Assembly: GCA_030446715.1 (NCBI GenBank)
Contig: JAUJMU010000003.1
Location: 393,630 to 457,629 of the forward strand
Direction of reading: 5' to 3'
Origin: Cytophagales bacterium
Lineage (GTDB): Bacteria; Bacteroidota; Bacteroidia; Cytophagales; 172606-1
DNA length: 64,000 bases
Made by a program: the position numbers and the translations under genes. A model generated the notes under the pieces. It worked only from the letters and a program-made list of their open reading frames with translations, was not told where the DNA came from and ran no database searches. Every line of letters begins with the position of its first letter. Position 1 is the first letter of the stretch. Of the stretch, positions 1 to 64,000 are shown one piece after another.

Positions 1-168
1 CTTGCCGTGGCGCTGATGATTCTGACGCTTTCTACCAGCTTTGTCGTGCGGCCAGAGGAAGCCGACGGCCGGATCAGGAGTATCAATGTGGACCGTGCTG
101 CCGAAAAATCACCGGGTGTACCCTCCACTCCTGCAGAAAAAACCCTTTCCGATACGACGAAGCAATAA
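1..168 (+). CDS. secG: C-terminal end of a membrane protein, probably preprotein translocase subunit SecG (partial)
   Basis: The reading frame is open from the window edge to a TAA at 166-168 and encodes 55 residues. A hydrophobic segment (LAVALMILTLSTSFVV) is followed by a charged, Ala/Pro/Ser/Thr-rich hydrophilic tail. That is the shape of the second transmembrane helix and C-terminal tail of Bacteroidota SecG, a small SecYEG translocon subunit. SecG is commonly encoded just upstream of groES in this phylum, and groES lies about 1 kb downstream here, which supports the call. The N-terminal half is outside the window, so another small membrane protein cannot be excluded. Confidence 0.5.
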   Translation, partial: LAVALMILTLSTSFVVRPEEADGRIRSINVDRAAEKSPGVPSTPAEKTLSDTTKQ

Positions 169-175
169 AGAGACA

Positions 176-232
176 GAACTCCCAAACAAAGAAAGGATGG
201 CCATAGGCTATCCTTTCTTTGTTTGGGAGTTC
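176..232. terminator. Bidirectional intrinsic terminator hairpin
   Basis: A 27-bp stem (176-202 pairing with 206-232, one G-U wobble) closes on a 3-nt ATA loop. It lies between two convergent genes, so it probably stops transcription from both sides. The arms are A-rich on the left and T-rich on the right. Confidence 0.85.
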
Positions 233-243
233 CTCTGCCTTGC

Positions 244-960
244 TCAGGTGGTGGTGCCGATGTATCTGACCAGCATCCTTTTGGCAATGGGCAGCAGGGT
301 TTCGTCGAGGGGACAGGAGATTTTGGCCTGAACCAGATACGTTGCCGGATTCGCCAGTTTCCGGTACTTGCGGGTCAGATCTACCTTTAAACTTTCAAAG
401 GTGACGCCGATTCCCCGGGGTACCGTCTCCAGAAAATACGTATGCACCCCTCTGAATTTTTCGTGGGCATTTTCAAAGAGGGTGATCTGGTACTGGTACA
501 CCTGGGTTTCTTTTTTCTCCGACTGGTTAACAAACAGGTAACCCTCATTGGGATACAGCGACGACAGGCCAACCGGCGTTATGTCCATGTGCTCCTCAAC
601 CAACTCATAAATGTCCTTTCCCTCCGTGAGCATATCTTTGAAATGAGGAATAGAATAAGTGATAATGCTTTCCAGTTCAGCCATGATCGAATCATCCTGC
701 ACAATCTTTTCGTAGGTAATATGGAGCCGCTCAAAATCGGCGCGGGAAATCTGCTGCGGAAAGTTTTCGTAAAGCAGCTTTTTGTTTTCTCTGATAGAGA
801 GCAGATTCTGGTAGTGAAACACCAGATCAGAAAGGTAAGGGTACAACTTTCTTTCCCGGAAGCTCCCCTTTACCTGCTGCGCGTAGGAAAGTAAAATGTA
901 CTTCTTGTACTCAAAATCAATCAAGCCTTCGGTAAGCCAGTCTTGTTTTAAGGTTCTCAT
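244..960 (-). CDS. Conserved hypothetical protein, 238 aa
   Basis: I do not recognise a named family. The protein is soluble-looking, with no signal peptide or transmembrane segment, and is rich in Tyr, Leu and charged residues. The N-terminal half is probably helical (MRTLKQDWLTEGLIDFEYKK onward). The C-terminal half has alternating hydrophobic residues that suggest beta strands (for example YQYQITLFENAHEKF). The start is the ATG at 958-960, facing groES across a shared 234-bp upstream region. Normal codon use and the strong terminator beyond its 3' end argue that it is a real gene. Function is unknown. Confidence 0.75.
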   Translation of the reverse strand: MRTLKQDWLTEGLIDFEYKKYILLSYAQQVKGSFRERKLYPYLSDLVFHYQNLLSIRENKKLLYENFPQQISRADFERLHITYEKIVQDDSIMAELESIITYSIPHFKDMLTEGKDIYELVEEHMDITPVGLSSLYPNEGYLFVNQSEKKETQVYQYQITLFENAHEKFRGVHTYFLETVPRGIGVTFESLKVDLTRKYRKLANPATYLVQAKISCPLDETLLPIAKRMLVRYIGTTT

Positions 961-984
961 AGTTTTACTTCGGTTTGTTTTAAT

Positions 985-1010
985 TTACAATTTTGCATTA
1001 CAATTTTGCA
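985..1010. repeat. Perfect 13-bp tandem duplication upstream of groES
   Basis: TTACAATTTTGCA occurs twice head to tail (985-997 and 998-1010) in the divergent region between the 238-aa gene and groES. It is AT-rich and could be part of either promoter. Confidence 0.8.
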
Positions 1011-1030
1011 GTATCTGCATCAGGTAACCG

Positions 1031-1093
1031 TGGCAGATTTACTACTCATGTCAGTTTTCTGCCACCTCTGACAGTAAAACTGCCACCTGTCAG
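1031..1093. promoter_or_regulatory. Array of CTGNCA/TGNCAG half-sites upstream of groES-groEL
   Basis: Six motifs of the type TGNCAG or CTGNCA fall within 63 bp: TGGCAG 1031, TGTCAG 1049, CTGCCA 1059, CTGACAG 1068, CTGCCA 1080 and CTGTCAG 1087. Two units, CTGCCACCTCTGACAG (1059-1074) and CTGCCACCTGTCAG (1080-1093), are near-copies spaced 21 bp apart, about two helical turns. There is no CIRCE element, so this is a candidate alternative heat-shock operator or activator site. The role is inferred. Confidence 0.45.
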
Positions 1094-1194
1094 GCTGGTA
1101 ATTGGCAAAAAAGAGCTTTTCAGGGGTTTTTAAGGGATTGGCACAAGAAATGCAGATTGCTCCCTCGGATTTTAACCACAAATCTTCATCCCTT

Positions 1195-1473
1195 ATGTCA
1201 AACGTTAGTATTAAGCCCCTTGCAGACAGAGTTCTGGTTGAGCCTGCTGCCGCTGAAGAAAAAACATCTTTTGGTATCATTATTCCTGACACCGCCAAGG
1301 AGAAGCCCCAGAAAGGTCAGGTTGTCGCCGTTGGGAACGGAAAGAAAGATGAGCCACTGACTGTTAAAGTAGGTGACACAGTTCTTTACGGAAAGTATGC
1401 CGGCACCGAAATCACGGTTGAAGGCAAAGAATACCTCATCATGCGCGAGTCTGACATTTTTGCAGTACTCTGA
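1195..1473 (+). CDS. groES: Co-chaperonin GroES (Hsp10)
   Basis: The 92-aa product has the full GroES fold signature. The N-terminus [12 protein letters not shown] is the first beta strands, followed by the mobile-loop region around [18 protein letters not shown] and the C-terminal strands [15 protein letters not shown] and [13 protein letters not shown]. GroES forms a heptameric lid on GroEL and assists ATP-driven protein folding in the cytoplasm. I chose the ATG at 1195 because it begins the conserved sequence; an open extension upstream to 1102 encodes unconserved residues across the promoter region. groEL follows 104 bp downstream, so they form the usual operon. Confidence 0.97.
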
Positions 1474-1544
1474 TCTGATCTTAAATGTTGAATGCCCCAT
1501 TTTTAGATTCAACAGCGCCCATTCCTTTCCCAATCTCCATTTAA

Positions 1545-3212
<1,668 letters not shown>

Positions 3213-3235
3213 TCATCATAATCCTCCAGATTAAC

Positions 3236-3266
3236 ATCCCCGGCACTTACTGTCGGGGATTTTTTT
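3236..3266 (+). terminator. Intrinsic terminator of groESL
   Basis: Stem ATCCCCG (3236-3242) pairs with CGGGGAT (3254-3260), followed by a T-tract at 3261-3266, 24 bases after the groEL stop. Confidence 0.85.
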
Positions 3267-3438
3267 ATTGTATCCGGTATCTGCGCAAAAGGAATCGCCG
3301 GTGAGATACTGACAATGGTGTCTGGTATTTGCAAAAAGCTGCCACAAGGCCGCTGGACTACGGCAAGGTTTGGTCTTACCGCAGATTACCACCATAGAAA
3401 GAATGAACACCGTTTTCTTAAATCAGCAGATTGGCCTG

Positions 3439-4884
3439 TCAGGCACCTTCTGCGTCACTGACAATGTAGCTGCGTTCCCTGATCCGGCCGGAGACCATAA
3501 AGAAGATCAGAACCGTGATGGTCATCAGGCCGACAAAGAACCAGAAATAAAGAGCACCTTCCAGTTGGGCAAAAAAACCGCCCGATGCAATGCTGTTGTT
3601 AACAATGCCCACAAACACATTGCCAATCGCAACCGTCAGCAGCCAGATTGCCGACATGGTACTCTTCATGGCTTTGGGTGAATGCGTGTAGGCGTATTCG
3701 AGGCCGGTAATGGAAACAAGCACTTCACCGGCGGACAGGATAAAGTAGGCCAGAATCTGCCACCAGATGGAAGGAGATGCCCCGGCGTCGATTCGTTGCT
3801 GGATCAGGGCAATGACCACGAACGACAGGGCCGTCAGGAAGAGTCCGGCCCCGATCCGGCGCAGCGGGGAAGTTTTAATGCCTGCCTTCTCAAAACCCGG
3901 ATAAATGAAATAAGTAAATATCGGAATCATGGTAAGCAGGAAGATCGGGTTCACAGTTTGAACCTGCTCGGGAAGCAGTGTGTAGCCAAACACGTTCAGA
4001 TCCATTTTAGTGGCCTGTAGTACCCACTCCGACAAACTCTGGTCCCACATGGCCCAGAAAATAGGAATAAAGGCAAAAACTGTAATCACATTGTACACGG
4101 CCTTCACTCCTTCTACTGAATCTTCGCGGAAGTTGCCTTTTGCCACATCGAGCCAGTGCTGCCCTTTCTGCTTTTTGCCCAGATTAGCCAGTGCATACAG
4201 GGAAATAAAAACAAAGTTGTTGCGCTGAATGCCGGATGGCGGCACCCGGCGGTACTTTTTACGGCCAAGCCAGAAAATAAGGGTCGCCAGCGCCATCAGA
4301 ATGCCCGGTACCCCAAATGCCCATGCCGGTCCGTAATAGCGATAAATGAGAGGAATCAGAATGGTAGAGACCACGGACCCGGCGTTGATACTGAAGTAGA
4401 ACCAGCCGTATACCTTAGACATCAGGTGCTGATTAGACTCATCAAACTGATCCCCGACGTTGGCCGAAACGCAGGATTTGATACCGCCAGCCCCGATTGC
4501 AATCAGAACCAGGCCAAAAGTGAAACCGGACAGATTGTTTTCAAACAACGCCAGGCACAGGTGACCGACACAATACACCATTGATATATACAGAATCACC
4601 CGGTATTTGCCGAAAAACCAGTCGGCCGCTAACCCTCCCAGCAAGGGCATTGTGTACGCCAGGGCTACAAAAAAATGCACCTGCTCATTGGCTTTGGCTT
4701 CGGAGACGGTCTGGAGGGCGGGGTTTAATGTGGGGTTGAAGAACTGGGCCACCAGGAACGTGACCAGGATGGACCGCATACCGTAGAAGCTGAATCTTTC
4801 GGCGGCTTCGTTGCCGATGATGTAAGGTATACTTTTGGGAAATACTCCCTTTTTTGGACTGCTAACCGTTTGAGTGGCTTCCAT
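3439..4884 (-). CDS. POT/PTR-family proton-dependent oligopeptide transporter
   Basis: The 481-aa product is a polytopic inner-membrane protein. The family signature ExxERFxxYG is present near residues 24-35 (NEAAERFSFYGMRSIL). The second PTR motif GGLAADWFFGKYRVIL lies after the second helix, with many further hydrophobic helices. Members are major facilitator transporters that import di- and tripeptides with protons. Bacterial members have 14 helices, consistent with the length. The gene is transcribed leftwards and ends close to the groEL terminator region. Substrate specificity cannot be read from the sequence. Confidence 0.92.
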   Translation of the reverse strand: MEATQTVSSPKKGVFPKSIPYIIGNEAAERFSFYGMRSILVTFLVAQFFNPTLNPALQTVSEAKANEQVHFFVALAYTMPLLGGLAADWFFGKYRVILYISMVYCVGHLCLALFENNLSGFTFGLVLIAIGAGGIKSCVSANVGDQFDESNQHLMSKVYGWFYFSINAGSVVSTILIPLIYRYYGPAWAFGVPGILMALATLIFWLGRKKYRRVPPSGIQRNNFVFISLYALANLGKKQKGQHWLDVAKGNFREDSVEGVKAVYNVITVFAFIPIFWAMWDQSLSEWVLQATKMDLNVFGYTLLPEQVQTVNPIFLLTMIPIFTYFIYPGFEKAGIKTSPLRRIGAGLFLTALSFVVIALIQQRIDAGASPSIWWQILAYFILSAGEVLVSITGLEYAYTHSPKAMKSTMSAIWLLTVAIGNVFVGIVNNSIASGGFFAQLEGALYFWFFVGLMTITVLIFFMVSGRIRERSYIVSDAEGA

Positions 4885-4947
4885 TCAATAAAAATTGACT
4901 CCCGTATTCGGTGAATCGTTAAAAATACGGCTAAAAATTGAACGCAG

Positions 4948-4955
4948 CAAATGTA
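4948..4955 (-). promoter_or_regulatory. Putative -7 promoter element of the POT transporter gene
   Basis: On the minus strand the sequence reads TACATTTGC, an exact match to the Bacteroidota -7 consensus TAnnTTTG, placing a start site about 58 bases before the ATG. No clear TTTG -33 element is at the expected distance. Confidence 0.4.
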
Positions 4956-4976
4956 AGGCTGGCTGGATGGTCATAC

Positions 4977-5096
4977 GGTTGAATGGCTGAATTGCTTGAT
5001 TGTTGCATTGCTGCATTGCTTGATTGTCAGATTGTCTGCTTCAAAAGGATAGTGCTGGTCAGTCAGACACCCCTTCAACCATATAACCATTCAACT
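4977..5096. repeat. Intergenic array of degenerate 8-bp units with an inverted end
   Basis: Eight consecutive octamers run from 4977: GGTTGAAT, GGCTGAAT, TGCTTGAT, TGTTGCAT, TGCTGCAT, TGCTTGAT, TGTCAGAT and TGTCTGCT (to 5040). After a 32-bp spacer the complement of the same unit appears on the other side (5073-5096, reading AGTTGAAT-GGTTATAT-GGTTGAAG on the minus strand). The right arm abuts the epimerase stop codon. A second locus of this type lies at 8903-8989. Confidence 0.6.
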
Positions 5097-6061
5097 TAAA
5101 TCCCCTGCCCGATGGCCTTGTCCCGCTGGCTGGGCGTCACGGAGCTGAAAGCAAACTTTTCCTTGAACCGGATCAATTCATCTCTCAGATCAGATTCCGG
5201 CAACGGGGCAATATACTGGCTCAGCCGGCCGTGCGGCTGGAGTTGAATTTCCTGCATGGTCAGATGCTGATTGATGAAAAGAAACTCCAGTGAGGGGAAA
5301 ACCTCACGCATGACTTCCACCAGATCAAGGAGTTGAATGTTTTTTTCCGTCAGGTTATAGGTGCCTGAAGGAACATCCAGCAGGGCGGTCTGCGCAAGGA
5401 TATGCACTAATTTATCAATATGTATAAATGACCGGTGTTGCCGCCCGTTGCCGTGAATCGAAATCCGGTTGTTGAAGTTGGCATCAAACATAAACCGGTT
5501 TACCACGCTGTCGAAACGCATACTGGGGCTATACCCGTAAACATTTCCGCAACGCAGAATTATTGCATTCTTACTCTCAAAAATCCGCTGCACGTGCGAC
5601 TCTCCGCGAAGCTTCGAAACACCGTAAAAAGTTTCCGGATGGGTCGTTGCCGACTCGTCGAGTAATTCTTTGGATGAACCATAAACGGCGGAACTGCTGG
5701 TGAATATCAGCTTTTTCACATCGCTTTCTTCCAGGGCATACACCAGTTCGGCGGTACCCCAGTGATTTACCTGCTCAAAAAAGTGGGAATCCGTGTTGTC
5801 GAAGGGCGTAGTGACTTTGGCGGCAAGGTGAAACACCACATCAATGTCCTTCAGAAACTTCCGGAGCTTGCGCGAGTCCAGCAGATCACCCATCACAAAC
5901 TGCACCTTGTCAGTTTCCATCCGGTGACCGATGAAGAGGTTGTAATTGGCCCGGCTCAGGTTATCGTACACCACAATGTGACTTACCTGCGGTAATGCAG
6001 TCAGGTGACGCACCAGTTCGGTACCAATGTATCCGGCTCCGCCGGTGATCAGAATTTTCAT
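5096..6061 (-). CDS. NAD-dependent epimerase/dehydratase (extended SDR)
   Basis: The 321-aa protein has the Rossmann nucleotide-binding motif GGAGYIG at residues 7-13. The active-site Ser cluster lies at 122-124 and the catalytic pair Tyr146/Lys150 in YGVSK. DNLSRANY early in the chain and FHLAAKVTTP near residue 77 are typical of UDP-glucose 4-epimerase-like sugar nucleotide enzymes. It probably interconverts or oxidises a nucleotide sugar in the cytoplasm, but the substrate is not identifiable. It is followed on the same strand by the POT gene, separated by the 8-bp repeat locus; cysH lies 70 bp upstream on the same strand. Confidence 0.85.
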   Translation of the reverse strand: MKILITGGAGYIGTELVRHLTALPQVSHIVVYDNLSRANYNLFIGHRMETDKVQFVMGDLLDSRKLRKFLKDIDVVFHLAAKVTTPFDNTDSHFFEQVNHWGTAELVYALEESDVKKLIFTSSSAVYGSSKELLDESATTHPETFYGVSKLRGESHVQRIFESKNAIILRCGNVYGYSPSMRFDSVVNRFMFDANFNNRISIHGNGRQHRSFIHIDKLVHILAQTALLDVPSGTYNLTEKNIQLLDLVEVMREVFPSLEFLFINQHLTMQEIQLQPHGRLSQYIAPLPESDLRDELIRFKEKFAFSSVTPSQRDKAIGQGI

Positions 6062-6131
6062 GAAAGTCCGGTTATGATTTACGAAATCACTATAGAATTA
6101 CCAGGGTAAAGAGGCCAAAAAAAAGCCCATT

Positions 6132-6788
6132 TCACTTACCGGCAAGCTCGGTATGCAGGCCGCATTCCGTTTTGTTTAATCCAAACCATCTTGCTTCCCG
6201 TTCGGTTATGTTCGGATCGAATTTTCGGGTACACGGCTCACAGCCAATACTGAGGTATCCCTGCATTTCCAGCGGGTGGCGCGGAATCCGGTGCTCTTTC
6301 AGGTAGGTTTCGATCATGCGGCCGGACCAGTCAAGCATGGGATGGAAACGGACAACGCCGTATTTTGCCGGTTGTTCGGTCTTCATGGCTTTCCGCACCG
6401 CACTTTGATCGGCCCGAACCCCGTTGATCCAAACATCGTACTTAGGCAGCAGGTTATCCAGGGGCTGCACCTTGTTGAGGTGGCAGCAGAAATCGGGATC
6501 TGACGCAAAAAGTAACTTTCCGCTGGCATCTTTCTGCATGTTACGGGGTACATCTGCGTATATGTCCTGAAGATTGAGACCCAGCAATTCTACAATCTGG
6601 TTGCGGAAGGCGATTGTCTCGGGAAAATGATAGCCGGTATTGATAAAATAAACCGGAATTGTCCGGTCAATCTGGCTCAGAATGTGCAGGAGTACAATGC
6701 TGTGCGTCTGAAACGACGAGGTAGTAAACAGCTTGAGCCCCCGCTCCCGGTACGCTTCAAGCTGCTTTTGAATCTGGGGTACTTCCAA
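6132..6788 (-). CDS. cysH: Adenylyl-sulfate (APS/PAPS) reductase, CysH family, iron-sulfur type
   Basis: The 218-aa product has the PP-loop-like start TTSSFQTHS near residues 22-30. Cys101-Cys102 and Cys183-x2-Cys186 form the Cys-Cys/Cys-x2-Cys set that ligates a [4Fe-4S] cluster in APS reductases. The catalytic cysteine is Cys209 in ECGLH. The enzyme reduces activated sulfate to sulfite in assimilatory sulfur metabolism, using thioredoxin. Presence of the cluster cysteines favours APS over PAPS as substrate. No ATP sulfurylase or sulfite reductase genes are nearby, so the rest of the pathway is elsewhere. It is divergent from the Omp85-like gene. Confidence 0.92.
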   Translation of the reverse strand: MEVPQIQKQLEAYRERGLKLFTTSSFQTHSIVLLHILSQIDRTIPVYFINTGYHFPETIAFRNQIVELLGLNLQDIYADVPRNMQKDASGKLLFASDPDFCCHLNKVQPLDNLLPKYDVWINGVRADQSAVRKAMKTEQPAKYGVVRFHPMLDWSGRMIETYLKEHRIPRHPLEMQGYLSIGCEPCTRKFDPNITEREARWFGLNKTECGLHTELAGK

Positions 6789-6832
6789 AATGAACGGGGT
6801 CTGAAATTTTATAGTTATTCTGTAATTAGTGA

Positions 6833-6840
6833 TAAATTTG
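6833..6840 (+). promoter_or_regulatory. Putative -7 promoter element for the Omp85-like gene
   Basis: TAAATTTG matches the -7 consensus TAnnTTTG and would give a leader of about 70 bases before the ATG at 6919. No good -33 element is visible. Confidence 0.3.
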
Positions 6841-6918
6841 CCCTTTGGGAAAAACAGAAAGCTTGCTATTCGCCCAAACGGTAAATATACATAAAGTGAG
6901 TAGAGCGCAAATACTGGA

Positions 6919-8850
6919 ATGGCAATTACCGGCAGAAGGATAGGGAGATACGTTTTGTTCTGGATCTGGTGGATTGGTTTAACTGCAATTCACCCGGCCC
7001 CTGGCCAGACCAGTCCGGATACCTTAACCAAAAAGGCGGTTGAGCGGGAAGAGAAAAGGCTTATACAGATCAATCAGGACAGTCAGGATTCATCACTTGT
7101 TTTTTACCAAAGGTTAAAGGAAAGACTATACAAGCGCCGGCTGACCCGCCAGTTGTACGATGCGCTTTTCAGGGAACCTTACCGCAAGCCTGTGACCCGG
7201 ACCCTCGAAAAGCCGGCAGATCCTTACCGGCGGTACAATGGCCGGTATGTTGGCGATATCCGCTATACGCGCCTCGACCCTTTTGGGCCCCGGGTGAACG
7301 ATACCCTGCGGAAACCCATGAACTGGGTGGAACGGACGGCTAACTCCCTCCACGCAACGACCCGGAAACACGTGATCCGGAAAAGCCTGCTTTTTAAAAA
7401 GGGGGATGTATTCAACTCATCCGAAATCAGTGACAACGAACGGATTCTCCGCCAGACGCCCAATTTGCTGGATTCCCGCATTTACGTCCTGCCCCGGCCG
7501 GATAACCGGGATACAGTGGATATACTCGTAGTTACGCAGGATGTACTGTCAATATCAGGCGGGATCAGCGGCGATACACGTTCGGCCTCACTTGATCTGA
7601 ATGAAAGTAATTTCTTCGGTTTTGGCCATGAACTACAGACCCGGACTACTTACCGGTCCCAGATCAACCCGCTTACCGATGCGCCGGTTGGCTGGGGCTT
7701 CCGGGGACTATACCGGATACCCTACATTGCCAACACCTTTGTCACCGGCCAGCTTGATTACATCCGGGAGTGGGATATCCGGCGGGAGGGATTGGTTCTC
7801 CGTCGGGAATTTCTGACTCCTGATATCCGGTACGCCGGAGGCCTTGAGTTAAGCCGGAACATGCGCCTTGTGCAGACTTATCCCCTGATCCCCGACAGCG
7901 CCAATGCACTGCAACCATTCAAATTCAAACTGATGGATGTCTGGCTCGGCCGGTCTTTCAGAATTAACTTCGGCAGCCCCGCCTTTCAGGAAAGATCCCG
8001 GCTGGTGGTTGCCATGCGGTCCAGCCATTACGATTTCTTCGACCGGCCGGTAGTGAGAGCGGATACCAATCAGATTCAGGAAGACCGTTCTCAGAACTTT
8101 TTCAGTTTCGGTCTTTCCACCCGCAATTACCTGCGCGATGTTCAGGTGTTCGGCTTTGGCCGCACGGAAGACATTCCGTACGGAAGCCTTTTTTCCGTCA
8201 CGGGTGGATTGGAAAGGAGTGAGTTCGACTATGCCTACTATGTGGGTGCCAAAGCCTCGCAGGGGCGATATTACAGTGGTTTTGGGTACATGCTCGGTAC
8301 CCTTGAATTCGGCAGTTTTCTAAGGGGGGGAAGTTGGGAACGGGGAGTGCTGCACGCAGGGGTTAACTACTTCAGCCGGCTCTTTTCTCTGCGGACAGCT
8401 CAGGTCCGGCAGTTTATTGATATCCGGTTTACCAAAGGCATCGGCCGCTTTGAACAGGAATTTATCGACATCAGCGGGCGGAACGGCATCCGGGGAATCG
8501 GCAGTGTGGCGCTGCGCGGCTCCAAGAGTCTGGTTGTGAACCTTGAAACGGTGGTTTTTACGCCTATCACCCTGCTGGGCTTTCAACTTGCGGGGTTCGT
8601 ATATGCTGATCTGGGCTTTATCACTCCGTCCGATGCCGGAATTTTTGACAGCGCTCCGTTTCAGGGATACGGGTTGGGATTACGGGTACGAAACGAAAAT
8701 CTCGCCTTTAATACTTTCCAGTTCAGGCTGGGCTTTTACCCCAATATTCCGGGAAACACGGCAATTTTCCGGACCGACTTCTCCGGTATTCCCCGGACCA
8801 GACTGCCCGATTTTACCATCAATGCGCCGGGAGTGGTACCTTTCCGGTAA
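6919..8850 (+). CDS. Omp85/BamA-like outer membrane protein with POTRA-like domain and beta-barrel
   Basis: The 643-aa protein begins with a signal peptide (MAITGRRIGRYVLFWIWW, cleavage near residue 30). A charged linker follows, then a POTRA-like domain at about 107-212 containing RKSLLFKKGDVFNSSEI and an ending strand DILVVTQDVL. The rest alternates polar and aromatic residues with many Gly and Tyr, as in a membrane beta-barrel. Omp85 proteins insert or secrete proteins at the outer membrane. It is shorter and has fewer POTRA domains than BamA, so it is a paralogue of unknown cargo. It stands alone, divergent from cysH. Confidence 0.75.
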   Translation: MAITGRRIGRYVLFWIWWIGLTAIHPAPGQTSPDTLTKKAVEREEKRLIQINQDSQDSSLVFYQRLKERLYKRRLTRQLYDALFREPYRKPVTRTLEKPADPYRRYNGRYVGDIRYTRLDPFGPRVNDTLRKPMNWVERTANSLHATTRKHVIRKSLLFKKGDVFNSSEISDNERILRQTPNLLDSRIYVLPRPDNRDTVDILVVTQDVLSISGGISGDTRSASLDLNESNFFGFGHELQTRTTYRSQINPLTDAPVGWGFRGLYRIPYIANTFVTGQLDYIREWDIRREGLVLRREFLTPDIRYAGGLELSRNMRLVQTYPLIPDSANALQPFKFKLMDVWLGRSFRINFGSPAFQERSRLVVAMRSSHYDFFDRPVVRADTNQIQEDRSQNFFSFGLSTRNYLRDVQVFGFGRTEDIPYGSLFSVTGGLERSEFDYAYYVGAKASQGRYYSGFGYMLGTLEFGSFLRGGSWERGVLHAGVNYFSRLFSLRTAQVRQFIDIRFTKGIGRFEQEFIDISGRNGIRGIGSVALRGSKSLVVNLETVVFTPITLLGFQLAGFVYADLGFITPSDAGIFDSAPFQGYGLGLRVRNENLAFNTFQFRLGFYPNIPGNTAIFRTDFSGIPRTRLPDFTINAPGVVPFR

Positions 8851-8902
8851 GAGGTTGCTGATTGTTGGTTTAATAAATGACTGTACTGATAAGGAAGGGT
8901 AT

Positions 8903-8989
8903 GGCTGAATGGTTAAATTGTTTAACTGTTGGAGGATCGTGAAGTGACCGTTCGGCCTGAAAACAATGCAACAATCCGGCCATTCAACC
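8903..8989. repeat. Second intergenic 8-bp-unit locus with inverted arms
   Basis: Plus-strand octamers GGCTGAAT, GGTTAAAT, TGTTTAAC and TGTTGGAG (8903-8934) face minus-strand octamers GGTTGAAT, GGCCGGAT and TGTTGCAT (8989-8966). The right end TTCAACCATATAAYCAT is shared with the locus at 4977-5096 (16 of 18 aligned bases match). TGTTGCAT also occurs in both loci. Confidence 0.6.
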
Positions 8990-9027
8990 ATATAATCATA
9001 ACAGTCAATACAACCAACAACTCCCTT

Positions 9028-9357
9028 ATGACCATTGAAGAAGCACAGAAACTGGTGGATGGCTGGATCACTACAACGGGGGTCCGATACTTTAATGAAC
9101 TGACTAACATGGCTATGCTCACCGAGGAAGTAGGCGAAGTGGCGCGGATCATTGCCCGGCAGTACGGTGAACAATCCTTCAAGGAATCGGACAAGGGAAA
9201 AAACCTTGCCGACGAACTGGCCGACGTGTTATTCGTGGTGATCTGCCTGGCAAATCAGACCGGCGTTAACCTGACGGATGCCCTGAACCGGAACCTTGAA
9301 AAGAAGAATGTCCGCGATGCGACCAGGCACCTGAATAATGAAAAACTGAAAGGCTGA
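9028..9357 (+). CDS. MazG-like nucleotide pyrophosphohydrolase
   Basis: The 109-aa protein carries the all-alpha NTP pyrophosphatase metal site. Glu33, Glu34 and Glu37 lie in TEEVGE, and Glu63 and Asp66 in DELAD, matching the ExxE-x12-28-ExxD pattern. Enzymes of this family hydrolyse (d)NTPs to NMP and pyrophosphate, often as house-cleaning activity. I start at the ATG at 9028 because the conserved helix begins there; the open frame extends upstream through the repeat locus but encodes low-quality sequence. It converges with comB. Confidence 0.9.
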   Translation: MTIEEAQKLVDGWITTTGVRYFNELTNMAMLTEEVGEVARIIARQYGEQSFKESDKGKNLADELADVLFVVICLANQTGVNLTDALNRNLEKKNVRDATRHLNNEKLKG

Positions 9358-9377
9358 GTAGAAAGGCTGAAACAAAC

Positions 9378-10094
9378 TTACTTTACGGTTTTCATTTTTA
9401 CCAGTATTCCGTTTTCCAGTACGGGCAATACGTCGTACACATCTTCACGCAGGCAGAACTCGATGTCCCGGATCAGCCCAAGTCCGTGGAGGCGACGTAC
9501 GTGCGAGGAATTGGCGATGAATTTGATCATGTTGAATTTAGCCGCCTCATAAATCATCAGAGCCGACAGGGCGGAATCATCTTCCACGAAAAAATCATTC
9601 TTCAGGCTGCATACCACGGCTCCGGCAAAGAGCATATCCTCCAGATTGATTTTACCTTTCCAGCCCGCGCATACGATTAGCACATCATTGGGCATAAAGT
9701 GGAGGTAATCCACTATGGTTTTCTTATTCAGGAATGAGCCGATCAGTACCTGGTCGGCTTCAATTGATTTGGTAATGGCAAGGGTTCCGTTGGTGGTGGT
9801 GACGGCGATGGTTTGCCCGATCAGTTCGGGGTTCATGTAACTGAACGGCGAATTATCCAGATCAAATCCTTCGGCCTTACGGGCGTCCCGTTCGGCGGCG
9901 GCAATAAGTCCTTGTTTCTGCAAGGCCCGGCATTCATCCAGCTGGGCCACCGGAATTATTTTGGCGACACCGTGGGCAAAAGCGGTTGTCATGCAGGAAG
10001 TTGCCCGGAAAATATCCACTACCACCACTATTTTCCCCGTTAACCGGTACAGGTGAAGCAACTCAGGCGTGGGGCAAACATCAATTTTTTTCAT
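9378..10094 (-). CDS. comB: Probable 2-phosphosulfolactate phosphatase (ComB family)
   Basis: The 238-aa protein matches the ComB family from end to end. Landmarks are the N-terminal VVVVDIFRATSCMTTAF, the region EGFDLDNSPFSYMNPE, the TTTNGT loop near residue 108, VLIVCAGWKG and the C-terminal SSHVRRLHGLGL. ComB dephosphorylates 2-phosphosulfolactate to sulfolactate, a coenzyme M step in archaea. In bacteria without coenzyme M its role is unclear; sulfonate formation is an inference. Length and motifs are complete. It sits between the MazG-like gene (convergent) and gcvT (same strand). Confidence 0.88.
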   Translation of the reverse strand: MKKIDVCPTPELLHLYRLTGKIVVVVDIFRATSCMTTAFAHGVAKIIPVAQLDECRALQKQGLIAAAERDARKAEGFDLDNSPFSYMNPELIGQTIAVTTTNGTLAITKSIEADQVLIGSFLNKKTIVDYLHFMPNDVLIVCAGWKGKINLEDMLFAGAVVCSLKNDFFVEDDSALSALMIYEAAKFNMIKFIANSSHVRRLHGLGLIRDIEFCLREDVYDVLPVLENGILVKMKTVK

Positions 10095-10144
10095 GAACCT
10101 GTTCTGTAGAATTCGCAGTTAACTGATTTGGAACCAGCTATCTG

Positions 10145-10152
10145 CAAAGATA
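10145..10152 (-). promoter_or_regulatory. Putative -7 promoter element of comB
   Basis: The minus strand reads TATCTTTGC, an exact TAnnTTTG match about 50 bases before the comB ATG and just downstream of the gcvT stop. Confidence 0.4.
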
Positions 10153-10165
10153 AACGAGTACCTGA

Positions 10166-11266
10166 TTATTTGTTTACAAATGGCAATTTTACAACTTTAG
10201 CTTTCAGGGGCTTTTTGCGGACATCAATGTAAACAATGCTGTCCGGAGCAGAAAATTCCTTCTGCACGTAACCCATGCCAATCCCAATGCCCAGACTGGG
10301 CGACTGCGTACCGGAAGTGACCTCGCCGATCCTGTTGCCGTCCGCATCCTGAATCCCGTAATGGCTCCGGGGAATACCGCGTTCTGCCATCACAAAGCCC
10401 ACCAGCTTCCGGTCCACGCCATTTTCCCTCTGCGCTTTCAGGTTGCCTGCGTTGATAAAGTCCTTTGTAAACCTGGTAATCCAGCCCAGCCCGGCTTCCA
10501 GTGGCGAGGTGGTGTCATCAATGTCGTTGCCGTACAGGCAAAAGCCCATTTCAAGCCGCAGGGTGTCGCGGGCTCCGAGGCCGATCGGCTTGATTTCAAA
10601 CTTTTTACCGCTTTCAAGAATCTTGTTCCAGACTTCTTCGGCATTCTGGCTGGGGACGTACAGCTCAAATCCACCGGCGCCGGTATAGCCGGTTGCGGAA
10701 ATAATGACGCGGGGCACTCCGGCCAGTTCGCCCTGAACAAAGTTGTAGTATTCCATTTTTGACAGATCCACCCCGGTCAGCGGCTGGAGGGTTTGGGCGG
10801 CCTTCGGTCCCTGCACGGCAAACAGGCAGAGATCATCGGAAATGTTTTCCATTGCCACGCCGGCGCGGTTATGTGACATAACCCAGTCCCAATCCTTAGC
10901 GATGTTAGACGCGTTTACCACCAGCATGTATTCCTCTTCATCCAGCCGGTACACCAGCAGATCGTCCACGATTCCGCCAGATGCATTGGGCAGGCAGGAA
11001 TACTGGGCCTTTCCAATGGCTAGTCTGGAAGCATCATTGGAAGTTACCCTCTGGATCAGGTCCAGTGCCCCGGGTCCGCTCAGCCGGAATTCGCCCATGT
11101 GCGATACGTCAAAAACGCCTACGCCAGTGCGTACCGTCTGGTGTTCCTCAATATCGGATGAGTACCGGACCGGCATCACATATCCGGCGAAAGGGACCAT
11201 TTTCCCCCCGAGGCGCACGTGTACATCGTGCAGGGGAATCGTCTTTAACTGGGCTGAATCGGTCAT
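10166..11266 (-). CDS. gcvT: Glycine cleavage system aminomethyltransferase (T protein)
   Basis: The 366-aa length is typical for GcvT. Conserved segments include [10 protein letters not shown] near the N-terminus, [49 protein letters not shown] and the C-terminal barrel with [20 protein letters not shown]. The protein transfers the methylene group from the lipoylated H protein to tetrahydrofolate, releasing ammonia, in glycine catabolism and one-carbon supply. No gcvH or gcvP lies in the window. The ATG at 11266 immediately precedes the conserved N-terminus. Confidence 0.96.
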
Positions 11267-11285
11267 AACCTTTGTTTTCAGGGCG

Positions 11286-11293
11286 CAAAGCTA
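11286..11293 (-). promoter_or_regulatory. Putative -7 promoter element of gcvT
   Basis: The minus strand reads TAGCTTTGCG, an exact TAnnTTTG match with a predicted leader of only about 15 bases before the gcvT ATG. Confidence 0.4.
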
Positions 11294-11565
11294 CAACATT
11301 ATTTTACCAATTCCCTCAATGCATCGGAGGCACTCCATCGGGCACTCCGGGTTGGCTGCGCCCCTATCCGGCAGGCTGTTGCCATAGCAGCAATCCGGAG
11401 GTCTGGACTTCTTTTGCCCAATTGCCGGAGTCCCAACTGACTGCTTTTTCATCTGCCTGATTCCATGGCGGCGGCAACCGGCAAAACAGATTGCTGCGCC
11501 TCTGATTGCAGCTGAAAGAAAAAAGCACCTTTTACTGGTACTTTGTATCATTGAAAGTCCAGTGG
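11294..11565. other. Gene-free spacer between gcvT and the toxin gene
   Basis: About 270 bases hold no convincing gene. A minus-strand open frame at 11291-11551 (86 codons, seven Cys) has no recognisable homology or start context. Short internal repeats such as GGCACTCC (twice near 11328-11348) are visible, but no strong terminator. Confidence 0.4.
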
Positions 11566-11861
11566 CTACAGCTTCAGGGTAGTGGGGTCTTGCCGGTTAT
11601 CCCTGAGGGTAATGATCTGGATGGAGTCCCTTTGTACGCGGTAATACAGGGAGACGTGTTTGGTAATCACGATTTTATGAACCCCTTTCTTCTGCGGGTT
11701 TGCCGGTACATGTAGGGCTGCTGCTTAATGCGGGCAATGCGTTTTTCAACCTGCCCGATAAAGGCATCCACCTCCTTTTTAGACCAGTGCTCCAGCAGAT
11801 AACCGATGATTTGCAGGTAGTCGGTCTGGGCGCGTGCTGACCAGCGTTCTTTTCGGGGCAT
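11566..11861 (-). pseudogene. ParE/RelE-superfamily toxin, frame broken by one base
   Basis: The first frame encodes RWSARAQTDYLQIIGYLLEH and continues to a premature TGA at 11667-11669. The expected C-terminal strands (VITKHVSLYYRVQRDSIQII, then TLRDNRQDP) continue in the -1 frame to a TAG at 11566-11568. A restored product would be 98 aa, normal for ParE-like toxins that poison gyrase or cleave mRNA. The shift falls at A_AAG_GGG (complement of 11682-11688), which is both a homopolymer run and a classical -1 slippery heptamer. Loss of one G, sequence error, or programmed frameshifting are all possible. It overlaps the antitoxin stop by one base. Confidence 0.8.
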
Positions 11862-12103
11862 TACAGATTGTATTTTTGCCGTACCGCTTCCCTGACTTGC
11901 TCATAGCTGAAGGACTCGCCCCGGCCGAGCTGGTCTAGTCCTTGGTGGATGGCCGCTTTGTCGGCCTCGCTTAACTGGTCCCGGAAGTCGGTTTCCGTTT
12001 CGGCTTGCCTGGCTAGAATCGTACGCACGGCTTGCAGGATGGCGTCATCCTGCACCTGGTCAATGAGCCGGTGCAGGTCAGTTTTGATCTCGGTAGTTGG
12101 CAT
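11861..12103 (-). CDS. Antitoxin of a type II toxin-antitoxin pair
   Basis: The 80-aa acidic protein is mostly helical and lies directly upstream of the ParE/RelE-type toxin. The stop and the toxin start overlap as TAATG, implying translational coupling. No DNA-binding motif is obvious, but the C-terminal segment (LGRGESFSYEQVREAVRQKY) fits the toxin-wrapping helix of small Bacteroidota antitoxins. Identification rests mainly on size, position and coupling. Confidence 0.75.
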   Translation of the reverse strand: MPTTEIKTDLHRLIDQVQDDAILQAVRTILARQAETETDFRDQLSEADKAAIHQGLDQLGRGESFSYEQVREAVRQKYNL

Positions 12104-12136
12104 ACTGAAGTATTTCGTCAGGTAAAGATAACGTTT

Positions 12137-12754
12137 TTAGCCCTGCAAAGGATGGTATTTGGTTAAATCATCCTGCAAGGCACTCAGGTTAAAGCTCAAG
12201 CGGTGATAGGCCGTAATTCCGTGCTGACGGATGGCTTCCCGGTGAGCCACAGTAGGATAAGCGGCATTACGCTCCCAGCCGTAGTGCGGGAAATGGGCCG
12301 CCAGCCGGATCATCAGCTCGTCGCGGTAAGTTTTTGCTAAAACGGATGCCGCCGCAATGGCAAAAAACTTCGTATCGCCCTTCACGATGCAGACGTGCGG
12401 AATAACTGGATAAGGGTTGAAACGGTTGCCGTCCACGAGCAGGAGTCCGGGTCTGGCGGGAAGGGAATCCACGGCCCGGTGCATGGCCAGAAAACTGGCA
12501 TTGAGAATGTTGATCTGATCAATTTCCTGACTGGAAACTTCGGCCACTGCCCAGGCAAGCGCCTCTTTCAGGATTTCCGTGCGGACACTTTCCCGCTGTG
12601 CCCGGCTCAGTTGTTTGGAGTCTGTCAGCCAGTCGTGCCGGTAATCTTTAGGCAATACCACGGCAGCAGCCACCACCGGGCCGGCAAGGCAACCGCGGCC
12701 TGCTTCGTCCAGTCCGGCTTCGGTGAGGTCAGGGGTGTAGGCGGATTGCAACAT
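12137..12754 (-). CDS. rnhB: Ribonuclease HII
   Basis: The 205-aa enzyme has the signature [20 protein letters not shown] with catalytic Asp16 and Glu17, Asp108 in LLVDGN and Asp145 in KTYRDEL. Ser46 and Lys47 lie in DSKQLS. It removes ribonucleotides embedded in DNA and RNA-DNA hybrids. The gene is 24 bp downstream of the SDR gene on the same strand, so they may be cotranscribed. Confidence 0.96.
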
Positions 12755-12778
12755 CGGAGAATAAAGAATTTGCAGGTA

Positions 12779-13549
12779 TCAGAAACCCAGCGCCGTAAAA
12801 CCACCATCCACGGCGAGGCACTGTCCGGTGATGTACGCGGCGGCAGGCATGCAGAGAAAGGCAACGGCGGCGGCAACGTCTTCCGGCCGGCCGATCTTCC
12901 GCATCGGCGTCCGGTCCAGCACCGCGTTCAGGTAAACAGGATTTTGCAGCACGGTTTCGGCCAGCGGCGTCCGGATGTACCAGGGAGCCACGGCATTGAC
13001 GCGGACCGCGTCGGGTGCCCACTCAACGGCCAGGTTCCGGGTCAGTTGCACCATGGCCGCTTTGGTCATGCCGTACACAGCACCGGTCCGGACGTGGGTA
13101 AGTCCCGCCACCGACGAGACATGGATAATGTTTCCGGCTCCCGATATTTTCAACAGCGGATAGGCCAGCTGGCATAATCCAAAGGCGGAGTGCAGATTGG
13201 TGTTCAGCAGAAAATCCACCTCCGGTGCGGAATAGTCAGGCGTTTTTTTTCGGATATTGGTGCCGACATTATTCACCAGAATGTCCAGTCCCCCCCAGGT
13301 GGCAGCAACGGTTTCCATCACCTGCTGCCGCCCCTCCGGCGTACTGACATCGGCCGCCACGCTGTAAGCAGTGGATCCCCGGCTCCGCAACTGGCCGACG
13401 TACGTCTCCGTTTCTTTTTCGTTCCGGGCGGTCAGGAGCACCTCGGCACCCAATGCCAGCAATTCTTCCACCACAGCCCGGCCTATTCCTTTGGTGCCAC
13501 CCGTGACGACAGCCCTTTTTCCTTTGAGGTTCCAGCGGTTATGCTCCAT
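12779..13549 (-). CDS. Short-chain dehydrogenase/reductase, tropinone reductase-like
   Basis: The 256-aa classical SDR has cofactor motif TGGTKGIG (16-23), NNVG (93-96), catalytic Ser near 145 and Tyr159/Lys163 in YGMTK. The C-terminus [18 protein letters not shown] is typical. The overall sequence resembles the tropinone reductase-like SDRs common in Cytophagales. It performs NAD(P)-dependent oxidation or reduction of a small alcohol or ketone; the substrate is unknown. Confidence 0.9.
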
Positions 13550-13586
13550 TTAATGATTAGAATAAGGTTGTTTCAGGGAAGTCAGC

Positions 13587-16529
13587 TTACTTTACTACAA
13601 TGCTTGCTTCGGCGGAGGTGGCACCGTTCACCAGTTTTACGGTATAGGTGCCGGGCTGTACGTAAAGGTTTTGCAGCTCCTCCCCTTTTCTGGCCTTACC
13701 GCCATCCCGCATCAAATCCCAGTTCACCACCTGAAAACCATTTTGGTTCATCCCGGTTAAACGGCGGATCGTTTTTCCTTTTGGATCCCGTATTTCCACT
13801 CCAACGGGTTTGTTCCCCGCTTTTCCCACGTAATACCGGATGGCCACCGATGGATCGCTGATTGTCTCAAATGCATATTCCCTTTCGCCCCACTTCTTGC
13901 TGTGCTGCACCGTAACCGGAGCGAAAGCCACAATGGACCGGGTAGTTTTGCCCTCCTTCAGCGCCTGCAACGGCTTTACATCCGCTATGTAGATACTCCG
14001 CCCGTGGGTGGCAATGACCAGTTCGTTGTCGCGGGGATGAACGATCATGTCGTAGGTGGCCACGTTGGGCAGGTTTTGGGAAAACAGGTGCCAGATTTTG
14101 CCGCCGTCCAGGGTCAGGTAGGTGCCGTGGTCAGTACCGGCGTACAGCAGGTTGGGGTTTACCGGGTCCTCCACGATTACGTTTGCGCATTCATCGGGAA
14201 GGTTGCCCGCCACTGAGGTCCAGCTTTTGCCGTAATCAGTGCTCCGGTAGAGGTAAGCCTTGAAATGGTCGTACCGGTAACCGGTGAGCGTGGCGTAAAC
14301 GGTACCTTCCTCAAAATTTGAGGGGAAAATACTGCTCACCCACAGATCCGGCGGCAGGTTACCGGTTACTGGTTCCCAGCTGGCCCCCCCGTTGCGCGAC
14401 ACCTGAATATTGCCGTCATCGGTACCGGCATACAACAGGCCAAATTTCAGGGGCGATTCGGCAATAACCGTAATGGTGGAAAAGGGAACATTGCCCTGGG
14501 TCTTATTTTTAGTCAGATCGGGACTGATCGTCTCCCAGTTTTCGGCACCGTCGAGGCTGCGGTGCAGTCGCTGGGAGCCCATGTACAGAATAGCTGAATT
14601 GTGCCTGCTCATGACCAGCGGAGTCCGCCAGTTCCAGCGCAGGGAGGGTTCGCCGATTTCGTGTTTCGGGGTAATGGCGACCGGCTTGCCGCCGCTTTTA
14701 TTGATCCTAAAATAGTTGCCGTACTGGAATCCGGTGTACACTATGTTGCTGTTTTCCGGGTCAACGGCCACCATCATTCCGTCGCCGCCCATCAACGGCT
14801 GCCAGTCTTTGCCTTTACCGGGCACCGATCCGGAGGAACCGTAGTAAACGCCGTTGTCCTGTAAGCCTCCATAGACATTGTAGGGCTTTTCTGAATCTAT
14901 CATGACCGTATAAAACTGACCCACGGACGGCTGGTTCTGGTGCGACCAGGTGCGCCCACCGTCGAAGCTCACGTTTATGCCCCCGTCGTTGCCATTGATG
15001 ATATGATCTTCATCGGCGGGATTGATCCACATGGCGTGGTGGTCGGCGTGCACCCGGCCAACGGTGTCGGTGACGGAGAATGTACGGCCCCCGTCATTTG
15101 AAACGAGCAGGGGGACCCCCCATGTAAATACCCGGTCGGGATTATTGGGAGCGACTCTGATCTGACCGAAATAGTAACCATAGGTGTAGTACAATCCATC
15201 CAGAGACTGCTGGTTGACCTTCCGCCAATTTTTGCCCGAATCATCGGACCGGTAAACCTCCGCGCCTTTGATCGTAGTCTCAAATAAGTTTGTATTCGCG
15301 TCGTTTTCTTCGCCCAGATACTCATAAAGTGCCTTTGGCTGGTATTTCCCGCGTTTAACCTCTTCCTTAATCAGTTCGGCGCGGTACTTTTTGGGGAAAT
15401 TATTTTTTACCAGAAATGTATCGAGGTCAGCATTGGGAAGGTTCAGAAACACCTGCGGATTCATATCCCGCAAAACGTCGCGGCGAAGCATATTTTCTTT
15501 TCCCTTCGCATCTTTCTTTTTTTCCTTCCGGATTTCCTCCTGGTTATCCACCACTGCGTAAAGAACATCAGGCCTGGTCAGGCAGACATCCAGACCGATC
15601 CGGCCTACGTACTGTCCCTCCGGAAAACCCTTCATGGATTTCTCCCAGGTCTCTCCCCCGTCGTTGGAAATAAAAATGGCCGACCCCCTGCCATTGCCCA
15701 CAAAATTACCGGCGTTCCGTAATCTCTGCCACGTAGTCGCCCAAAGCTGGTCCGGATTCTGCGGATTAATAACCAGGTCAATGACGCCGGTACTGTCATT
15801 TACAAAAAGCGTCTGCTTCCAGGTAAGGCCTCCATCGGTGGTTTTGTAGAGGCCACGGTCCTTCCCGGCCTAATACAAGGCACCAATAGCGGCCACCCAA
15901 ACCACATCGGGTTTAGTGGGATGTAGCACAATCCGGCCGATGTGCTGCGTAGCGCCCAGGCCGGTGAACTGCCAGGTCTTGCCGGCGTCGGTACTTTTGT
16001 ACACACCAGCACCGGCATAACTGCTGCGGCTGGAATTATTTTCGCCGGTTCCCACCCAGAGAATATCCGGGTTGGACGGTGCCAGGGCAATGTCGCCGAT
16101 TCCCAATGCCCGCTGGTGGTCAAACACGGCTTCAAAGGTGTTGCCGTTGTTAACGGTCCGGAAAACGCCGCCAGAGGAGTAGCCAACATAATAGATCCGG
16201 GGATTTTTTTCATTTACTGCCACGTCGGAAACCCGTCCACTCATCACAGCCGGGCCAATGCTGCGGACAGGATAATTTTTCAGGATTGAGGTCGCCTGCA
16301 TTTCTTTTCGTTGCCGGGCGGCGGCATCCAGTTCGTCCGGAGAGCTGGGACGAATGTTGGCGGGCCGGAAGGAATTAAGCTGGCGGCTGTTGCCTTCGTA
16401 ACGGTTTTTCAGATGCTCCGGCTCAGCCGCGCCCTCTGGTATCAGTTTTACTCTTTCCTGGGCAAAAAGGAAAGTGGGAATCACCACCAGCAGGTACAGC
16501 AGGATCCGGAATTCAGATAAGTGGTTCAT
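13587..16529 (-). pseudogene. Secreted VPS10/BNR-repeat (sialidase-like propeller) protein interrupted by an in-frame TAG
   Basis: The frame starts at the ATG at 16529 with a signal peptide (MNHLSEFRILLYLLVV...FLFAQ). Repeated Asp-box/BNR units follow, such as STDAGKTW, SNDGGETW, SFDGGRTW and TDYGKSW, the blades of a sortilin-type propeller. A C-terminal Ig-like or FnIII-like strand region ends the protein (YVQPGTYTVKLVNG). A TAG at 15870-15872 (codon 220) breaks the frame inside a blade, between GALY and AGKDRGLYKTTDGG. The same frame continues intact for 760 codons. One base (TCG to TAG) would explain it. The full product would be 980 aa. It may be translated as two pieces, be dead, or reflect a sequence error. 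Confidence 0.85.
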
Positions 16530-16684
16530 GAACGATAAGGCAAAGCCCGGCCAAAGTTTTAAAAATAGGTATTGCTTCACAAAAGCCCAAACTGATTTGC
16601 CTCTCCTGCTGTTAGGGAGAAAATACAAGCCGGACGAGAACAATTTATCCTACTGATTTTATATTGCAACAGGTCAACCGGATT

Positions 16685-18103
16685 ATGTACCGCAATCCTT
16701 CTCTTTTGTTCCCCGTCCTCTTTATGGGTCTGTTTTCATTTCTTTACTCCTGTAAAACAAAACCACAGTTTGCGCCGGATGCGCCGGAAGAAAAATACAA
16801 CCGGACCGGCACCAGCCTTCCCCGGCACCTATCCTCGGTAACCATTCCGGTGCAGATACAGATCAGCGAACTCGAACAGGCCCTCAACTCAAAAACCGAA
16901 GGAATCTTATACGAAGACAACAGTCTGGAAGACAACGGCAAAGACAACCTGATGCTGAAAGTCTGGAAACGCCGGCCGATCATCATCGAAGCCACCGGAG
17001 ATGTATTCAGCCTGCGGGTACCGGTAAAGGTGTGGGCCAGAGTCAGGTATGGGTTTGACCGTTTTGGAATCCGGCTTTATGATTACCGGGAAACGGATTT
17101 TGAGCTTGACATAAAATTTATCACCCGGATTTCCGTCACGCCGGACTGGCAGATTGCAACCAATACGACAGCCGGTGGCTATGAGTGGATCAAAAAGCCC
17201 TTTGTGCGTTTTGGGCCAATCGAAATACCCGTAGCCCCTACCGTGGGGAGGATCATTTCTCAGCAACAGCCTGCTCTTGCGGCCCGCCTGGATGAGCAGG
17301 TGCAGAAACAACTCCTCTTGCGGCAGTACGTGGAACAAGCCTGGGGCAGGATGCAGAATCCGTTTAAAATTTCGGACGATTACCAGACCTGGGTAAAGAT
17401 CACCCCTTCGGAAGTGTTTATTTCTCCCCTTCACGCCGCCGGCGGGACAGTACGGGCGCGGATCGGCATCCGCGGGTACACGGAAACCTTTACCGGCCGC
17501 GAACCCGAATCTGGCCACCTGCCGCTTCCGGCGCTGCAAATGTCCGGTGAGGTTCCCGGCGAATTTACCATCGGCATCAGCAGCCAGATTTCGCACCAGT
17601 ACGCCGCAGAACTGGTATCGAAAAGGTTCGTCAACCAAAGTTTCGGAAGTAAACGGTACGCAATTACGGTAACATCGGTGGACCTTTACGGCAACGGGGA
17701 TCACCTGATCATCAAGGCCGGCGTAAAGGGGAGCATTGACGGGACAATTTACCTGCGGGGCAAACCTTATTACGACGTTGCGTCACAATCTATTGCCTTG
17801 CACAACCTTGATTATGACCTTGATTCCAGGAGCAAGCTGCTGCTATCCGCAAACTGGTTGCTGCGGGGCACTTTTCTCAAGAGGATGAACGATGCTTTCC
17901 GGTTGCCGGTCGGAAAGCAACTTGCGGATGCCAGACAGAACCTTCAGGAAAAGCTGCGTGAGAATCAGGTCTCTAAAGGTATTTTTCTCAATGGCCAGCT
18001 TGATGAACTTACTCCTTCTTCGGTAATCATCACGCCGGGTTCAATTTTCGCAGTGGTTCTGGCAAAGGGAAAAGCAGAAGTCCGGATAACCGGACTTCTA
18101 TAA
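16685..18103 (+). CDS. DUF4403-family lipoprotein
   Basis: The 472-aa protein starts with a lipoprotein signal; the lipobox is FLYSC with Cys23 as the acylated residue. The rest is a repeated lipid-binding-like beta architecture of DUF4403, recognisable from VTIPVQIQISELEQALN and VKVWARVRYGFDRFG in the first half and a related repeat near KYAITVTSV later. Function is unknown; localisation at the outer or inner membrane periplasmic face is inferred. I chose ATG 16685 over the upstream TTG because it begins the signal peptide. Confidence 0.8.
   Translation: MYRNPSLLFPVLFMGLFSFLYSCKTKPQFAPDAPEEKYNRTGTSLPRHLSSVTIPVQIQISELEQALNSKTEGILYEDNSLEDNGKDNLMLKVWKRRPIIIEATGDVFSLRVPVKVWARVRYGFDRFGIRLYDYRETDFELDIKFITRISVTPDWQIATNTTAGGYEWIKKPFVRFGPIEIPVAPTVGRIISQQQPALAARLDEQVQKQLLLRQYVEQAWGRMQNPFKISDDYQTWVKITPSEVFISPLHAAGGTVRARIGIRGYTETFTGREPESGHLPLPALQMSGEVPGEFTIGISSQISHQYAAELVSKRFVNQSFGSKRYAITVTSVDLYGNGDHLIIKAGVKGSIDGTIYLRGKPYYDVASQSIALHNLDYDLDSRSKLLLSANWLLRGTFLKRMNDAFRLPVGKQLADARQNLQEKLRENQVSKGIFLNGQLDELTPSSVIITPGSIFAVVLAKGKAEVRITGLL
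18076..18099 (+). terminator. Hairpin overlapping the 3' end of the DUF4403 gene
   Basis: AGAAGTCCGG (18076-18085), loop ATAA, CCGGACTTCT (18090-18099) form a perfect 10-bp stem ending just before the TAA at 18101. There is no U-tract after it. It may act as a terminator or an mRNA 3'-end stabiliser between two convergent genes. Confidence 0.4.
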
Positions 18104-18160
18104 GACTTGAATGAGAAAACCAGCGGGAAACAGCCCCCTGATTCAAAATTGCGCAGCTAC

Positions 18161-21100
18161 TTAAACCGGGTGACTCACCAGTTCCTCAACGATGTCCCGG
18201 CAAAGAGAAGCCATCCGGCGGATGGAAGCCGAAACATCGTCTGCATTCACCTGCTCCTGAAGCAGCTTTTTCCCTTTTTCAATTTCCTCCAACAAGTGAT
18301 TGGCAGACAGAATTTTAAGGGTTGGCTGCATTTTATGGCTCAATGCCTTCAGCATTTGTTCATCGCCGGCAGTCAGTGCCCGCTGGTATACCGCTTTGCA
18401 CTCCTGCAGTGTCTGGATGCACACATCAATTAACCTTTGACGGAAAAGAATATCATCTCCGGCCATTTCGCTGATGGCCTGCAGGTCAATGGTTCCGGGC
18501 CTGGCTTTCGGCAACCCGGGTGCTGGTTCGGGTTCTGCCCCCACTCCCCGGGTGTAATAGACGATTTTATTATACAGCTCAGACGGAATGAAGGGTTTGG
18601 TCACGTAGTCGTTCATGCCAATGTCGAGCAGCTTCTGCTTCACGTCACTCATGGCGGAAGCCGTAAGGGCGATAATGGGCAGACGCTGAAAACAGGTCTC
18701 TTTCAGCGTGCGTATGTTCCGGGTGGCCGTATAGCCATCCATTACCGGCATTTGCAGGTCCATCAACAGGAGATCATACTGAATCTGCTGCACCATCTCT
18801 ACGGCAATCTGACCGTTGGTGGCATAATCGGGCTGAATGCCCCACTGGTTCAGGAACTTGGTAGCAACGATGGTGTTTACTTCGTTGTCCTCCACAAGTA
18901 AAATCCGCAGGTGGCTCAGATCGGCTGCCATCTGGTTTTCAAAAACCGGCAGGTGATGCATATTGCCGCCGGCTCCCCTGCGGAAGGAGATGGTAAAATG
19001 GAAACGGGAACCCAGGTCCTGTACGCTTTCAACGAAGATCTGACTTTGCTGCAATTCCAGCAGGCGTCGGGTGATGGCAAGGCCAAGGCCGGTACCTCCG
19101 AATTTGCGGGTGGTGTCGGGGCCGGCCTGGGTGAAACTTTCAAAAATACAATCCAGCTTATCCTCAGGTATCCCGATGCCGGTATCGCTGACAGCAATTT
19201 TAATCTCAGCCCGGTCACCGGTGATTTCCCCTGCGGTAGCTTCGATCCGTACCATGCCCCGTTCAGTGAACTTGATGGCGTTGCTCACCAGGTTATTAAG
19301 AATCTGACCAAGCCGGACCGGATCACCGATCAGCATACCGGGCAGCTTCGGATCGATGGACGTCTCCAGTAAGATGTTCTTTTCCTGAGCCTTGTACAGC
19401 ATGGACTGCTCCACGCTGCCGATCAGGTTGCGCAGGTTGAAATCTACCTCCTCAAAAGCAATTTTGCCCGCCTCTATTTTGCTGTAGTCCAGAATGTCAT
19501 TGATGAGCACAAGCAGGTTATCGGCCGAAAATTTGAGTATGTTCAGATTCTCCAGCTGATCGGCCCGGGGATTTTCCTGCAGCAACAGGTGCGTCATTCC
19601 GATCACGGCGTTCATCGGCGTACGGATCTCGTGGCTCATCATGGACAGGAAGCTCTGCTTGGCGGCAACGGCTTCCTCGGCCTGGTCCCTGGCCCGGATC
19701 AGCGTGTCTTCCACCACCTTGCGTTCAGATATGTCCATGATCGTCCCCGAGAGTCCGGTTATATTTTTTCTCGCGTCAAGGGTGAGCTGGGCAAAAATCT
19801 CTACCCATTTGTATTCGCCGCTGCTGGTCAGGAACCTGATTTCGTGCCTGACGTAATCCTTTTCCTGCCGGATAATGAGCCCGAATACAGCTTCACTCCG
19901 GGCCTGATCATCCGGATGAATATACCGGCAGATTTCTTTGCCCAGGCTTTCCTCCTCAGAAAATCCGGTAATGCACATCCACGCGGGGTTGAGAAAAGTC
20001 CAGTGACGCTCAGAATCGGTCTGAAAAACTACTTCAGCAATGTTATTTACAACCGAACGGTAGCGTAATTCGCTCTCTTTGATTTTCTGCTCAGCGTACC
20101 GCAGCCGGGTAATATCCCGCGCAATCACTCTCACCGCGTGCAGCTGGTCGTTTTTATACTCGAAGGTAGCATTCTGGCCTAACCATATTTCGTTGCCATC
20201 CTTGCTGATGACGGGTACTTCGTAGTAGGAATTCAGTGCCTTGTATTCTGCCTGTTTCTGGTAGAAGGAAGTGGCTTCCTTGCGGTAACCGGGCTTGATT
20301 ACGTTCCAGCAGGGCATCCGCAGAAATTCTTCCTTTGTATACCCGAGCAGTTTACTTGCTACCGGGTTAAGGTAGGTAAAATAACCTTCGGCGCCATTTT
20401 CGTAAATAATATCGTCTGCTTTCTCGATCAGACTCCGGTATTTTTCTTCACTTACCTTCAGGGCTTCCTGGTTGCTTTTTGTTTCGGTAATGTCCTGCGC
20501 TATCCCCAGCACCTGAGTGACTTTGCCTGCCTCATCCCGGGCAAACACAACCTCCTGACAATGCAGCCAGACGTGGTAACCGTTCTTGTGGCGGATCCGG
20601 AATTCCACTCCGTGCATTTCATCATCACCGGCCACGCGGATTTTCCGCTTCTGATCCTTGTACCGTTCCAGATCTTCCGGGTGCACCATTGTAGCCAGTG
20701 CCGTCCGGTCCATCTGCATGACTTCTTCCGGCAACAGTCCGGAGATGTCGGTGACTTTCCGGTTGGTGAATATGTTTTTTCCTTCGGCAAGGTCAAGCAC
20801 GTAGAGCACATCGGGCGTGGCCTGGGTCATGGCAGTGATAAATCTTTGCTTTTCAAGTAGTTCTTTTTCCGTCCGCTGATGCTGGGTAATCAGGGCACGC
20901 TGCTGGTTAAGAATGTCCTGAAGTCTTTCCCTTGCCTGATCCTGCTCCGCAGTTTTCTCTTCCAGCTGGGTGTTGAGTTCAGCCGTCAGTTCAGCAGTCC
21001 GGATCATCTGGTCAATGTAATAGCTGATCCTGTGAACCGTCGGCCGGAATATAAAAACCCCTTCCAGGACCAGCACCAGCAGGGTGATGACGTACAATAC

Positions 21101-21664
21101 GATTTCCAGATTCTGCAGGTGGGCAACCCGGGTGTTTGAACGCTCCTCGTGGAAACCAGCCAGCCTCGTCGGTTCCGGTAAAGACAGGCTCCTGCGCCAT
21201 CATTACCGCAATGGTGTTTTCCAGCTCTTCCGGCTTGCCGGAGGAGAAAACCACAGTGCGGTTGGCCTGCCTGCGGATTTCCCGGAAGGCGGGGTCGGCT
21301 TCTCCATCAGTGGCTCTGTTTCCGGAGTGTTTCCCGTAAGCGGCGCCTGACCGCTGGACTTACCGAAACGCAGCACCTTATGTACCTGATCCCAGGAATT
21401 GATCTGACCTTTAAGTTGTTGGGCCAACTGTTCCCGTTTTATGACATCGGGCGTGGCCCGAATCAATAAAGAAGTGTTGATAATTTCCTGAACCTGAACC
21501 CGCTGTTGCCTCAGCATGGTTACCACTGCGCCTTCTTTAAGCGTTTTGTTGAGTTGGGTATGCACGAAAACCTGACTGGTAGTAGCAACTAAAGCTATGA
21601 TGATCAGGCTGATAATGTAAACCTTCGTGAGAGGCAAAGGCAACTGAGGTATATTTCTTTCCAT
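18161..21664 (-). pseudogene. Hybrid sensor histidine kinase (PAS x3, HisKA, HATPase, REC, HPt) with two compensating frameshifts
   Basis: The N-terminus has a transmembrane helix (VYIISLIIIALVATTSQVFV) and a periplasmic sensor region, then a second helix (YVITLLVLVLEGVFIF) and a coiled coil. Three PAS/PAC modules follow, then a HisKA box with FLSMMSHEIRTPMNAVIGM. Next come an ATPase domain (NLVSNAIKF, DTGIGIPE, GGTGLGLAI), a receiver with Asp in LLLMDLQMPVMDG, and an HPt domain with His in LSHKMQPTL. At about 21300 one base is missing and at about 21151 one base is extra. The intervening 50 codons (REIRRQANRTVVFSSGKPEE...) are open only in another frame. Repair yields 1167 aa. As written, translation stops at a TAA at 21203-21205. 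Confidence 0.88.
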
Positions 21665-21793
21665 GCCGGGTTATTGAAATCGGATGATTCCAAAATACGG
21701 CAGACCGGATTCAGGCAAAATGGAAAACCAGACAAAAAAATGGTTTGTAATATATCCCTCCGAAGTAGCCGTGCCCCTTTCAGACGCTGTTGG

Positions 21794-22751
21794 TCAGTTT
21801 ACTTTTTTGAGCCGCTCCAGTTCGCGCTGCATTTCACTCACCAGCACGCTCAGGCCATCCAGGGAAGCTTCGGAGCGGGGCTCGGGCATCTGGAAGCTGA
21901 TAAAGGCCCTTGCCTCCCAGATTTCCAGCACATCTTTTACCGATACTTCAAAACTGCTGATCCCGGCCATATCAGAGAGGAGAAGCAATGCCCCTTTTAC
22001 CTTGACCTGATTGTAGAGGCGGCGGTAGAGGATGCCCTGCTTGTGTACCACCACAAGGTAGTGCTGACCATCACGGATGTCGTACCAGTTGGGTACGTAG
22101 GCAGCCACCACGGTTGCCCCTTCTACCGGAAAGTCATTTTCCATCTGAAAGGCCCGGTATTTGCCGGCTGGTAATCCCGGAAGGATAATTTCGGGCAATT
22201 GCTTCAGAAAGTCAGCGTAGGCATAACTTGCGAGATAGTCTGCTGAAAACTGGCGGGTAACCCATTCCATTGCCCCGGACGGCTTTGCCGGGAAACAGGC
22301 ACCGGCGGGGGAGCAATGACGTCCGCGACTGAATGGCGGAACAGGCCGGGCTGGTCTGATCTGGGGGCGGTACTTCCTGAGGGTTCAGCCGCCTGGGGGC
22401 AGCCGGTTGGGAAGACTGCTGCGCTACGGGTTGCCGGTAGTATTTGTCAATGATCGAGGCAAGTGGTTTTGGCGCTTCGGGCTCAGGCTTGAGCTGCAAT
22501 TGCGGCGCAGGCTGGGGAATCGGTACCCCCTGACTCTCCCGTAAGCGGCGTATGTCGTTCTTGAGGAGATTGTCAACGGTGGTTCCAAAAATTTTAGCAA
22601 TGTTCATGAGGTTGTCCAGGTTGGGGTTGGCCCTCCCCTCCTCATAAGCTCCGAGCAGTGACCGCTTAATGCCTATTCTCCGCGCAAATTGTTCCTGCGT
22701 GAGCCCGTTCATCCGGCGCAGATATTTTATGTTATTCGCAACAAGTGACAT
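21794..22751 (-). pseudogene. XRE-family regulator with LexA/S24-like C-terminal domain, frameshifted
   Basis: Residues 1-65 form an XRE helix-turn-helix (LTQEQFARRIGIKRSLLGAY, then NLDNLMNIAKIFGTTVDNLL). A Pro/Gln-rich linker follows, and the frame then runs into a stop at 22212. The C-terminal domain MEWVTRQFSADYLASY...LPEIILPGLPAGKYRAF resumes in the +1 frame. It looks like the peptidase S24 fold, but the catalytic Ser (GDSM motif) is replaced by ENDF and no Lys dyad is evident. The break maps to a G run (22273-22276, CCCC on the plus strand), with one extra base. A repaired product would be 318 aa. Role: DNA-binding regulator without self-cleavage (inferred). Confidence 0.8.
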
Positions 22752-22864
22752 ACTTACCAGCGGATCAGGACCTTGACAAAATGTTTAGCCAAAATACGCA
22801 AAAATGTGGGGACAAAACAAAGACAGCGCAGGATTATGGAGGACAATTCTTAAAGTGGCTGGTA

Positions 22865-24943
22865 TCACGCATCCACCAATGACTGTACGGGAAGCTGGAA
22901 GCAGAAAGTAGTTCCTGAACCTGGCTGGCTATCTACCTGAATGGTTCCGCCGTGCCGGGCCACAAACTCGCTGCAGATGATCAGGCCCAGCCCGGTTCCG
23001 GTTTCATTGGCGGTTCCGGCGGTGCTGTGGTAAGTGTCCACCCGGAAAAGCTTGGGTATATCCTCCTGAGGAATTCCCACCCCCGTATCTGATACCGAAA
23101 TTTCTGCACGGTCATCGGTGCAGGTGGCATTCACCCATACTTTACCACCTTCGCCGGTAAATTTAATGGCATTGTCAATCAGGTTGCGCAAAACGAAGTG
23201 AAGCATGTTCCGGTCGGCATACACAGTCATTTCATATGGAATTTCGGCGTAAACAGCAATCTTTTTATTGACGGCCGTCACCTCAAGCAGGCTGTAAATA
23301 TCCTCTACCATCTTGTCGAGGGATACGGCTTCCGGTTCGTAATGAATGGTGCTGCGTTGCGTCCTTGACCACTCCAGCAGGTTATCGAGCAGATTCCGGA
23401 GGTTGCGCACGGTACGGTCCGAACTGATGGCAAACTGCTTCAGCTCCTCGCGGCTGAAGCCGTCAAGGTGGTTGATCAGAATCTGGAGCATGCCCGTGAG
23501 CGAATGCAACGGGCCACGCAGGTCATGCGAAATAATGGTAAAAAACTTATCCTTGGTGGCAAGCAGGTTTTGCAGGTTCTCTTCCGAAAATTTCAGTTTT
23601 TCGTTTATGGTCTGCAGGTCGCGGTTCTGGGCCTGAATGATCTGGTTACGGACGGAAAGCAGCTTGTTGGCCCGCCGCTTGATAATGTACCGGTTCAGGT
23701 AAACCAGCCCCAGAATCAGGAGCAGAACGCTGAGTACCCCCATCAGGTAATTCAACTGGCGGTTGCGTTCAAGGGTGATAGACTGTATTTTTTTCTCCTT
23801 CCGCAGCAACTCCACTTCCTGCCGCTGGCTTTGCAGCTCATAACGGGCTTCCACTTCCGCAATCTCTCTGGTAGTCAGCTGAGAGGATACCGAATCGCGC
23901 ACGCCCAGATACTTTTGCTGCATCTCGTAGGCCCGCCGGAAATCATTGGTCTGGGCGAAGCTGGAGGCGAGGCCCTGGTAAGCCTGCATCAGCGGTTCGC
24001 TGGCCTCTGCAATGCCGGCCCCGGCAACGGCTTTATTATAGTAAAATATGGCCCGGTCATATTGTTTCATTGCGGCATAGGACCGGGCAATGCTGTTGAA
24101 GTTTAATGCCGCGCCGGTAGCATCGCCAGCTTTTTGTTCTCTCTGCAGTGCCCGGAAATAACTCGTCAATGCCTTGCTGTATTCTTCCCTGTTATGCTGA
24201 ATATCGCCGATATTCCGGAATGTTACGGCCATGCCCTTTTCATTCTTCATCTGACGGTAAAGGTCCATTGCCTGGTTGTAGAATTCCAGTGCCTGATCCA
24301 ATTCATCTTTTTTAGAATAAATAAGTCCGAGATGGTTGTAGGTAGCCGCAACTCCCTCCCGGTGATTGATTTTCAGAAAATGCCTGAGTGACCGCTGGTA
24401 ATAACGCAGTGCCTTATCCGGATTGCCCGACACTTTGTATACATTGCCGATGCCGGACAGGGTAACTGCCATCCGCATGGTGTCCCTGATTTTTTCTCCC
24501 AGACTCAAAGAATTGAAAAAATACTGCAGCGACTGGTCATAATTGCCCCAGTCAAAATAAACCTTGCCAGTGTAATACAAGGCATCGCTTGCTTCCGGGT
24601 CCTGTTTCCGTTCGGTTGCCCTTGCATGGGTGGTGGTAAAATACTCCAGCGCCTTTTTGTACTTGTTCAGCTGGTAATAACCCTTCCCGACTGTAAGCAG
24701 TGAACGGGTATGACCAGACAGGTAATCCAGTTGCAGGGCCAGCCTTACGGCCCGGAAACCAATCTTCAGCGCAGTATCCGGATTGGTTTCAATCAGCCGG
24801 GAAGCATGGGCGTTCAGGGTGTCTACCTCAGGGGCAGGGGCAGCAAGACGGGACTTTTGGGCACGGGAATGAAGGGTGCCGGCAAACAAAAACAGTATTG
24901 CCGCCACTGCACTCACCCGTCTGAACCAGTTTCTGTTACGCAT
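22865..24943 (-). CDS. TPR-containing sensor histidine kinase
   Basis: The 692-aa protein has an N-terminal signal or anchor (AVAAILFLFAGTLHSRAQ) and six to seven tetratricopeptide repeats at about 45-350 (for example LNKYKKALEYFTTTHA and SGNPDKALRYYQRSL). One transmembrane helix follows near 396-418 (LMGVLSVLLLILGLVYLN), then a coiled coil, HisKA with His in FTIISHDLRGPLHSL and an ATPase domain (NLIDNAIKF, DTGVGIPQED, GTGLGLIICSEF). This is the common Bacteroidota class in which periplasmic TPRs sense an unknown signal and the cytoplasmic kinase phosphorylates a LytTR- or OmpR-type regulator, which is not adjacent here. Confidence 0.92.
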   Translation of the reverse strand: MRNRNWFRRVSAVAAILFLFAGTLHSRAQKSRLAAPAPEVDTLNAHASRLIETNPDTALKIGFRAVRLALQLDYLSGHTRSLLTVGKGYYQLNKYKKALEYFTTTHARATERKQDPEASDALYYTGKVYFDWGNYDQSLQYFFNSLSLGEKIRDTMRMAVTLSGIGNVYKVSGNPDKALRYYQRSLRHFLKINHREGVAATYNHLGLIYSKKDELDQALEFYNQAMDLYRQMKNEKGMAVTFRNIGDIQHNREEYSKALTSYFRALQREQKAGDATGAALNFNSIARSYAAMKQYDRAIFYYNKAVAGAGIAEASEPLMQAYQGLASSFAQTNDFRRAYEMQQKYLGVRDSVSSQLTTREIAEVEARYELQSQRQEVELLRKEKKIQSITLERNRQLNYLMGVLSVLLLILGLVYLNRYIIKRRANKLLSVRNQIIQAQNRDLQTINEKLKFSEENLQNLLATKDKFFTIISHDLRGPLHSLTGMLQILINHLDGFSREELKQFAISSDRTVRNLRNLLDNLLEWSRTQRSTIHYEPEAVSLDKMVEDIYSLLEVTAVNKKIAVYAEIPYEMTVYADRNMLHFVLRNLIDNAIKFTGEGGKVWVNATCTDDRAEISVSDTGVGIPQEDIPKLFRVDTYHSTAGTANETGTGLGLIICSEFVARHGGTIQVDSQPGSGTTFCFQLPVQSLVDA

Positions 24944-25033
24944 GTACCTCCAGCTGTGTATTAATATGCGTGTGAGCTGCTATAAAACCCCACGGCTGTT
25001 TCACAAGATAGCCCATCGGGTCTTCCGGAACAA

Positions 25034-27172
25034 CTATTTCCGGGTTACGACTCCGCTCCGGTTATATAACGCCTGAGCAAGCTTGATTTGTAAATAACTG
25101 AACTTTCCTTCAAAATAGTCAAAAATTGCCCTGGCGGAAAGCGGCTGAATGCCCGGAATGACGGCGAGTATGATCTGCAGGTCCGCCGGGTGAAGAAAAG
25201 CCTGCCACTGAATGGAATACCCGTTTTCCAGCAGCCAGGCCAGGTGGGACTGAACGGTGGTAATACCCAGATCCCGCTGCTGCGCTATTTCCTCAGGAGA
25301 GCAGCCCTGTTCGTACAACTGCAGGGTAAGCAGGTATGAACCTCCTTTTACCTGCACTCCTTTCCCGGTCTGCTCTTTTACAAAGCGCCGGACTTCGGTA
25401 AGGATTGCTTCACCGAACTGTTCAAATTTATGAGCGGTAACCCCTTCGATGGCCAGCAGGGCAGACCGGTTTCCCGGCTTGGTTTTGGCTATCTCATGCA
25501 GGGTGTTATCGTTGAACACAATGTAGGGCGGTACGTTGTGCCTGTCGGCCAATTGTTTGCGTACCACCCGGAGGCGGTCCGGCAAAGTTTCCTTAAGCAT
25601 TTCCCGTTTCGGTTTCCGGCTTTCCGCTCCCTTCTCCGGCCTGGGCTGATTCTCAGGCTTTACCAGCCATACCTGCTGGGCACCGTTTAGAATTTTCTGG
25701 GCCAGCACGCCTTTGTGGATGGCATACTTCTGGTGGTATGCCACGTCCAGCACGCCGGTATTGACCATTTGGGTCAGGTATTCCCGCCAATCGTCGGGTT
25801 TTACGTCGGCACCGGCCCCATAGGTTTTAATCTTGTCATACCCTTTTTCGAGGATCTCCCGGCTGCGGCTGCCCCGCAGAACATCAATCAGCGTGCCCAT
25901 ATTGACGCCTTCTCCCAGACGGATGGCCGCCGACAAGGCCTTCTGGGCCAGTAACGTTCCGTCAAACCGGGTCCGGGGCTCGCGGCAGACATCACAGTTG
26001 CCGCAGTCAGTTCCGGCTTCCTCGGAAAAGTAGTTGAGCAGAATGCGACGCCGGCACAATTGCGCCTCAGCGTACTGCTGCATCCGCTCCAGACGGGCTA
26101 TCTGCAACTCCTGCCGTTCGGGAGTCCCTTGCATGAGCATTTCCCGCCAGTTCATCACGTCCCGGAAGGAGTAAAAGAGAATCGTTTCGGCGGGCAACCC
26201 ATCCCGCCCGGCCCGGCCTATTTCCTGATAAAAACTTTCCAGATTTTTAGGCAGATTGTAGTGCATCACCCACCGCACATTGGATTTGTCAATGCCCATA
26301 CCGAAGGCAATAGTGGCGCAGATGATCTGAATATCATCACGCAGGAAGGCATCCTGCGTGACCATCCGGTCGGCAGCGGGTAAACCGGCGTGGTAGGCCG
26401 AGGCTTTGTACCCGCTCCGGTAGAGCTTGTCGGCTACTTCCTCGGTGGCGTTGCGGCTGAGGCAATAGATGATGCCCGGCTCTTCGGGGTGCAGCTCCAG
26501 AAAGTCAAGGATGTGCCCCAGCCGGCTGCGGCCGGGTCTTACGGTCAGGCTCAGGTTGGGCCGGTCAAAAGACGACACAAACACTTTGGGACTACGCAAT
26601 CCCAGTTGGTCCAGAATGTCCCGGCGGATCAGCTTATCGGCAGTTGCCGTCAGCGCAATGACCGGTACTGAGGGAAAATATTCTTTTAAAATCTTCAGCT
26701 GGGTATACTCCGGGCGAAAATCATGCCCCCATGAGGATATGCAATGGGCTTCATCAATGGCAAACAGGCTGATCTTCATCCTGTAAAGCCACTGCAGGAA
26801 AACCGGTGACATAATCTTTTCCGGTGAGACATACAGCAACCGGATTGCTCCTTCGCGGCACTGGTGGTCAATTGCGTCTTTTTCCAATGGCAACAGACTG
26901 CTGTTGAGGTAAGCTGCCCGGATACCGTTGCTCCGCAAGCCATCTACCTGGTCTTTCATCAGGGCGATCAGCGGTGACACCACCACGGCCATACCCGGTA
27001 AGGCCAGGGCGGGTACCTGGTAGCACACGGATTTACCTCCCCCGGTTGGCATCAGCAACAGGGTATCCTGACCGGCTATTACCGCCCCAATGGCTTCCTC
27101 CTGCAAGGGCCGGAAACGGTCATATCCAAAAAATTGCTTCAGAATCTGGGATGGAAGAAGAGGCTCCGGCAT
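25034..27172 (-). CDS. recQ: ATP-dependent DNA helicase RecQ
   Basis: The 712-aa protein begins with the RecQ N-motif region (FGYDRFRPLQEEAI). Walker A MPTGGGKS lies at 41-48 and the DEAH box at 140-143 (AIDEAHCISSWGHDFRPEY). Motif VI GRAGRDG and the RQC zinc site (LNYFSEEAGTDCGNCDVC) follow. A winged helix, an HRDC domain (VVRKQLADRHNVPPYIVFND) and an extra C-terminal helix-turn-helix (CSPEEIAQQRDLGITTVQSH) complete it. RecQ unwinds 3'-5' in recombination and fork repair. The ATG at 27172 is preferred over the in-frame TTG two codons upstream. A candidate -7 element (TATTTTTG, minus strand) lies at 27222-27229. Confidence 0.96.
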   Translation of the reverse strand: MPEPLLPSQILKQFFGYDRFRPLQEEAIGAVIAGQDTLLLMPTGGGKSVCYQVPALALPGMAVVVSPLIALMKDQVDGLRSNGIRAAYLNSSLLPLEKDAIDHQCREGAIRLLYVSPEKIMSPVFLQWLYRMKISLFAIDEAHCISSWGHDFRPEYTQLKILKEYFPSVPVIALTATADKLIRRDILDQLGLRSPKVFVSSFDRPNLSLTVRPGRSRLGHILDFLELHPEEPGIIYCLSRNATEEVADKLYRSGYKASAYHAGLPAADRMVTQDAFLRDDIQIICATIAFGMGIDKSNVRWVMHYNLPKNLESFYQEIGRAGRDGLPAETILFYSFRDVMNWREMLMQGTPERQELQIARLERMQQYAEAQLCRRRILLNYFSEEAGTDCGNCDVCREPRTRFDGTLLAQKALSAAIRLGEGVNMGTLIDVLRGSRSREILEKGYDKIKTYGAGADVKPDDWREYLTQMVNTGVLDVAYHQKYAIHKGVLAQKILNGAQQVWLVKPENQPRPEKGAESRKPKREMLKETLPDRLRVVRKQLADRHNVPPYIVFNDNTLHEIAKTKPGNRSALLAIEGVTAHKFEQFGEAILTEVRRFVKEQTGKGVQVKGGSYLLTLQLYEQGCSPEEIAQQRDLGITTVQSHLAWLLENGYSIQWQAFLHPADLQIILAVIPGIQPLSARAIFDYFEGKFSYLQIKLAQALYNRSGVVTRK

Positions 27173-27332
27173 AGGCAACAGTGAAATTTACTGCAGTTGT
27201 ATCTGCTTTTACAAAAATACCTCCTGATCGTCTGATTGCCCCCTCTGCACCGGGATCATAATTTTCCGGATAACTGGCTGATCCTGTATTCCTGAGTATG
27301 CGTATTTAACCGGACAAAACACGAGGAGTCCC

Positions 27333-27905
27333 ATGAACGAAAATGCCACCCTTTTTGCCGAAGCCCTTACCGGGCGTTTTGGAGATTACGCTTCGGTTGC
27401 CGGCATTGAATCCGCGAACGAAAATATGGGCCTGGTGCTCAGCTTTTGTTTCCCGCGCTTTCCCGAGCCGGAACTGCTAACGGGCATCACCTACGGGCTT
27501 TCTGAGGCCGGACACGTAAGCCGGGGAGAAAAGAGGCCCGAGCTGGTCATCACGGTCCGGTCGGCGGATGAAAGTTGGGTACACGCCATTGGCTACCTTG
27601 CCGAATGGCACCGGGAACAACATCCATTTGCGCCGGGAAGCCTCTTCCACTACGGAAAACCCATCGCCTCAGACTCTCCGATGGATTCCTTTCTGATTTT
27701 TGAGCCAGCCACCCGCGGAAAGGATACCTTTGCGCCGGTACAACTTCCCGACCGGCAGATTTCATTTCTGATGGTTTACCCGTTGTACCACGGCGAGGTG
27801 TCGCTGATCCGGAAAGTAGGGATCAGGAAGTTTATGGATCTGCCGCAGTATGATTTTTTTGATGTAAACCGTCCGGATCTGTCTTCCCTCTACCGGGCAG
27901 GCTGA
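27333..27905 (+). CDS. Suppressor-of-fused (SUFU) domain protein
   Basis: The 190-aa protein matches the bacterial SUFU domain. Landmarks are the N-terminal FPRFPEPELLTGITYGLS, then PELVITVRS, WVHAIGYLAEWHRE, a Gly-rich turn with PIASDSPMDSFLIFEP and the C-terminal YPLYHGEVSLIRKVG. Bacterial SUFU proteins are best known as immunity proteins against polymorphic toxins, but many occur alone. No toxin or secretion effector is next to this copy, so its role is open. A GAGGAG Shine-Dalgarno-like sequence sits 4 bases before the ATG, unusual for this genome. Confidence 0.82.
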   Translation: MNENATLFAEALTGRFGDYASVAGIESANENMGLVLSFCFPRFPEPELLTGITYGLSEAGHVSRGEKRPELVITVRSADESWVHAIGYLAEWHREQHPFAPGSLFHYGKPIASDSPMDSFLIFEPATRGKDTFAPVQLPDRQISFLMVYPLYHGEVSLIRKVGIRKFMDLPQYDFFDVNRPDLSSLYRAG

Positions 27906-27915
27906 GTCAGCCATG

Positions 27916-29271
27916 TTATTCCCATTTCAGGTTGATCTCGGTGCGACGGTTCCGGGCACGACCACTACCGGTTTCGTTGGACTGCACAGGAATCCGCTCC
28001 CCTTTGAAATCTTCCACCAAACGGGCATTGACCCCGTTTCTTTGCAGGTAACCGGCAACAGCCTGGGCTCTCCTCCTCGAAAGCTGATCATTGTAGGCTT
28101 CCGGCCCCACAAAGTCAGTATGACCTACCAATTCTATCACAGCCGATGCGCTTTTCCGGATTTCCTGACAAACCTTTTGCAGAACCGCCGCGGCTGAATC
28201 GCTGATGGTGAAGGAGTCAAATGAGAATTCAACCCGGTAAGAAACGGGTCCCTCCGGCTTCTTTTCGGTGAATACCCCGGTCTCAACCTTTTCGGGCTGA
28301 ACCGGCTCCAGTTCTGCCGGCGCCGATTTGTTGCCGGAAAAGACAGGGGAGGGCGGCATTTCGGGGGTAGCCGCGCAGGTTTTGTCAAAAACATTTTTAG
28401 AAGACACGTAGCTGCCGCCAAGGCTCCGGAAGGAATGCGCTTCCAGAAAAACGCCCGAATCAAGGGAATAGTCACCAACATCGGCAACGGCAATTTCAAT
28501 GTGGTACACTTCTCCCGGAATCACCCTACAGCTGGCTTCCAGTACCGTAGTGAAACCGTCGTACTGAAGGTTGTATCTGGGAATGCCGCTGTCTTTCCGG
28601 AAATCCTTATTCCTGATGGTTTTTTTCCGCCTTACGTCATAAATGATCCGGTCATTGAAGGTGTGGGTCGGGTTATCAACGTAATACTTCCGGTTGGTTT
28701 TGTGGTTGATGCTATTGATGGTGACTGGAGTCCGGGAACGGGGCAAAGTAGCCAGATTGACATTGGGCATGCCCGGACCTGATACAAAAAACCCGAATAC
28801 ATCGTTGTACCTGGACCCGACGTACTCTTTGTATTCTTCGGAGGCAAAAATAAAATTGAAAGTCAGCACCTCGGTGGAAGTCACAAAATCGAATTCGAGC
28901 ACGGCCGCATCGTGGGTTTCCCCGGCGGCAATGGAATCCAGCCGGCGGTTTCCGGCCGCCTTGCTTACCCACCCCATTCCGGCAAAATGATTCGGACCAC
29001 TGCACATCAATGCATTGCCGGTAGTCAGCAGCAGTCCGTTGTGGATGGAAAGTATCTTTGAAGAATCCTGATAGCCGGCAATGGCGTGCCGGGGCCCCGT
29101 GTATTTTACATTACTGACCGCCACCCCTTCACCAAGTAATATGTCATTGACCAGCCGGACTGCATTCAGACTGGTGTCAATCCGGATCTGAGCAGGGGTG
29201 GGGTTAAAAGCCGCGGACAGGCAGATAACCAGAAGAGCGAAAAACTTTTTCTGAAGAGAGGCGCGTATCAT
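27916..29271 (-). CDS. Choice-of-anchor L domain fused to an OmpA-like peptidoglycan-binding domain
   Basis: The 451-aa protein has a signal peptide (FFALLVICLSAAFNPTPAQ). Residues ~30-285 match the choice-of-anchor L domain: GLLLTTGNAL, VLEFDFVTSTEVLTFNFIFA, SEEYKEYVGSRYNDVFGFFV and YHIEIAVADVGDYSLDSGVF. The C-terminal 110 residues are OmpA-like (VEFSFDSFTISDSAAAVL, VIELVGHTDFVGPEAYN, LSRRRAQAVAGYLQ, NRRTEINLKW). Choice-of-anchor domains usually carry a sorting tail; here the protein would instead be tethered to peptidoglycan. It converges with the SUFU gene, 10 bp apart. Function is unknown. Confidence 0.85.
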   Translation of the reverse strand: MIRASLQKKFFALLVICLSAAFNPTPAQIRIDTSLNAVRLVNDILLGEGVAVSNVKYTGPRHAIAGYQDSSKILSIHNGLLLTTGNALMCSGPNHFAGMGWVSKAAGNRRLDSIAAGETHDAAVLEFDFVTSTEVLTFNFIFASEEYKEYVGSRYNDVFGFFVSGPGMPNVNLATLPRSRTPVTINSINHKTNRKYYVDNPTHTFNDRIIYDVRRKKTIRNKDFRKDSGIPRYNLQYDGFTTVLEASCRVIPGEVYHIEIAVADVGDYSLDSGVFLEAHSFRSLGGSYVSSKNVFDKTCAATPEMPPSPVFSGNKSAPAELEPVQPEKVETGVFTEKKPEGPVSYRVEFSFDSFTISDSAAAVLQKVCQEIRKSASAVIELVGHTDFVGPEAYNDQLSRRRAQAVAGYLQRNGVNARLVEDFKGERIPVQSNETGSGRARNRRTEINLKWE

Positions 29272-29453
29272 CCAAAGGACATTTAGGATATAATTCCCGG
29301 TGGGGAATCAATCCGGTAAATGGAAAAACCTTTTCTGACACACCTGTTTACACGCTCACAATTTAGCGTTTAAAGCCCGGAAATCAAAGGAATCCGTGCG
29401 GGATTTCACCAACCGGCACCAGTCAACCGGGGAAGATACAGGCAGTTCTCTGC

Positions 29454-30857
29454 CTACCCTCTCCACGGCCCGGTGATAGCGACTGTCAGGCCGGCATGCT
29501 GGATATTGACAAAATAAGTACTTCCATCCGGGGAGAAAACACCACCGGCTAATTCAGACCTGTATCCAACGTTCTCAGCCAGTTTGTAGTATTGGCCAGT
29601 GGGGGTGATGCCGACAACGAAAGGGTGATTATCGTCTTCGCAAACCACAAGGTCACCCCAGGGAGATATGGTCAGGTTATCGCAGCTTTTGACGAGATCA
29701 GTATTGTTTGGCTCCGTGAATAATTCCAGTCGTCCGGGGTTTTCATCTTCCTGCGGGGTTCCTTCAGCAGCGCCGGGCTTGTACCTGAAAATCTGGCCTT
29801 TGCCATTGTGTCCGCCATTGGTGCAGGCGAAGTAGAACTCTCCCTTGCCAAACCACATTCCTTCTCCCCTCGCAAAACGGGCAGCCCCGTTTTCAAAACC
29901 CTGAAACCGGAGGTTGTCAGCTGGTGACTCCACATCATGTATGTCGATCCAGATGACTTCCTGCGCCTCTCCTGCCGGCAGTTTGGGCGTTTTCAGTGCC
30001 TCCCAGTTACGGGTATCGAAACCAGGTGCATCTTTCAGGGCCAGGGCCTGTAGTCTGCCACCTTCCCGGAGGTTATCCGGAGCAGCGGGAATAAAACGAT
30101 AAAGCAAGCCATCCGTCCGGTCTTCAGTCAGGTATACGATTCCCGTCCGGGGATCTACGCAGACTGCTTCGTGATTGAACCGGCCCATAGCTTTCAGGGG
30201 TATCGGATCAGCCGCGAGAGTTGCGGCGGAAGCAGGCACCTCAAACACATAGCCGTGATCCTGCTCCACCACGCCTCCGGCTATTTCAGTGCTTTCCTCG
30301 CACGTAAGCCAGCTTCCCCACGGCGTAGGGCCACCGGCACAATTGCGGTTAGTACCTGCCAGGCTCAGGTATTGATGTTCTGCCTTACCAGTGCGGTGGT
30401 TGTACACCAAAGTGGTGGTACCGCCAAGGGAAGGGCTTTCACCCCGGCCAAAATCGTAAAAGCGGCTCCGGTCCACACCGGCCAGTAATTCATTGCGGTG
30501 CCCGAATGCACTTTCCTTCCGGGAATCAGCACTCATCTCGTGGTTCCGGATGAGGACTGTTTTCCCCTTAGGGCCGGCAAAGGTTGCCATTCCGTCCGGC
30601 TTACCGGGCACCAGCAAGCCGTCAGCCATCTTTTCTCCCTGACGGGAAATGATCCGGTACGAAAATCCTTTGGGCAGATTCAGAATTCGTTTCCGGTCAG
30701 GAATCAGGGGTCCGTAGCCAACCGGCCGGTCGGCCAGGGTACCGGCAACGACTGGATTTGCTACAAAATGGCGAAGACCGGCAAATCCAACAGTGACAGC
30801 ACCCGTAAGTTTGAGAAACTGCCGGCGGGTGAAGATCTGGCTATCAGAATTTTTCAT
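29454..30857 (-). CDS. PhoX/DUF839-family phosphatase-like protein, Tat-exported
   Basis: The 467-aa protein starts with a twin-arginine signal (FTRRQFLKLTGAVTVGFAGL). Conserved PhoX-family segments follow: PKGFSYRIISRQGEKMADGL, LIRNHEMSADSR, GTNRNCAGGPTPWGSWLTCEES, GRFNHEAVCVDPRTGIVYLTED and SPWGDLVVCEDDNHPFVVG. PhoX enzymes are calcium/iron alkaline phosphatases of the periplasm; several conserved acidic and Asn metal positions are present. Substrate and activity are inferred from the family. The gene stands alone and its 5' side faces the terminator of the next gene. Confidence 0.88.
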   Translation of the reverse strand: MKNSDSQIFTRRQFLKLTGAVTVGFAGLRHFVANPVVAGTLADRPVGYGPLIPDRKRILNLPKGFSYRIISRQGEKMADGLLVPGKPDGMATFAGPKGKTVLIRNHEMSADSRKESAFGHRNELLAGVDRSRFYDFGRGESPSLGGTTTLVYNHRTGKAEHQYLSLAGTNRNCAGGPTPWGSWLTCEESTEIAGGVVEQDHGYVFEVPASAATLAADPIPLKAMGRFNHEAVCVDPRTGIVYLTEDRTDGLLYRFIPAAPDNLREGGRLQALALKDAPGFDTRNWEALKTPKLPAGEAQEVIWIDIHDVESPADNLRFQGFENGAARFARGEGMWFGKGEFYFACTNGGHNGKGQIFRYKPGAAEGTPQEDENPGRLELFTEPNNTDLVKSCDNLTISPWGDLVVCEDDNHPFVVGITPTGQYYKLAENVGYRSELAGGVFSPDGSTYFVNIQHAGLTVAITGPWRG

Positions 30858-30944
30858 TCCTGAAGTGAATTGAACAGCTAATTTAATTACAAAAGAATTG
30901 CCAAAGGCCGGCTCCGGTTAAAAAGGAACAACAAAAGTCTGAAA

Positions 30945-30983
30945 AGCAAAAACCCTGAACTAAGGGAGTTCAGGGTTTTTGCT
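30945..30983 (-). terminator. Intrinsic terminator of the bifunctional nuclease gene
   Basis: A perfect 17-bp stem (30945-30961 with 30967-30983, loop AAGGG) lies 15 bp beyond the stop of the leftward gene. In that direction the descending arm ends in GGGTTTTTGCTTTTC. Confidence 0.85.
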
Positions 30984-30998
30984 GTCAAATAAATATGT

Positions 30999-31598
30999 TT
31001 AATTTCTTTTGTTCAGCTCATCACGGATTTTGGCAGCACGTTCATAATCTTCTTTCTCCAGCGCTTCATCGAGCATAGTCTTGAGCTGTTCAAAAGGTAC
31101 ATCTTTTAATTGTTCCGCAGGCTTTTTGCTTTTACCAGCCGGCTTTTTCTCTTCCTCCTTGCTGACAAATGACTCGTCTTCATCCGCATCGGTAAGTACA
31201 ATTCCGGCTTCCGAGAGGATGGGCTCGAAAGTGTAAATCGGAACACCAAACCGGAGCCCTATTGCAATGGCATCGGATGGCCGGGCGTCAATTTCTACTT
31301 TGCGGGTACCGTCCGTACACACGATTTTGGCGTAGAAAACGCCTTCTTTCAAATCTGAAATAATGATCTCCAGCACGGAAAACCTGAAACTCTGCGCAAA
31401 TGATTTAAATAAATCATGCGTCATTGGCCGGTTCGGAACAATCTTTTCGATCTCGATGGCGATTGCCTGCGCCTCAAACATGCCAATGATGATCGGCAGA
31501 CGGCGGTTGCCTCTTTCTTCCCCCAGCACCAGCGCAAACGAGCCGGATTGCGACTGGCTGGAGGAAAGCCCCAGAATTTCAAGTTTTATCTTATCCAC
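30999..31598 (-). CDS. Bifunctional nuclease domain (DUF151) protein with UVR motif
   Basis: The 199-aa protein has a DUF151/bifunctional nuclease domain at 1-135 (RRLPIIIGMFEAQAIAIEIE, then RPMTHDLFKSF, VEIDARPSDAIAIGLRFGVPI). A charged Lys/Glu linker follows, then a UvrB/UvrC interaction motif at ~165-197 (LKTMLDEALEKEDYERAAKI). The UVR motif suggests a tie to nucleotide excision repair or DNA/RNA metabolism; the first domain has reported DNase/RNase activity in a plant and an archaeal homologue. It has its own terminator and lies just downstream of etfBA. Confidence 0.9.
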   Translation of the reverse strand: MDKIKLEILGLSSSQSQSGSFALVLGEERGNRRLPIIIGMFEAQAIAIEIEKIVPNRPMTHDLFKSFAQSFRFSVLEIIISDLKEGVFYAKIVCTDGTRKVEIDARPSDAIAIGLRFGVPIYTFEPILSEAGIVLTDADEDESFVSKEEEKKPAGKSKKPAEQLKDVPFEQLKTMLDEALEKEDYERAAKIRDELNKRN

Positions 31599-31649
31599 GA
31601 ATAGAGCAGTCTATAGCTTTGTACCTGTAAAAGGTTGGAGTACTCCGGT

Positions 31650-32613
31650 TTATCTGGCCTCTTTCACTGCTTTTGTCAGCCGGGGAATAATTTCAAAGGC
31701 ATCCCCTACAATCCCGTAATCAGCTGCTTTAAAAAACGGCGCCTCGGCATCCTTATTGATGGCTACAATAACCTTTGAAGCGTTTACTCCCGCCAGGTGT
31801 TGAATAGCCCCGAAATTCCAACCGCAATATACAAATTCGGGCTAACTTTTATACCCGTTTGCCCCACGTGTTCGTGGTGAGGGCGCCAGTGCAGGTCCGA
31901 TACCGGTTTGGAGCAGGCAGTAGCCGCACCCAGGGCACCGGCAAGTTCCTCAATCATTCCCCAGTTTTCGGGTCCCTTCAGCCCCTGCCGCCAGAAACCA
32001 CAATATCGGCTTCCGGAAGAAGGACATCACCCGTTGCCTTGACGGTTTCTTTGATGGTCACGGCAAAATCGGTTTCGGCCAGCGACGGAGAGAATGACTC
32101 CACTGATGCCTGGTTTCCGCTTTCGGTGGGATTGAATGCATTCTTTTTAACCGTAATGATTTTCTTATCACTTTTTATCTCCGTGATGGCAAAAGCTTTA
32201 TTGGTATAAATACTGCGTTTTACCTTAAAGCCACCGGAAAGGTCCGGCAGATCCACCGCGTTAGCCGCCAGACCAGCCTTTAGTTTAGCTGAAAGGCGGG
32301 CCGCTACGGCATCCGCCAGAGATGATTTGGCGAGTACAACCACGGTTGCATTTTCTTTGTCAGCTGCCTGGGCCAGCACACTTGCGTAGGCCTGAATATT
32401 TCCTTCGTTCAAGCGGCTGTCAGCGGCGTGCAGTACTTTCCGGGCACCGAAACTCCCAAGGGCGGCAAGTTCTTCGGAGGTTGCCTCACCGATTGCAACG
32501 GCGGTAACTGTGGTATTCAGCATACCGGCCACCTGAGCAGCGTAGCCAACGGCTTCCAGCGAAGATTTTCTGACTGATTGATCGGTAATTTCTACAAATG
32601 CTAGTACAGACAT
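31650..32613 (-). pseudogene. etfA: Electron transfer flavoprotein subunit alpha with two one-base gaps
   Basis: The first frame encodes the N-terminal ETF domain (MSVLAFVEITDQSVRKSS) to DIVVSGGRG, then stops at 31978. The FAD-binding C-terminal part resumes in the other frames: [51 protein letters not shown]-like and [14 protein letters not shown], ending in a TAA at 31650-31652. One base is missing after GGGGC near 31979-31983 and one G from the run at 31808-31811. Repaired length is 321 aa, normal for EtfA. EtfAB passes electrons from acyl-CoA dehydrogenases to the respiratory chain. Two homopolymer gaps in an essential-type gene suggest sequence error. Confidence 0.92.
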
Positions 32614-32686
32614 AGGTGTATGGTAGTCTAATTGTGGTCAAAATTTGACTTGGGGCAAAGATTTTCATCCCTTAAAGCCTTGCTTT

Positions 32687-33425
32687 TTAAAGAACTTTGG
32701 CTTCATTTTTCAGCAGGGCGATCAGTTCCTCGGCTCTTTCAGCAGGAATCATTTTTACGGACCCTTTCGGTGGAGGAAGCTCAAACTGCGTCACCACGGT
32801 TGACTCTTCTACGCCAACCGGATCGATCACCTGCAGCGGCTTCGTCCGCGCCGACATAATGCCGCGCATGTTGGGTATTTTCCATTCGGCAATCGGCTCC
32901 TGGCAGCCGGCCACCAGGGGAAGCTTTACTTCCAGAGACTCCTTGCCACCTTCAATTTCGCGGGCCATCTTCACAGTATCGCCCTCTACATCGAGCTGCA
33001 TGACGGGTGATACCGAAGGTAGGCCCAGCATCTCCCCCACCAGACCATGTACCTGTCCCCCGTTGAAATCAATGGATTCACGACCCATCAAAATCAGATC
33101 GTAGTTATTTTTGCGGGCTATTTCAGCAATCTGGGTGGCTACAAAAAAGGCGTCTGAGGGATATGCATTTACCCGGATTGCGTCGTCGGCACCAATCGCC
33201 AGTGCCTTGCGTATGGTTGGTTCTGTATCAGATTCACCAACGTTAACTACCGTCACGGTTCCTCCCCTGGGCCTCTTTCAATTCAACAGCCCGGGCAAGG
33301 GCATAATCATCGTACGGCCCGATGATGTACTGGACTCCGGCTTTATTGAACTTCGTATTGTTATCCGTGAAGGATATTTTAGCGGTTGTATCAGGAACGT
33401 GGGTGATGCAGACAAGAATTTTCAT
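32687..33425 (-). pseudogene. etfB: Electron transfer flavoprotein subunit beta with one extra base
   Basis: The frame starts MKILVCITHVPDTTAKISF and reaches VELKEAQG before a false stop. The rest (TVTVVNVGESDTEPTIRKAL, YDLILMGRESIDFNGGQ, GEMLGLPSVSPVMQLDV, IMSARTKPLQVIDP) continues in another frame to the end. One extra base in the C run at 33264-33267 explains it. Repaired length is 245 aa, normal. EtfB carries AMP and pairs with EtfA, whose gene follows 73 bp downstream in the same operon. A strong consensus promoter lies upstream. Confidence 0.92.
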
Positions 33426-33538
33426 GCGTTTCCTTTAGCGGGTTTATGGTTGAAGCGAGATACGGCAAGCAGGCGGGAAATGTTATGATGCTCTTAATGA
33501 GCACAAAAGGTAGTGATTTACCACCTTTCTGGCAGGCG

Positions 33539-33569
33539 CAAATATAAGTAACCCACCTTTTTCCCCAAA
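33539..33569 (-). promoter_or_regulatory. Consensus Bacteroidota promoter of etfB-etfA
   Basis: On the minus strand TTTG (33569-33566), a 19-base spacer and TATATTTG (33546-33539) match the TTTG-N19-TAnnTTTG consensus exactly. The predicted start is about 105 bases before the etfB ATG. Confidence 0.7.
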
Positions 33570-33685
33570 GAAATAACATTTTTTATCCAAAAGTGAATAG
33601 TGACTGCTTATTGAACTTTTTCTTTAAAATTATTTACACCAGCCAAACCAGTAAGCAATACCCGTATAGAAGAACGCTTATTCAA

Positions 33686-33838
33686 TAGACCTGCGGCGAA
33701 ATAAATCCCTGTAAAACAGCAAGTTAAGATAAATGCGGGTGCATATTTATTAGAAATGATACTGCAAATCACGTGTTTGAGTAGAAATCTATTGATTTAT
33801 ATCGTTGATTATCAGCGGTTTATTTCGCCGCAGGTCTA
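33686..33838. mobile_element. MITE-like element with perfect 20-bp terminal inverted repeats
   Basis: TAGACCTGCGGCGAAATAAA (33686-33705) is repeated exactly as its reverse complement at 33819-33838. The 113-bp interior is AT-rich and encodes nothing. If the element proper runs GACC...GGTC (33688-33836), it is flanked by TA on both sides, as for IS630/Tc1-type TA insertion. No transposase is in the window, so it would be non-autonomous. It lies in the 553-bp gene-free spacer between etfB and the 144-aa gene, which otherwise holds only the etf promoter and a possible promoter for the right-hand gene. Confidence 0.65.
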
Positions 33839-33883
33839 ATGTTACCCTAATGTTTTTTTCAGGTGAAATTTATCCCACCCGGG

Positions 33884-33914
33884 TTGCCTCGTAAAGGAAA
33901 TTAAATTACCTTTA
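33884..33914 (+). promoter_or_regulatory. Possible promoter of the 144-aa hypothetical gene
   Basis: TTG (33884-33886), 20 bases, TACCTTTA (33907-33914): one mismatch to the -7 consensus. It lies just right of the MITE-like element. Confidence 0.35.
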
Positions 33915-33978
33915 GATAAACCACCTCTTCACACCATCCTGTTTAATGTAACCAACCTGATTATTATCCCCTGTTTCT

Positions 33979-34413
33979 ATGCGTCATCTTCTGATCAATA
34001 CTGTTCTCCAGAACCGTGAGCATACCAGTTACTGCTCAATTCATTACAATGGTTTCCGGAATGTTACCTACCAGAGTTGGCAGGGAAACTTGTCTGAAGA
34101 TGAACTGGCCAAAGGTTACCACAGTTCGCTGGATATCATCGGACGGACGGCATGCCTGAGCGTAATCAATGATTGCCGTGATCTGGCCATAATGAACTCC
34201 GGCAATCTGAACCAGATCACCGAACAATGGCTGATGGAGGCTTCTTCCCGGGGTGTGAGACACGTGGCCCAGGTAAATTCCTCTGAGATCCCTCAGGAAA
34301 TTTTCACAGACATGCGGCAAAAAGCTTTGGAAAGCGGCGGCTATGAATTTGAACTTTTTGACACAATTGATGAGGCCCTTGTATGGATTTCGTATAAAAA
34401 TGAATTAGCCTGA
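33979..34413 (+). CDS. Hypothetical protein, possibly STAS/SpoIIAA-like, 144 aa
   Basis: I do not recognise the family with certainty. There is no signal peptide or membrane segment. The pattern of strand-helix alternation (ACLSVINDCRDLAIMNSGNL, then ITEQWLMEASSRGVRHVAQV, then FELFDTIDEALVWI) resembles STAS/SpoIIAA-like folds, which act as small signalling or regulatory domains. The ATG at 33979 is preceded by an AT-rich leader without Shine-Dalgarno sequence. It is separated from the downstream TPR gene by 48 bp. Confidence 0.65.
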   Translation: MRHLLINTVLQNREHTSYCSIHYNGFRNVTYQSWQGNLSEDELAKGYHSSLDIIGRTACLSVINDCRDLAIMNSGNLNQITEQWLMEASSRGVRHVAQVNSSEIPQEIFTDMRQKALESGGYEFELFDTIDEALVWISYKNELA

Positions 34414-34419
34414 TCTGTA

Positions 34420-34427
34420 TATTTTTG
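34420..34427 (+). promoter_or_regulatory. Putative -7 promoter element of the small TPR gene
   Basis: TATTTTTGC matches TAnnTTTG, about 35 bases before the ATG at 34462. No -33 element is evident. Confidence 0.35.
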
Positions 34428-34461
34428 CTCCGCAGTTATTTTACCTGTTTTACCTTATTCT

Positions 34462-34791
34462 ATGAAGCCATCCCGGCTGGAGCAACTGATTGGGTTTTGG
34501 CAGGAAGACCCTGACGATCCCTTCATCCTTTACGCCCTTGCCACCGAATACCGGGACAGTGAGCCGGACAAAGCTTTGTTGTTTTACCAAAAACTTCTGG
34601 ATGAGCACCCGAACTACGTTGGCACCTACTACCATGCCGGTAAACTTTTTGCCCAAATGGGACAGGCAGACAAGGCAGATGAAACTTTCAGGAAGGGACT
34701 CTCCATATCGATGCAGGCTGGTGACGGCAATGCCCGCCGGGAATTACAAAATGCCTACCGGGAGTTCATGGATGAGCAGGAAGAAAACTAA
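34462..34791 (+). CDS. Small tetratricopeptide repeat protein, 109 aa
   Basis: Two to three TPR units cover most of the protein: DPFILYALATEYRDSEPDKA, LLFYQKLLDEHPNYVGTYYH and AGKLFAQMGQADKADETFRK. It is cytoplasmic, with no signal peptide, and probably mediates a protein-protein contact. It converges with scoB, 18 bp apart. The partner is unknown. Confidence 0.85.
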   Translation: MKPSRLEQLIGFWQEDPDDPFILYALATEYRDSEPDKALLFYQKLLDEHPNYVGTYYHAGKLFAQMGQADKADETFRKGLSISMQAGDGNARRELQNAYREFMDEQEEN

Positions 34792-34809
34792 ATGACCAGG
34801 CAGCAGTCT

Positions 34810-35469
34810 TTAAATTCCGGTCATTTCGGGAACATCTCCTTCTACGATCAGTTTGCCCGCCGTGGCTTTCCGGATTTGGTCCGTAGTGATTCCCGGCGCA
34901 CGTTCGGTCAGCCGGAAGCCGCCTTCCGGTAAAATATCAAATACGCCCAGTTCGGTTACCACCTTCCTGACGCACCGGAGACCGGTAACCGGGAGGGTAC
35001 ACCGGGGCAACAATTTGGATTCCCCGGTTTTACTGGTATGCTGCATCGCCACGATGATATTGTCAGCTGATGCAACCAGGTCCATTGCGCCACCCATGCC
35101 CTTCACCATTTTTCCCGGAATTTTCCAGTTGGCAATGTCGCCGTTCTCGGAGACCTCCATAGCGCCAAGAATGGTCAGCTGAATATGGCCGCCGCGGATC
35201 ATGGCAAAGCTTTCGGCAGAACTGAAGAGAGCAGCACCCGGCAGAGTGGTTATCGTCTGTTTACCGGCGTTGATCAGGTCAGCGTCCACTTCTTCATCAA
35301 GTGGAAAGGGTCCAACGCCCAATAGCCCGTTTTCTGATTGAAGCACTACGCTGATGCCATCCGGTATATAATTAGCAACCAGTGTCGGAATGCCGATTCC
35401 CAGATTTACGTAGAAACCGTCTTTTACTTCGCGCGCAATCCGCTTTGCAATTCCGTGTTTATCCAGCAT
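34810..35469 (-). CDS. scoB: 3-oxoacid CoA-transferase subunit B
   Basis: The 219-aa subunit contains VNLGIGIPTLVANYI and the active-site glutamate Glu46 in QSENGLLGVGPFP. It also has MIRGGHIQLTILGAMEVSENG, GKMVKGMGGAMDLV and CTLPVTGLRCVRKVVTELG. With subunit A it moves CoA from succinyl-CoA or another donor to acetoacetate, in ketone body and branched-chain catabolism. It follows scoA by 14 bp on the same strand, an operon. Confidence 0.95.
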   Translation of the reverse strand: MLDKHGIAKRIAREVKDGFYVNLGIGIPTLVANYIPDGISVVLQSENGLLGVGPFPLDEEVDADLINAGKQTITTLPGAALFSSAESFAMIRGGHIQLTILGAMEVSENGDIANWKIPGKMVKGMGGAMDLVASADNIIVAMQHTSKTGESKLLPRCTLPVTGLRCVRKVVTELGVFDILPEGGFRLTERAPGITTDQIRKATAGKLIVEGDVPEMTGI

Positions 35470-35483
35470 AGGAAAATGGTCTT

Positions 35484-36182
35484 TTAAATTTTGCGAATGG
35501 TACGCTGCTCGACCCGCTTCTCATAATCTTTCCCCTGAAAGATTCTCTGCACGTACACGCCGGGCGTATGGACCTGATTGGGGTTCAGCTGGCCAAAAGG
35601 CACAAGTTCTTCCACTTCGGCAATGGTTATTTTTCCGGCGGTTGCCATCATCGGATTGAAATTACGGGCAGTACCCCGGTAAATCAGATTACCGGCGGTG
35701 TCTCCCTTCCATGCCTTCACAATGGCAAAATCCGCTTTGAGCCACCGTTCCATGAGGTAATGCATGCCGTCAAACGCGCGGACTTCCTTCCCATCAGCCA
35801 CCTCAGTGCCGTAACCGGCAGGGGTGAAAAAAGCAGGAATTCCGGCTCCCCCGGCCCGTATCCGTTCGGCAAGGGTGCCTTGCGGAATAAGTTCGACTTC
35901 CAGTTCGCCCGCCAGCAGCTGCCTTTCAAACTCAGCATTTTCGCCTACGTAGGAAGAAATCATCTTTTTGATCTGCCGGTTTTGCAGCAGTAATCCCAGG
36001 CCGAAATCATCTACACCCGCATTGTTGGAAATACAGGTAAGGTCCCGGGTACCCCTGCGCAGCAGTGCAGAAATAGAGTTTTCGGGAATTCCGCAGAGAC
36101 CAAATCCGCCAAGCATGAGGGTGGCACCGTCAGGAATATCCGCAGTGGCCTGGTCCGCGTCCCTTACCGTTTTATCTATCAT
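35484..36182 (-). CDS. scoA: 3-oxoacid CoA-transferase subunit A
   Basis: The 232-aa subunit has the family start with [19 protein letters not shown], then [37 protein letters not shown] and [17 protein letters not shown] use the ATG at 36182 ([12 protein letters not shown]), which gives the standard length; the frame is open 21 codons further upstream. Partner of scoB. The exact donor (succinyl-CoA or acetyl-CoA) is not resolvable. Confidence 0.95.
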
Positions 36183-36263
36183 ACTTTTAAGAATGGCATT
36201 AGTGTGGGGCAGGTCAAAATTGGGGTAATTTTGCCTGACCACCAACGCCAGTTGGGAGATGAT

Positions 36264-37190
36264 TTACCGGAGCATCAGGCGGGCAGCCTCTTCATCCTTG
36301 CGAAGCTGGACCTTCAGGGCTTCGAGACCAGCAAATTTCTGTTCGGTCCGGATTTTCCCGACGAGCTGAATCTTCAGTTTTTCATCGTATATGTCCTGGT
36401 CAAAGTCAAAAATATGCACTTCAATGGTCCGGTAAGTGCCATTGACCGTAGGCCGCATGCCAATATTCAGCATTCCGCCGAATTGCTGGTCCCGCCAGTC
36501 TACCTTAACAGTATACACCCCGTCTGCAGGAACCAATTTATAAGCCTCCTCAATCCGCATATTTGCCGTTGGATAACCAATGGTCCTGCCAAGCTGGTTT
36601 CCGCGGATCACTGTGCCCCGGAAAGAATAAAATCTGCCCAGATACTCGGTTGCTACGTGAATATTGCCTTCCTGCAGTGCCTTTCGGATCCGGGTAGAGC
36701 TCACGGTTACCTGTTCAACGTCCTGCCGGGTTATTTCCTCTACTTCAAATCCATAACCTGCCGCATTTTCCACCAGGTACTCAAAACTTCCTTCCCGGTT
36801 GCGCCCAAACCGGTGGTCGTAACCAATCACCAGTTTTCGGGTACCGATCCGGTCTATCAGCACCTGACGGACAAATTCATCAGATGTCAGCTGGGAAAAT
36901 TCTTTGGTAAATGGGATTATGATCAGATGATCAACGTGATACCGGGAAAGGAGTTCGATTTTTTCTTCAATGGTGGTGAGCAGGTTCAGTTCGCTGCCGT
37001 CAGTAGCTACAATCAACCTCGGATGCGGCCAGTAGGTAATCACTACACTTTCACCACCGCTGGCCTGCCGTACCTCTTCCAGACGGGCCAGAATCTTCTG
37101 ATGACCAATATGTACCCCGTCAAAGGTTCCGCTGGTCACCACAGCATACTTTAACCTGTTGAATTGCACCAGCCCTTGGTAAACCCTCAT
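36264..37190 (-). CDS. ribF: Bifunctional riboflavin kinase/FAD synthetase
   Basis: The 308-aa enzyme has an N-terminal FMN adenylyltransferase domain (TSGTFDGVHIGHQKILARL, KLVIGYDHRFGRNREGSFEY, SSTRIRKAL). Its C-terminal riboflavin kinase domain contains GTVIRGNQLGRTIGYPTANM, DGVYTVKVDWRDQQF and LNIGMRPTVNGT. It makes FMN and FAD from riboflavin. The start overlaps the truB stop by 4 bp (ATGA), so the two are translationally coupled; this order is conserved in Bacteroidota. Confidence 0.97.
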   Translation of the reverse strand: MRVYQGLVQFNRLKYAVVTSGTFDGVHIGHQKILARLEEVRQASGGESVVITYWPHPRLIVATDGSELNLLTTIEEKIELLSRYHVDHLIIIPFTKEFSQLTSDEFVRQVLIDRIGTRKLVIGYDHRFGRNREGSFEYLVENAAGYGFEVEEITRQDVEQVTVSSTRIRKALQEGNIHVATEYLGRFYSFRGTVIRGNQLGRTIGYPTANMRIEEAYKLVPADGVYTVKVDWRDQQFGGMLNIGMRPTVNGTYRTIEVHIFDFDQDIYDEKLKIQLVGKIRTEQKFAGLEALKVQLRKDEEAARLMLR

Positions 37191-37891
37191 GCTGAATGGT
37201 GGTTTTTTTGTACAAAATCACTGACCGTCTGGGCATCTTCTATCAGAAAAGGTCCGATTCTGGTCCGTCGGAGGGCATGCAGATACGCCCCGGTTTCCAG
37301 TGCCTCGCCGATATCCCTCACCAGACTGCGAATATAGGTACCTTTTGAACAAACAATTCTGAATCCAACCAGAGGCAGTTCAAAACTGGTAATCTCAAAT
37401 GCAGAAACCTGCACCTCTCGGGGCGGCAAGGCGACTGTTTTTCCTTTTCTTGCCTGCAGATACATCCTCTTTCCGTCCACCCGGATGGCCGAATGCATAG
37501 GAGGAACTTGGAGGATGGTGCCGGTGAACGCACGGGCTGCGCTTGTGACCATTTCAAGTTTAACATGGCTGCAATCCCGTTCAGAATCAAAAGGCGTTTC
37601 CAGATCAAAGGATGGAGTAGTTTTGCCGATCCCAAAAAATCCGGTGTATTCTTTTTCCTGCGCCTGGTAATTATTAATTTGTTTGGTCATTTTACCAGTG
37701 CAGATAATCAGCAGACCGGTGGCGAGGGGGTCCAGGGTACCGGCGTGTCCGGCTTTTCTGACTTTGATGGTTCGCCGGATTTTGTTTACCACATCAAAGG
37801 AGGTCCAGCCGGGAGGCTTATCAATCAAAAACACTCTTCCTTCCTCAAATGTTTCTTCCATATCCTTCAATGCTTCTCCGGAAAAAGTCAC
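37187..37891 (-). CDS. truB: tRNA pseudouridine(55) synthase TruB
   Basis: The 234-aa enzyme has FLIDKPPGWTSFDVVNKIRR and the catalytic Asp54 in GHAGTLDPLATGLL. PPMHSAIRVDGKRMYLQARK and CSKGTYIRSLVRDIGEAL follow. It forms pseudouridine 55 in the T-loop of tRNAs. The start at 37891 is assumed; an ATG ten codons downstream is possible. It lies in the ftsX-DUF3098-uppP-truB-ribF cluster. Confidence 0.96.
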   Translation of the reverse strand: MTFSGEALKDMEETFEEGRVFLIDKPPGWTSFDVVNKIRRTIKVRKAGHAGTLDPLATGLLIICTGKMTKQINNYQAQEKEYTGFFGIGKTTPSFDLETPFDSERDCSHVKLEMVTSAARAFTGTILQVPPMHSAIRVDGKRMYLQARKGKTVALPPREVQVSAFEITSFELPLVGFRIVCSKGTYIRSLVRDIGEALETGAYLHALRRTRIGPFLIEDAQTVSDFVQKNHHSA

Positions 37892-37916
37892 GATCAGCTT
37901 TAGACGGGTTATTTCA

Positions 37917-38696
37917 TCAAATCTCCAGTTTGATACCCATAGCCAGCATTATCAGCAGGACAAGGCCAAGAAGAATCCGGTAATACCCGAAAACTCTGAA
38001 TCCATACCGGGTCAGAAAGCCGATAAAGAATCTGATAGCAAGCATAGCCACAATAAAGGCAACCACATTGCCAATCAGCAGGGTTTGCAAATCCGCTGTT
38101 TGAATATATTCGTAATCTTTCAGCAGTTTATAGCCTGAAGCCGCAAACATGGTTGGCACGGCCAGAAAGAACGAAAACTCAGCGGCTGCTTTTCGGGTAA
38201 GTCCCTGAGTCATGCCTCCAATGATGGTGGCGGCTGACCTCGATACACCTGGCATCAAGGCAAGACATTGAAAAAACCCGATCACCAACGCCCGCGGATA
38301 GCTGATATGCTGAGTATCATCCCGGTTGTCTATGAACACTTTATCAATAAAAAGAAGGATAATACCCCCTAAAAGCAGGGCAACGGCCACTACCAAAACA
38401 TTTTCAAGAAGGCTGTCAATAAAATCACCGAGAAAAAATCCAATAATGGCAGCCGGCAAAAAAGCTACAAACAGTTTATAATAAAATTCTATACTCTGGA
38501 AGAAGCGCCGCCAGTAAAGTACTACCACTGACAGAATCGCCCCGAACTGAATGTTAACCGTGAATATTCTCGTAAATGTTGATTGATCTATCCCCAGCAT
38601 TGCGGAGGCAATGATCATGTGCCCGGTTGAAGAAATGGGCAGAAATTCGGTAAGACCCTCTACAACGGCTAACAGGATAGCCTCAACAATTGTCAT
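37917..38696 (-). CDS. uppP: Undecaprenyl-diphosphatase UppP/BacA
   Basis: The 259-aa membrane protein carries both family motifs: [15 protein letters not shown] at 13-27 and [17 protein letters not shown] in the second half. About eight transmembrane helices are visible. It recycles undecaprenyl diphosphate to the monophosphate carrier needed for peptidoglycan and surface polysaccharides, and overproduction confers bacitracin resistance. It sits 2 bp after the DUF3098 gene on the same strand. Confidence 0.97.
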
Positions 38697-38698
38697 CT

Positions 38699-38908
38699 TC
38701 AGTTTCCGGGTTTACGCAGGATAGCAAAAAACTGTACCCCAAAGCCTGCCAATACTATCATCGGGCCTATTGTCAATCCTAAAGTTCCGAAACCAAACGG
38801 CTCATTGTCAGCCGACATAATAATAAAACCAATGATCAGAAACGCAATCCCTGCCAGCATCAGCAGGTAGTTTTGCTTACCAAAAGCCAGCTTATTCTTA
38901 TTCTCCAT
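38699..38908 (-). CDS. DUF3098 small membrane protein
   Basis: The 69-aa protein has two hydrophobic helices ([18 protein letters not shown] and [20 protein letters not shown]) and the typical start LAFGKQNY of DUF3098. It is always found between ftsX and uppP in many Bacteroidota, suggesting a cell-envelope role, but function is unknown. Confidence 0.9.
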
Positions 38909-38928
38909 TTATAATAGAAGTTAGAAAA

Positions 38929-39825
38929 CTAATAAAGTTCATCAAGCGAAACCAACAGGTACTTTCTGATTGACCTGTATGCACTGAAGGTGCCAATAAA
39001 TATGCCCATCAGACAGAGACCACCCATCAGCAACAACAGGGAGGGCAAATCACGAAGTGCTTCAAGCCCCTCCACCTGTGATTCAGCGTACAGCAGTAAC
39101 CCTGACAACAGGACTGATGCAAGAATGCCGCCGGTCAGACCGTGTAAAGCTGCCCGCAAAAGAAATGGTCTTTGGATAAACCATGGGGTTGCACCAACTA
39201 ATTGCATACTTCTGATCAGGAAGCGCTGCGAAAACATTGCCAGCTTGATTGTATTATTGATCAGCAATGAAATGGTGAGCAGCAATACAGTTGCAAAACC
39301 GACCATCAGCAAGGTTATTTTTACAATATTCCGGTTTATTTCCTCCGCGAGATTTTCCACGTACGAAGCTTCAAATACCCCTGGTATTTTTTCAAGGTCC
39401 AGTTTTATCAGCTTCATTTGCCTTGAATCATAAAATTCCGGTTTTATCCTGATCAGCAGCGCATCCCTGAGTGGATTCTCTCCCAGGAAAGCGGTATGAT
39501 CCTCTCCTGTATCTTTGATAAAATCCTTTTCTGCTTCCTCTTTGGAAATAAACCGGACTACCGGATTATTGCCTTCCCTTTGCAGATATGATCTGGTTTC
39601 CACGGCCTGAACAATTTTCTCAACTTCAGGACCTGCTACGTATTTATCAAGGTAAACCTGTATCTCAATATTGTTCCTGATGGAAGCAGACAGCCGGGCA
39701 GCATACAGTACCATCAGACTACAAAGGCCGATTACAAAAAGAGCCATTGTTATACTGAACACAACCGTAGCGAACGGATAACTCCCGAGTTTCTTTTTGC
39801 GCCGGTATTTTTTTAAAGTCTGCAA
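38929..39825 (-). CDS. ftsX: Cell-division permease FtsX
   Basis: The 298-aa protein has a cytoplasmic basic start (KKYRRKKKLGSYPFATVVFS), a first helix, and a periplasmic domain with IEIQVYLDKYVAGPEVEKIV and NPLRDALLIRIKPEF. Three C-terminal helices complete the FtsX topology. With FtsE (not in the window) it forms an ABC-like complex that activates peptidoglycan hydrolases at the septum. First gene of the ftsX-DUF3098-uppP-truB-ribF cluster. Confidence 0.93.
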   Translation of the reverse strand: MQTLKKYRRKKKLGSYPFATVVFSITMALFVIGLCSLMVLYAARLSASIRNNIEIQVYLDKYVAGPEVEKIVQAVETRSYLQREGNNPVVRFISKEEAEKDFIKDTGEDHTAFLGENPLRDALLIRIKPEFYDSRQMKLIKLDLEKIPGVFEASYVENLAEEINRNIVKITLLMVGFATVLLLTISLLINNTIKLAMFSQRFLIRSMQLVGATPWFIQRPFLLRAALHGLTGGILASVLLSGLLLYAESQVEGLEALRDLPSLLLLMGGLCLMGIFIGTFSAYRSIRKYLLVSLDELY

Positions 39826-39884
39826 CTGGTGTATTTAGATGCAAGTTTACAAATTAATTATTGGCAGATGGGGAGGGTTTAAAA

Positions 39885-39920
39885 ATAAAAGCCCTCTACA
39901 GTAAAGTAAAGGGCTTTTAT
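39885..39920 (-). terminator. Intrinsic terminator of the sigma/anti-sigma operon
   Basis: ATAAAAGCCCT (39885-39895) pairs with AGGGCTTTTAT (39910-39920), 20 bp beyond the stop of the leftward gene, with T-rich flank in that direction. Confidence 0.8.
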
Positions 39921-39939
39921 TGATAAAATAAATGGATAA

Positions 39940-40872
39940 TCAGTCTCTTTGATTCAGCCGCTCACTGAGTTTTTGGATCAGATCAGGATCTGTTACGAGG
40001 TTCTCTGATATAGGCGAAGGTTTATTTTTAGAAGCATCAAGCTGGAAAAACTGTCCCTCATAGAAAAGGTAGACAGAGTTTACCGGTTGAATTTCCAGCA
40101 AGACATAAGGGTGATCAAACCCCAGCAGGGCTAGCTGGTTGTTCAGGTAGTAATAATGTTGCTTTAATTTCGAGTTTGTGTTGTCGGTAACGTGGAGCCG
40201 GGCTACAGATTCGGCATCAGCAATTGCAGTGGTGCTCTTCACATAATTATCACTTTCTGCTTTACGGGGTGTTTCTTCGGTGTGTGGTTTTTTCTCAGAC
40301 TGAGCATTAGCATTCCGGGTAGCCATGTTGATAGTCTGGGAAGTAGAAGGCTGTACCACTCCGGGAGTAAGAAAAATGGTTTCCTTCCTGACTTCAACTG
40401 GTTTTGTGTTGCCAGCTGTATTGCTGGTTTCGACAGAATCAACGAAAGAAATGGGTTCTGATTCCCATGGCTCTGCTTGAGCAGTTCCTGAAGAAGGTGA
40501 ATTAACAGTTGGTTGCGTTGAAATGGCGGTTGTTTCCTGTGAGGCTGACGCATCAGGCTTCATAAAGCCCAAAGTCAGCCAGCCGGCAAGGCCAAGTGCT
40601 GCTGCACCCCCTATGATGTAACCTGTAATGGCAGAAAAACCAGTTCCTCCGTTTGCGATTTCATTCACATCAATATTCTGAAGGCGCTGCTTAAGCTGAC
40701 TCTTGCGGTAAGCCTGAATTGAAGTTACAACTTCTTGCTGAAGCTTGAATTCATTGTATAACAGGGGGTCCTGCTGCAACAATTGCTCAAATTCCGCCTT
40801 CTCACCTTCCGTCAGTTGGTCGCGCAGGTAAGCTTCAATCTTTTCCGTGTAGTAAGGTTCCTTATCGAACAT
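39940..40872 (-). CDS. Putative membrane-anchored anti-sigma factor, 310 aa
   Basis: An acidic helical N-terminus (EKIEAYLRDQLTEGEKAEFE) resembles anti-sigma domains. One transmembrane helix follows near 82-104 (IIGGAAALGLAGWLTLGF), then a low-complexity periplasmic Ser/Thr/Glu region and a C-terminal globular part (YYYLNNQLALLGFDHPYVLL). It is encoded 9 bp after the ECF sigma gene, the usual anti-sigma position. The sequence family itself is not recognised. Confidence 0.6.
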   Translation of the reverse strand: MFDKEPYYTEKIEAYLRDQLTEGEKAEFEQLLQQDPLLYNEFKLQQEVVTSIQAYRKSQLKQRLQNIDVNEIANGGTGFSAITGYIIGGAAALGLAGWLTLGFMKPDASASQETTAISTQPTVNSPSSGTAQAEPWESEPISFVDSVETSNTAGNTKPVEVRKETIFLTPGVVQPSTSQTINMATRNANAQSEKKPHTEETPRKAESDNYVKSTTAIADAESVARLHVTDNTNSKLKQHYYYLNNQLALLGFDHPYVLLEIQPVNSVYLFYEGQFFQLDASKNKPSPISENLVTDPDLIQKLSERLNQRD

Positions 40873-40881
40873 ACCCTTAAA

Positions 40882-41421
40882 TTAATCTAAAAAATCACTT
40901 GCTTTATACTTGGACTTAATCAATTCGTCCAACTCTTTTTTGCATTTATACTTTTTTGTCTTTGCAGTATCCGCATTGGCAAAGCCCAGTTTTTCGGCAA
41001 TGTCAAACATAGACAAATTGTCGAAATAATAATAACTCAGGATCTTACGGCAGGTTTCGCCCAGCTGGCTGATGCAGTTATTGATTATATCTATTCTTTC
41101 CTGCCGGTCGGCATCGTAGACATCCTCACTGTCCTTCTCCTCCATGGAAAAGCGACTTTTTCTTTCCAACTCTTTTCGCCAGAGATTTTGGCAGATGCTG
41201 TAAATAAAAGTGCTGATTTTTGAGGATAAAGTCAGATTACCGCTGGCAGCTTTTTGCCAGAACACAATCAGCGCTTCCTGATATATATCTTTCGCCTCGT
41301 CCTCGTTGCCGTTGTTGTTCATGACCATCTTGGTCATCATCTTATAATTTTTCTTGTAGAGATGGTCCAGCACTGCTTCATCGCCCAGTTTTATTCTCTC
41401 AAGAATCTCATTATCCTTCAT
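40882..41421 (-). CDS. ECF-type sigma-70 family RNA polymerase sigma factor
   Basis: The 179-aa protein has sigma region 2 (DEAKDIYQEALIVFWQKA, then ISTFIYSICQNLWRKELERK) and region 4 (CRKILSYYYFDNLSMFDIAE, with KYKCKKELDELI recognition helix). No region 1 or 3 is present. It directs RNA polymerase to a small regulon, probably cell-envelope genes. It is upstream of the putative anti-sigma gene and 640 bp from the PorE-like gene on the same strand. Confidence 0.9.
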   Translation of the reverse strand: MKDNEILERIKLGDEAVLDHLYKKNYKMMTKMVMNNNGNEDEAKDIYQEALIVFWQKAASGNLTLSSKISTFIYSICQNLWRKELERKSRFSMEEKDSEDVYDADRQERIDIINNCISQLGETCRKILSYYYFDNLSMFDIAEKLGFANADTAKTKKYKCKKELDELIKSKYKASDFLD

Positions 41422-42060
41422 CGGTACGTCAGGATTTAATACTAATCAAACTAATATAGTAACCAATATATTACGGTTACAATTGGGTGTATTGAAAAAA
41501 AACATGGCAGGTAACAGATACTTACTCCTTGAAAATAACACCCTTTTTCAGAATGGGCAAATTTTAATACCTGCCAGCCTGTTATTTACCTGAATACTAA
41601 TGTAATATTCAGAAACCAGCCCCTGTTTTACTTTTTGCCTAAGGCTCCTTTATACATTTCATGGCTGTGGGTAAAATGTCCAGGCTTCCTAAATTAATCC
41701 TGCCTGAATAACTTTAATCGTTCTGAATCCTCCAGAAGCACTTCTATGACCATCTTTATCAGAAGTATATTTGCCTTCTGATACTCCCATGCATACCTTG
41801 ACGCTGAATCTCCAGAATTCCTCAGAATCTTACTCGGGGGAGAAGTTTAATTCTTAAGCACTGGTTACTTCGCTCAGGTAAGCATTATGCTTTAAATGGC
41901 AGTTAAACGGCTTCAGGTTTATTATTTTCGTTCTTTCCCGGAAAAGCCTGGAGCCTGATGTTTTGATTTTTCAAGTACTGCTCTGCCTGTTGAATCGGCT
42001 AGTAAAAGCCGCAAGCCACCTACCTGCGTTTCTTGCTTTTATTTTAACTAACTAAACTGG
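41422..42060. other. 639-bp gene-free spacer upstream of the sigma factor gene
   Basis: No convincing protein gene. Small inverted repeats are visible: GTAACC (minus) flanking an AT-rich loop near 41460-41480, GGCAGGTA/TACCTGCC at about 41504-41577, ATCAGAAG/CTTCTGAT near 41758-41782 and CGGCTAGTAAAAGCCG near 41996-42011. A 33-codon minus-strand frame (41689-41790) is the only small frame with protein-like composition. The region could hold an untranslated leader or small RNA; nothing decisive. Confidence 0.4.
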
Positions 42061-44406
42061 TCACTGGTTTACAGGTCTAAGCTCTACCAGAGTAACTTCG
42101 ACCCGGCGGTTGAGCTTTTTATCTTCCTCACTGGTATTTGCATTGAGGGGATCATTCTGTCCATAACCCTTGGCAAGGGTACGGTTCCCGCTAATTCCTT
42201 TGTTTACGAGATAGGATGCCACTGCTTTTGCCCGGCTTTCGGATATCACCTGATTTCTTTCCTTGGTACCATCAGAGTCGGTGTATCCCGCTATTTTGAT
42301 GCCGTAGCTGGGGTTCTTTCTAAGAAACTCATGAACCTTATCAAGCTCCGGGATGGCGTCTGACTTCAAATTACTTTTATCAGTATCAAAGTAAACTATG
42401 TAGATCTGATTGAGCTTCAGGACAGTTTCTTTGGTGATGGTTTCCTTTTTCGCAACAGCTGCCGGGGAGGCTTTTACGGTGGTATTCACCGCCGACATTG
42501 TATATAGTGTGTCTTTCCCAACGATAAAGGGCACAAGCTTGCCGCTTGCGTCAGCGTACAAAAAAGTGTTCTTGGTTGCGTCTTCTCCCTTCGTCATTTT
42601 GCTAACGTCCACCGGATCAGCGTATACTGATTCCAGAAGTGCGCCAAGGGCTGAAGAGTCAGAAGAGGATAGCAACTTACCCATCAGCGCATATACCTCA
42701 GAGTTGTTGGCTTTTGCTCCGTTTTCCTTCTCAACATCGTGGAAGGCATTCTTCACAGATATTCCCTGCCCTACCACTTTTCCGTCTTTGGTAATCGGAG
42801 TCAGTAAAATTTCCTGATACAATTCATAGAAATAGTCCTGGTTGGGAACAAAGATGTTGACCAGATACGGCTTGTAGCCTTCTGCCTCAATTACCAGATC
42901 ATAGTTCCGGTTGGGCGGGAAGATTACCAGGTAATCGCCGGTTTTGGCATTGGGATTATACACGTCCTTGATGATCTCATTGCTAGACTTATCGATCACC
43001 TTGATTTTGGTGCGCACCGGTTTTGGAGGGTCACCCGCCAGAATGCGGCCTTTCATCATAGTCAGCGGCACAACGCCCAACTCCTCCGGAATACCAAGGA
43101 AATAAATGTCAAACCCGCCTTTGCCTTCCGGACGGTCAGAGGAGAAATAACCTTTTTTACCGTCGGCGGAAAGTGCGAAATACTTGTCATTGTATTGGGT
43201 ATTGACCGGAGCACCCATATTAACCGGAAGTATCCACTTTCCCTTGTCTGTGACGGTTTTAAAAATGTCGTAACCGCCCATGGAGTTAGGTCCGTTGGAG
43301 GTAAAGTATAATGTTTTCTTATCGGGGTGAATGAACGGAGCCTGTTCATCATATTTAGTGTTTACACCCGGGCCAAGATTAACCGGGGCTCCCCAGACAC
43401 CGTCAATCTGCTTTTCAACTTTCCAGATGTCCATGCCACCCTGCCCGCCCGGCCGGTTGCTGGAGAAATAAACTACCTTTTCGTCGGGAGTGAAACTGGC
43501 GCTGTTCTCTTCGAAGCTGGAGTTCACTTCTTTGCCAAGCCTGGCAGGTGCCCCCCACTTCTCTCCCTGAAGCTGGCACGAGAAAATATCCCCGGAATTC
43601 ATCGTGGCACCCATGTAGACCAGCAACTTCTGTCCGTCCGGGGATAATCCTACTGAGCCTATATTGTTTCTCACGCCGGTAATGACCGGAGGAGTGATAC
43701 CAAGGCTCTGAGGGACAGACCAGTTGTTACCGGCTTTGTTTGAGATCATTACGTCTTCAAACTCAACTGGCTTGCTTCCGGCCTGAGCGGCAGAAGACTG
43801 CCTGAAGGTGGTATAAATCAGAACTTTTTCGTCCGCAGAGATGACCGGACCGTATTCGGTGCCGGCGGTGTTGACCGGAGCGCCCATATTCTGGACGTAC
43901 ACGTCGGAAGACTGATCCGTAATGGCTTTGGCATTAGTACACCATGACAGATACAAGTCAGTTTCAGCCAGAAGTTCAGGCTTTTTCTCCTTGGTCTTAT
44001 AGGTTTTGAGAAGCGTGATTGCATTCTCATACAAACCCTTCTGATGATAGGCTTTGGCTAGCAAAAACTGGCTTCGGGGGGGAACATCAGGATTCTTGCT
44101 TTTTACGGCCGTTTCCAGATAAGGAATTGCCTTGGCTTCTTCGCCAGTGAGGTGAACGTAGCAAACCCCGATTGCGTAATGATTGAGCGCATCATTGGGA
44201 GTTAGTTTGTCGATGTCAAGATAAAGCGGCAGTGCCTGACGATACTCTTTTACATTAAGCAGAGCATCCGCTTTTTTAATTTTTTTCTCTACTTCCGTGT
44301 TCTGCGCGGTTGCAGAAAATCCGTGAAGCATTACAATTAAGGCAAGCAGCAGGAAGCCCGGGAAGTTCAGGCAGATTCTCATAAGGTAAACCGGTTTAAC
44401 ACTCAT
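42061..44406 (-). CDS. PorE-like OmpA-family protein (TPR, propeller, CRD, OmpA)
   Basis: The 781-aa protein has a signal peptide (FLLLALIVMLHGFSATAQ; an ATG at 44382 is an equally good start). TPR-like helices lie at ~35-180 and WD40-like/PD40 propeller blades at ~190-455 (for example VYFSSNRPGGQGGMDIWKV and YFTSNGPNSMGGYDIFK). A carboxypeptidase-regulatory-like beta domain covers ~465-560 and an OmpA domain with IKIAGYTDSDGTKERN the last 110 residues. This exact order is that of PorE, a peptidoglycan-anchored T9SS component of Porphyromonas. Whether it serves the T9SS here is inferred. Confidence 0.8.
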   Translation of the reverse strand: MSVKPVYLMRICLNFPGFLLLALIVMLHGFSATAQNTEVEKKIKKADALLNVKEYRQALPLYLDIDKLTPNDALNHYAIGVCYVHLTGEEAKAIPYLETAVKSKNPDVPPRSQFLLAKAYHQKGLYENAITLLKTYKTKEKKPELLAETDLYLSWCTNAKAITDQSSDVYVQNMGAPVNTAGTEYGPVISADEKVLIYTTFRQSSAAQAGSKPVEFEDVMISNKAGNNWSVPQSLGITPPVITGVRNNIGSVGLSPDGQKLLVYMGATMNSGDIFSCQLQGEKWGAPARLGKEVNSSFEENSASFTPDEKVVYFSSNRPGGQGGMDIWKVEKQIDGVWGAPVNLGPGVNTKYDEQAPFIHPDKKTLYFTSNGPNSMGGYDIFKTVTDKGKWILPVNMGAPVNTQYNDKYFALSADGKKGYFSSDRPEGKGGFDIYFLGIPEELGVVPLTMMKGRILAGDPPKPVRTKIKVIDKSSNEIIKDVYNPNAKTGDYLVIFPPNRNYDLVIEAEGYKPYLVNIFVPNQDYFYELYQEILLTPITKDGKVVGQGISVKNAFHDVEKENGAKANNSEVYALMGKLLSSSDSSALGALLESVYADPVDVSKMTKGEDATKNTFLYADASGKLVPFIVGKDTLYTMSAVNTTVKASPAAVAKKETITKETVLKLNQIYIVYFDTDKSNLKSDAIPELDKVHEFLRKNPSYGIKIAGYTDSDGTKERNQVISESRAKAVASYLVNKGISGNRTLAKGYGQNDPLNANTSEEDKKLNRRVEVTLVELRPVNQ

Positions 44407-44831
44407 ACTCTCCCCGCAATAATGTGCAGCGGAGCTAATGCAATATTAGGCTTTCCCCTTCCCCAAAATAAACTACAAGTTTTGGATACGTTTCATGAAT
44501 GAGGTTTCCTTCTCATTTGCGCTCATTTAAGGATACCAGACAAAGACCATTGTTTCTCTTTTCCATCAAATAAGCGGAATCAGCGGCTAAAAGAACTTCA
44601 TTTTGGTAAGCCCGGCCTGGTTCGGTTTGCGTTTATCGGATGTATGTTCCCATCTCACAACTGAATGTTTGCCACAATCTGCTCATCCCAACGGGGCTGA
44701 TTTTCGGGGAGATGCCATGAGCCTCATCCTACCCACTGCAATTGAGGATGATTTTCTCAGGTAAATGGCCTGATTGGAATTTTTTTAATATTGTGCTGTT
44801 ATCCAATCAAGCCCCGATACGCAAAGCTGTT
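44407..44831. other. 425-bp divergent spacer before dsbD
   Basis: No gene seen. It must hold the leftward promoter for the PorE-like gene and the rightward promoter for dsbD. TCATCCT/AGGATGA (near 44724-44751) form a short hairpin upstream of dsbD. Codons from 44742 are open in the dsbD frame but precede the signal peptide. Confidence 0.4.
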
Positions 44832-46973
44832 ATGAAAAAGCTTTTATTGCCCCTGATTATCATTCTGATGGGAATCCAGGTTTCTGCTCAGGTTCTACAA
44901 CCCGCAAAATGGACCTATCAGGTAACCAAAAAACAGGTAAAAGCCGGTGAAACTGCCGAACTTGTTTTTACTGCTGCCATTCAGAAAGACTGGTATTTAT
45001 ATTCAACTGATTTTGACCCTGACTTAGGGCCATTGGTCACTACTTTCACTTTCAAGCTCAATGAAACCTATCAGCTGATCGGAAAGATCAAACCGGTAAA
45101 TCCAAAAAAGAAGTTTGATGCTACCTGGGATGGTGAATACACTTATTTTACCGGCAGGGGGGAATTCCGGCAGACAGTAAAGATTCTTAAACCAAATCCC
45201 CGGATTGAAGGAGAAATTGAATATCAGGTCTGCTCGGAAGTAGACGGCAAGTGCATTCCCGGTACAGAAGATTTTGCCTTTACTGACATAAAACTGGTTT
45301 CCGGACCCTCACCCGGGCAGCCTGCAAAGGGTCCTTCTGGTATTTCTCAGGCAGGTGAACCAATTGTGGATCAGGAAAACGTAAACATAACCCGTTCTCC
45401 AGTAGTGGGCCCTGATGGCAATAAAGGGCGTAAAGAATCCACCCGGGCGCCGGTCAAATCACTTTTTACCAAACAAACGGAAAATGATGCCTATTCTCTT
45501 GGGGCATTTATGTTGCTGGCTTTTCTGGCGGGTCTTGCTGCCCTGATTACCCCTTGCGTCTTCCCGATGGTGCCGATGACAGTTACCTTTTTCACCAATC
45601 ACAGCAAAAGCAGGGCGCAGGCCATTACCAGGGCATTGGTGTACGGCTTATCTATTATTGCACTATACATTCTGATCGGCACCCTGGTCTCCCTGATCAA
45701 TGGCCCGGCATTCGCTAATTTTCTGAGTACTCACTGGGCTCCCAACGTCTTCTTCTCGCTTGTTTTCATATTCTTCGCGCTGTCCTTCCTCGGCTTATTT
45801 GATATCAACATCCCAGGTACAGTGATTACCAGGGTAGATGCACAGGCTGACAGAGGTGGATACATCGGCGTCTTCTTCATGGCATTTACCATTGTGCTGG
45901 TTTCCTTTTCCTGCACTGGCCCGATAGTAGGAAGTATTCTGATTGAGTCAGCGGGCGGACAAGTGTTGAAACCAGTCCTGGGCATGTTTGCTTTTTCTCT
46001 CGCCTTTGCACTTCCTTTCAGCCTGTTTGCCATTTTTCCCGAATGGCTGAGTAGTTTGCCTAAATCCGGTGGATGGCTCAATTCTGTAAAGGTTGTGCTG
46101 GGATTTCTTGAACTTGCCCTGGCCTTAAAGTTTTTGAGCATTGCCGACCAGGTGTATCACTGGGGCATTCTGGACCGGGAGGTGTTTTTGGCCTTCTGGA
46201 TCGTGATCTTCTCCCTGATCGGGTTCTACCTGCTTGGTAAAGTCCGACTCCCGCACGACAGCAAAATGGACCATGTTTCAGTGCCCCGGATGTTGCTGGC
46301 CATTGCCACTTTTACTTTCGTAGTATATCTGATCCCTGGTTTGTTTGGTGCTCCGCTCAAATCGCTTGCCGGGTATCTGCCACCCCAGACAACTCAAGAC
46401 TTCGATTTAAGCAAACCAAATGGTTTATTTGTTTCAAGGCAGGACGGTTTTGATGCTAAACCCAAGTATGCTTCGTTTCTGAAGCTGCCGCACGGACTTC
46501 AGGGCTTTTTCGATTACGATCAGGCACTGGATTATGCACGAAAAGTGAATAAGCCTGTTTTTATTGATTTTACCGGCCACGGATGCGTAAACTGCCGCGA
46601 AATGGAAGCCCGGGTCTGGTCTGATCCGGAAGTGCTCCGGCGGCTTACGGAAGATTACGTTGTGCTGGCCCTGTACGTTGATGATAAATACGAATTACCG
46701 GAGACGGAATGGTATACTTCACCATACGACCGAAAAGTTAAAAAAACCATCGGTGCCCAGAATGCTGACCTGCAAATCACCAAGTTCAATAACAACGCGC
46801 AGCCGTATTATGCACTGATCGATGGGGAGGGCAATCTGCTTGCTGATCCGAAAGCTTATGATCTGAATGTCGGGAGATTCATTTCCTTTCTGGACCAAGG
46901 CCTGGAGGCATTCAGGAAAGGACGGGCGGGTTACGTGCCAGTACCTGTTTCAGCTTCCACTTCCACTGAATAA
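44832..46973 (+). CDS. dsbD: Thiol:disulfide interchange protein DsbD
   Basis: The 713-aa protein starts at ATG 44832 with a signal peptide (MKKLLLPLIIILMGIQVSAQ). The periplasmic N-domain has the redox pair in YQVCSEVDGKCIPG. Eight transmembrane helices follow with Cys in ALITPCVFPMVP and VSFSCTGPIVG, then a C-terminal thioredoxin domain with CVNC in DFTGHGCVNCREME. All six redox cysteines are present. It moves electrons from cytoplasmic thioredoxin to periplasmic proteins such as c-type cytochrome assembly factors. Confidence 0.94.
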   Translation: MKKLLLPLIIILMGIQVSAQVLQPAKWTYQVTKKQVKAGETAELVFTAAIQKDWYLYSTDFDPDLGPLVTTFTFKLNETYQLIGKIKPVNPKKKFDATWDGEYTYFTGRGEFRQTVKILKPNPRIEGEIEYQVCSEVDGKCIPGTEDFAFTDIKLVSGPSPGQPAKGPSGISQAGEPIVDQENVNITRSPVVGPDGNKGRKESTRAPVKSLFTKQTENDAYSLGAFMLLAFLAGLAALITPCVFPMVPMTVTFFTNHSKSRAQAITRALVYGLSIIALYILIGTLVSLINGPAFANFLSTHWAPNVFFSLVFIFFALSFLGLFDINIPGTVITRVDAQADRGGYIGVFFMAFTIVLVSFSCTGPIVGSILIESAGGQVLKPVLGMFAFSLAFALPFSLFAIFPEWLSSLPKSGGWLNSVKVVLGFLELALALKFLSIADQVYHWGILDREVFLAFWIVIFSLIGFYLLGKVRLPHDSKMDHVSVPRMLLAIATFTFVVYLIPGLFGAPLKSLAGYLPPQTTQDFDLSKPNGLFVSRQDGFDAKPKYASFLKLPHGLQGFFDYDQALDYARKVNKPVFIDFTGHGCVNCREMEARVWSDPEVLRRLTEDYVVLALYVDDKYELPETEWYTSPYDRKVKKTIGAQNADLQITKFNNNAQPYYALIDGEGNLLADPKAYDLNVGRFISFLDQGLEAFRKGRAGYVPVPVSASTSTE

Positions 46974-46985
46974 GGGTTACTTCGC

Positions 46986-47040
46986 CCGGCAAAACAGAAA
47001 AGGCGGGACTTCTGAAGTCTCACCTTTTCTGTTTTGCCGG
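46986..47040. terminator. Bidirectional terminator between dsbD and the transglutaminase-like gene
   Basis: An 18-bp perfect stem (46986-47003 with 47023-47040) extends inward with partial pairing. It lies 12 bp after dsbD and 15 bp after the repaired stop of the convergent gene. Confidence 0.85.
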
Positions 47041-47055
47041 ATTTACTCGTTTATA

Positions 47056-47884
47056 TTATTCCGACCCGGGATCGTTGCCGGCGGTGACGACCATTGAAGC
47101 CGGCGAATAGGATACAACTTCAGCATTTTGACTCCGGGCCGCTTCCATCAGGCTGGTGATCCGGTCCGACTGCGGATATAGCTCTGCTGCCTTTTGCAGA
47201 AAAAGCAATGCTTGAGCTATAGTTTCTGCGGTTGAAATGCACTACTGCCTGATTATAATACTGAAGCCCGCAGAGCTGCCGGAAGGTTATGACCTTCTTG
47301 AAAGTAAGGCCTTTTTGCAGTTCGTTGCCAGTATACCACAATTCCCGTTTCCCTACATTTACCACACCTTCTACAAATCCGTTTACAGGGTCAGTCGCAT
47401 CCATCAGGTACACATTTTTATCCGTATGAATGGTCAGGTAGGCGTGAAAAGCAGTTTCGTGAATTTTTATATCGTATCCCAAACGGAGCAGTACCCAGGC
47501 GTACATGGCTGTTCCAGTCACGCAGTTGTACTTTCCCTCCGTAAACAGACTGCTGAAATGCGGGTAATTTTTATCGTAGAAATGAAGAAATTCACGTCTG
47601 CCCTGATCAAATACAAGCTTCAGAATACGTTGGTGATCCTTTTTCACTCTCTTTGCAATCACTCCTGCAGCCATTTTCTCAAGTTGCAGGTACGCCTGTC
47701 CGGCACTGATTTCTCCAGGCTGCGATGTATCTGTCATCATGTGGAGGATCGGATCAATTCCGGACTGAGCCAGGATAATTCCCGCTCCGCCGGACAAAAA
47801 GCCGCCAGAGGCCGTCCGTCCGATCATTTCGGCTGGTGACCCGACCAGAAGGATCCACGCAAAAAGCTTTATAAAATCTTTCAA
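47056..47884 (-). pseudogene. Transglutaminase-like protein with C-terminal TPR, one-base frameshift
   Basis: A signal-like N-terminus precedes a transglutaminase-type core with Cys121 (YNCVTGTAMYAWVLLRLGY), His147 (ETAFHAYLTIHT) and Asp162 (YLMDATDP). After FNRRNYS the written frame diverges and stops at 47120. One base fewer (extra T near 47215) restores a TPR helix pair (ALLFLQKAAELYPQSDRITS) and an end at a TAA 47056-47058, next to the terminator. Repaired length is 275 aa. The triad suggests a cysteine peptidase or transglutaminase-like fold; substrate unknown. Confidence 0.75.
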
Positions 47885-48035
47885 TCCGGAAAAGTTTTAG
47901 AGATGTCGTACCCCCTTATACAATTTACTAAAAGAAATATAACAATAACTTAACAATAAATTAACATTGTGTTTTCATTTTTTCTTTTTATGTACCAATC
48001 TTCTCATTGTACCCGGAGCAGCAGACCCGAAGTGC

Positions 48036-48073
48036 AAAAAAAAACCTGCCACGGGATCTGATGTGGCAGGTTT
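48036..48073 (-). terminator. Intrinsic terminator of the T9SS cargo gene
   Basis: AAACCTGCCAC (48042-48052) pairs with GTGGCAGGTTT (48063-48073). In the leftward direction the hairpin is followed by a nine-base T-tract (A run at 48036-48044 on the plus strand). Confidence 0.92.
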
Positions 48074-48092
48074 AATATGAAGTGCAAGGGTA

Positions 48093-51000
48093 CTAACGCA
48101 GGAGCAAAATGCCTCCCCGGATGCTGACCGGATCACGTTCGGGATAAAACTGGCTGCGGTAGGTGATTTTCCAGACATAGGTGCCGGTTGGGGCCGGACG
48201 CCCAAGGAAGTTGCCGTCCCATGCGCGGCGGTTGAGGTCTTCCAGATCAGAAGCCCGGTTTTCATAGATCAGTTCCCCCCACCGGTTGTACACCATCATC
48301 TCAATCCGGCCTACATGATTCCCTCTGACTTCAAGGGTACTGTTCACAGCGTCCCGGTCGGAGTTGGGAGTAAAAGCATCCGGAACAAACACACGGGGCT
48401 CACATTTATCAGCCACTGTGATGGTATCGTTCACGATACAACTGCTGCCGTTGCTGATGGTTATGGTGTACCGGCCAAGATTAACCACAGTAAGCGTACG
48501 GTTGGTCCCAAGTATGGCAGTGGACCCCAATGCCCGCCACTCGTAGGTAAAATTTGCACCCGGACCAGCATCCAGGACTACGTCCCGCTGGCCGTCGGCG
48601 AAGCAGAGGGGTACCTCCTTCCGGGGGATATTGGGCTGCGGACCGGCAACGAAAGTAAGCGTTACCTCATCGGTCACCGAACAAGTGCCTACTGTAACTG
48701 TCACGCCGTAAGTACCTGAACGGGTAGCATTCAGAACCGGACCCGTCTGACCATTGGTCCAACGGTACGTGGCATTCTGAATTTGGGAAGTTGCATTGAG
48801 CACCACCGTTTCTCCCTGGCAGACCGTCCGGTCCGGACCCAGATTCACCTGCGGACCCGGGGCAACCACCAGTGTAGCAGCCGCAGGTAAGCTTTCGCAG
48901 CCGTTAACCGTCTGGGTTACGTAGTAGGTGTAACTGCCGGGAATGGTATTATTCACCGGCGGCAGGAAAGCAGGCGTACCCGGCCCCTGGCTCAGCTGCC
49001 GCGTCAGGCTTGGATCAGCGTACCACCGCAGATTCTGACCAGTGGCACTCAGTTGGGGAACACTGCCCCCGGCGCAGACTGGTGCGGGATTCTGTACCTG
49101 CGGTACGGCAGGCCGGGGATTGATGGTTACTTCGACATCATCTGACCTTTCGCAACCGGTGCGGGAATTTCGTACGGTGATCCGGTATCTGCCACCGACC
49201 GTGGCGCTGTACTGCCGGCCGCTGAATCTGGCACCACCCGGCAGCGTCCAGATGTAAGTATCCCAGTAGGAGTCCGCCGGGGCATTCAGCAGAACAGATT
49301 CCCCTTCACAGGCAGGACCGGCATTGCCGGGGTAATCAAACTCCGGAATGGCCGGGTAAACGACGGGAATATTAACGGGAGTTCCCTGGCAAACCGGATC
49401 AGTGTTGGGATCCGCGGGCACATTTGCTACCCTGACAGTATAGTTGACCGTCTGGCCAGCCGCTCCTGATACAGTTAGAGTATCCCTCCCTCTCTCGGCA
49501 TTGATGTTTATTCCCGGACCATTCCATGTAAAGCTGAAGCGGGCAGGATTGGAATCAGGGCCCGATAAGGCAGCCCGGAGCAAAAACTGTCCGCAGCCAT
49601 TCGGAATCTGCGTGACGGTCACCCGGGGATTGTCGGAATTGGCCATTATCTGGCCGGTTTTTGCAGACACACAATTGAGATATGTCACTCTCACGCTGTA
49701 AACACCCGGACGGGCAGTAAGGTTTGCAGTTGTTCCAACCACTGCATTTGCCGTATCTCTCCATTCATAAGCGTAGGTACCTCCTGCCACCGGGTTTGTT
49801 AAAGCGGCGGTAATGGTTCTAGTGCCCTGCTGGTTGTTACACAATACGGTTACCGGTGCAACGGTTACCTGCGGTGCATTCGGGTCATTGGTACCAATGG
49901 TTGCGATGATGGTGGTATCGCAGCCGCTGGTGGTATTGCGGACAGTAACCCGGTAGCCACCGGCGGCTAAATCCGGAAAATCGCGCAACGGATCTGAAGT
50001 CTGTTCATTAGAAATCAAAGGAGCACCATCTGATTGCCGGACGACAGAGAATATATTCGGTCCCGGGGAATTGAAGTTCACTGCAAGCCTGCCGTCTACG
50101 AGTTCACACCCTGTGACCGGGGTAGGCGTAACGGTTACCTGCGGTGCAGCCCCCCGGCGAATCACGATCTGATCCGTTCCGGAACAGTTGGTACGGGGAT
50201 CGGTGACCGTTACCTCAAAAGTGGTAGTCGAGCCGGGACCCGGTCTGACGGAAATAGTCTGGGTAGTTTCGGGTCTTGCCTGGCCATTTTCGCGCCACTG
50301 GTATTGCATGCCGGGATTGCCCGCATTCAGCAGCAGCGTAGTTGCTGCGCAAAGAGTGGTATCGTTGCCCAGGTTAACCGGTATACGAACAAAGTTTACC
50401 CGTACACTGGCCTGCTGAGAACAACTTCCATTGGCTACCAGTACCCGGAATAAACTGGAATTGGCCGTTACATCTGCCACCGTGACATCAATGGCCTTAC
50501 CGGGCCGGGTCTGTCCGTTTGGCAGCAGCCACAGGTAGTTCACACCCTGTGGACCAGCGGAACCCGCGTAGGCTTCAAGGCGGACGGTTGCCCCGGCACA
50601 GACTGAAGTGTCCCGAAGGGTAAAGGGCGGCGGAGCAACGGGTATCGTAAACGCCTCCGTAAATGATTCGGGCACCGTCAGGCAGTCGTTGTCAATGGCA
50701 AGGGTCACGGAATAATTGCCCGGTCCCGGGAATGTAACCTGAAGACTGTCATTCACACCCAGTCCGGCATCCGGAAAACTGGCAAGCACCGTTCCGTCCT
50801 GGCGGGTGAATCTCCAGGCGTAAGAAGATTTGGTCGGGTCACCTCCGGCCCGGTCTGGCTGGGCCCGGAAAGTAAGCTGCACCGGCATATCGGGCGGCGT
50901 ACAGGGAGGCGGATCGAAGGAAACACCCTGGCCGTAGCCCTGGTTGTCAGGCGGACTGGTATTGGGCAGACCGAGTTGGCTTTGCCCGCCGCTGAGGGCA

Positions 51001-52718
51001 AAGCCATTGGGCTGAAAACCAGCCGCTGCCCCGATTCCACCCGGGCTGGTAATTACGCCCAGCGAACTGCTGTTTCCCTTCGCCAGATAAATCCGCTGGC
51101 CATTGGGATCGGACTGCAGGGCACCGAAAACTTCCGTTGCCGATGTGGCAAGTATCTTTTGGTATTTGATAATGGAATCGGAAACCTGGTACGCCAGATT
51201 GAACTGAATCAGTTGGGAGGGAGTCCCTGCACCACCTTTGGTGGAAACGTACAGCAGGCTGTCACCAAACAGTTCCACTCCGTACAGCGGCGCAGCGGGA
51301 GGCACCAGCCCCATCGTAATTGTCAGCGGATTGGGCTTGACTTCGCCGGTGGTGTTGTCGAACTCAAAGATCTGCACAATATTAGCAGTGCTGCCACCAC
51401 CCGGTATTGTAACGACAAGTTTATCGTCGTAAACCTTCATGGAACCTTCTCCCGCTGCCGGTGTAGCATGGTTTGCCCCTACATCATAGGTTTTGGGTTG
51501 GCCGATTCCCTGAGTAGTAAGGGGATATACCCTGAAAGTATTTGTTCTGAAATCATGCGTGATGATATAGGTTGTTTCCTGCGCGTTCTGGGCATTGGGA
51601 TCAGCCTGGCCGCGTACACCCACTACCCTTTCGGTACTGGTACTCCACAAGGGTGCATTTTTCAGGGTAACCTGCCCTACTCCCCTATTCAGGCGCATGT
51701 CCACGATGCTGTACGAAAGCTGGGAGCCGTTCGGCCCGATATCACTGGTGGTGAAAATGTAATACACCGGATCGCAGTCATTGCAACCCGGCTGGGCAAT
51801 GATCAGTACGCCCTGGGTTGCATTGGCTCCTCCGTTGAGGGCATTGTTATTGCTAACAGTAACATCCTGACCGTTGCGGTCTTTCATTGGGGTACCGGAC
51901 TTGTCGTACACATTCCGGCCATCGGTGTAAAAAAGCAACTGTCCCGTGCTGCCAGATACTGCCGAAACACCTTCCGGGGCATTGATGGTACCCGTAATGG
52001 CCTCCGGTTGTCCACCCACAAATTTTATCCCGGCTCCGTTTCCGAAATACCAGCGGCTTTCTTCCCTTGGCGGAGGCGGACTGTTGGGATCAGGCTTATA
52101 GACAGTGAGGTTGATTTTCTGCGAACGGGAACAGCGCGAGACAGGATCCGTAATGGTCAGGGCGTAACAACCCACCGTGTCGGGCACGGTTATGGACTGG
52201 GTGGTGGCACCGGTAGACCATAAATAGGTAGCACCCGCAGGTGCCGAACCGTTCCGAAATGAAGGCACCAGGGTAGCCGATGAGCCCTTGCAGATCTCCT
52301 CATCCTGGGGACCCAGGTTATCGTCGGGAGTGATGTCAAATTCGGGCACGCCCCGCTGCACGGTAACGGAGAACGGACAGGTTTGTGCTACTTCGTTGCG
52401 GATGATGGTAAGGGTGCCGTTATAGGTGCCGGGCTGGTTGTAGCGGTAACTCGGAAACTGAAGGGAGGAAGTATCGGCCTCCGTGGCCGTATCGCCAAAA
52501 TCCCATCTATAGCTGGTAATTCCTGTTGTATTGCCGCCTACCGTGAAAGGAGTACCGGCCCCGCAGTTGTCACCGACACAAACCGGATTTGGGAAATTGA
52601 TCGTAGGGCAGTCAGCGGGCGGCGTTGTCTGGGCAATCGCTTCGTTTCCACCCATCTGTAGGCACAGCAATAGACTGAAAACGCAGAATAGTAGCAGTTT
52701 TTTCCAAATAAGAAACAT
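48093..52718 (-). CDS. Giant secreted PKD/Ig-like repeat protein with T9SS type-B (gliding-motility) sorting domain
   Basis: The 1541-aa protein has a signal peptide (KKLLLFCVFSLLLCLQM) and a PKD domain near residues 60-120 (YRWDFGDT). A PD40/propeller-like segment with an incomplete-listing repeat follows (WYFGNGAGIKF, LLFYTDGRNVYDKSG). About nine Ig/PKD-like beta modules contain repeated CxGxxVxLxA patterns (CQGETVVLNAT, CEGESVLLNAP). The C-terminal ~95 residues are the gliding-motility-associated domain (VFVPDAFTPNSDRDAVN, MMVYNRWGELIYE, WDGNFLGRPAPTGTYVWKI). It is exported by the T9SS. Partner porP/sprF is divergent, 312 bp away. Confidence 0.94.
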   Translation of the reverse strand: MFLIWKKLLLFCVFSLLLCLQMGGNEAIAQTTPPADCPTINFPNPVCVGDNCGAGTPFTVGGNTTGITSYRWDFGDTATEADTSSLQFPSYRYNQPGTYNGTLTIIRNEVAQTCPFSVTVQRGVPEFDITPDDNLGPQDEEICKGSSATLVPSFRNGSAPAGATYLWSTGATTQSITVPDTVGCYALTITDPVSRCSRSQKINLTVYKPDPNSPPPPREESRWYFGNGAGIKFVGGQPEAITGTINAPEGVSAVSGSTGQLLFYTDGRNVYDKSGTPMKDRNGQDVTVSNNNALNGGANATQGVLIIAQPGCNDCDPVYYIFTTSDIGPNGSQLSYSIVDMRLNRGVGQVTLKNAPLWSTSTERVVGVRGQADPNAQNAQETTYIITHDFRTNTFRVYPLTTQGIGQPKTYDVGANHATPAAGEGSMKVYDDKLVVTIPGGGSTANIVQIFEFDNTTGEVKPNPLTITMGLVPPAAPLYGVELFGDSLLYVSTKGGAGTPSQLIQFNLAYQVSDSIIKYQKILATSATEVFGALQSDPNGQRIYLAKGNSSSLGVITSPGGIGAAAGFQPNGFALSGGQSQLGLPNTSPPDNQGYGQGVSFDPPPCTPPDMPVQLTFRAQPDRAGGDPTKSSYAWRFTRQDGTVLASFPDAGLGVNDSLQVTFPGPGNYSVTLAIDNDCLTVPESFTEAFTIPVAPPPFTLRDTSVCAGATVRLEAYAGSAGPQGVNYLWLLPNGQTRPGKAIDVTVADVTANSSLFRVLVANGSCSQQASVRVNFVRIPVNLGNDTTLCAATTLLLNAGNPGMQYQWRENGQARPETTQTISVRPGPGSTTTFEVTVTDPRTNCSGTDQIVIRRGAAPQVTVTPTPVTGCELVDGRLAVNFNSPGPNIFSVVRQSDGAPLISNEQTSDPLRDFPDLAAGGYRVTVRNTTSGCDTTIIATIGTNDPNAPQVTVAPVTVLCNNQQGTRTITAALTNPVAGGTYAYEWRDTANAVVGTTANLTARPGVYSVRVTYLNCVSAKTGQIMANSDNPRVTVTQIPNGCGQFLLRAALSGPDSNPARFSFTWNGPGININAERGRDTLTVSGAAGQTVNYTVRVANVPADPNTDPVCQGTPVNIPVVYPAIPEFDYPGNAGPACEGESVLLNAPADSYWDTYIWTLPGGARFSGRQYSATVGGRYRITVRNSRTGCERSDDVEVTINPRPAVPQVQNPAPVCAGGSVPQLSATGQNLRWYADPSLTRQLSQGPGTPAFLPPVNNTIPGSYTYYVTQTVNGCESLPAAATLVVAPGPQVNLGPDRTVCQGETVVLNATSQIQNATYRWTNGQTGPVLNATRSGTYGVTVTVGTCSVTDEVTLTFVAGPQPNIPRKEVPLCFADGQRDVVLDAGPGANFTYEWRALGSTAILGTNRTLTVVNLGRYTITISNGSSCIVNDTITVADKCEPRVFVPDAFTPNSDRDAVNSTLEVRGNHVGRIEMMVYNRWGELIYENRASDLEDLNRRAWDGNFLGRPAPTGTYVWKITYRSQFYPERDPVSIRGGILLLR

Positions 52719-53030
52719 GTATGGATGGATTTGAACAGAATAACGAAAAGGCGGCCCTCACCAATATAAATGAAGGTCCTGCCGGACCCTTTTTGGCAAA
52801 AAACCCTTTCCGCTTCCGGCAAATGTAATCAATTGGCCGGCTTCCCGGAAAAATGTACCCCGACTTACTGGTGAAGAAAGGAAATTGAAGCGGGTAATAT
52901 AACCGGAAGAAAGCAAAGGATGGGTAAATTGCACAGGATCCCCGGTGTGCGCAAATTTTTTTAAACTTGCAGCGTTAAGAGTACAAATCCTGGCTGGGGC
53001 TTCCAACTTCTATTCCTACTACTTCCGCAC
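52719..53030. other. 312-bp divergent promoter region between the T9SS cargo and porP/sprF genes
   Basis: No gene is seen. A minus-strand TACATTTGC (52827-52820) matches the -7 consensus TAnnTTTG for the cargo gene. TAAACTTG at 52962-52969 is a one-mismatch candidate for the porP/sprF gene. Neither has a clear -33 element. Confidence 0.4.
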
Positions 53031-54068
53031 ATGCGCAGACTATTATTCACTTGTCTTTGCAGCATCGCCACAATGATTACCGTTTGTGCGCAGGATCCGC
53101 AATACTCGCAGTTTTACGCCAATCCGCTTTACCTGAGTCCGGCATTTGCGGGTTCGTCGCTGGTGCCCCGGGTTGGTGTAAACTACCGCAACCAGTGGCC
53201 GGCCCTTGATGCAACATTTGTAACCTATTCGGCTTCCTTTGATACGTATTTCCCCCGCTTCAACAGCGGCGTAGGTATTATCATCAACCGCGACCAGCAG
53301 GGTTTTGCCCGGCTGAATTCTACCGACATCGGAGCCCAGTACGCCTACCAGCTACAGGTGGGTGAAAGGTCCGCCATCCGGGCCGGAGTGCAACTCTCCT
53401 ACGTCAACCGGAACATCAACTTTTTCAACCTCACCTTCGGGGACCAGTATGACAACGTAACGGGGCTGGTGAGGGGCATTACCACGGATCCCCTGTTTGA
53501 TGATGCCACCAACATCAATTATTTCGATTTTTCCACCGGCGGCCTCTTTTACACCGACCGTTTCTGGCTGGGCGTTTCGGGCCACCACCTCAACCGGCCC
53601 ACTCAGTCTTTTGCCGATCAGTATAGCCGCTTACCGGTCAGAGCCACCATTCACGCCGGCTACAAGATTCCCCTGGACGAAGAAACCAGACAAGGACTTG
53701 CCGCCAACGTGACCGCACAGGAAAGAAGTCTGTCTTTTGCCTCCCTCTACAAGGCTCAGGGCAAGTTTGACCAGCTTGACATTGGCACCTATTTTACCTA
53801 TGAGCCGGTGGTATTCGGCCTGTGGTACCGCGGACTCCCCATCCGCCGGCCCGAATTCAACTTATATAACAACGATGCGCTTATTTTTCTGGTGGGTTTC
53901 AAGCAGGAAGGGCTCTCCATCGGCTACAGCTACGACCTGACCATTTCCAGCCTTGGCACCTCTACCGGCGGGGCGCACGAAATATCAGCTTCCTATGAGT
54001 TTCCTGCCCCACAGCCCAGGCGGAGAGTTCCCCGCAGTGCCCGTCGGCTTCCCTGTCCCAAATTTTAG
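53031..54068 (+). CDS. PorP/SprF-family type IX secretion membrane protein
   Basis: The 345-aa protein has a signal peptide (LLFTCLCSIATMITVCAQ) and the family start DPQYSQFYANPLYLSPAFAG, then NYRNQWPAL and SFDTYFPRFNSGVGI, followed by a beta-barrel-like body ending in CPKF. PorP/SprF proteins sit in the outer membrane and are usually paired with one cargo carrying a type-B sorting domain, as here with the divergent 1541-aa gene. Loss of SprF in Flavobacterium blocks secretion of its partner adhesin. Confidence 0.93.
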   Translation: MRRLLFTCLCSIATMITVCAQDPQYSQFYANPLYLSPAFAGSSLVPRVGVNYRNQWPALDATFVTYSASFDTYFPRFNSGVGIIINRDQQGFARLNSTDIGAQYAYQLQVGERSAIRAGVQLSYVNRNINFFNLTFGDQYDNVTGLVRGITTDPLFDDATNINYFDFSTGGLFYTDRFWLGVSGHHLNRPTQSFADQYSRLPVRATIHAGYKIPLDEETRQGLAANVTAQERSLSFASLYKAQGKFDQLDIGTYFTYEPVVFGLWYRGLPIRRPEFNLYNNDALIFLVGFKQEGLSIGYSYDLTISSLGTSTGGAHEISASYEFPAPQPRRRVPRSARRLPCPKF

Positions 54069-54187
54069 TACTGATAGCTGTTGGTTTTGGGCTGCCCTGT
54101 CGCAACTACTGCCTGTCGGGGTGGTTATCAGGCACTTTTCTCCTTTTCCCGCGGGTAAGGGTTTGATTTTCCCCGGCTTTCAGCATA

Positions 54188-54204
54188 TTATTGCGCCGCA
54201 ATAA
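54188..54204. promoter_or_regulatory. Perfect 17-bp palindrome upstream of gapA
   Basis: TTATTGCGCCGCAATAA (8-bp arms around one C) lies 50 bp before the gapA ATG and 120 bp after porP/sprF. It is long enough for a dimeric repressor site; there is no U-tract, so a terminator is less likely. Confidence 0.35.
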
Positions 54205-54215
54205 AGCTCTAATAA

Positions 54216-55250
<1,035 letters not shown>

Positions 55251-55274
55251 TCGGAAACTGTATCATAACCGTAC

Positions 55275-55307
55275 AGAGGGCAGCTAACCGGTTGCCCTCT
55301 TTTTTTG
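55275..55307 (+). terminator. Intrinsic terminator of gap
   Basis: AGAGGGCA (55275-55282) pairs with TGCCCTCT (55293-55300), followed by a run of T. Confidence 0.88.
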
Positions 55308-55440
55308 GTATATGCTGCGGATGCAGTTACAGGCCGTGGCGGGACCTTTCAGAAATATTTCGGGTATTTGCGTAAATAGGTTGTGATAACGAACCTGTTT
55401 TTCTTTTTTTGTAAACAAAAACAATCTTCTCCCCTTACTC

Positions 55441-56412
55441 ATGAAGAAATTTGTAGTTACCGATAAAAAGGATACCCGGTCAGGCTTTGGCGTTGGTTTG
55501 CTGGAAGCAGGCAGGAAAAATCCAAATGTAGTAGCTCTTTGTGCGGACCTTGTCGGTTCATTGAAGATGGAGGCCTTTATCAAAGAGTTTCCGGAACGTT
55601 TCTTTCAGGTCGGCATTGCAGAAGCCAATATGATGGGCATTGCCGCCGGCCTTTCCATTGGTGGTAAAATTCCCTTCACCGGCACATTTGCCAACTTTTC
55701 CACCGGCAGGGTCTATGACCAGATCCGGCAATCCATTGCTTATTCCGATAAGAATGTAAAGATATGCGCCTCCCATGCCGGACTTACCCTTGGAGAAGAC
55801 GGCGCTACGCACCAGATCCTGGAAGACCTTGGCATGATGAAGATGCTCCCGGGTATGACTGTTATCAATCCATGCGACTTCAACCAGACCAAAGCAGCCA
55901 CCATTGCCATAGCCGATCATCATGGCCCGGTGTATCTGCGGTTCGGGCGGCCAGTGGTTCCTGTATTCATGCCCGCCGACGAGCCTTTCATCATTGGCAA
56001 AGCCATTTTCCTGAATCCGGGAGCTGACGTCAGCATATTTGCTACCGGGCATCTGGTATGGAAGGCCATCGAAGCTGGTGAAATGCTGGCTGAGAAAGGG
56101 ATTGAAGCAGAGATCATTAACATTCACACCATCAAGCCATTAGATGTTTCAGCCATTCTGGAATCGGTGAAGAAAACCGGCTGCGCTGTATCGGCAGAAG
56201 AGCACCAGTTGAACGGAGGGCTGGGGGATAGCATCGCTCAGATACTAAGCCGGAATTACCCTGCCCCGCTGGAAATGGTGGGTGTAAACGATTCTTTCGG
56301 AGAAAGCGGAACCCCTGAGGAGCTGATGGAAAAATATGGACTCAACGCAAAGGCTATCGTTAAGGCCGCTGAAAAAGCAATGAGCCGGAAGCAGGCTCTG
56401 GTAGAAAAATAA
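55441..56412 (+). CDS. Transketolase C-terminal subunit (split transketolase)
   Basis: The 323-aa protein covers the pyrimidine-binding and C-terminal domains of transketolase: RFFQVGIAEANMMGIAAGLS with the catalytic-cycle Glu, ASHAGLTLGEDGATHQ, VYLRFGRPVVPV and the C-terminal KKTGCAVSAEEHQLNGGLGD. It lacks the N-terminal thiamine-diphosphate PP-binding half, so it must pair with a separate subunit, not in this window. Together they transfer two-carbon units in the pentose phosphate pathway. DXPS-like alternatives are less likely. Confidence 0.92.
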   Translation: MKKFVVTDKKDTRSGFGVGLLEAGRKNPNVVALCADLVGSLKMEAFIKEFPERFFQVGIAEANMMGIAAGLSIGGKIPFTGTFANFSTGRVYDQIRQSIAYSDKNVKICASHAGLTLGEDGATHQILEDLGMMKMLPGMTVINPCDFNQTKAATIAIADHHGPVYLRFGRPVVPVFMPADEPFIIGKAIFLNPGADVSIFATGHLVWKAIEAGEMLAEKGIEAEIINIHTIKPLDVSAILESVKKTGCAVSAEEHQLNGGLGDSIAQILSRNYPAPLEMVGVNDSFGESGTPEELMEKYGLNAKAIVKAAEKAMSRKQALVEK

Positions 56413-56433
56413 CAATCTGTTTAATACACATTG

Positions 56434-56460
56434 AAAGGAGTTGGCAATCAACTCCTTTTT
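56434..56460 (+). terminator. Intrinsic terminator of the transketolase gene
   Basis: AAAGGAGTTG (56434-56443), loop GCAAT, CAACTCCTTT (56449-56458), then T residues. Confidence 0.9.
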
Positions 56461-56662
56461 ATTTCACCGATCCATTGTTCAACCGATTCTTGAATAGGAT
56501 GCTCTTAATTTTTTATAAGACAATGATTTATAAAAAACCTTCCATGCCGTTTTAAAAGTCAATTTCATTTGGTTTTTGCTGCCCTAGCAGGGCAGTGCTC
56601 TTCGCGGTAGGGTTTGGTTTTCAAAAAAGAGGATTTCAGATTGTTCGTACAGGTAGAAATAT

Positions 56663-57679
56663 ATGACCGGCTTTTCCCGTTTTTTTCCTCTCTTCCTGCT
56701 CTTCTCCGCTCATTTCCTTATGGCACAGAAAGCACCTGTTTACCCAACCATCGGACAGATTGTCCGCAACGATCCGCGCCTGGATCAATTGATCCCCGCT
56801 AATGTCAAAATTGAAGTGCTGGCGTCCGGGTTTGACTGGTCAGAAGGTCCCGTCTGGATCAGGGAAGGAAACGGTTACCTGCTTTTTTCGGATGTACCCC
56901 GCAATACGGTTTACAAATGGACAGAAGATGGCGGAATAGGTGTTTTTCTGAAACCTTCCGGTTATACGGGTGCCGGTGAATACAGCCGTGAACCGGGCAG
57001 CAATGGCCTGGCTGTGGATCGCCGGGGCTTTCTGATCTCCTGCGAACACGGTGACCGCCGGATATCCCGCCTGAAGTGGGGCGGAGGCAAAGTCACGGTT
57101 GCCGATAATTACCAGGGAAAACGATTCAACAGCCCCAATGACGTAGTGGTCAGGATGGACGGCAGCATCTGTTTTACCGATCCCCCTTACGGTTTACCCA
57201 GGCAGGAAAATGACGCCAGCCGTGAGCTTGATTATTTCGGGGTCTTCCGGGTGGATGCCAAAGGTAAGGTAACGCTGCTGACCAAAGAACTGACCCGGCC
57301 CAACGGACTGGCCTTTTCGCCGGATGAAAAAACCCTGTACGTCGCGCAGTCCGATCCGAAAAGAGCCATCTGGATGGCCTACCCCGTCAAAAGGGATGGT
57401 ACGCTGGGACCGGGGAAAGTTTTTTTTGACGCTACACCCTGGACAAAGCAGATGAGCGGCCTTCCCGACGGACTTAAGGTAGACCGGAACGGCAATCTCT
57501 TTGCGACCGGACCCGGCGGAGTCAGTATTTTTTCCCCGGACGGCAGGCATCTCGGCCGGATTGATCGCGGTCAGGCACCAGCCACCTGTGCCTGGGGTAA
57601 TGATGGCTCCACTCTGTACATCACCGCCGACGGCTACCTGTGCCGCATCCGGACAACTACCAAAGGCGCGGGCTGGTAA
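56663..57679 (+). CDS. SMP-30/gluconolactonase/LRE-family protein, secreted
   Basis: The 338-aa protein has a signal peptide (FFPLFLLFSAHFLMAQ). Propeller motifs follow: FDWSEGPVWIREGNGYLLFS with the metal-ligand Glu, EPGSNGLAVDRRGFLISCEH, RFNSPNDVVVRMDGSICFTD with Asn and Asp ligands, and RPNGLAFSPDEKTLYVAQSD. The family hydrolyses sugar lactones such as gluconolactone in the periplasm. The gene converges with ispG, 10 bp apart. The substrate is not defined by sequence. Confidence 0.92.
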   Translation: MTGFSRFFPLFLLFSAHFLMAQKAPVYPTIGQIVRNDPRLDQLIPANVKIEVLASGFDWSEGPVWIREGNGYLLFSDVPRNTVYKWTEDGGIGVFLKPSGYTGAGEYSREPGSNGLAVDRRGFLISCEHGDRRISRLKWGGGKVTVADNYQGKRFNSPNDVVVRMDGSICFTDPPYGLPRQENDASRELDYFGVFRVDAKGKVTLLTKELTRPNGLAFSPDEKTLYVAQSDPKRAIWMAYPVKRDGTLGPGKVFFDATPWTKQMSGLPDGLKVDRNGNLFATGPGGVSIFSPDGRHLGRIDRGQAPATCAWGNDGSTLYITADGYLCRIRTTTKGAGW

Positions 57680-57689
57680 GTAAAGGCGG

Positions 57690-59696
57690 TTATCCTTCTG
57701 CACTTTCCGGTTCCAGCCAGCGGCCATCTTCCCGGATCAACCCGATCAGTTCATCAACGGCATTGACGGCGGGGACAAATTTTTTGATGACATTCTGGCC
57801 CCGGTAAAGCGAAATCCGGTCTTTGCCCACGCCAACGTATCCATAATCGGCGTCGGCCATTTCGCCGGGACCGTTCACGATACAGCCCATGATGCCAATT
57901 TTGACGCCCTTCAGGTGGTCGGTCCGCTTGCGGATGGTGGCAGTGGTTTCCTGCAGATCAAATAAGGTCCGGCCGCAAGAGGGACAGGAAATGTATTCAG
58001 TTTTGGACATCCGGGTGCGGGCCGCCTGCAGAATACCGAATGCCGTTGAGTTGTAACCCGCCAGCCGCTTTAAAAGATGGCCTTTTTCCTCACCTGGTAT
58101 CGCTTCGGCACCCAGCATCACGCCGTCACCCAGCCCGTCAATCAGCAAACCACCCATGTCGGTAGCGGCGTATAGCTGCAGTTTGTCGTCGGTTAAATCT
58201 GCGGGACAGGTACGCTTGAGTACGGCGGGAGCAGTGATTTCATTTTCGACCAGCGCGAAAAGCAGGCGGCGCAATTCGGGCATGGCATGGGCATTATTTG
58301 TTTCCAGGATCAATACCACCTGCCGGTCTTCTTTCAGCCGGGAGATTATTGTTGCACTCAGGTCAGTGATGGAAAGTTGCAGAAAATTCATCTGTCCGTG
58401 CCGGTGCTCAACCGTCAGGTACTCTTCCGGATTCAGCAAGGGAAACATGTTCACCCCATCCTCCGCCCGCAACCAGGCGCGGTAATCCAGAATCTGCCGG
58501 GAGCCGTTGGCAATCATAAACGGAACGGGATTCTTTCCGGCGTAGAGGTAATCAGCACCCAGGTCATTCAATTTCCACTTGTCGGGCAGAGGCAGGTAAA
58601 AGTGACCAACCGCTTTAAGGTCAGGCATTTCCACGTCCGGAACCTTCGAGAAATCAGCTACTACCCTGGGGACGTTGGTGCCACCGAAATTGAACACCTC
58701 GTGCGTCTGGCGACGGAAATACTGGTAAGGATTGATGGGCAGCACCTCTACCGGTAGGATTGGTTTTGCCTCCACGGCGCGTTTTGTGTAGCGGTCAATC
58801 AGGGCTTTGGCAACCGGCGCTTCCAGTTCGGGCTCTTCGGTAAGGGAAACCCGTACCGTATCACCAAGACCATCTTCCAGCAGCGTACCAATGCCCACGG
58901 CCGATTTGATCCGGCCGTCTTCCCCTTCTCCGGCTTCGGTCACGCCCAGGTGCAGCGGATAGGGCTTCAGGCCTTCCTCGTCCAGCTTTTGCACCAGCAG
59001 CCGGTACGCCTGCACCATCACCTGCGTATTGCTGGCCTTCATGGAGATGACAATATTGTAATAATTCAGCGCCTCGCAGATCCTTAAAAACTCCAGCGCC
59101 GACTCGACCATGCCAAGGGGCGTATCGCCGTAGCGGCTCAGAATCCGGTCCGACAGGGAGCCGTGGTTGGTACCAATCCGCATGGCAGTGCCGTATTCCC
59201 TGCAGATTTTCACCAGCGGCACAAAGCGGTCACGGATGCGGTCCAGTTCGGCCTGGTACGATAAGTCAGTATAATCAATGGTTTCAAATCTTTTTTTATC
59301 GGCGTAGTTGCCAGGATTCACGCGGACCTTTTCCACCAGCCGGGCGGCCAGTTCGGCCGCGTTGGGCGTAAAGTGAATATCGGCAATCAACGGAACGGTG
59401 TAACCGCGGCGGCGCAACTCCTTCCGGATATTTTCAAGATTCTGGGCTTCCTTAATGCTGGGGGCTGTAATCCGTACGTATTCACAGCCTGCCTCCACCA
59501 TCCGGATGGTCTGCTCCACGGAACCCATCGTGTCCATGGTATCTATCGTGGTCATGGACTGCACCCGGATCGGAAATTCACTGCCCATGGGAAGGTCGCC
59601 GATCCGGACCGTGGTGGTTTGGCGGCGCTTGTATTCAGTAAGAGAATCGCAGTATCTGGTGTTGAGCCCTGAAATTTCCGGACTTATTAATTCCAT
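57690..59696 (-). CDS. ispG: (E)-4-hydroxy-3-methylbut-2-enyl-diphosphate synthase IspG, long form
   Basis: The 668-aa enzyme has the TIM-barrel N-terminus (IRVQSMTTIDTMDTMGSVEQ, LIADIHFTPNAAELAARL, KVRVNPGNYADKKRF). An inserted domain of about 250 residues is typical of Bacteroidota and plant IspG. The C-terminal [4Fe-4S] domain has Cys residues in YISCPSCGRTLFDLQ and GIMGCIVNGPGEMADADYG. It makes HMBPP in the MEP isoprenoid pathway. ATG 59696 starts the conserved MELISPEISGL; an open extension upstream is unlikely. Confidence 0.97.
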   Translation of the reverse strand: MELISPEISGLNTRYCDSLTEYKRRQTTTVRIGDLPMGSEFPIRVQSMTTIDTMDTMGSVEQTIRMVEAGCEYVRITAPSIKEAQNLENIRKELRRRGYTVPLIADIHFTPNAAELAARLVEKVRVNPGNYADKKRFETIDYTDLSYQAELDRIRDRFVPLVKICREYGTAMRIGTNHGSLSDRILSRYGDTPLGMVESALEFLRICEALNYYNIVISMKASNTQVMVQAYRLLVQKLDEEGLKPYPLHLGVTEAGEGEDGRIKSAVGIGTLLEDGLGDTVRVSLTEEPELEAPVAKALIDRYTKRAVEAKPILPVEVLPINPYQYFRRQTHEVFNFGGTNVPRVVADFSKVPDVEMPDLKAVGHFYLPLPDKWKLNDLGADYLYAGKNPVPFMIANGSRQILDYRAWLRAEDGVNMFPLLNPEEYLTVEHRHGQMNFLQLSITDLSATIISRLKEDRQVVLILETNNAHAMPELRRLLFALVENEITAPAVLKRTCPADLTDDKLQLYAATDMGGLLIDGLGDGVMLGAEAIPGEEKGHLLKRLAGYNSTAFGILQAARTRMSKTEYISCPSCGRTLFDLQETTATIRKRTDHLKGVKIGIMGCIVNGPGEMADADYGYVGVGKDRISLYRGQNVIKKFVPAVNAVDELIGLIREDGRWLEPESAEG

Positions 59697-59730
59697 TTGG
59701 AGTGCTTTTAATGGTACGGTGTTCGCGTCG

Positions 59731-59738
59731 CAAAGGTA
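59731..59738 (-). promoter_or_regulatory. Putative -7 promoter element of ispG
   Basis: The minus strand reads TACCTTTGCG, an exact TAnnTTTG match about 35 bases before the ATG at 59696. The same TACCTTTGC occurs before mlaE and the MATE gene. Confidence 0.45.
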
Positions 59739-59884
59739 CACTTTCTAACCCCCAAAATGAACGATTTGTTCGCGCATCCGGAGGTGAAGCCGGAAAACGG
59801 CAGCTATCCGCTCCCTCATTCAGTCAGCATCCGGCAGACTTCCGAAGCACTGTCACCCTCCCCTTCATTTTCAATTCTCAATTA

Positions 59885-60592
59885 TCATAGGTCTCCCAGC
59901 TGAGGGCGGATCAGAATTTCCTCCACTACCGAGTGGCGGGAAACTGCATACGCCGAGTAAACTGACTCCGCCACGTCTTCGGGCTTCATAAACCTTTCGG
60001 GCGGCAGATCCACGCCCTCCCACGATGCCGTAAGCGTCGCCCCGGGCAGAATCGCCGTCACCCGGATGTCGTGCCGCATCAGTTCCGCACGCAGTACCTT
60101 TGTCATGCCGTAGAGGGCAAACTTGCTGATGCAATACGACCCGCCGTTGGTGTAGGCCATGATGCTGGCCGTGGAGCACATATTGAAAATGTGTCCGTTT
60201 TTCTGTTCCAGCATGGGGGGAAGCAGGGCTCTGGTGAGGTGATAGGCACTGGAAAGATTGGCGGACAGCATGCTTTCAAGAGTACCTTCGGGTTCGTTGC
60301 CGATCTGACCCGGCAGAAAATAGCCTGCATTGTTCACGAGCACATCCACCGGACGGTTCAGCTTCCGGACAAAGCCGGCAAATAGCTCTACCTGCTGCCG
60401 GTCCGTAACATCCGCTTTCTGCCAGTAGAGCCGGCGGTCCGGAAATGACGCTTCAAACTGCGCCTGAAACCCTTGCAAATCCTGCTCATTGCGGGCACAG
60501 GTGACTCCGTCGAAGCCCTGGCCGGCGAACTTCCACAGAATGGCCCTTCCGATCCCTTTGGTTCCCCCGGTTATTACAATTAATTTAGACAT
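59885..60592 (-). CDS. Short-chain dehydrogenase/reductase, 3-oxoacyl-ACP reductase-like
   Basis: The 235-aa classical SDR has TGGTKGIG (8-15), NNAG (87-90), Ser140 and Tyr153/Lys157 in YCISK. PGATLTASW marks the substrate-side loop. It is NAD(P)-dependent; the closest general type is FabG-like, but no fatty acid genes are nearby, so the true substrate is unknown. Divergent from mlaE. Confidence 0.88.
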   Translation of the reverse strand: MSKLIVITGGTKGIGRAILWKFAGQGFDGVTCARNEQDLQGFQAQFEASFPDRRLYWQKADVTDRQQVELFAGFVRKLNRPVDVLVNNAGYFLPGQIGNEPEGTLESMLSANLSSAYHLTRALLPPMLEQKNGHIFNMCSTASIMAYTNGGSYCISKFALYGMTKVLRAELMRHDIRVTAILPGATLTASWEGVDLPPERFMKPEDVAESVYSAYAVSRHSVVEEILIRPQLGDL

Positions 60593-60733
60593 ATTTGGTT
60601 CCTTTGATATTACCTGGAATGCTTTTGGATGCGATAAGACGGAAAATTAGAGAAACATCCGTTTAATTTGTAATCTGTGGTTGTTCCAATTTGCAGGAAC
60701 CGCTCACTCTGCCTTCCGCCACCCAATTTAGTT

Positions 60734-60741
60734 TACCTTTG
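60734..60741 (+). promoter_or_regulatory. Putative -7 promoter element of mlaE
   Basis: TACCTTTGC matches TAnnTTTG exactly, 33 bases before the mlaE ATG; the -33 element is not clear. Confidence 0.45.
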
Positions 60742-60773
60742 CAATTCCCTGTTTTCCGCAGTTACTGCACTAT

Positions 60774-61502
60774 ATGAAGCAATTAGGCAAATATTTGATT
60801 TTTATAGGTTCTATGTTCCGGAACCGCGAAAAAATGGGCGTGTACGCCAGCCGGGTGCTGGATGAATGCGTGCTGATCGGCATTGATTCTGTTTTTATCG
60901 TGGCCATCGTTTCCTCATTTATCGGCGCAGTTACCTGCATCCAGACGGCATACAATCTGGTCAGTCCGCTGATTCCCAACTCCACTATTGCCCTGATCGT
61001 ACGGGATATGACGGTGCTGGAGCTTGCCCCCACCATTACCTGCGTGGTTTTATCGGGGAAAGTCGGCTCCAGCATTGCCGGTGGCCTTGGCACCATGCGT
61101 ATCACTGAACAGATTGACGCCCTTGAAGTGATGGGAATCAATGCTGCTTCTTACCTGGTGTTGCCCAAAATTATCGCGGCCCTGATCGTTTTTCCGATGC
61201 TGGTAGTGCTTTCGGGCTTTCTGTCCATTTACGGAGGGTATCTGGCGGGTACCTTAACCGGAGTGATCACCCCAAATGAGTATGTGTACGGCCTGCGGGA
61301 GTCATTCCAACCCTTCAATGTGCCGTTTGCAATCATTAAAGCGGTGGTATTTGCCTTTCTGATTTCCTCCGTTTCTTCCTTTGAAGGTTTTTACACAAAA
61401 GGCGGTGCCCTTGAAGTCGGCAGATCAAGCACCAATGCTGTTACCAACAGTTGTATCTCGGTGCTGCTGGCCGATTATCTGCTGGCACAACTTCTCCTGT
61501 GA
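60774..61502 (+). CDS. mlaE: MlaE-family lipid ABC transporter permease
   Basis: The 242-aa permease has five to six helices and family motifs: MTVLELAPTITCVVLSGKVG, SSIAGGLGTMRITEQIDALE and VMGINAASYLVLPKIIAAL. In the Mla system it forms the inner-membrane channel for phospholipid trafficking between the membranes, with MlaF (next gene) as ATPase. An MlaD substrate-binding gene is not seen here. Confidence 0.93.
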   Translation: MKQLGKYLIFIGSMFRNREKMGVYASRVLDECVLIGIDSVFIVAIVSSFIGAVTCIQTAYNLVSPLIPNSTIALIVRDMTVLELAPTITCVVLSGKVGSSIAGGLGTMRITEQIDALEVMGINAASYLVLPKIIAALIVFPMLVVLSGFLSIYGGYLAGTLTGVITPNEYVYGLRESFQPFNVPFAIIKAVVFAFLISSVSSFEGFYTKGGALEVGRSSTNAVTNSCISVLLADYLLAQLLL

Positions 61503-61602
61503 AAGCTGAATTTTTCGGGATTTTCAAGGGCAAAGCCAGGCTTCATTCCGGAACTCTTTTACGCCTGAACCCCTTAACTGACAAACTTATCTACCACGAA
61601 AA

Positions 61603-62361
61603 ATGATTCAGGTCAAGAATATAAGCAAGACCTTCAACGGCAGGCAGATTCTGGATGACATCAACGGTGAGTTTAAACCGTGTGACACCAGTCTGATTAT
61701 TGGCGGCAGCGGAACGGGAAAAAGTGTTTTGCTCAAATGTATCGTTGGCCTGATCAAACCTGATAATGGCTCTGTCCTCTACGATGGCCGTGATTTTCTG
61801 AACGGCGACACGGAGACCAAACGGGAAATCCGGCGGGAGATCGGCATGCTGTTTCAGGGAAGCGCCCTCTTCGATTCCAAGACGGTGGAAGAAAATGTGA
61901 TGTTTCCTCTGGATATGCTGACGGACATGAGCAAAGAGGAAAAACTGGACCGGGTGAACTTCTGTCTCCAGCGGGTGGGACTCGAAAATGTAAACAAACG
62001 CATGCCATCCGAGATCAGCGGCGGGATGCAGAAGCGGGTAGGCATTGCCCGGGCCATTGTGATGAACCCCAAGTACCTGTTCTGCGACGAACCCAATTCC
62101 GGTCTCGATCCCCTGACGGCGATCAAAATTGACGACCTGATTGCCGAAATCACGGATGAGTACAAAATCACAACCATCGTTGTGACGCACGATATGAATT
62201 CCGTGCTTGGCATCGGTGAATACGTGATGTTTCTTTACAAGGGAAAAAAACTCTGGGAAGGTGACAGCACCACCATTACCGAAACAAAAGTGCTTGAACT
62301 TCAGGAGTTTCTTTTTTCCAACAAACTCCTGAAGGAAATGAGAACCTCCGCAGGCAGTTAA
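61603..62361 (+). CDS. mlaF: MlaF-family ABC transporter ATP-binding protein
   Basis: The 252-aa ATPase has Walker A GGSGTGKS (34-41), Q-loop in GMLFQGSALFDS, signature EISGGMQKR (137-145), Walker B LFCDEP with Asp162/Glu163, and the switch His in VVTHDMNS. It energises the MlaE permease encoded 100 bp upstream on the same strand. Confidence 0.95.
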   Translation: MIQVKNISKTFNGRQILDDINGEFKPCDTSLIIGGSGTGKSVLLKCIVGLIKPDNGSVLYDGRDFLNGDTETKREIRREIGMLFQGSALFDSKTVEENVMFPLDMLTDMSKEEKLDRVNFCLQRVGLENVNKRMPSEISGGMQKRVGIARAIVMNPKYLFCDEPNSGLDPLTAIKIDDLIAEITDEYKITTIVVTHDMNSVLGIGEYVMFLYKGKKLWEGDSTTITETKVLELQEFLFSNKLLKEMRTSAGS

Positions 62362-62369
62362 GAATCCAG

Positions 62370-63737
62370 CTATGTAATGGCTTTAAGGTTAATGGTCAGC
62401 CAGTATGAAAACCGGAATCTTGTAACGCGAAATTTAACTATCTGAACCTCTGAGAATTCAGGCCGGCCTTTTGCGTGGGCAGGCCCTAAGGAAATGAAGC
62501 CCTCCGGCTGCTCTGACAGATAGTCCAGTACCTCTTTGGACACCAGAATCTGCGAAGCATAGTCTTTGTTCAATTGTTCAATCCGGGAGGCCAGAATTAC
62601 TACGTTGCCTGTAATTGAGTACTGCTGCCGGGTATCCGTGCCAATATTGCCGGTTACTGCGTCACCTACGTGAATGCCCATTCCTGCCCGGGTGGGTGGA
62701 AGATATTCCTGACTGACAGCTTCATTAACCTTTTCTACAATCTGGAGGCCCGCCTGCACGGCATTGTCACAAGGGTTGTCCAGCACAAGGGGAGCACCGA
62801 ACGTAATCATGCAGCCATCTCCCAAAAACTGATTGATTACCCCGTGGTTACGGTTTACGGCATCAATAATGATGCGGAAGAAAGCATTCTGATAAGCAAC
62901 AACCTCTTCTACAGGCCTTGACCCGGCAAATTCCGAAAAATCCCTGATATCGAGAAACATCACACTTACCCGCATGAGCCGGCTTTTGAGGGCCCTCTCC
63001 TGCTGAAGCATCACCTCAACGACCTCCCGGGAAATCTGCTGACCGAACAGGTTAATAATCTGATTTTGTTTTTCAAGGCGCTCTATGGAGGTCCGGATGC
63101 TTTTCTGAATTTATCTTGCCACGTACCCGGCGGAAATTCCCCCAACCAGCAACATGGACCCTTTAATGACGTACATGACGGGGGTCTGAAAGTATACGTC
63201 AAGGTATCGCGGGTCGGAGGGAGACAGGAACCAGAGGCCCGGAAAAATAAAAAGAATTGCAGAAAGCAGGCCGGTATAAACCGATAAGTAAAAATTCAGC
63301 CTGAGTGTAGACAGGGTAATAAACAGGAAGTAGCCCATCGCAAGCGGTGACTGCATCACCAGTATCGGGGCCGGAATACCTTCTGAAAGGAGAAACAAAA
63401 CGAAGGAAAGCGCCAACAGTTCGGCGGTGCCATTGATAAACTTCCCGAACTCTGGCACAATCAGCCGGTGCTTCAGCCGGTACCGCAGCAGACCCCGGAT
63501 AAAAAATTCGTACAAGGCCATGATCAGCATAAATCCGGTCAGGATTCTGGCAATGGCTGGTTGGTGAAAAAGAACCTCCGCCAGTGGCAGAAATAAATCA
63601 GCGATCAGTATAAAAAACAGGCTACTGACGAAAATGCCAAACAAAACACCGGCCCGTTGAATTTCCCGGCAGATAGATTCAACCGTAAACTGCTCCTCAA
63701 AAAAACTGCGGATAGGGGTTGGAGCTTCTCTGTTCAT
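62370..63737 (-). pseudogene. Membrane-bound adenylate/guanylate cyclase, interrupted by an in-frame TAA
   Basis: The N-terminus has six transmembrane helices (for example FGIFVSSLFFILIADLFL). At codon 209 a TAA (63111-63113) follows VGGISAGYVAR. The same frame continues IQKSIRTSIERLEKQNQI, a coiled coil, then the class III cyclase domain (VSVMFLDIRDFSEFA with metal Asp, NQFLGDGCMITFGAPL, GMGIHVGDAVTGNIG, YSITGNVVILASRIEQL). A single AAA-to-TAA change would account for the stop. The full protein would be 455 aa. It could be two pieces, a dead gene or a sequence error. Confidence 0.85.
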
Positions 63738-63854
63738 GGCTGCGGTAAGTTGATGCTATTTACAAAAACCCGGGGCATTATTCAACTGATTCAGTTTTAG
63801 CCCTGACTCTTCAGGCATGACCCGGTTGCAGCAGGCAATTCATTGGCAAATTTG

Positions 63855-63862
63855 TACCTTTG
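63855..63862 (+). promoter_or_regulatory. Putative -7 promoter element of the MATE gene
   Basis: TACCTTTGCGGCC matches TAnnTTTG exactly, 60 bases before the ATG at 63922. Confidence 0.45.
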
Positions 63863-63921
63863 CGGCCTTATTTCCGGCAGGTATTCCGCATTGGTTACCG
63901 CGCCCGACCACTCCTTATTCT

Positions 63922-64000
63922 ATGAAACCCTCCCTTCTGCGTCTCTACCGGCAGGAAATGCGGATCTCCGTCAGGCTTAGCTACCCCATTGTGATTGCCC
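63922..64000 (+). CDS. MATE-family efflux transporter, N-terminal fragment (partial)
   Basis: Only the first 26 residues are in the window. RQEMRISVRLSYPIVIA is the amphipathic start and first helix typical of MATE multidrug/metabolite transporters in this phylum. The rest is outside the window. Confidence 0.6.
   Translation, partial: MKPSLLRLYRQEMRISVRLSYPIVIA

Follow-up and report, generated by a model that had tools for sequence, protein, structure and literature searches.

A 64,000-nucleotide stretch of a Cytophagales bacterium genome (the window) holds, in the intergenic region from which etfB (minus strand) and a 144-amino-acid open reading frame (ORF; plus strand) diverge, two perfect 20-bp inverted arms (33686-33705 and 33819-33838) with 113 bp between them. 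Is this structure a terminator or an RNA belonging to the locus, or is it a mobile element, and, if mobile, what kind of transposase inserted it? An earlier note, made from the sequence alone, had described the arms and read them as the ends of a MITE. The arms themselves are confirmed: when the window was simulated 30 times with a first-order Markov model, perfect arms within 600 bp reached at most 15 bp. The ETF domain PF01012 was found in etfB and in the adjacent gene, and the 144-amino-acid ORF beside the element had no Pfam match. Our answer, which we hold with high confidence, is that the locus carries a 151-bp non-autonomous MITE whose insertion we attribute to a transposase of the IS5 family (DDE_Tnp_4; probably of the ISL2 group) supplied in trans.

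The element proper occupies 151 bp (window 33687-33837, AGACCTGCGG...CCGCAGGTCT) between direct repeats of 3 bp, AAT. These repeats (33684-33686 and 33838-33840), and not the element, supply the T and the A at the outer tips of the arms; the inverted arms therefore stand as first described, but the 20-mer does not stand as the element's end, since it includes one base of each AAT. The 151 bp, with exact 18-bp ends, hold no transposase frame. The parts of the locus are as follows, G001 being a congener whose IS is described below.

33684-33686, no strand: left target-site duplication AAT, the same as 33838-33840; an exact 3-bp repeat is found here in five of the six full copies
33687-33704, plus strand: left terminal inverted repeat of 18 bp (AGACCTGCGGCGAAATAA), which matches both ends of the G001 IS at 16 of 18 positions; over the two ends together, 35 of 36 positions are invariant in the six full copies
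33705-33819, no strand: AT-rich core of 115 bp without coding sequence, not long enough to encode a transposase
33709-33719, no strand: subterminal palindrome CTGTAAAACAG, in the same register as TTGTATTACAG at the 3' end of the G001 IS
33805-33815, no strand: subterminal imperfect palindrome TTGATTATCAG near the right end; TGATTATCA is invariant across the six full copies
33820-33837, minus strand: right terminal inverted repeat, 18 bp, the exact complement of the left repeat
33838-33840, no strand: right target-site duplication AAT, the same as the left one

The genome from which the window comes (25 contigs, 6.4 Mb) contains six full copies of the element and one that is cut by a contig end, seven sites in all. 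Every full copy is exactly 151 bp long and runs from AGACC to GGTCT. Aligned in register, the six are 74-100% identical in pairs, with no gap anywhere, and 97 of the 151 columns are invariant: 35 of 36 at the two ends, against 62 of 115 inside. Near-invariant ends around a diverged core suggest that the copies may come from a lineage in which an IS5-type transposase maintained mobility, and are not dead copies that decay in place. The window copy is identical to that at C2:71317 over all 151 bp while the duplications of the two differ, which points to an apparently recent movement. The seventh copy is broken by the end of contig C5 (L139, G000:C5, end 152718), where the repeat probably broke the assembly.

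With up to one mismatch, the 18-bp end occurs 13 times in this genome, always within the seven copies. A looser pattern, the end 17-mer with up to three mismatches, gave 42 matches as against 14 for a control pattern, and 13 of the 42 lie at copies; seven of the 29 others were inspected, and all seven fall inside stop-to-stop frames of at least 131 amino acids.

Two of the six full copies interrupt genes, as seen when the flanks are joined minus one duplication and the continuity of the frame is read. At C2:71317 the joined flanks give a continuous frame with PAS domains of at least 777 amino acids (to the edge of the locus), and at C13:258674 they give a continuous 248-amino-acid DDE transposase frame; the element breaks both. 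No gene is evidently interrupted by the remaining four. The copies at L012:1502-1652 and L010:1506-1656 adjoin or sit in other transposase genes, a nested-insertion pattern that is common in IS-rich genomes.

A site without the element is found in G001, where the two flanks of the C2:570822 copy are matched at 75% identity by contig C409, which lacks the element in between. The C2:570822 region is a tandem duplication in its own genome (74% identity), so the G001 site is homologous, as an orthologue or a paralogue. Dispersed copies, 3-bp duplications, two interrupted genes, this homologous site and a full-size G001 IS with the same ends together bear out the reading of the locus as a MITE.

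The enzyme that the earlier note had proposed is another matter. IS630/Tc1-type MITEs are short inverted-repeat elements that lack coding capacity and duplicate TA, and GACC...GGTC is indeed bordered by TA at left and right in four full copies, the window copy among them. The flanks fail as a rule across the copies, however: at C2:71317 they are TA and TT around an exact TAT/TAT repeat, and at C1:10311 they are TA and TC. What is repeated exactly in five of the six full copies is 3 bp, namely AAT (window), TAT (C2:71317), AAT, ATT and AGT, and ATT/ATT and AGT/AGT likewise fit a 3-bp target; only C1:10311, the most diverged full copy, has flanks without a matching repeat (AAT/CTT). Because TA is not the duplicated target, and because the IS that shares the ends encodes an IS5-type transposase, we see almost no chance that an IS630/Tc1-type enzyme inserted the element. 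Four of the five duplications fit A-N-T, the exception being TAT. The ISL2 group of IS5 duplicates A-N-T, and on this ground the IS5-type transposase to which we attribute the insertions probably belongs to that group.

The IS with matching ends lies on contig C13 of G001. It is 1033 bp long and ends in AGACCTGCGGGAAAATAAGT and AGACCTGCGGGAAAATAAAG, each of which agrees with the MITE end at 16 of 18 positions; the 18 other ISs compared reach only 6-12 of 18. An A8 run divides its transposase into two pieces in two frames, which match HTH_Tnp_4 (3.6e-12) and DDE_Tnp_4 (1.3e-18). Among NCBIfam models, those of the IS5 family are matched by the second piece, with scores under the whole-protein cut-offs, and by the first piece not at all. 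Similarity extends inside the terminal repeat at one end: positions 19-42 of the consensus of one MITE end agree in register with the 3' end of the IS at 16 of 24 positions, the best of 76 comparisons, a value reached in 2 of 200,000 shuffles. When gaps were allowed, shuffling of the subterminal part gave a weaker result: the best of the 76 comparisons stood at 2 of 300 shuffles, and an IS that looks unrelated (G028) came next at 4 of 300. The palindrome at 33709-33719 is a possible second protein-binding site, as judged from its sequence and register; nothing like it is present at the 5' end of the G001 IS. We regard this IS as a candidate partner type whose activity is putative, since it is flanked by AAT and ATT, which do not repeat exactly, and since its transposase is split over two frames.

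At E 1e-5, 29 of the 194 genomes contain a match to the G001 transposase piece. Nineteen related ISs were delimited, and 15 of them have exact 3-bp repeats, all AAT or ATT, although this is not a blind count because the ISs were chosen from candidate pairs, and their boundaries placed, with 3-bp flank agreement in view; four, including the G001 IS, have no exact repeat. Some further pairs were left out of the 19 (for example, in L205, L208 and L223), as were regions in which IS ends could not be set (for example, L214, L220, L225, L227 and L228). Sixteen of the 19 (L229:1511-2543 and 15 others) contain a run of 6-23 A that lies 515-582 bp into the element, at which the transposase is often split over two frames; a copy in the window's own genome, L213, has 23 A. 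Such runs suggest programmed frameshifting or slippage, or else slippage-driven decay.

The earlier note had held that the element would need a partner from elsewhere than the window, and a search for PF01609 agrees with this, giving no match in the window span. The regions around all 40 PF01609 matches of the 25-contig assembly contain no IS with both MITE-like ends, and five delimited ISs of the same type in this genome agree with the MITE end at only 6-8 of 18 positions; those whose ends could not be set, such as C21:16089 and C11:37280, lie outside the five. The search for an IS with the same ends, which the earlier note had also recommended, therefore succeeded in G001 and failed in the element's own assembly, where the cognate IS is absent from the assembly, has been lost or was never present. 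Because no IS with matching ends was found there, we infer the source of the transposase in this genome.

The inverted repeat might instead be a transcription terminator or a structured RNA conserved at the locus. It is intergenic, and positions 33680-33844 folded as single-stranded RNA give -56.7 kcal/mol (z -6.99); a fold of this strength is, however, expected of a long inverted repeat. RNAalifold gives a covariation term of -0.05, with a two-sided change in 1 of 46 pairs. In Rfam the only matches are to two models of miRNA hairpins, and both score far under the gathering threshold. The structure occurs in several copies in varied contexts, two of them inside genes, whereas at the syntenic position in G001 (C105) and in a second genome, G002 (C147), the etfB intergenic region matches the end at 11 of 18 positions at most. 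Measured between the closest blocks that align, the G001 region is shorter (297 versus 491 bp) and that of G002 is of similar size (541 versus 548 bp). Whole-genome searches found no copy in G001 and only two in G002, both elsewhere. A single sequence conserved at this locus, the outcome that the earlier note had named as fatal to its own reading, is thus the reverse of what is seen, and a conserved terminator or RNA is extremely improbable.

Nor do we think it at all likely that a MITE has been put to host use at some sites, for instance by altering transcription between etfB and its divergent neighbour. The element does sit in the divergent intergenic region, and a Bacteroidetes-type promoter-like match lies upstream of etfB (33539-33569, minus strand), outside the element; the motif has two matches in the window against 1.09 expected, which makes it a weak signal. 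G001 and G002, however, manage without the element at the etfB locus, and our analyses gave no sign of a host function. Most likely the element has none there. It is an ordinary small parasitic DNA element that is not mobile by itself and most likely borrows the enzyme of a known type of IS.

Its distribution is narrow. Among the 194 genomes searched, the 18-bp end with up to one mismatch occurs in two, its own (13 times) and G002 (the MAG Cytophagales bacterium YX2bin28; four times), always at known copies, and the reversed control pattern gave none among the matches listed. When all candidates were scored over whole genomes, G002 yielded two copies of the element and G001 yielded none. Both G002 copies occupy the same sites as two of the seven own-genome copies, within rearranged stretches that are at least 99% identical, whereas the etfB locus is only 69-78% alike in the two genomes; for this reason the G002 copies are shared through recent transfer or mixed binning and are not independent insertions. 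The shared stretches are those of L135/L136 and L137/L138, and one of the two adjoins stretches that are 89-90% identical.

A scan for the 18-mer in 84,980 species found it on two contigs of the YX2bin28 MAG and otherwise only on six contigs from other taxa, once each. The six resemble chance matches: with even base composition, 257 Gb read on two strands should contain some 7.5 matches to an 18-mer. In none of the six does a second match exceed 15 of 18 within the 8 kb examined. Weak partial matches of 26-38 bp in G030, G102 and G140 were inspected and are not this element. Viral contigs and plasmids gave no match, and the element is not named in the titles or abstract openings of the literature searched, which was covered in part.

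Amoebophilus asiaticus belongs to the same order as the source organism. Its ISCaa2 and ISCaa3 are described as IS5-family, ISL2-group ISs, about 0.9 kb long, whose transposase spans two ORFs and for which a -1 frameshift is predicted (PMC3196728). They resemble the candidate partner IS of G001 in family and in a transposase encoded in two ORFs. They differ from our element in being full ISs and not miniature; the table in PMC3196728 gives no direct repeats for the two, and the group of the G001-type ISs is itself only probable. Miniature like our element are BrickBuilt and MITEPgRS/MITE464 of Porphyromonas gingivalis, which are described as sharing ends with the IS5-family ISPg1, ISPg9 and ISPg4 (PMC4596501). 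As presented there, they too are short, non-coding elements of a Bacteroidetes genome with terminal repeats that match IS5-family ISs, and their ends (GAGACC.../GAGACT...) resemble AGACCTGCGG (PMC4596501). Their sequence is another one, and BrickBuilt contains a minisatellite and had duplications of variable length, in contrast to the uniform 151 bp of our six full copies and the 3-bp duplications of five (PMC4596501). IS5-derived MITEs are therefore already known in Bacteroidetes, and this element adds another.

The simplest account of the copies is that an IS5-type transposase, supplied in trans, would bind the 18-bp ends (AGACCTGCGGCGAAATAA), with the subterminal palindromes as putative further binding sites. 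By recognizing the AGACCTGCGG ends, it would cut the element out (cut-and-paste) or copy it, and would insert it at short A/T-rich targets, mostly A-N-T, that are duplicated as 3 bp. One odd feature is the gap-free length of copies that differ by up to 26%. The six full copies, up to about 26% different, without a single indel and with 35 of 36 terminal positions unchanged, could mean that the transposition machinery holds the element strictly to one length, an idea that we consider unlikely. If it were true, palindromes equidistant from both ends, one of them common to the G001 IS, would suggest a fixed-spacing architecture for end synapsis in IS5-type elements.

Its ends and target rule are known and a candidate partner IS has been identified, so that the element can serve as a clean Cytophagales example of an IS5-type MITE, of use in annotation and in separating MITE hairpins from terminators. 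Four other perfect inverted pairs of at least 14 bp are present in the window, with arms of 23 bp (176-232), 18 bp (46986-47040), 17 bp (30945-30983) and 14 bp (39330-39557). The 23-, 18- and 17-bp pairs are short-loop hairpins that adjoin gene ends and resemble ordinary terminators.
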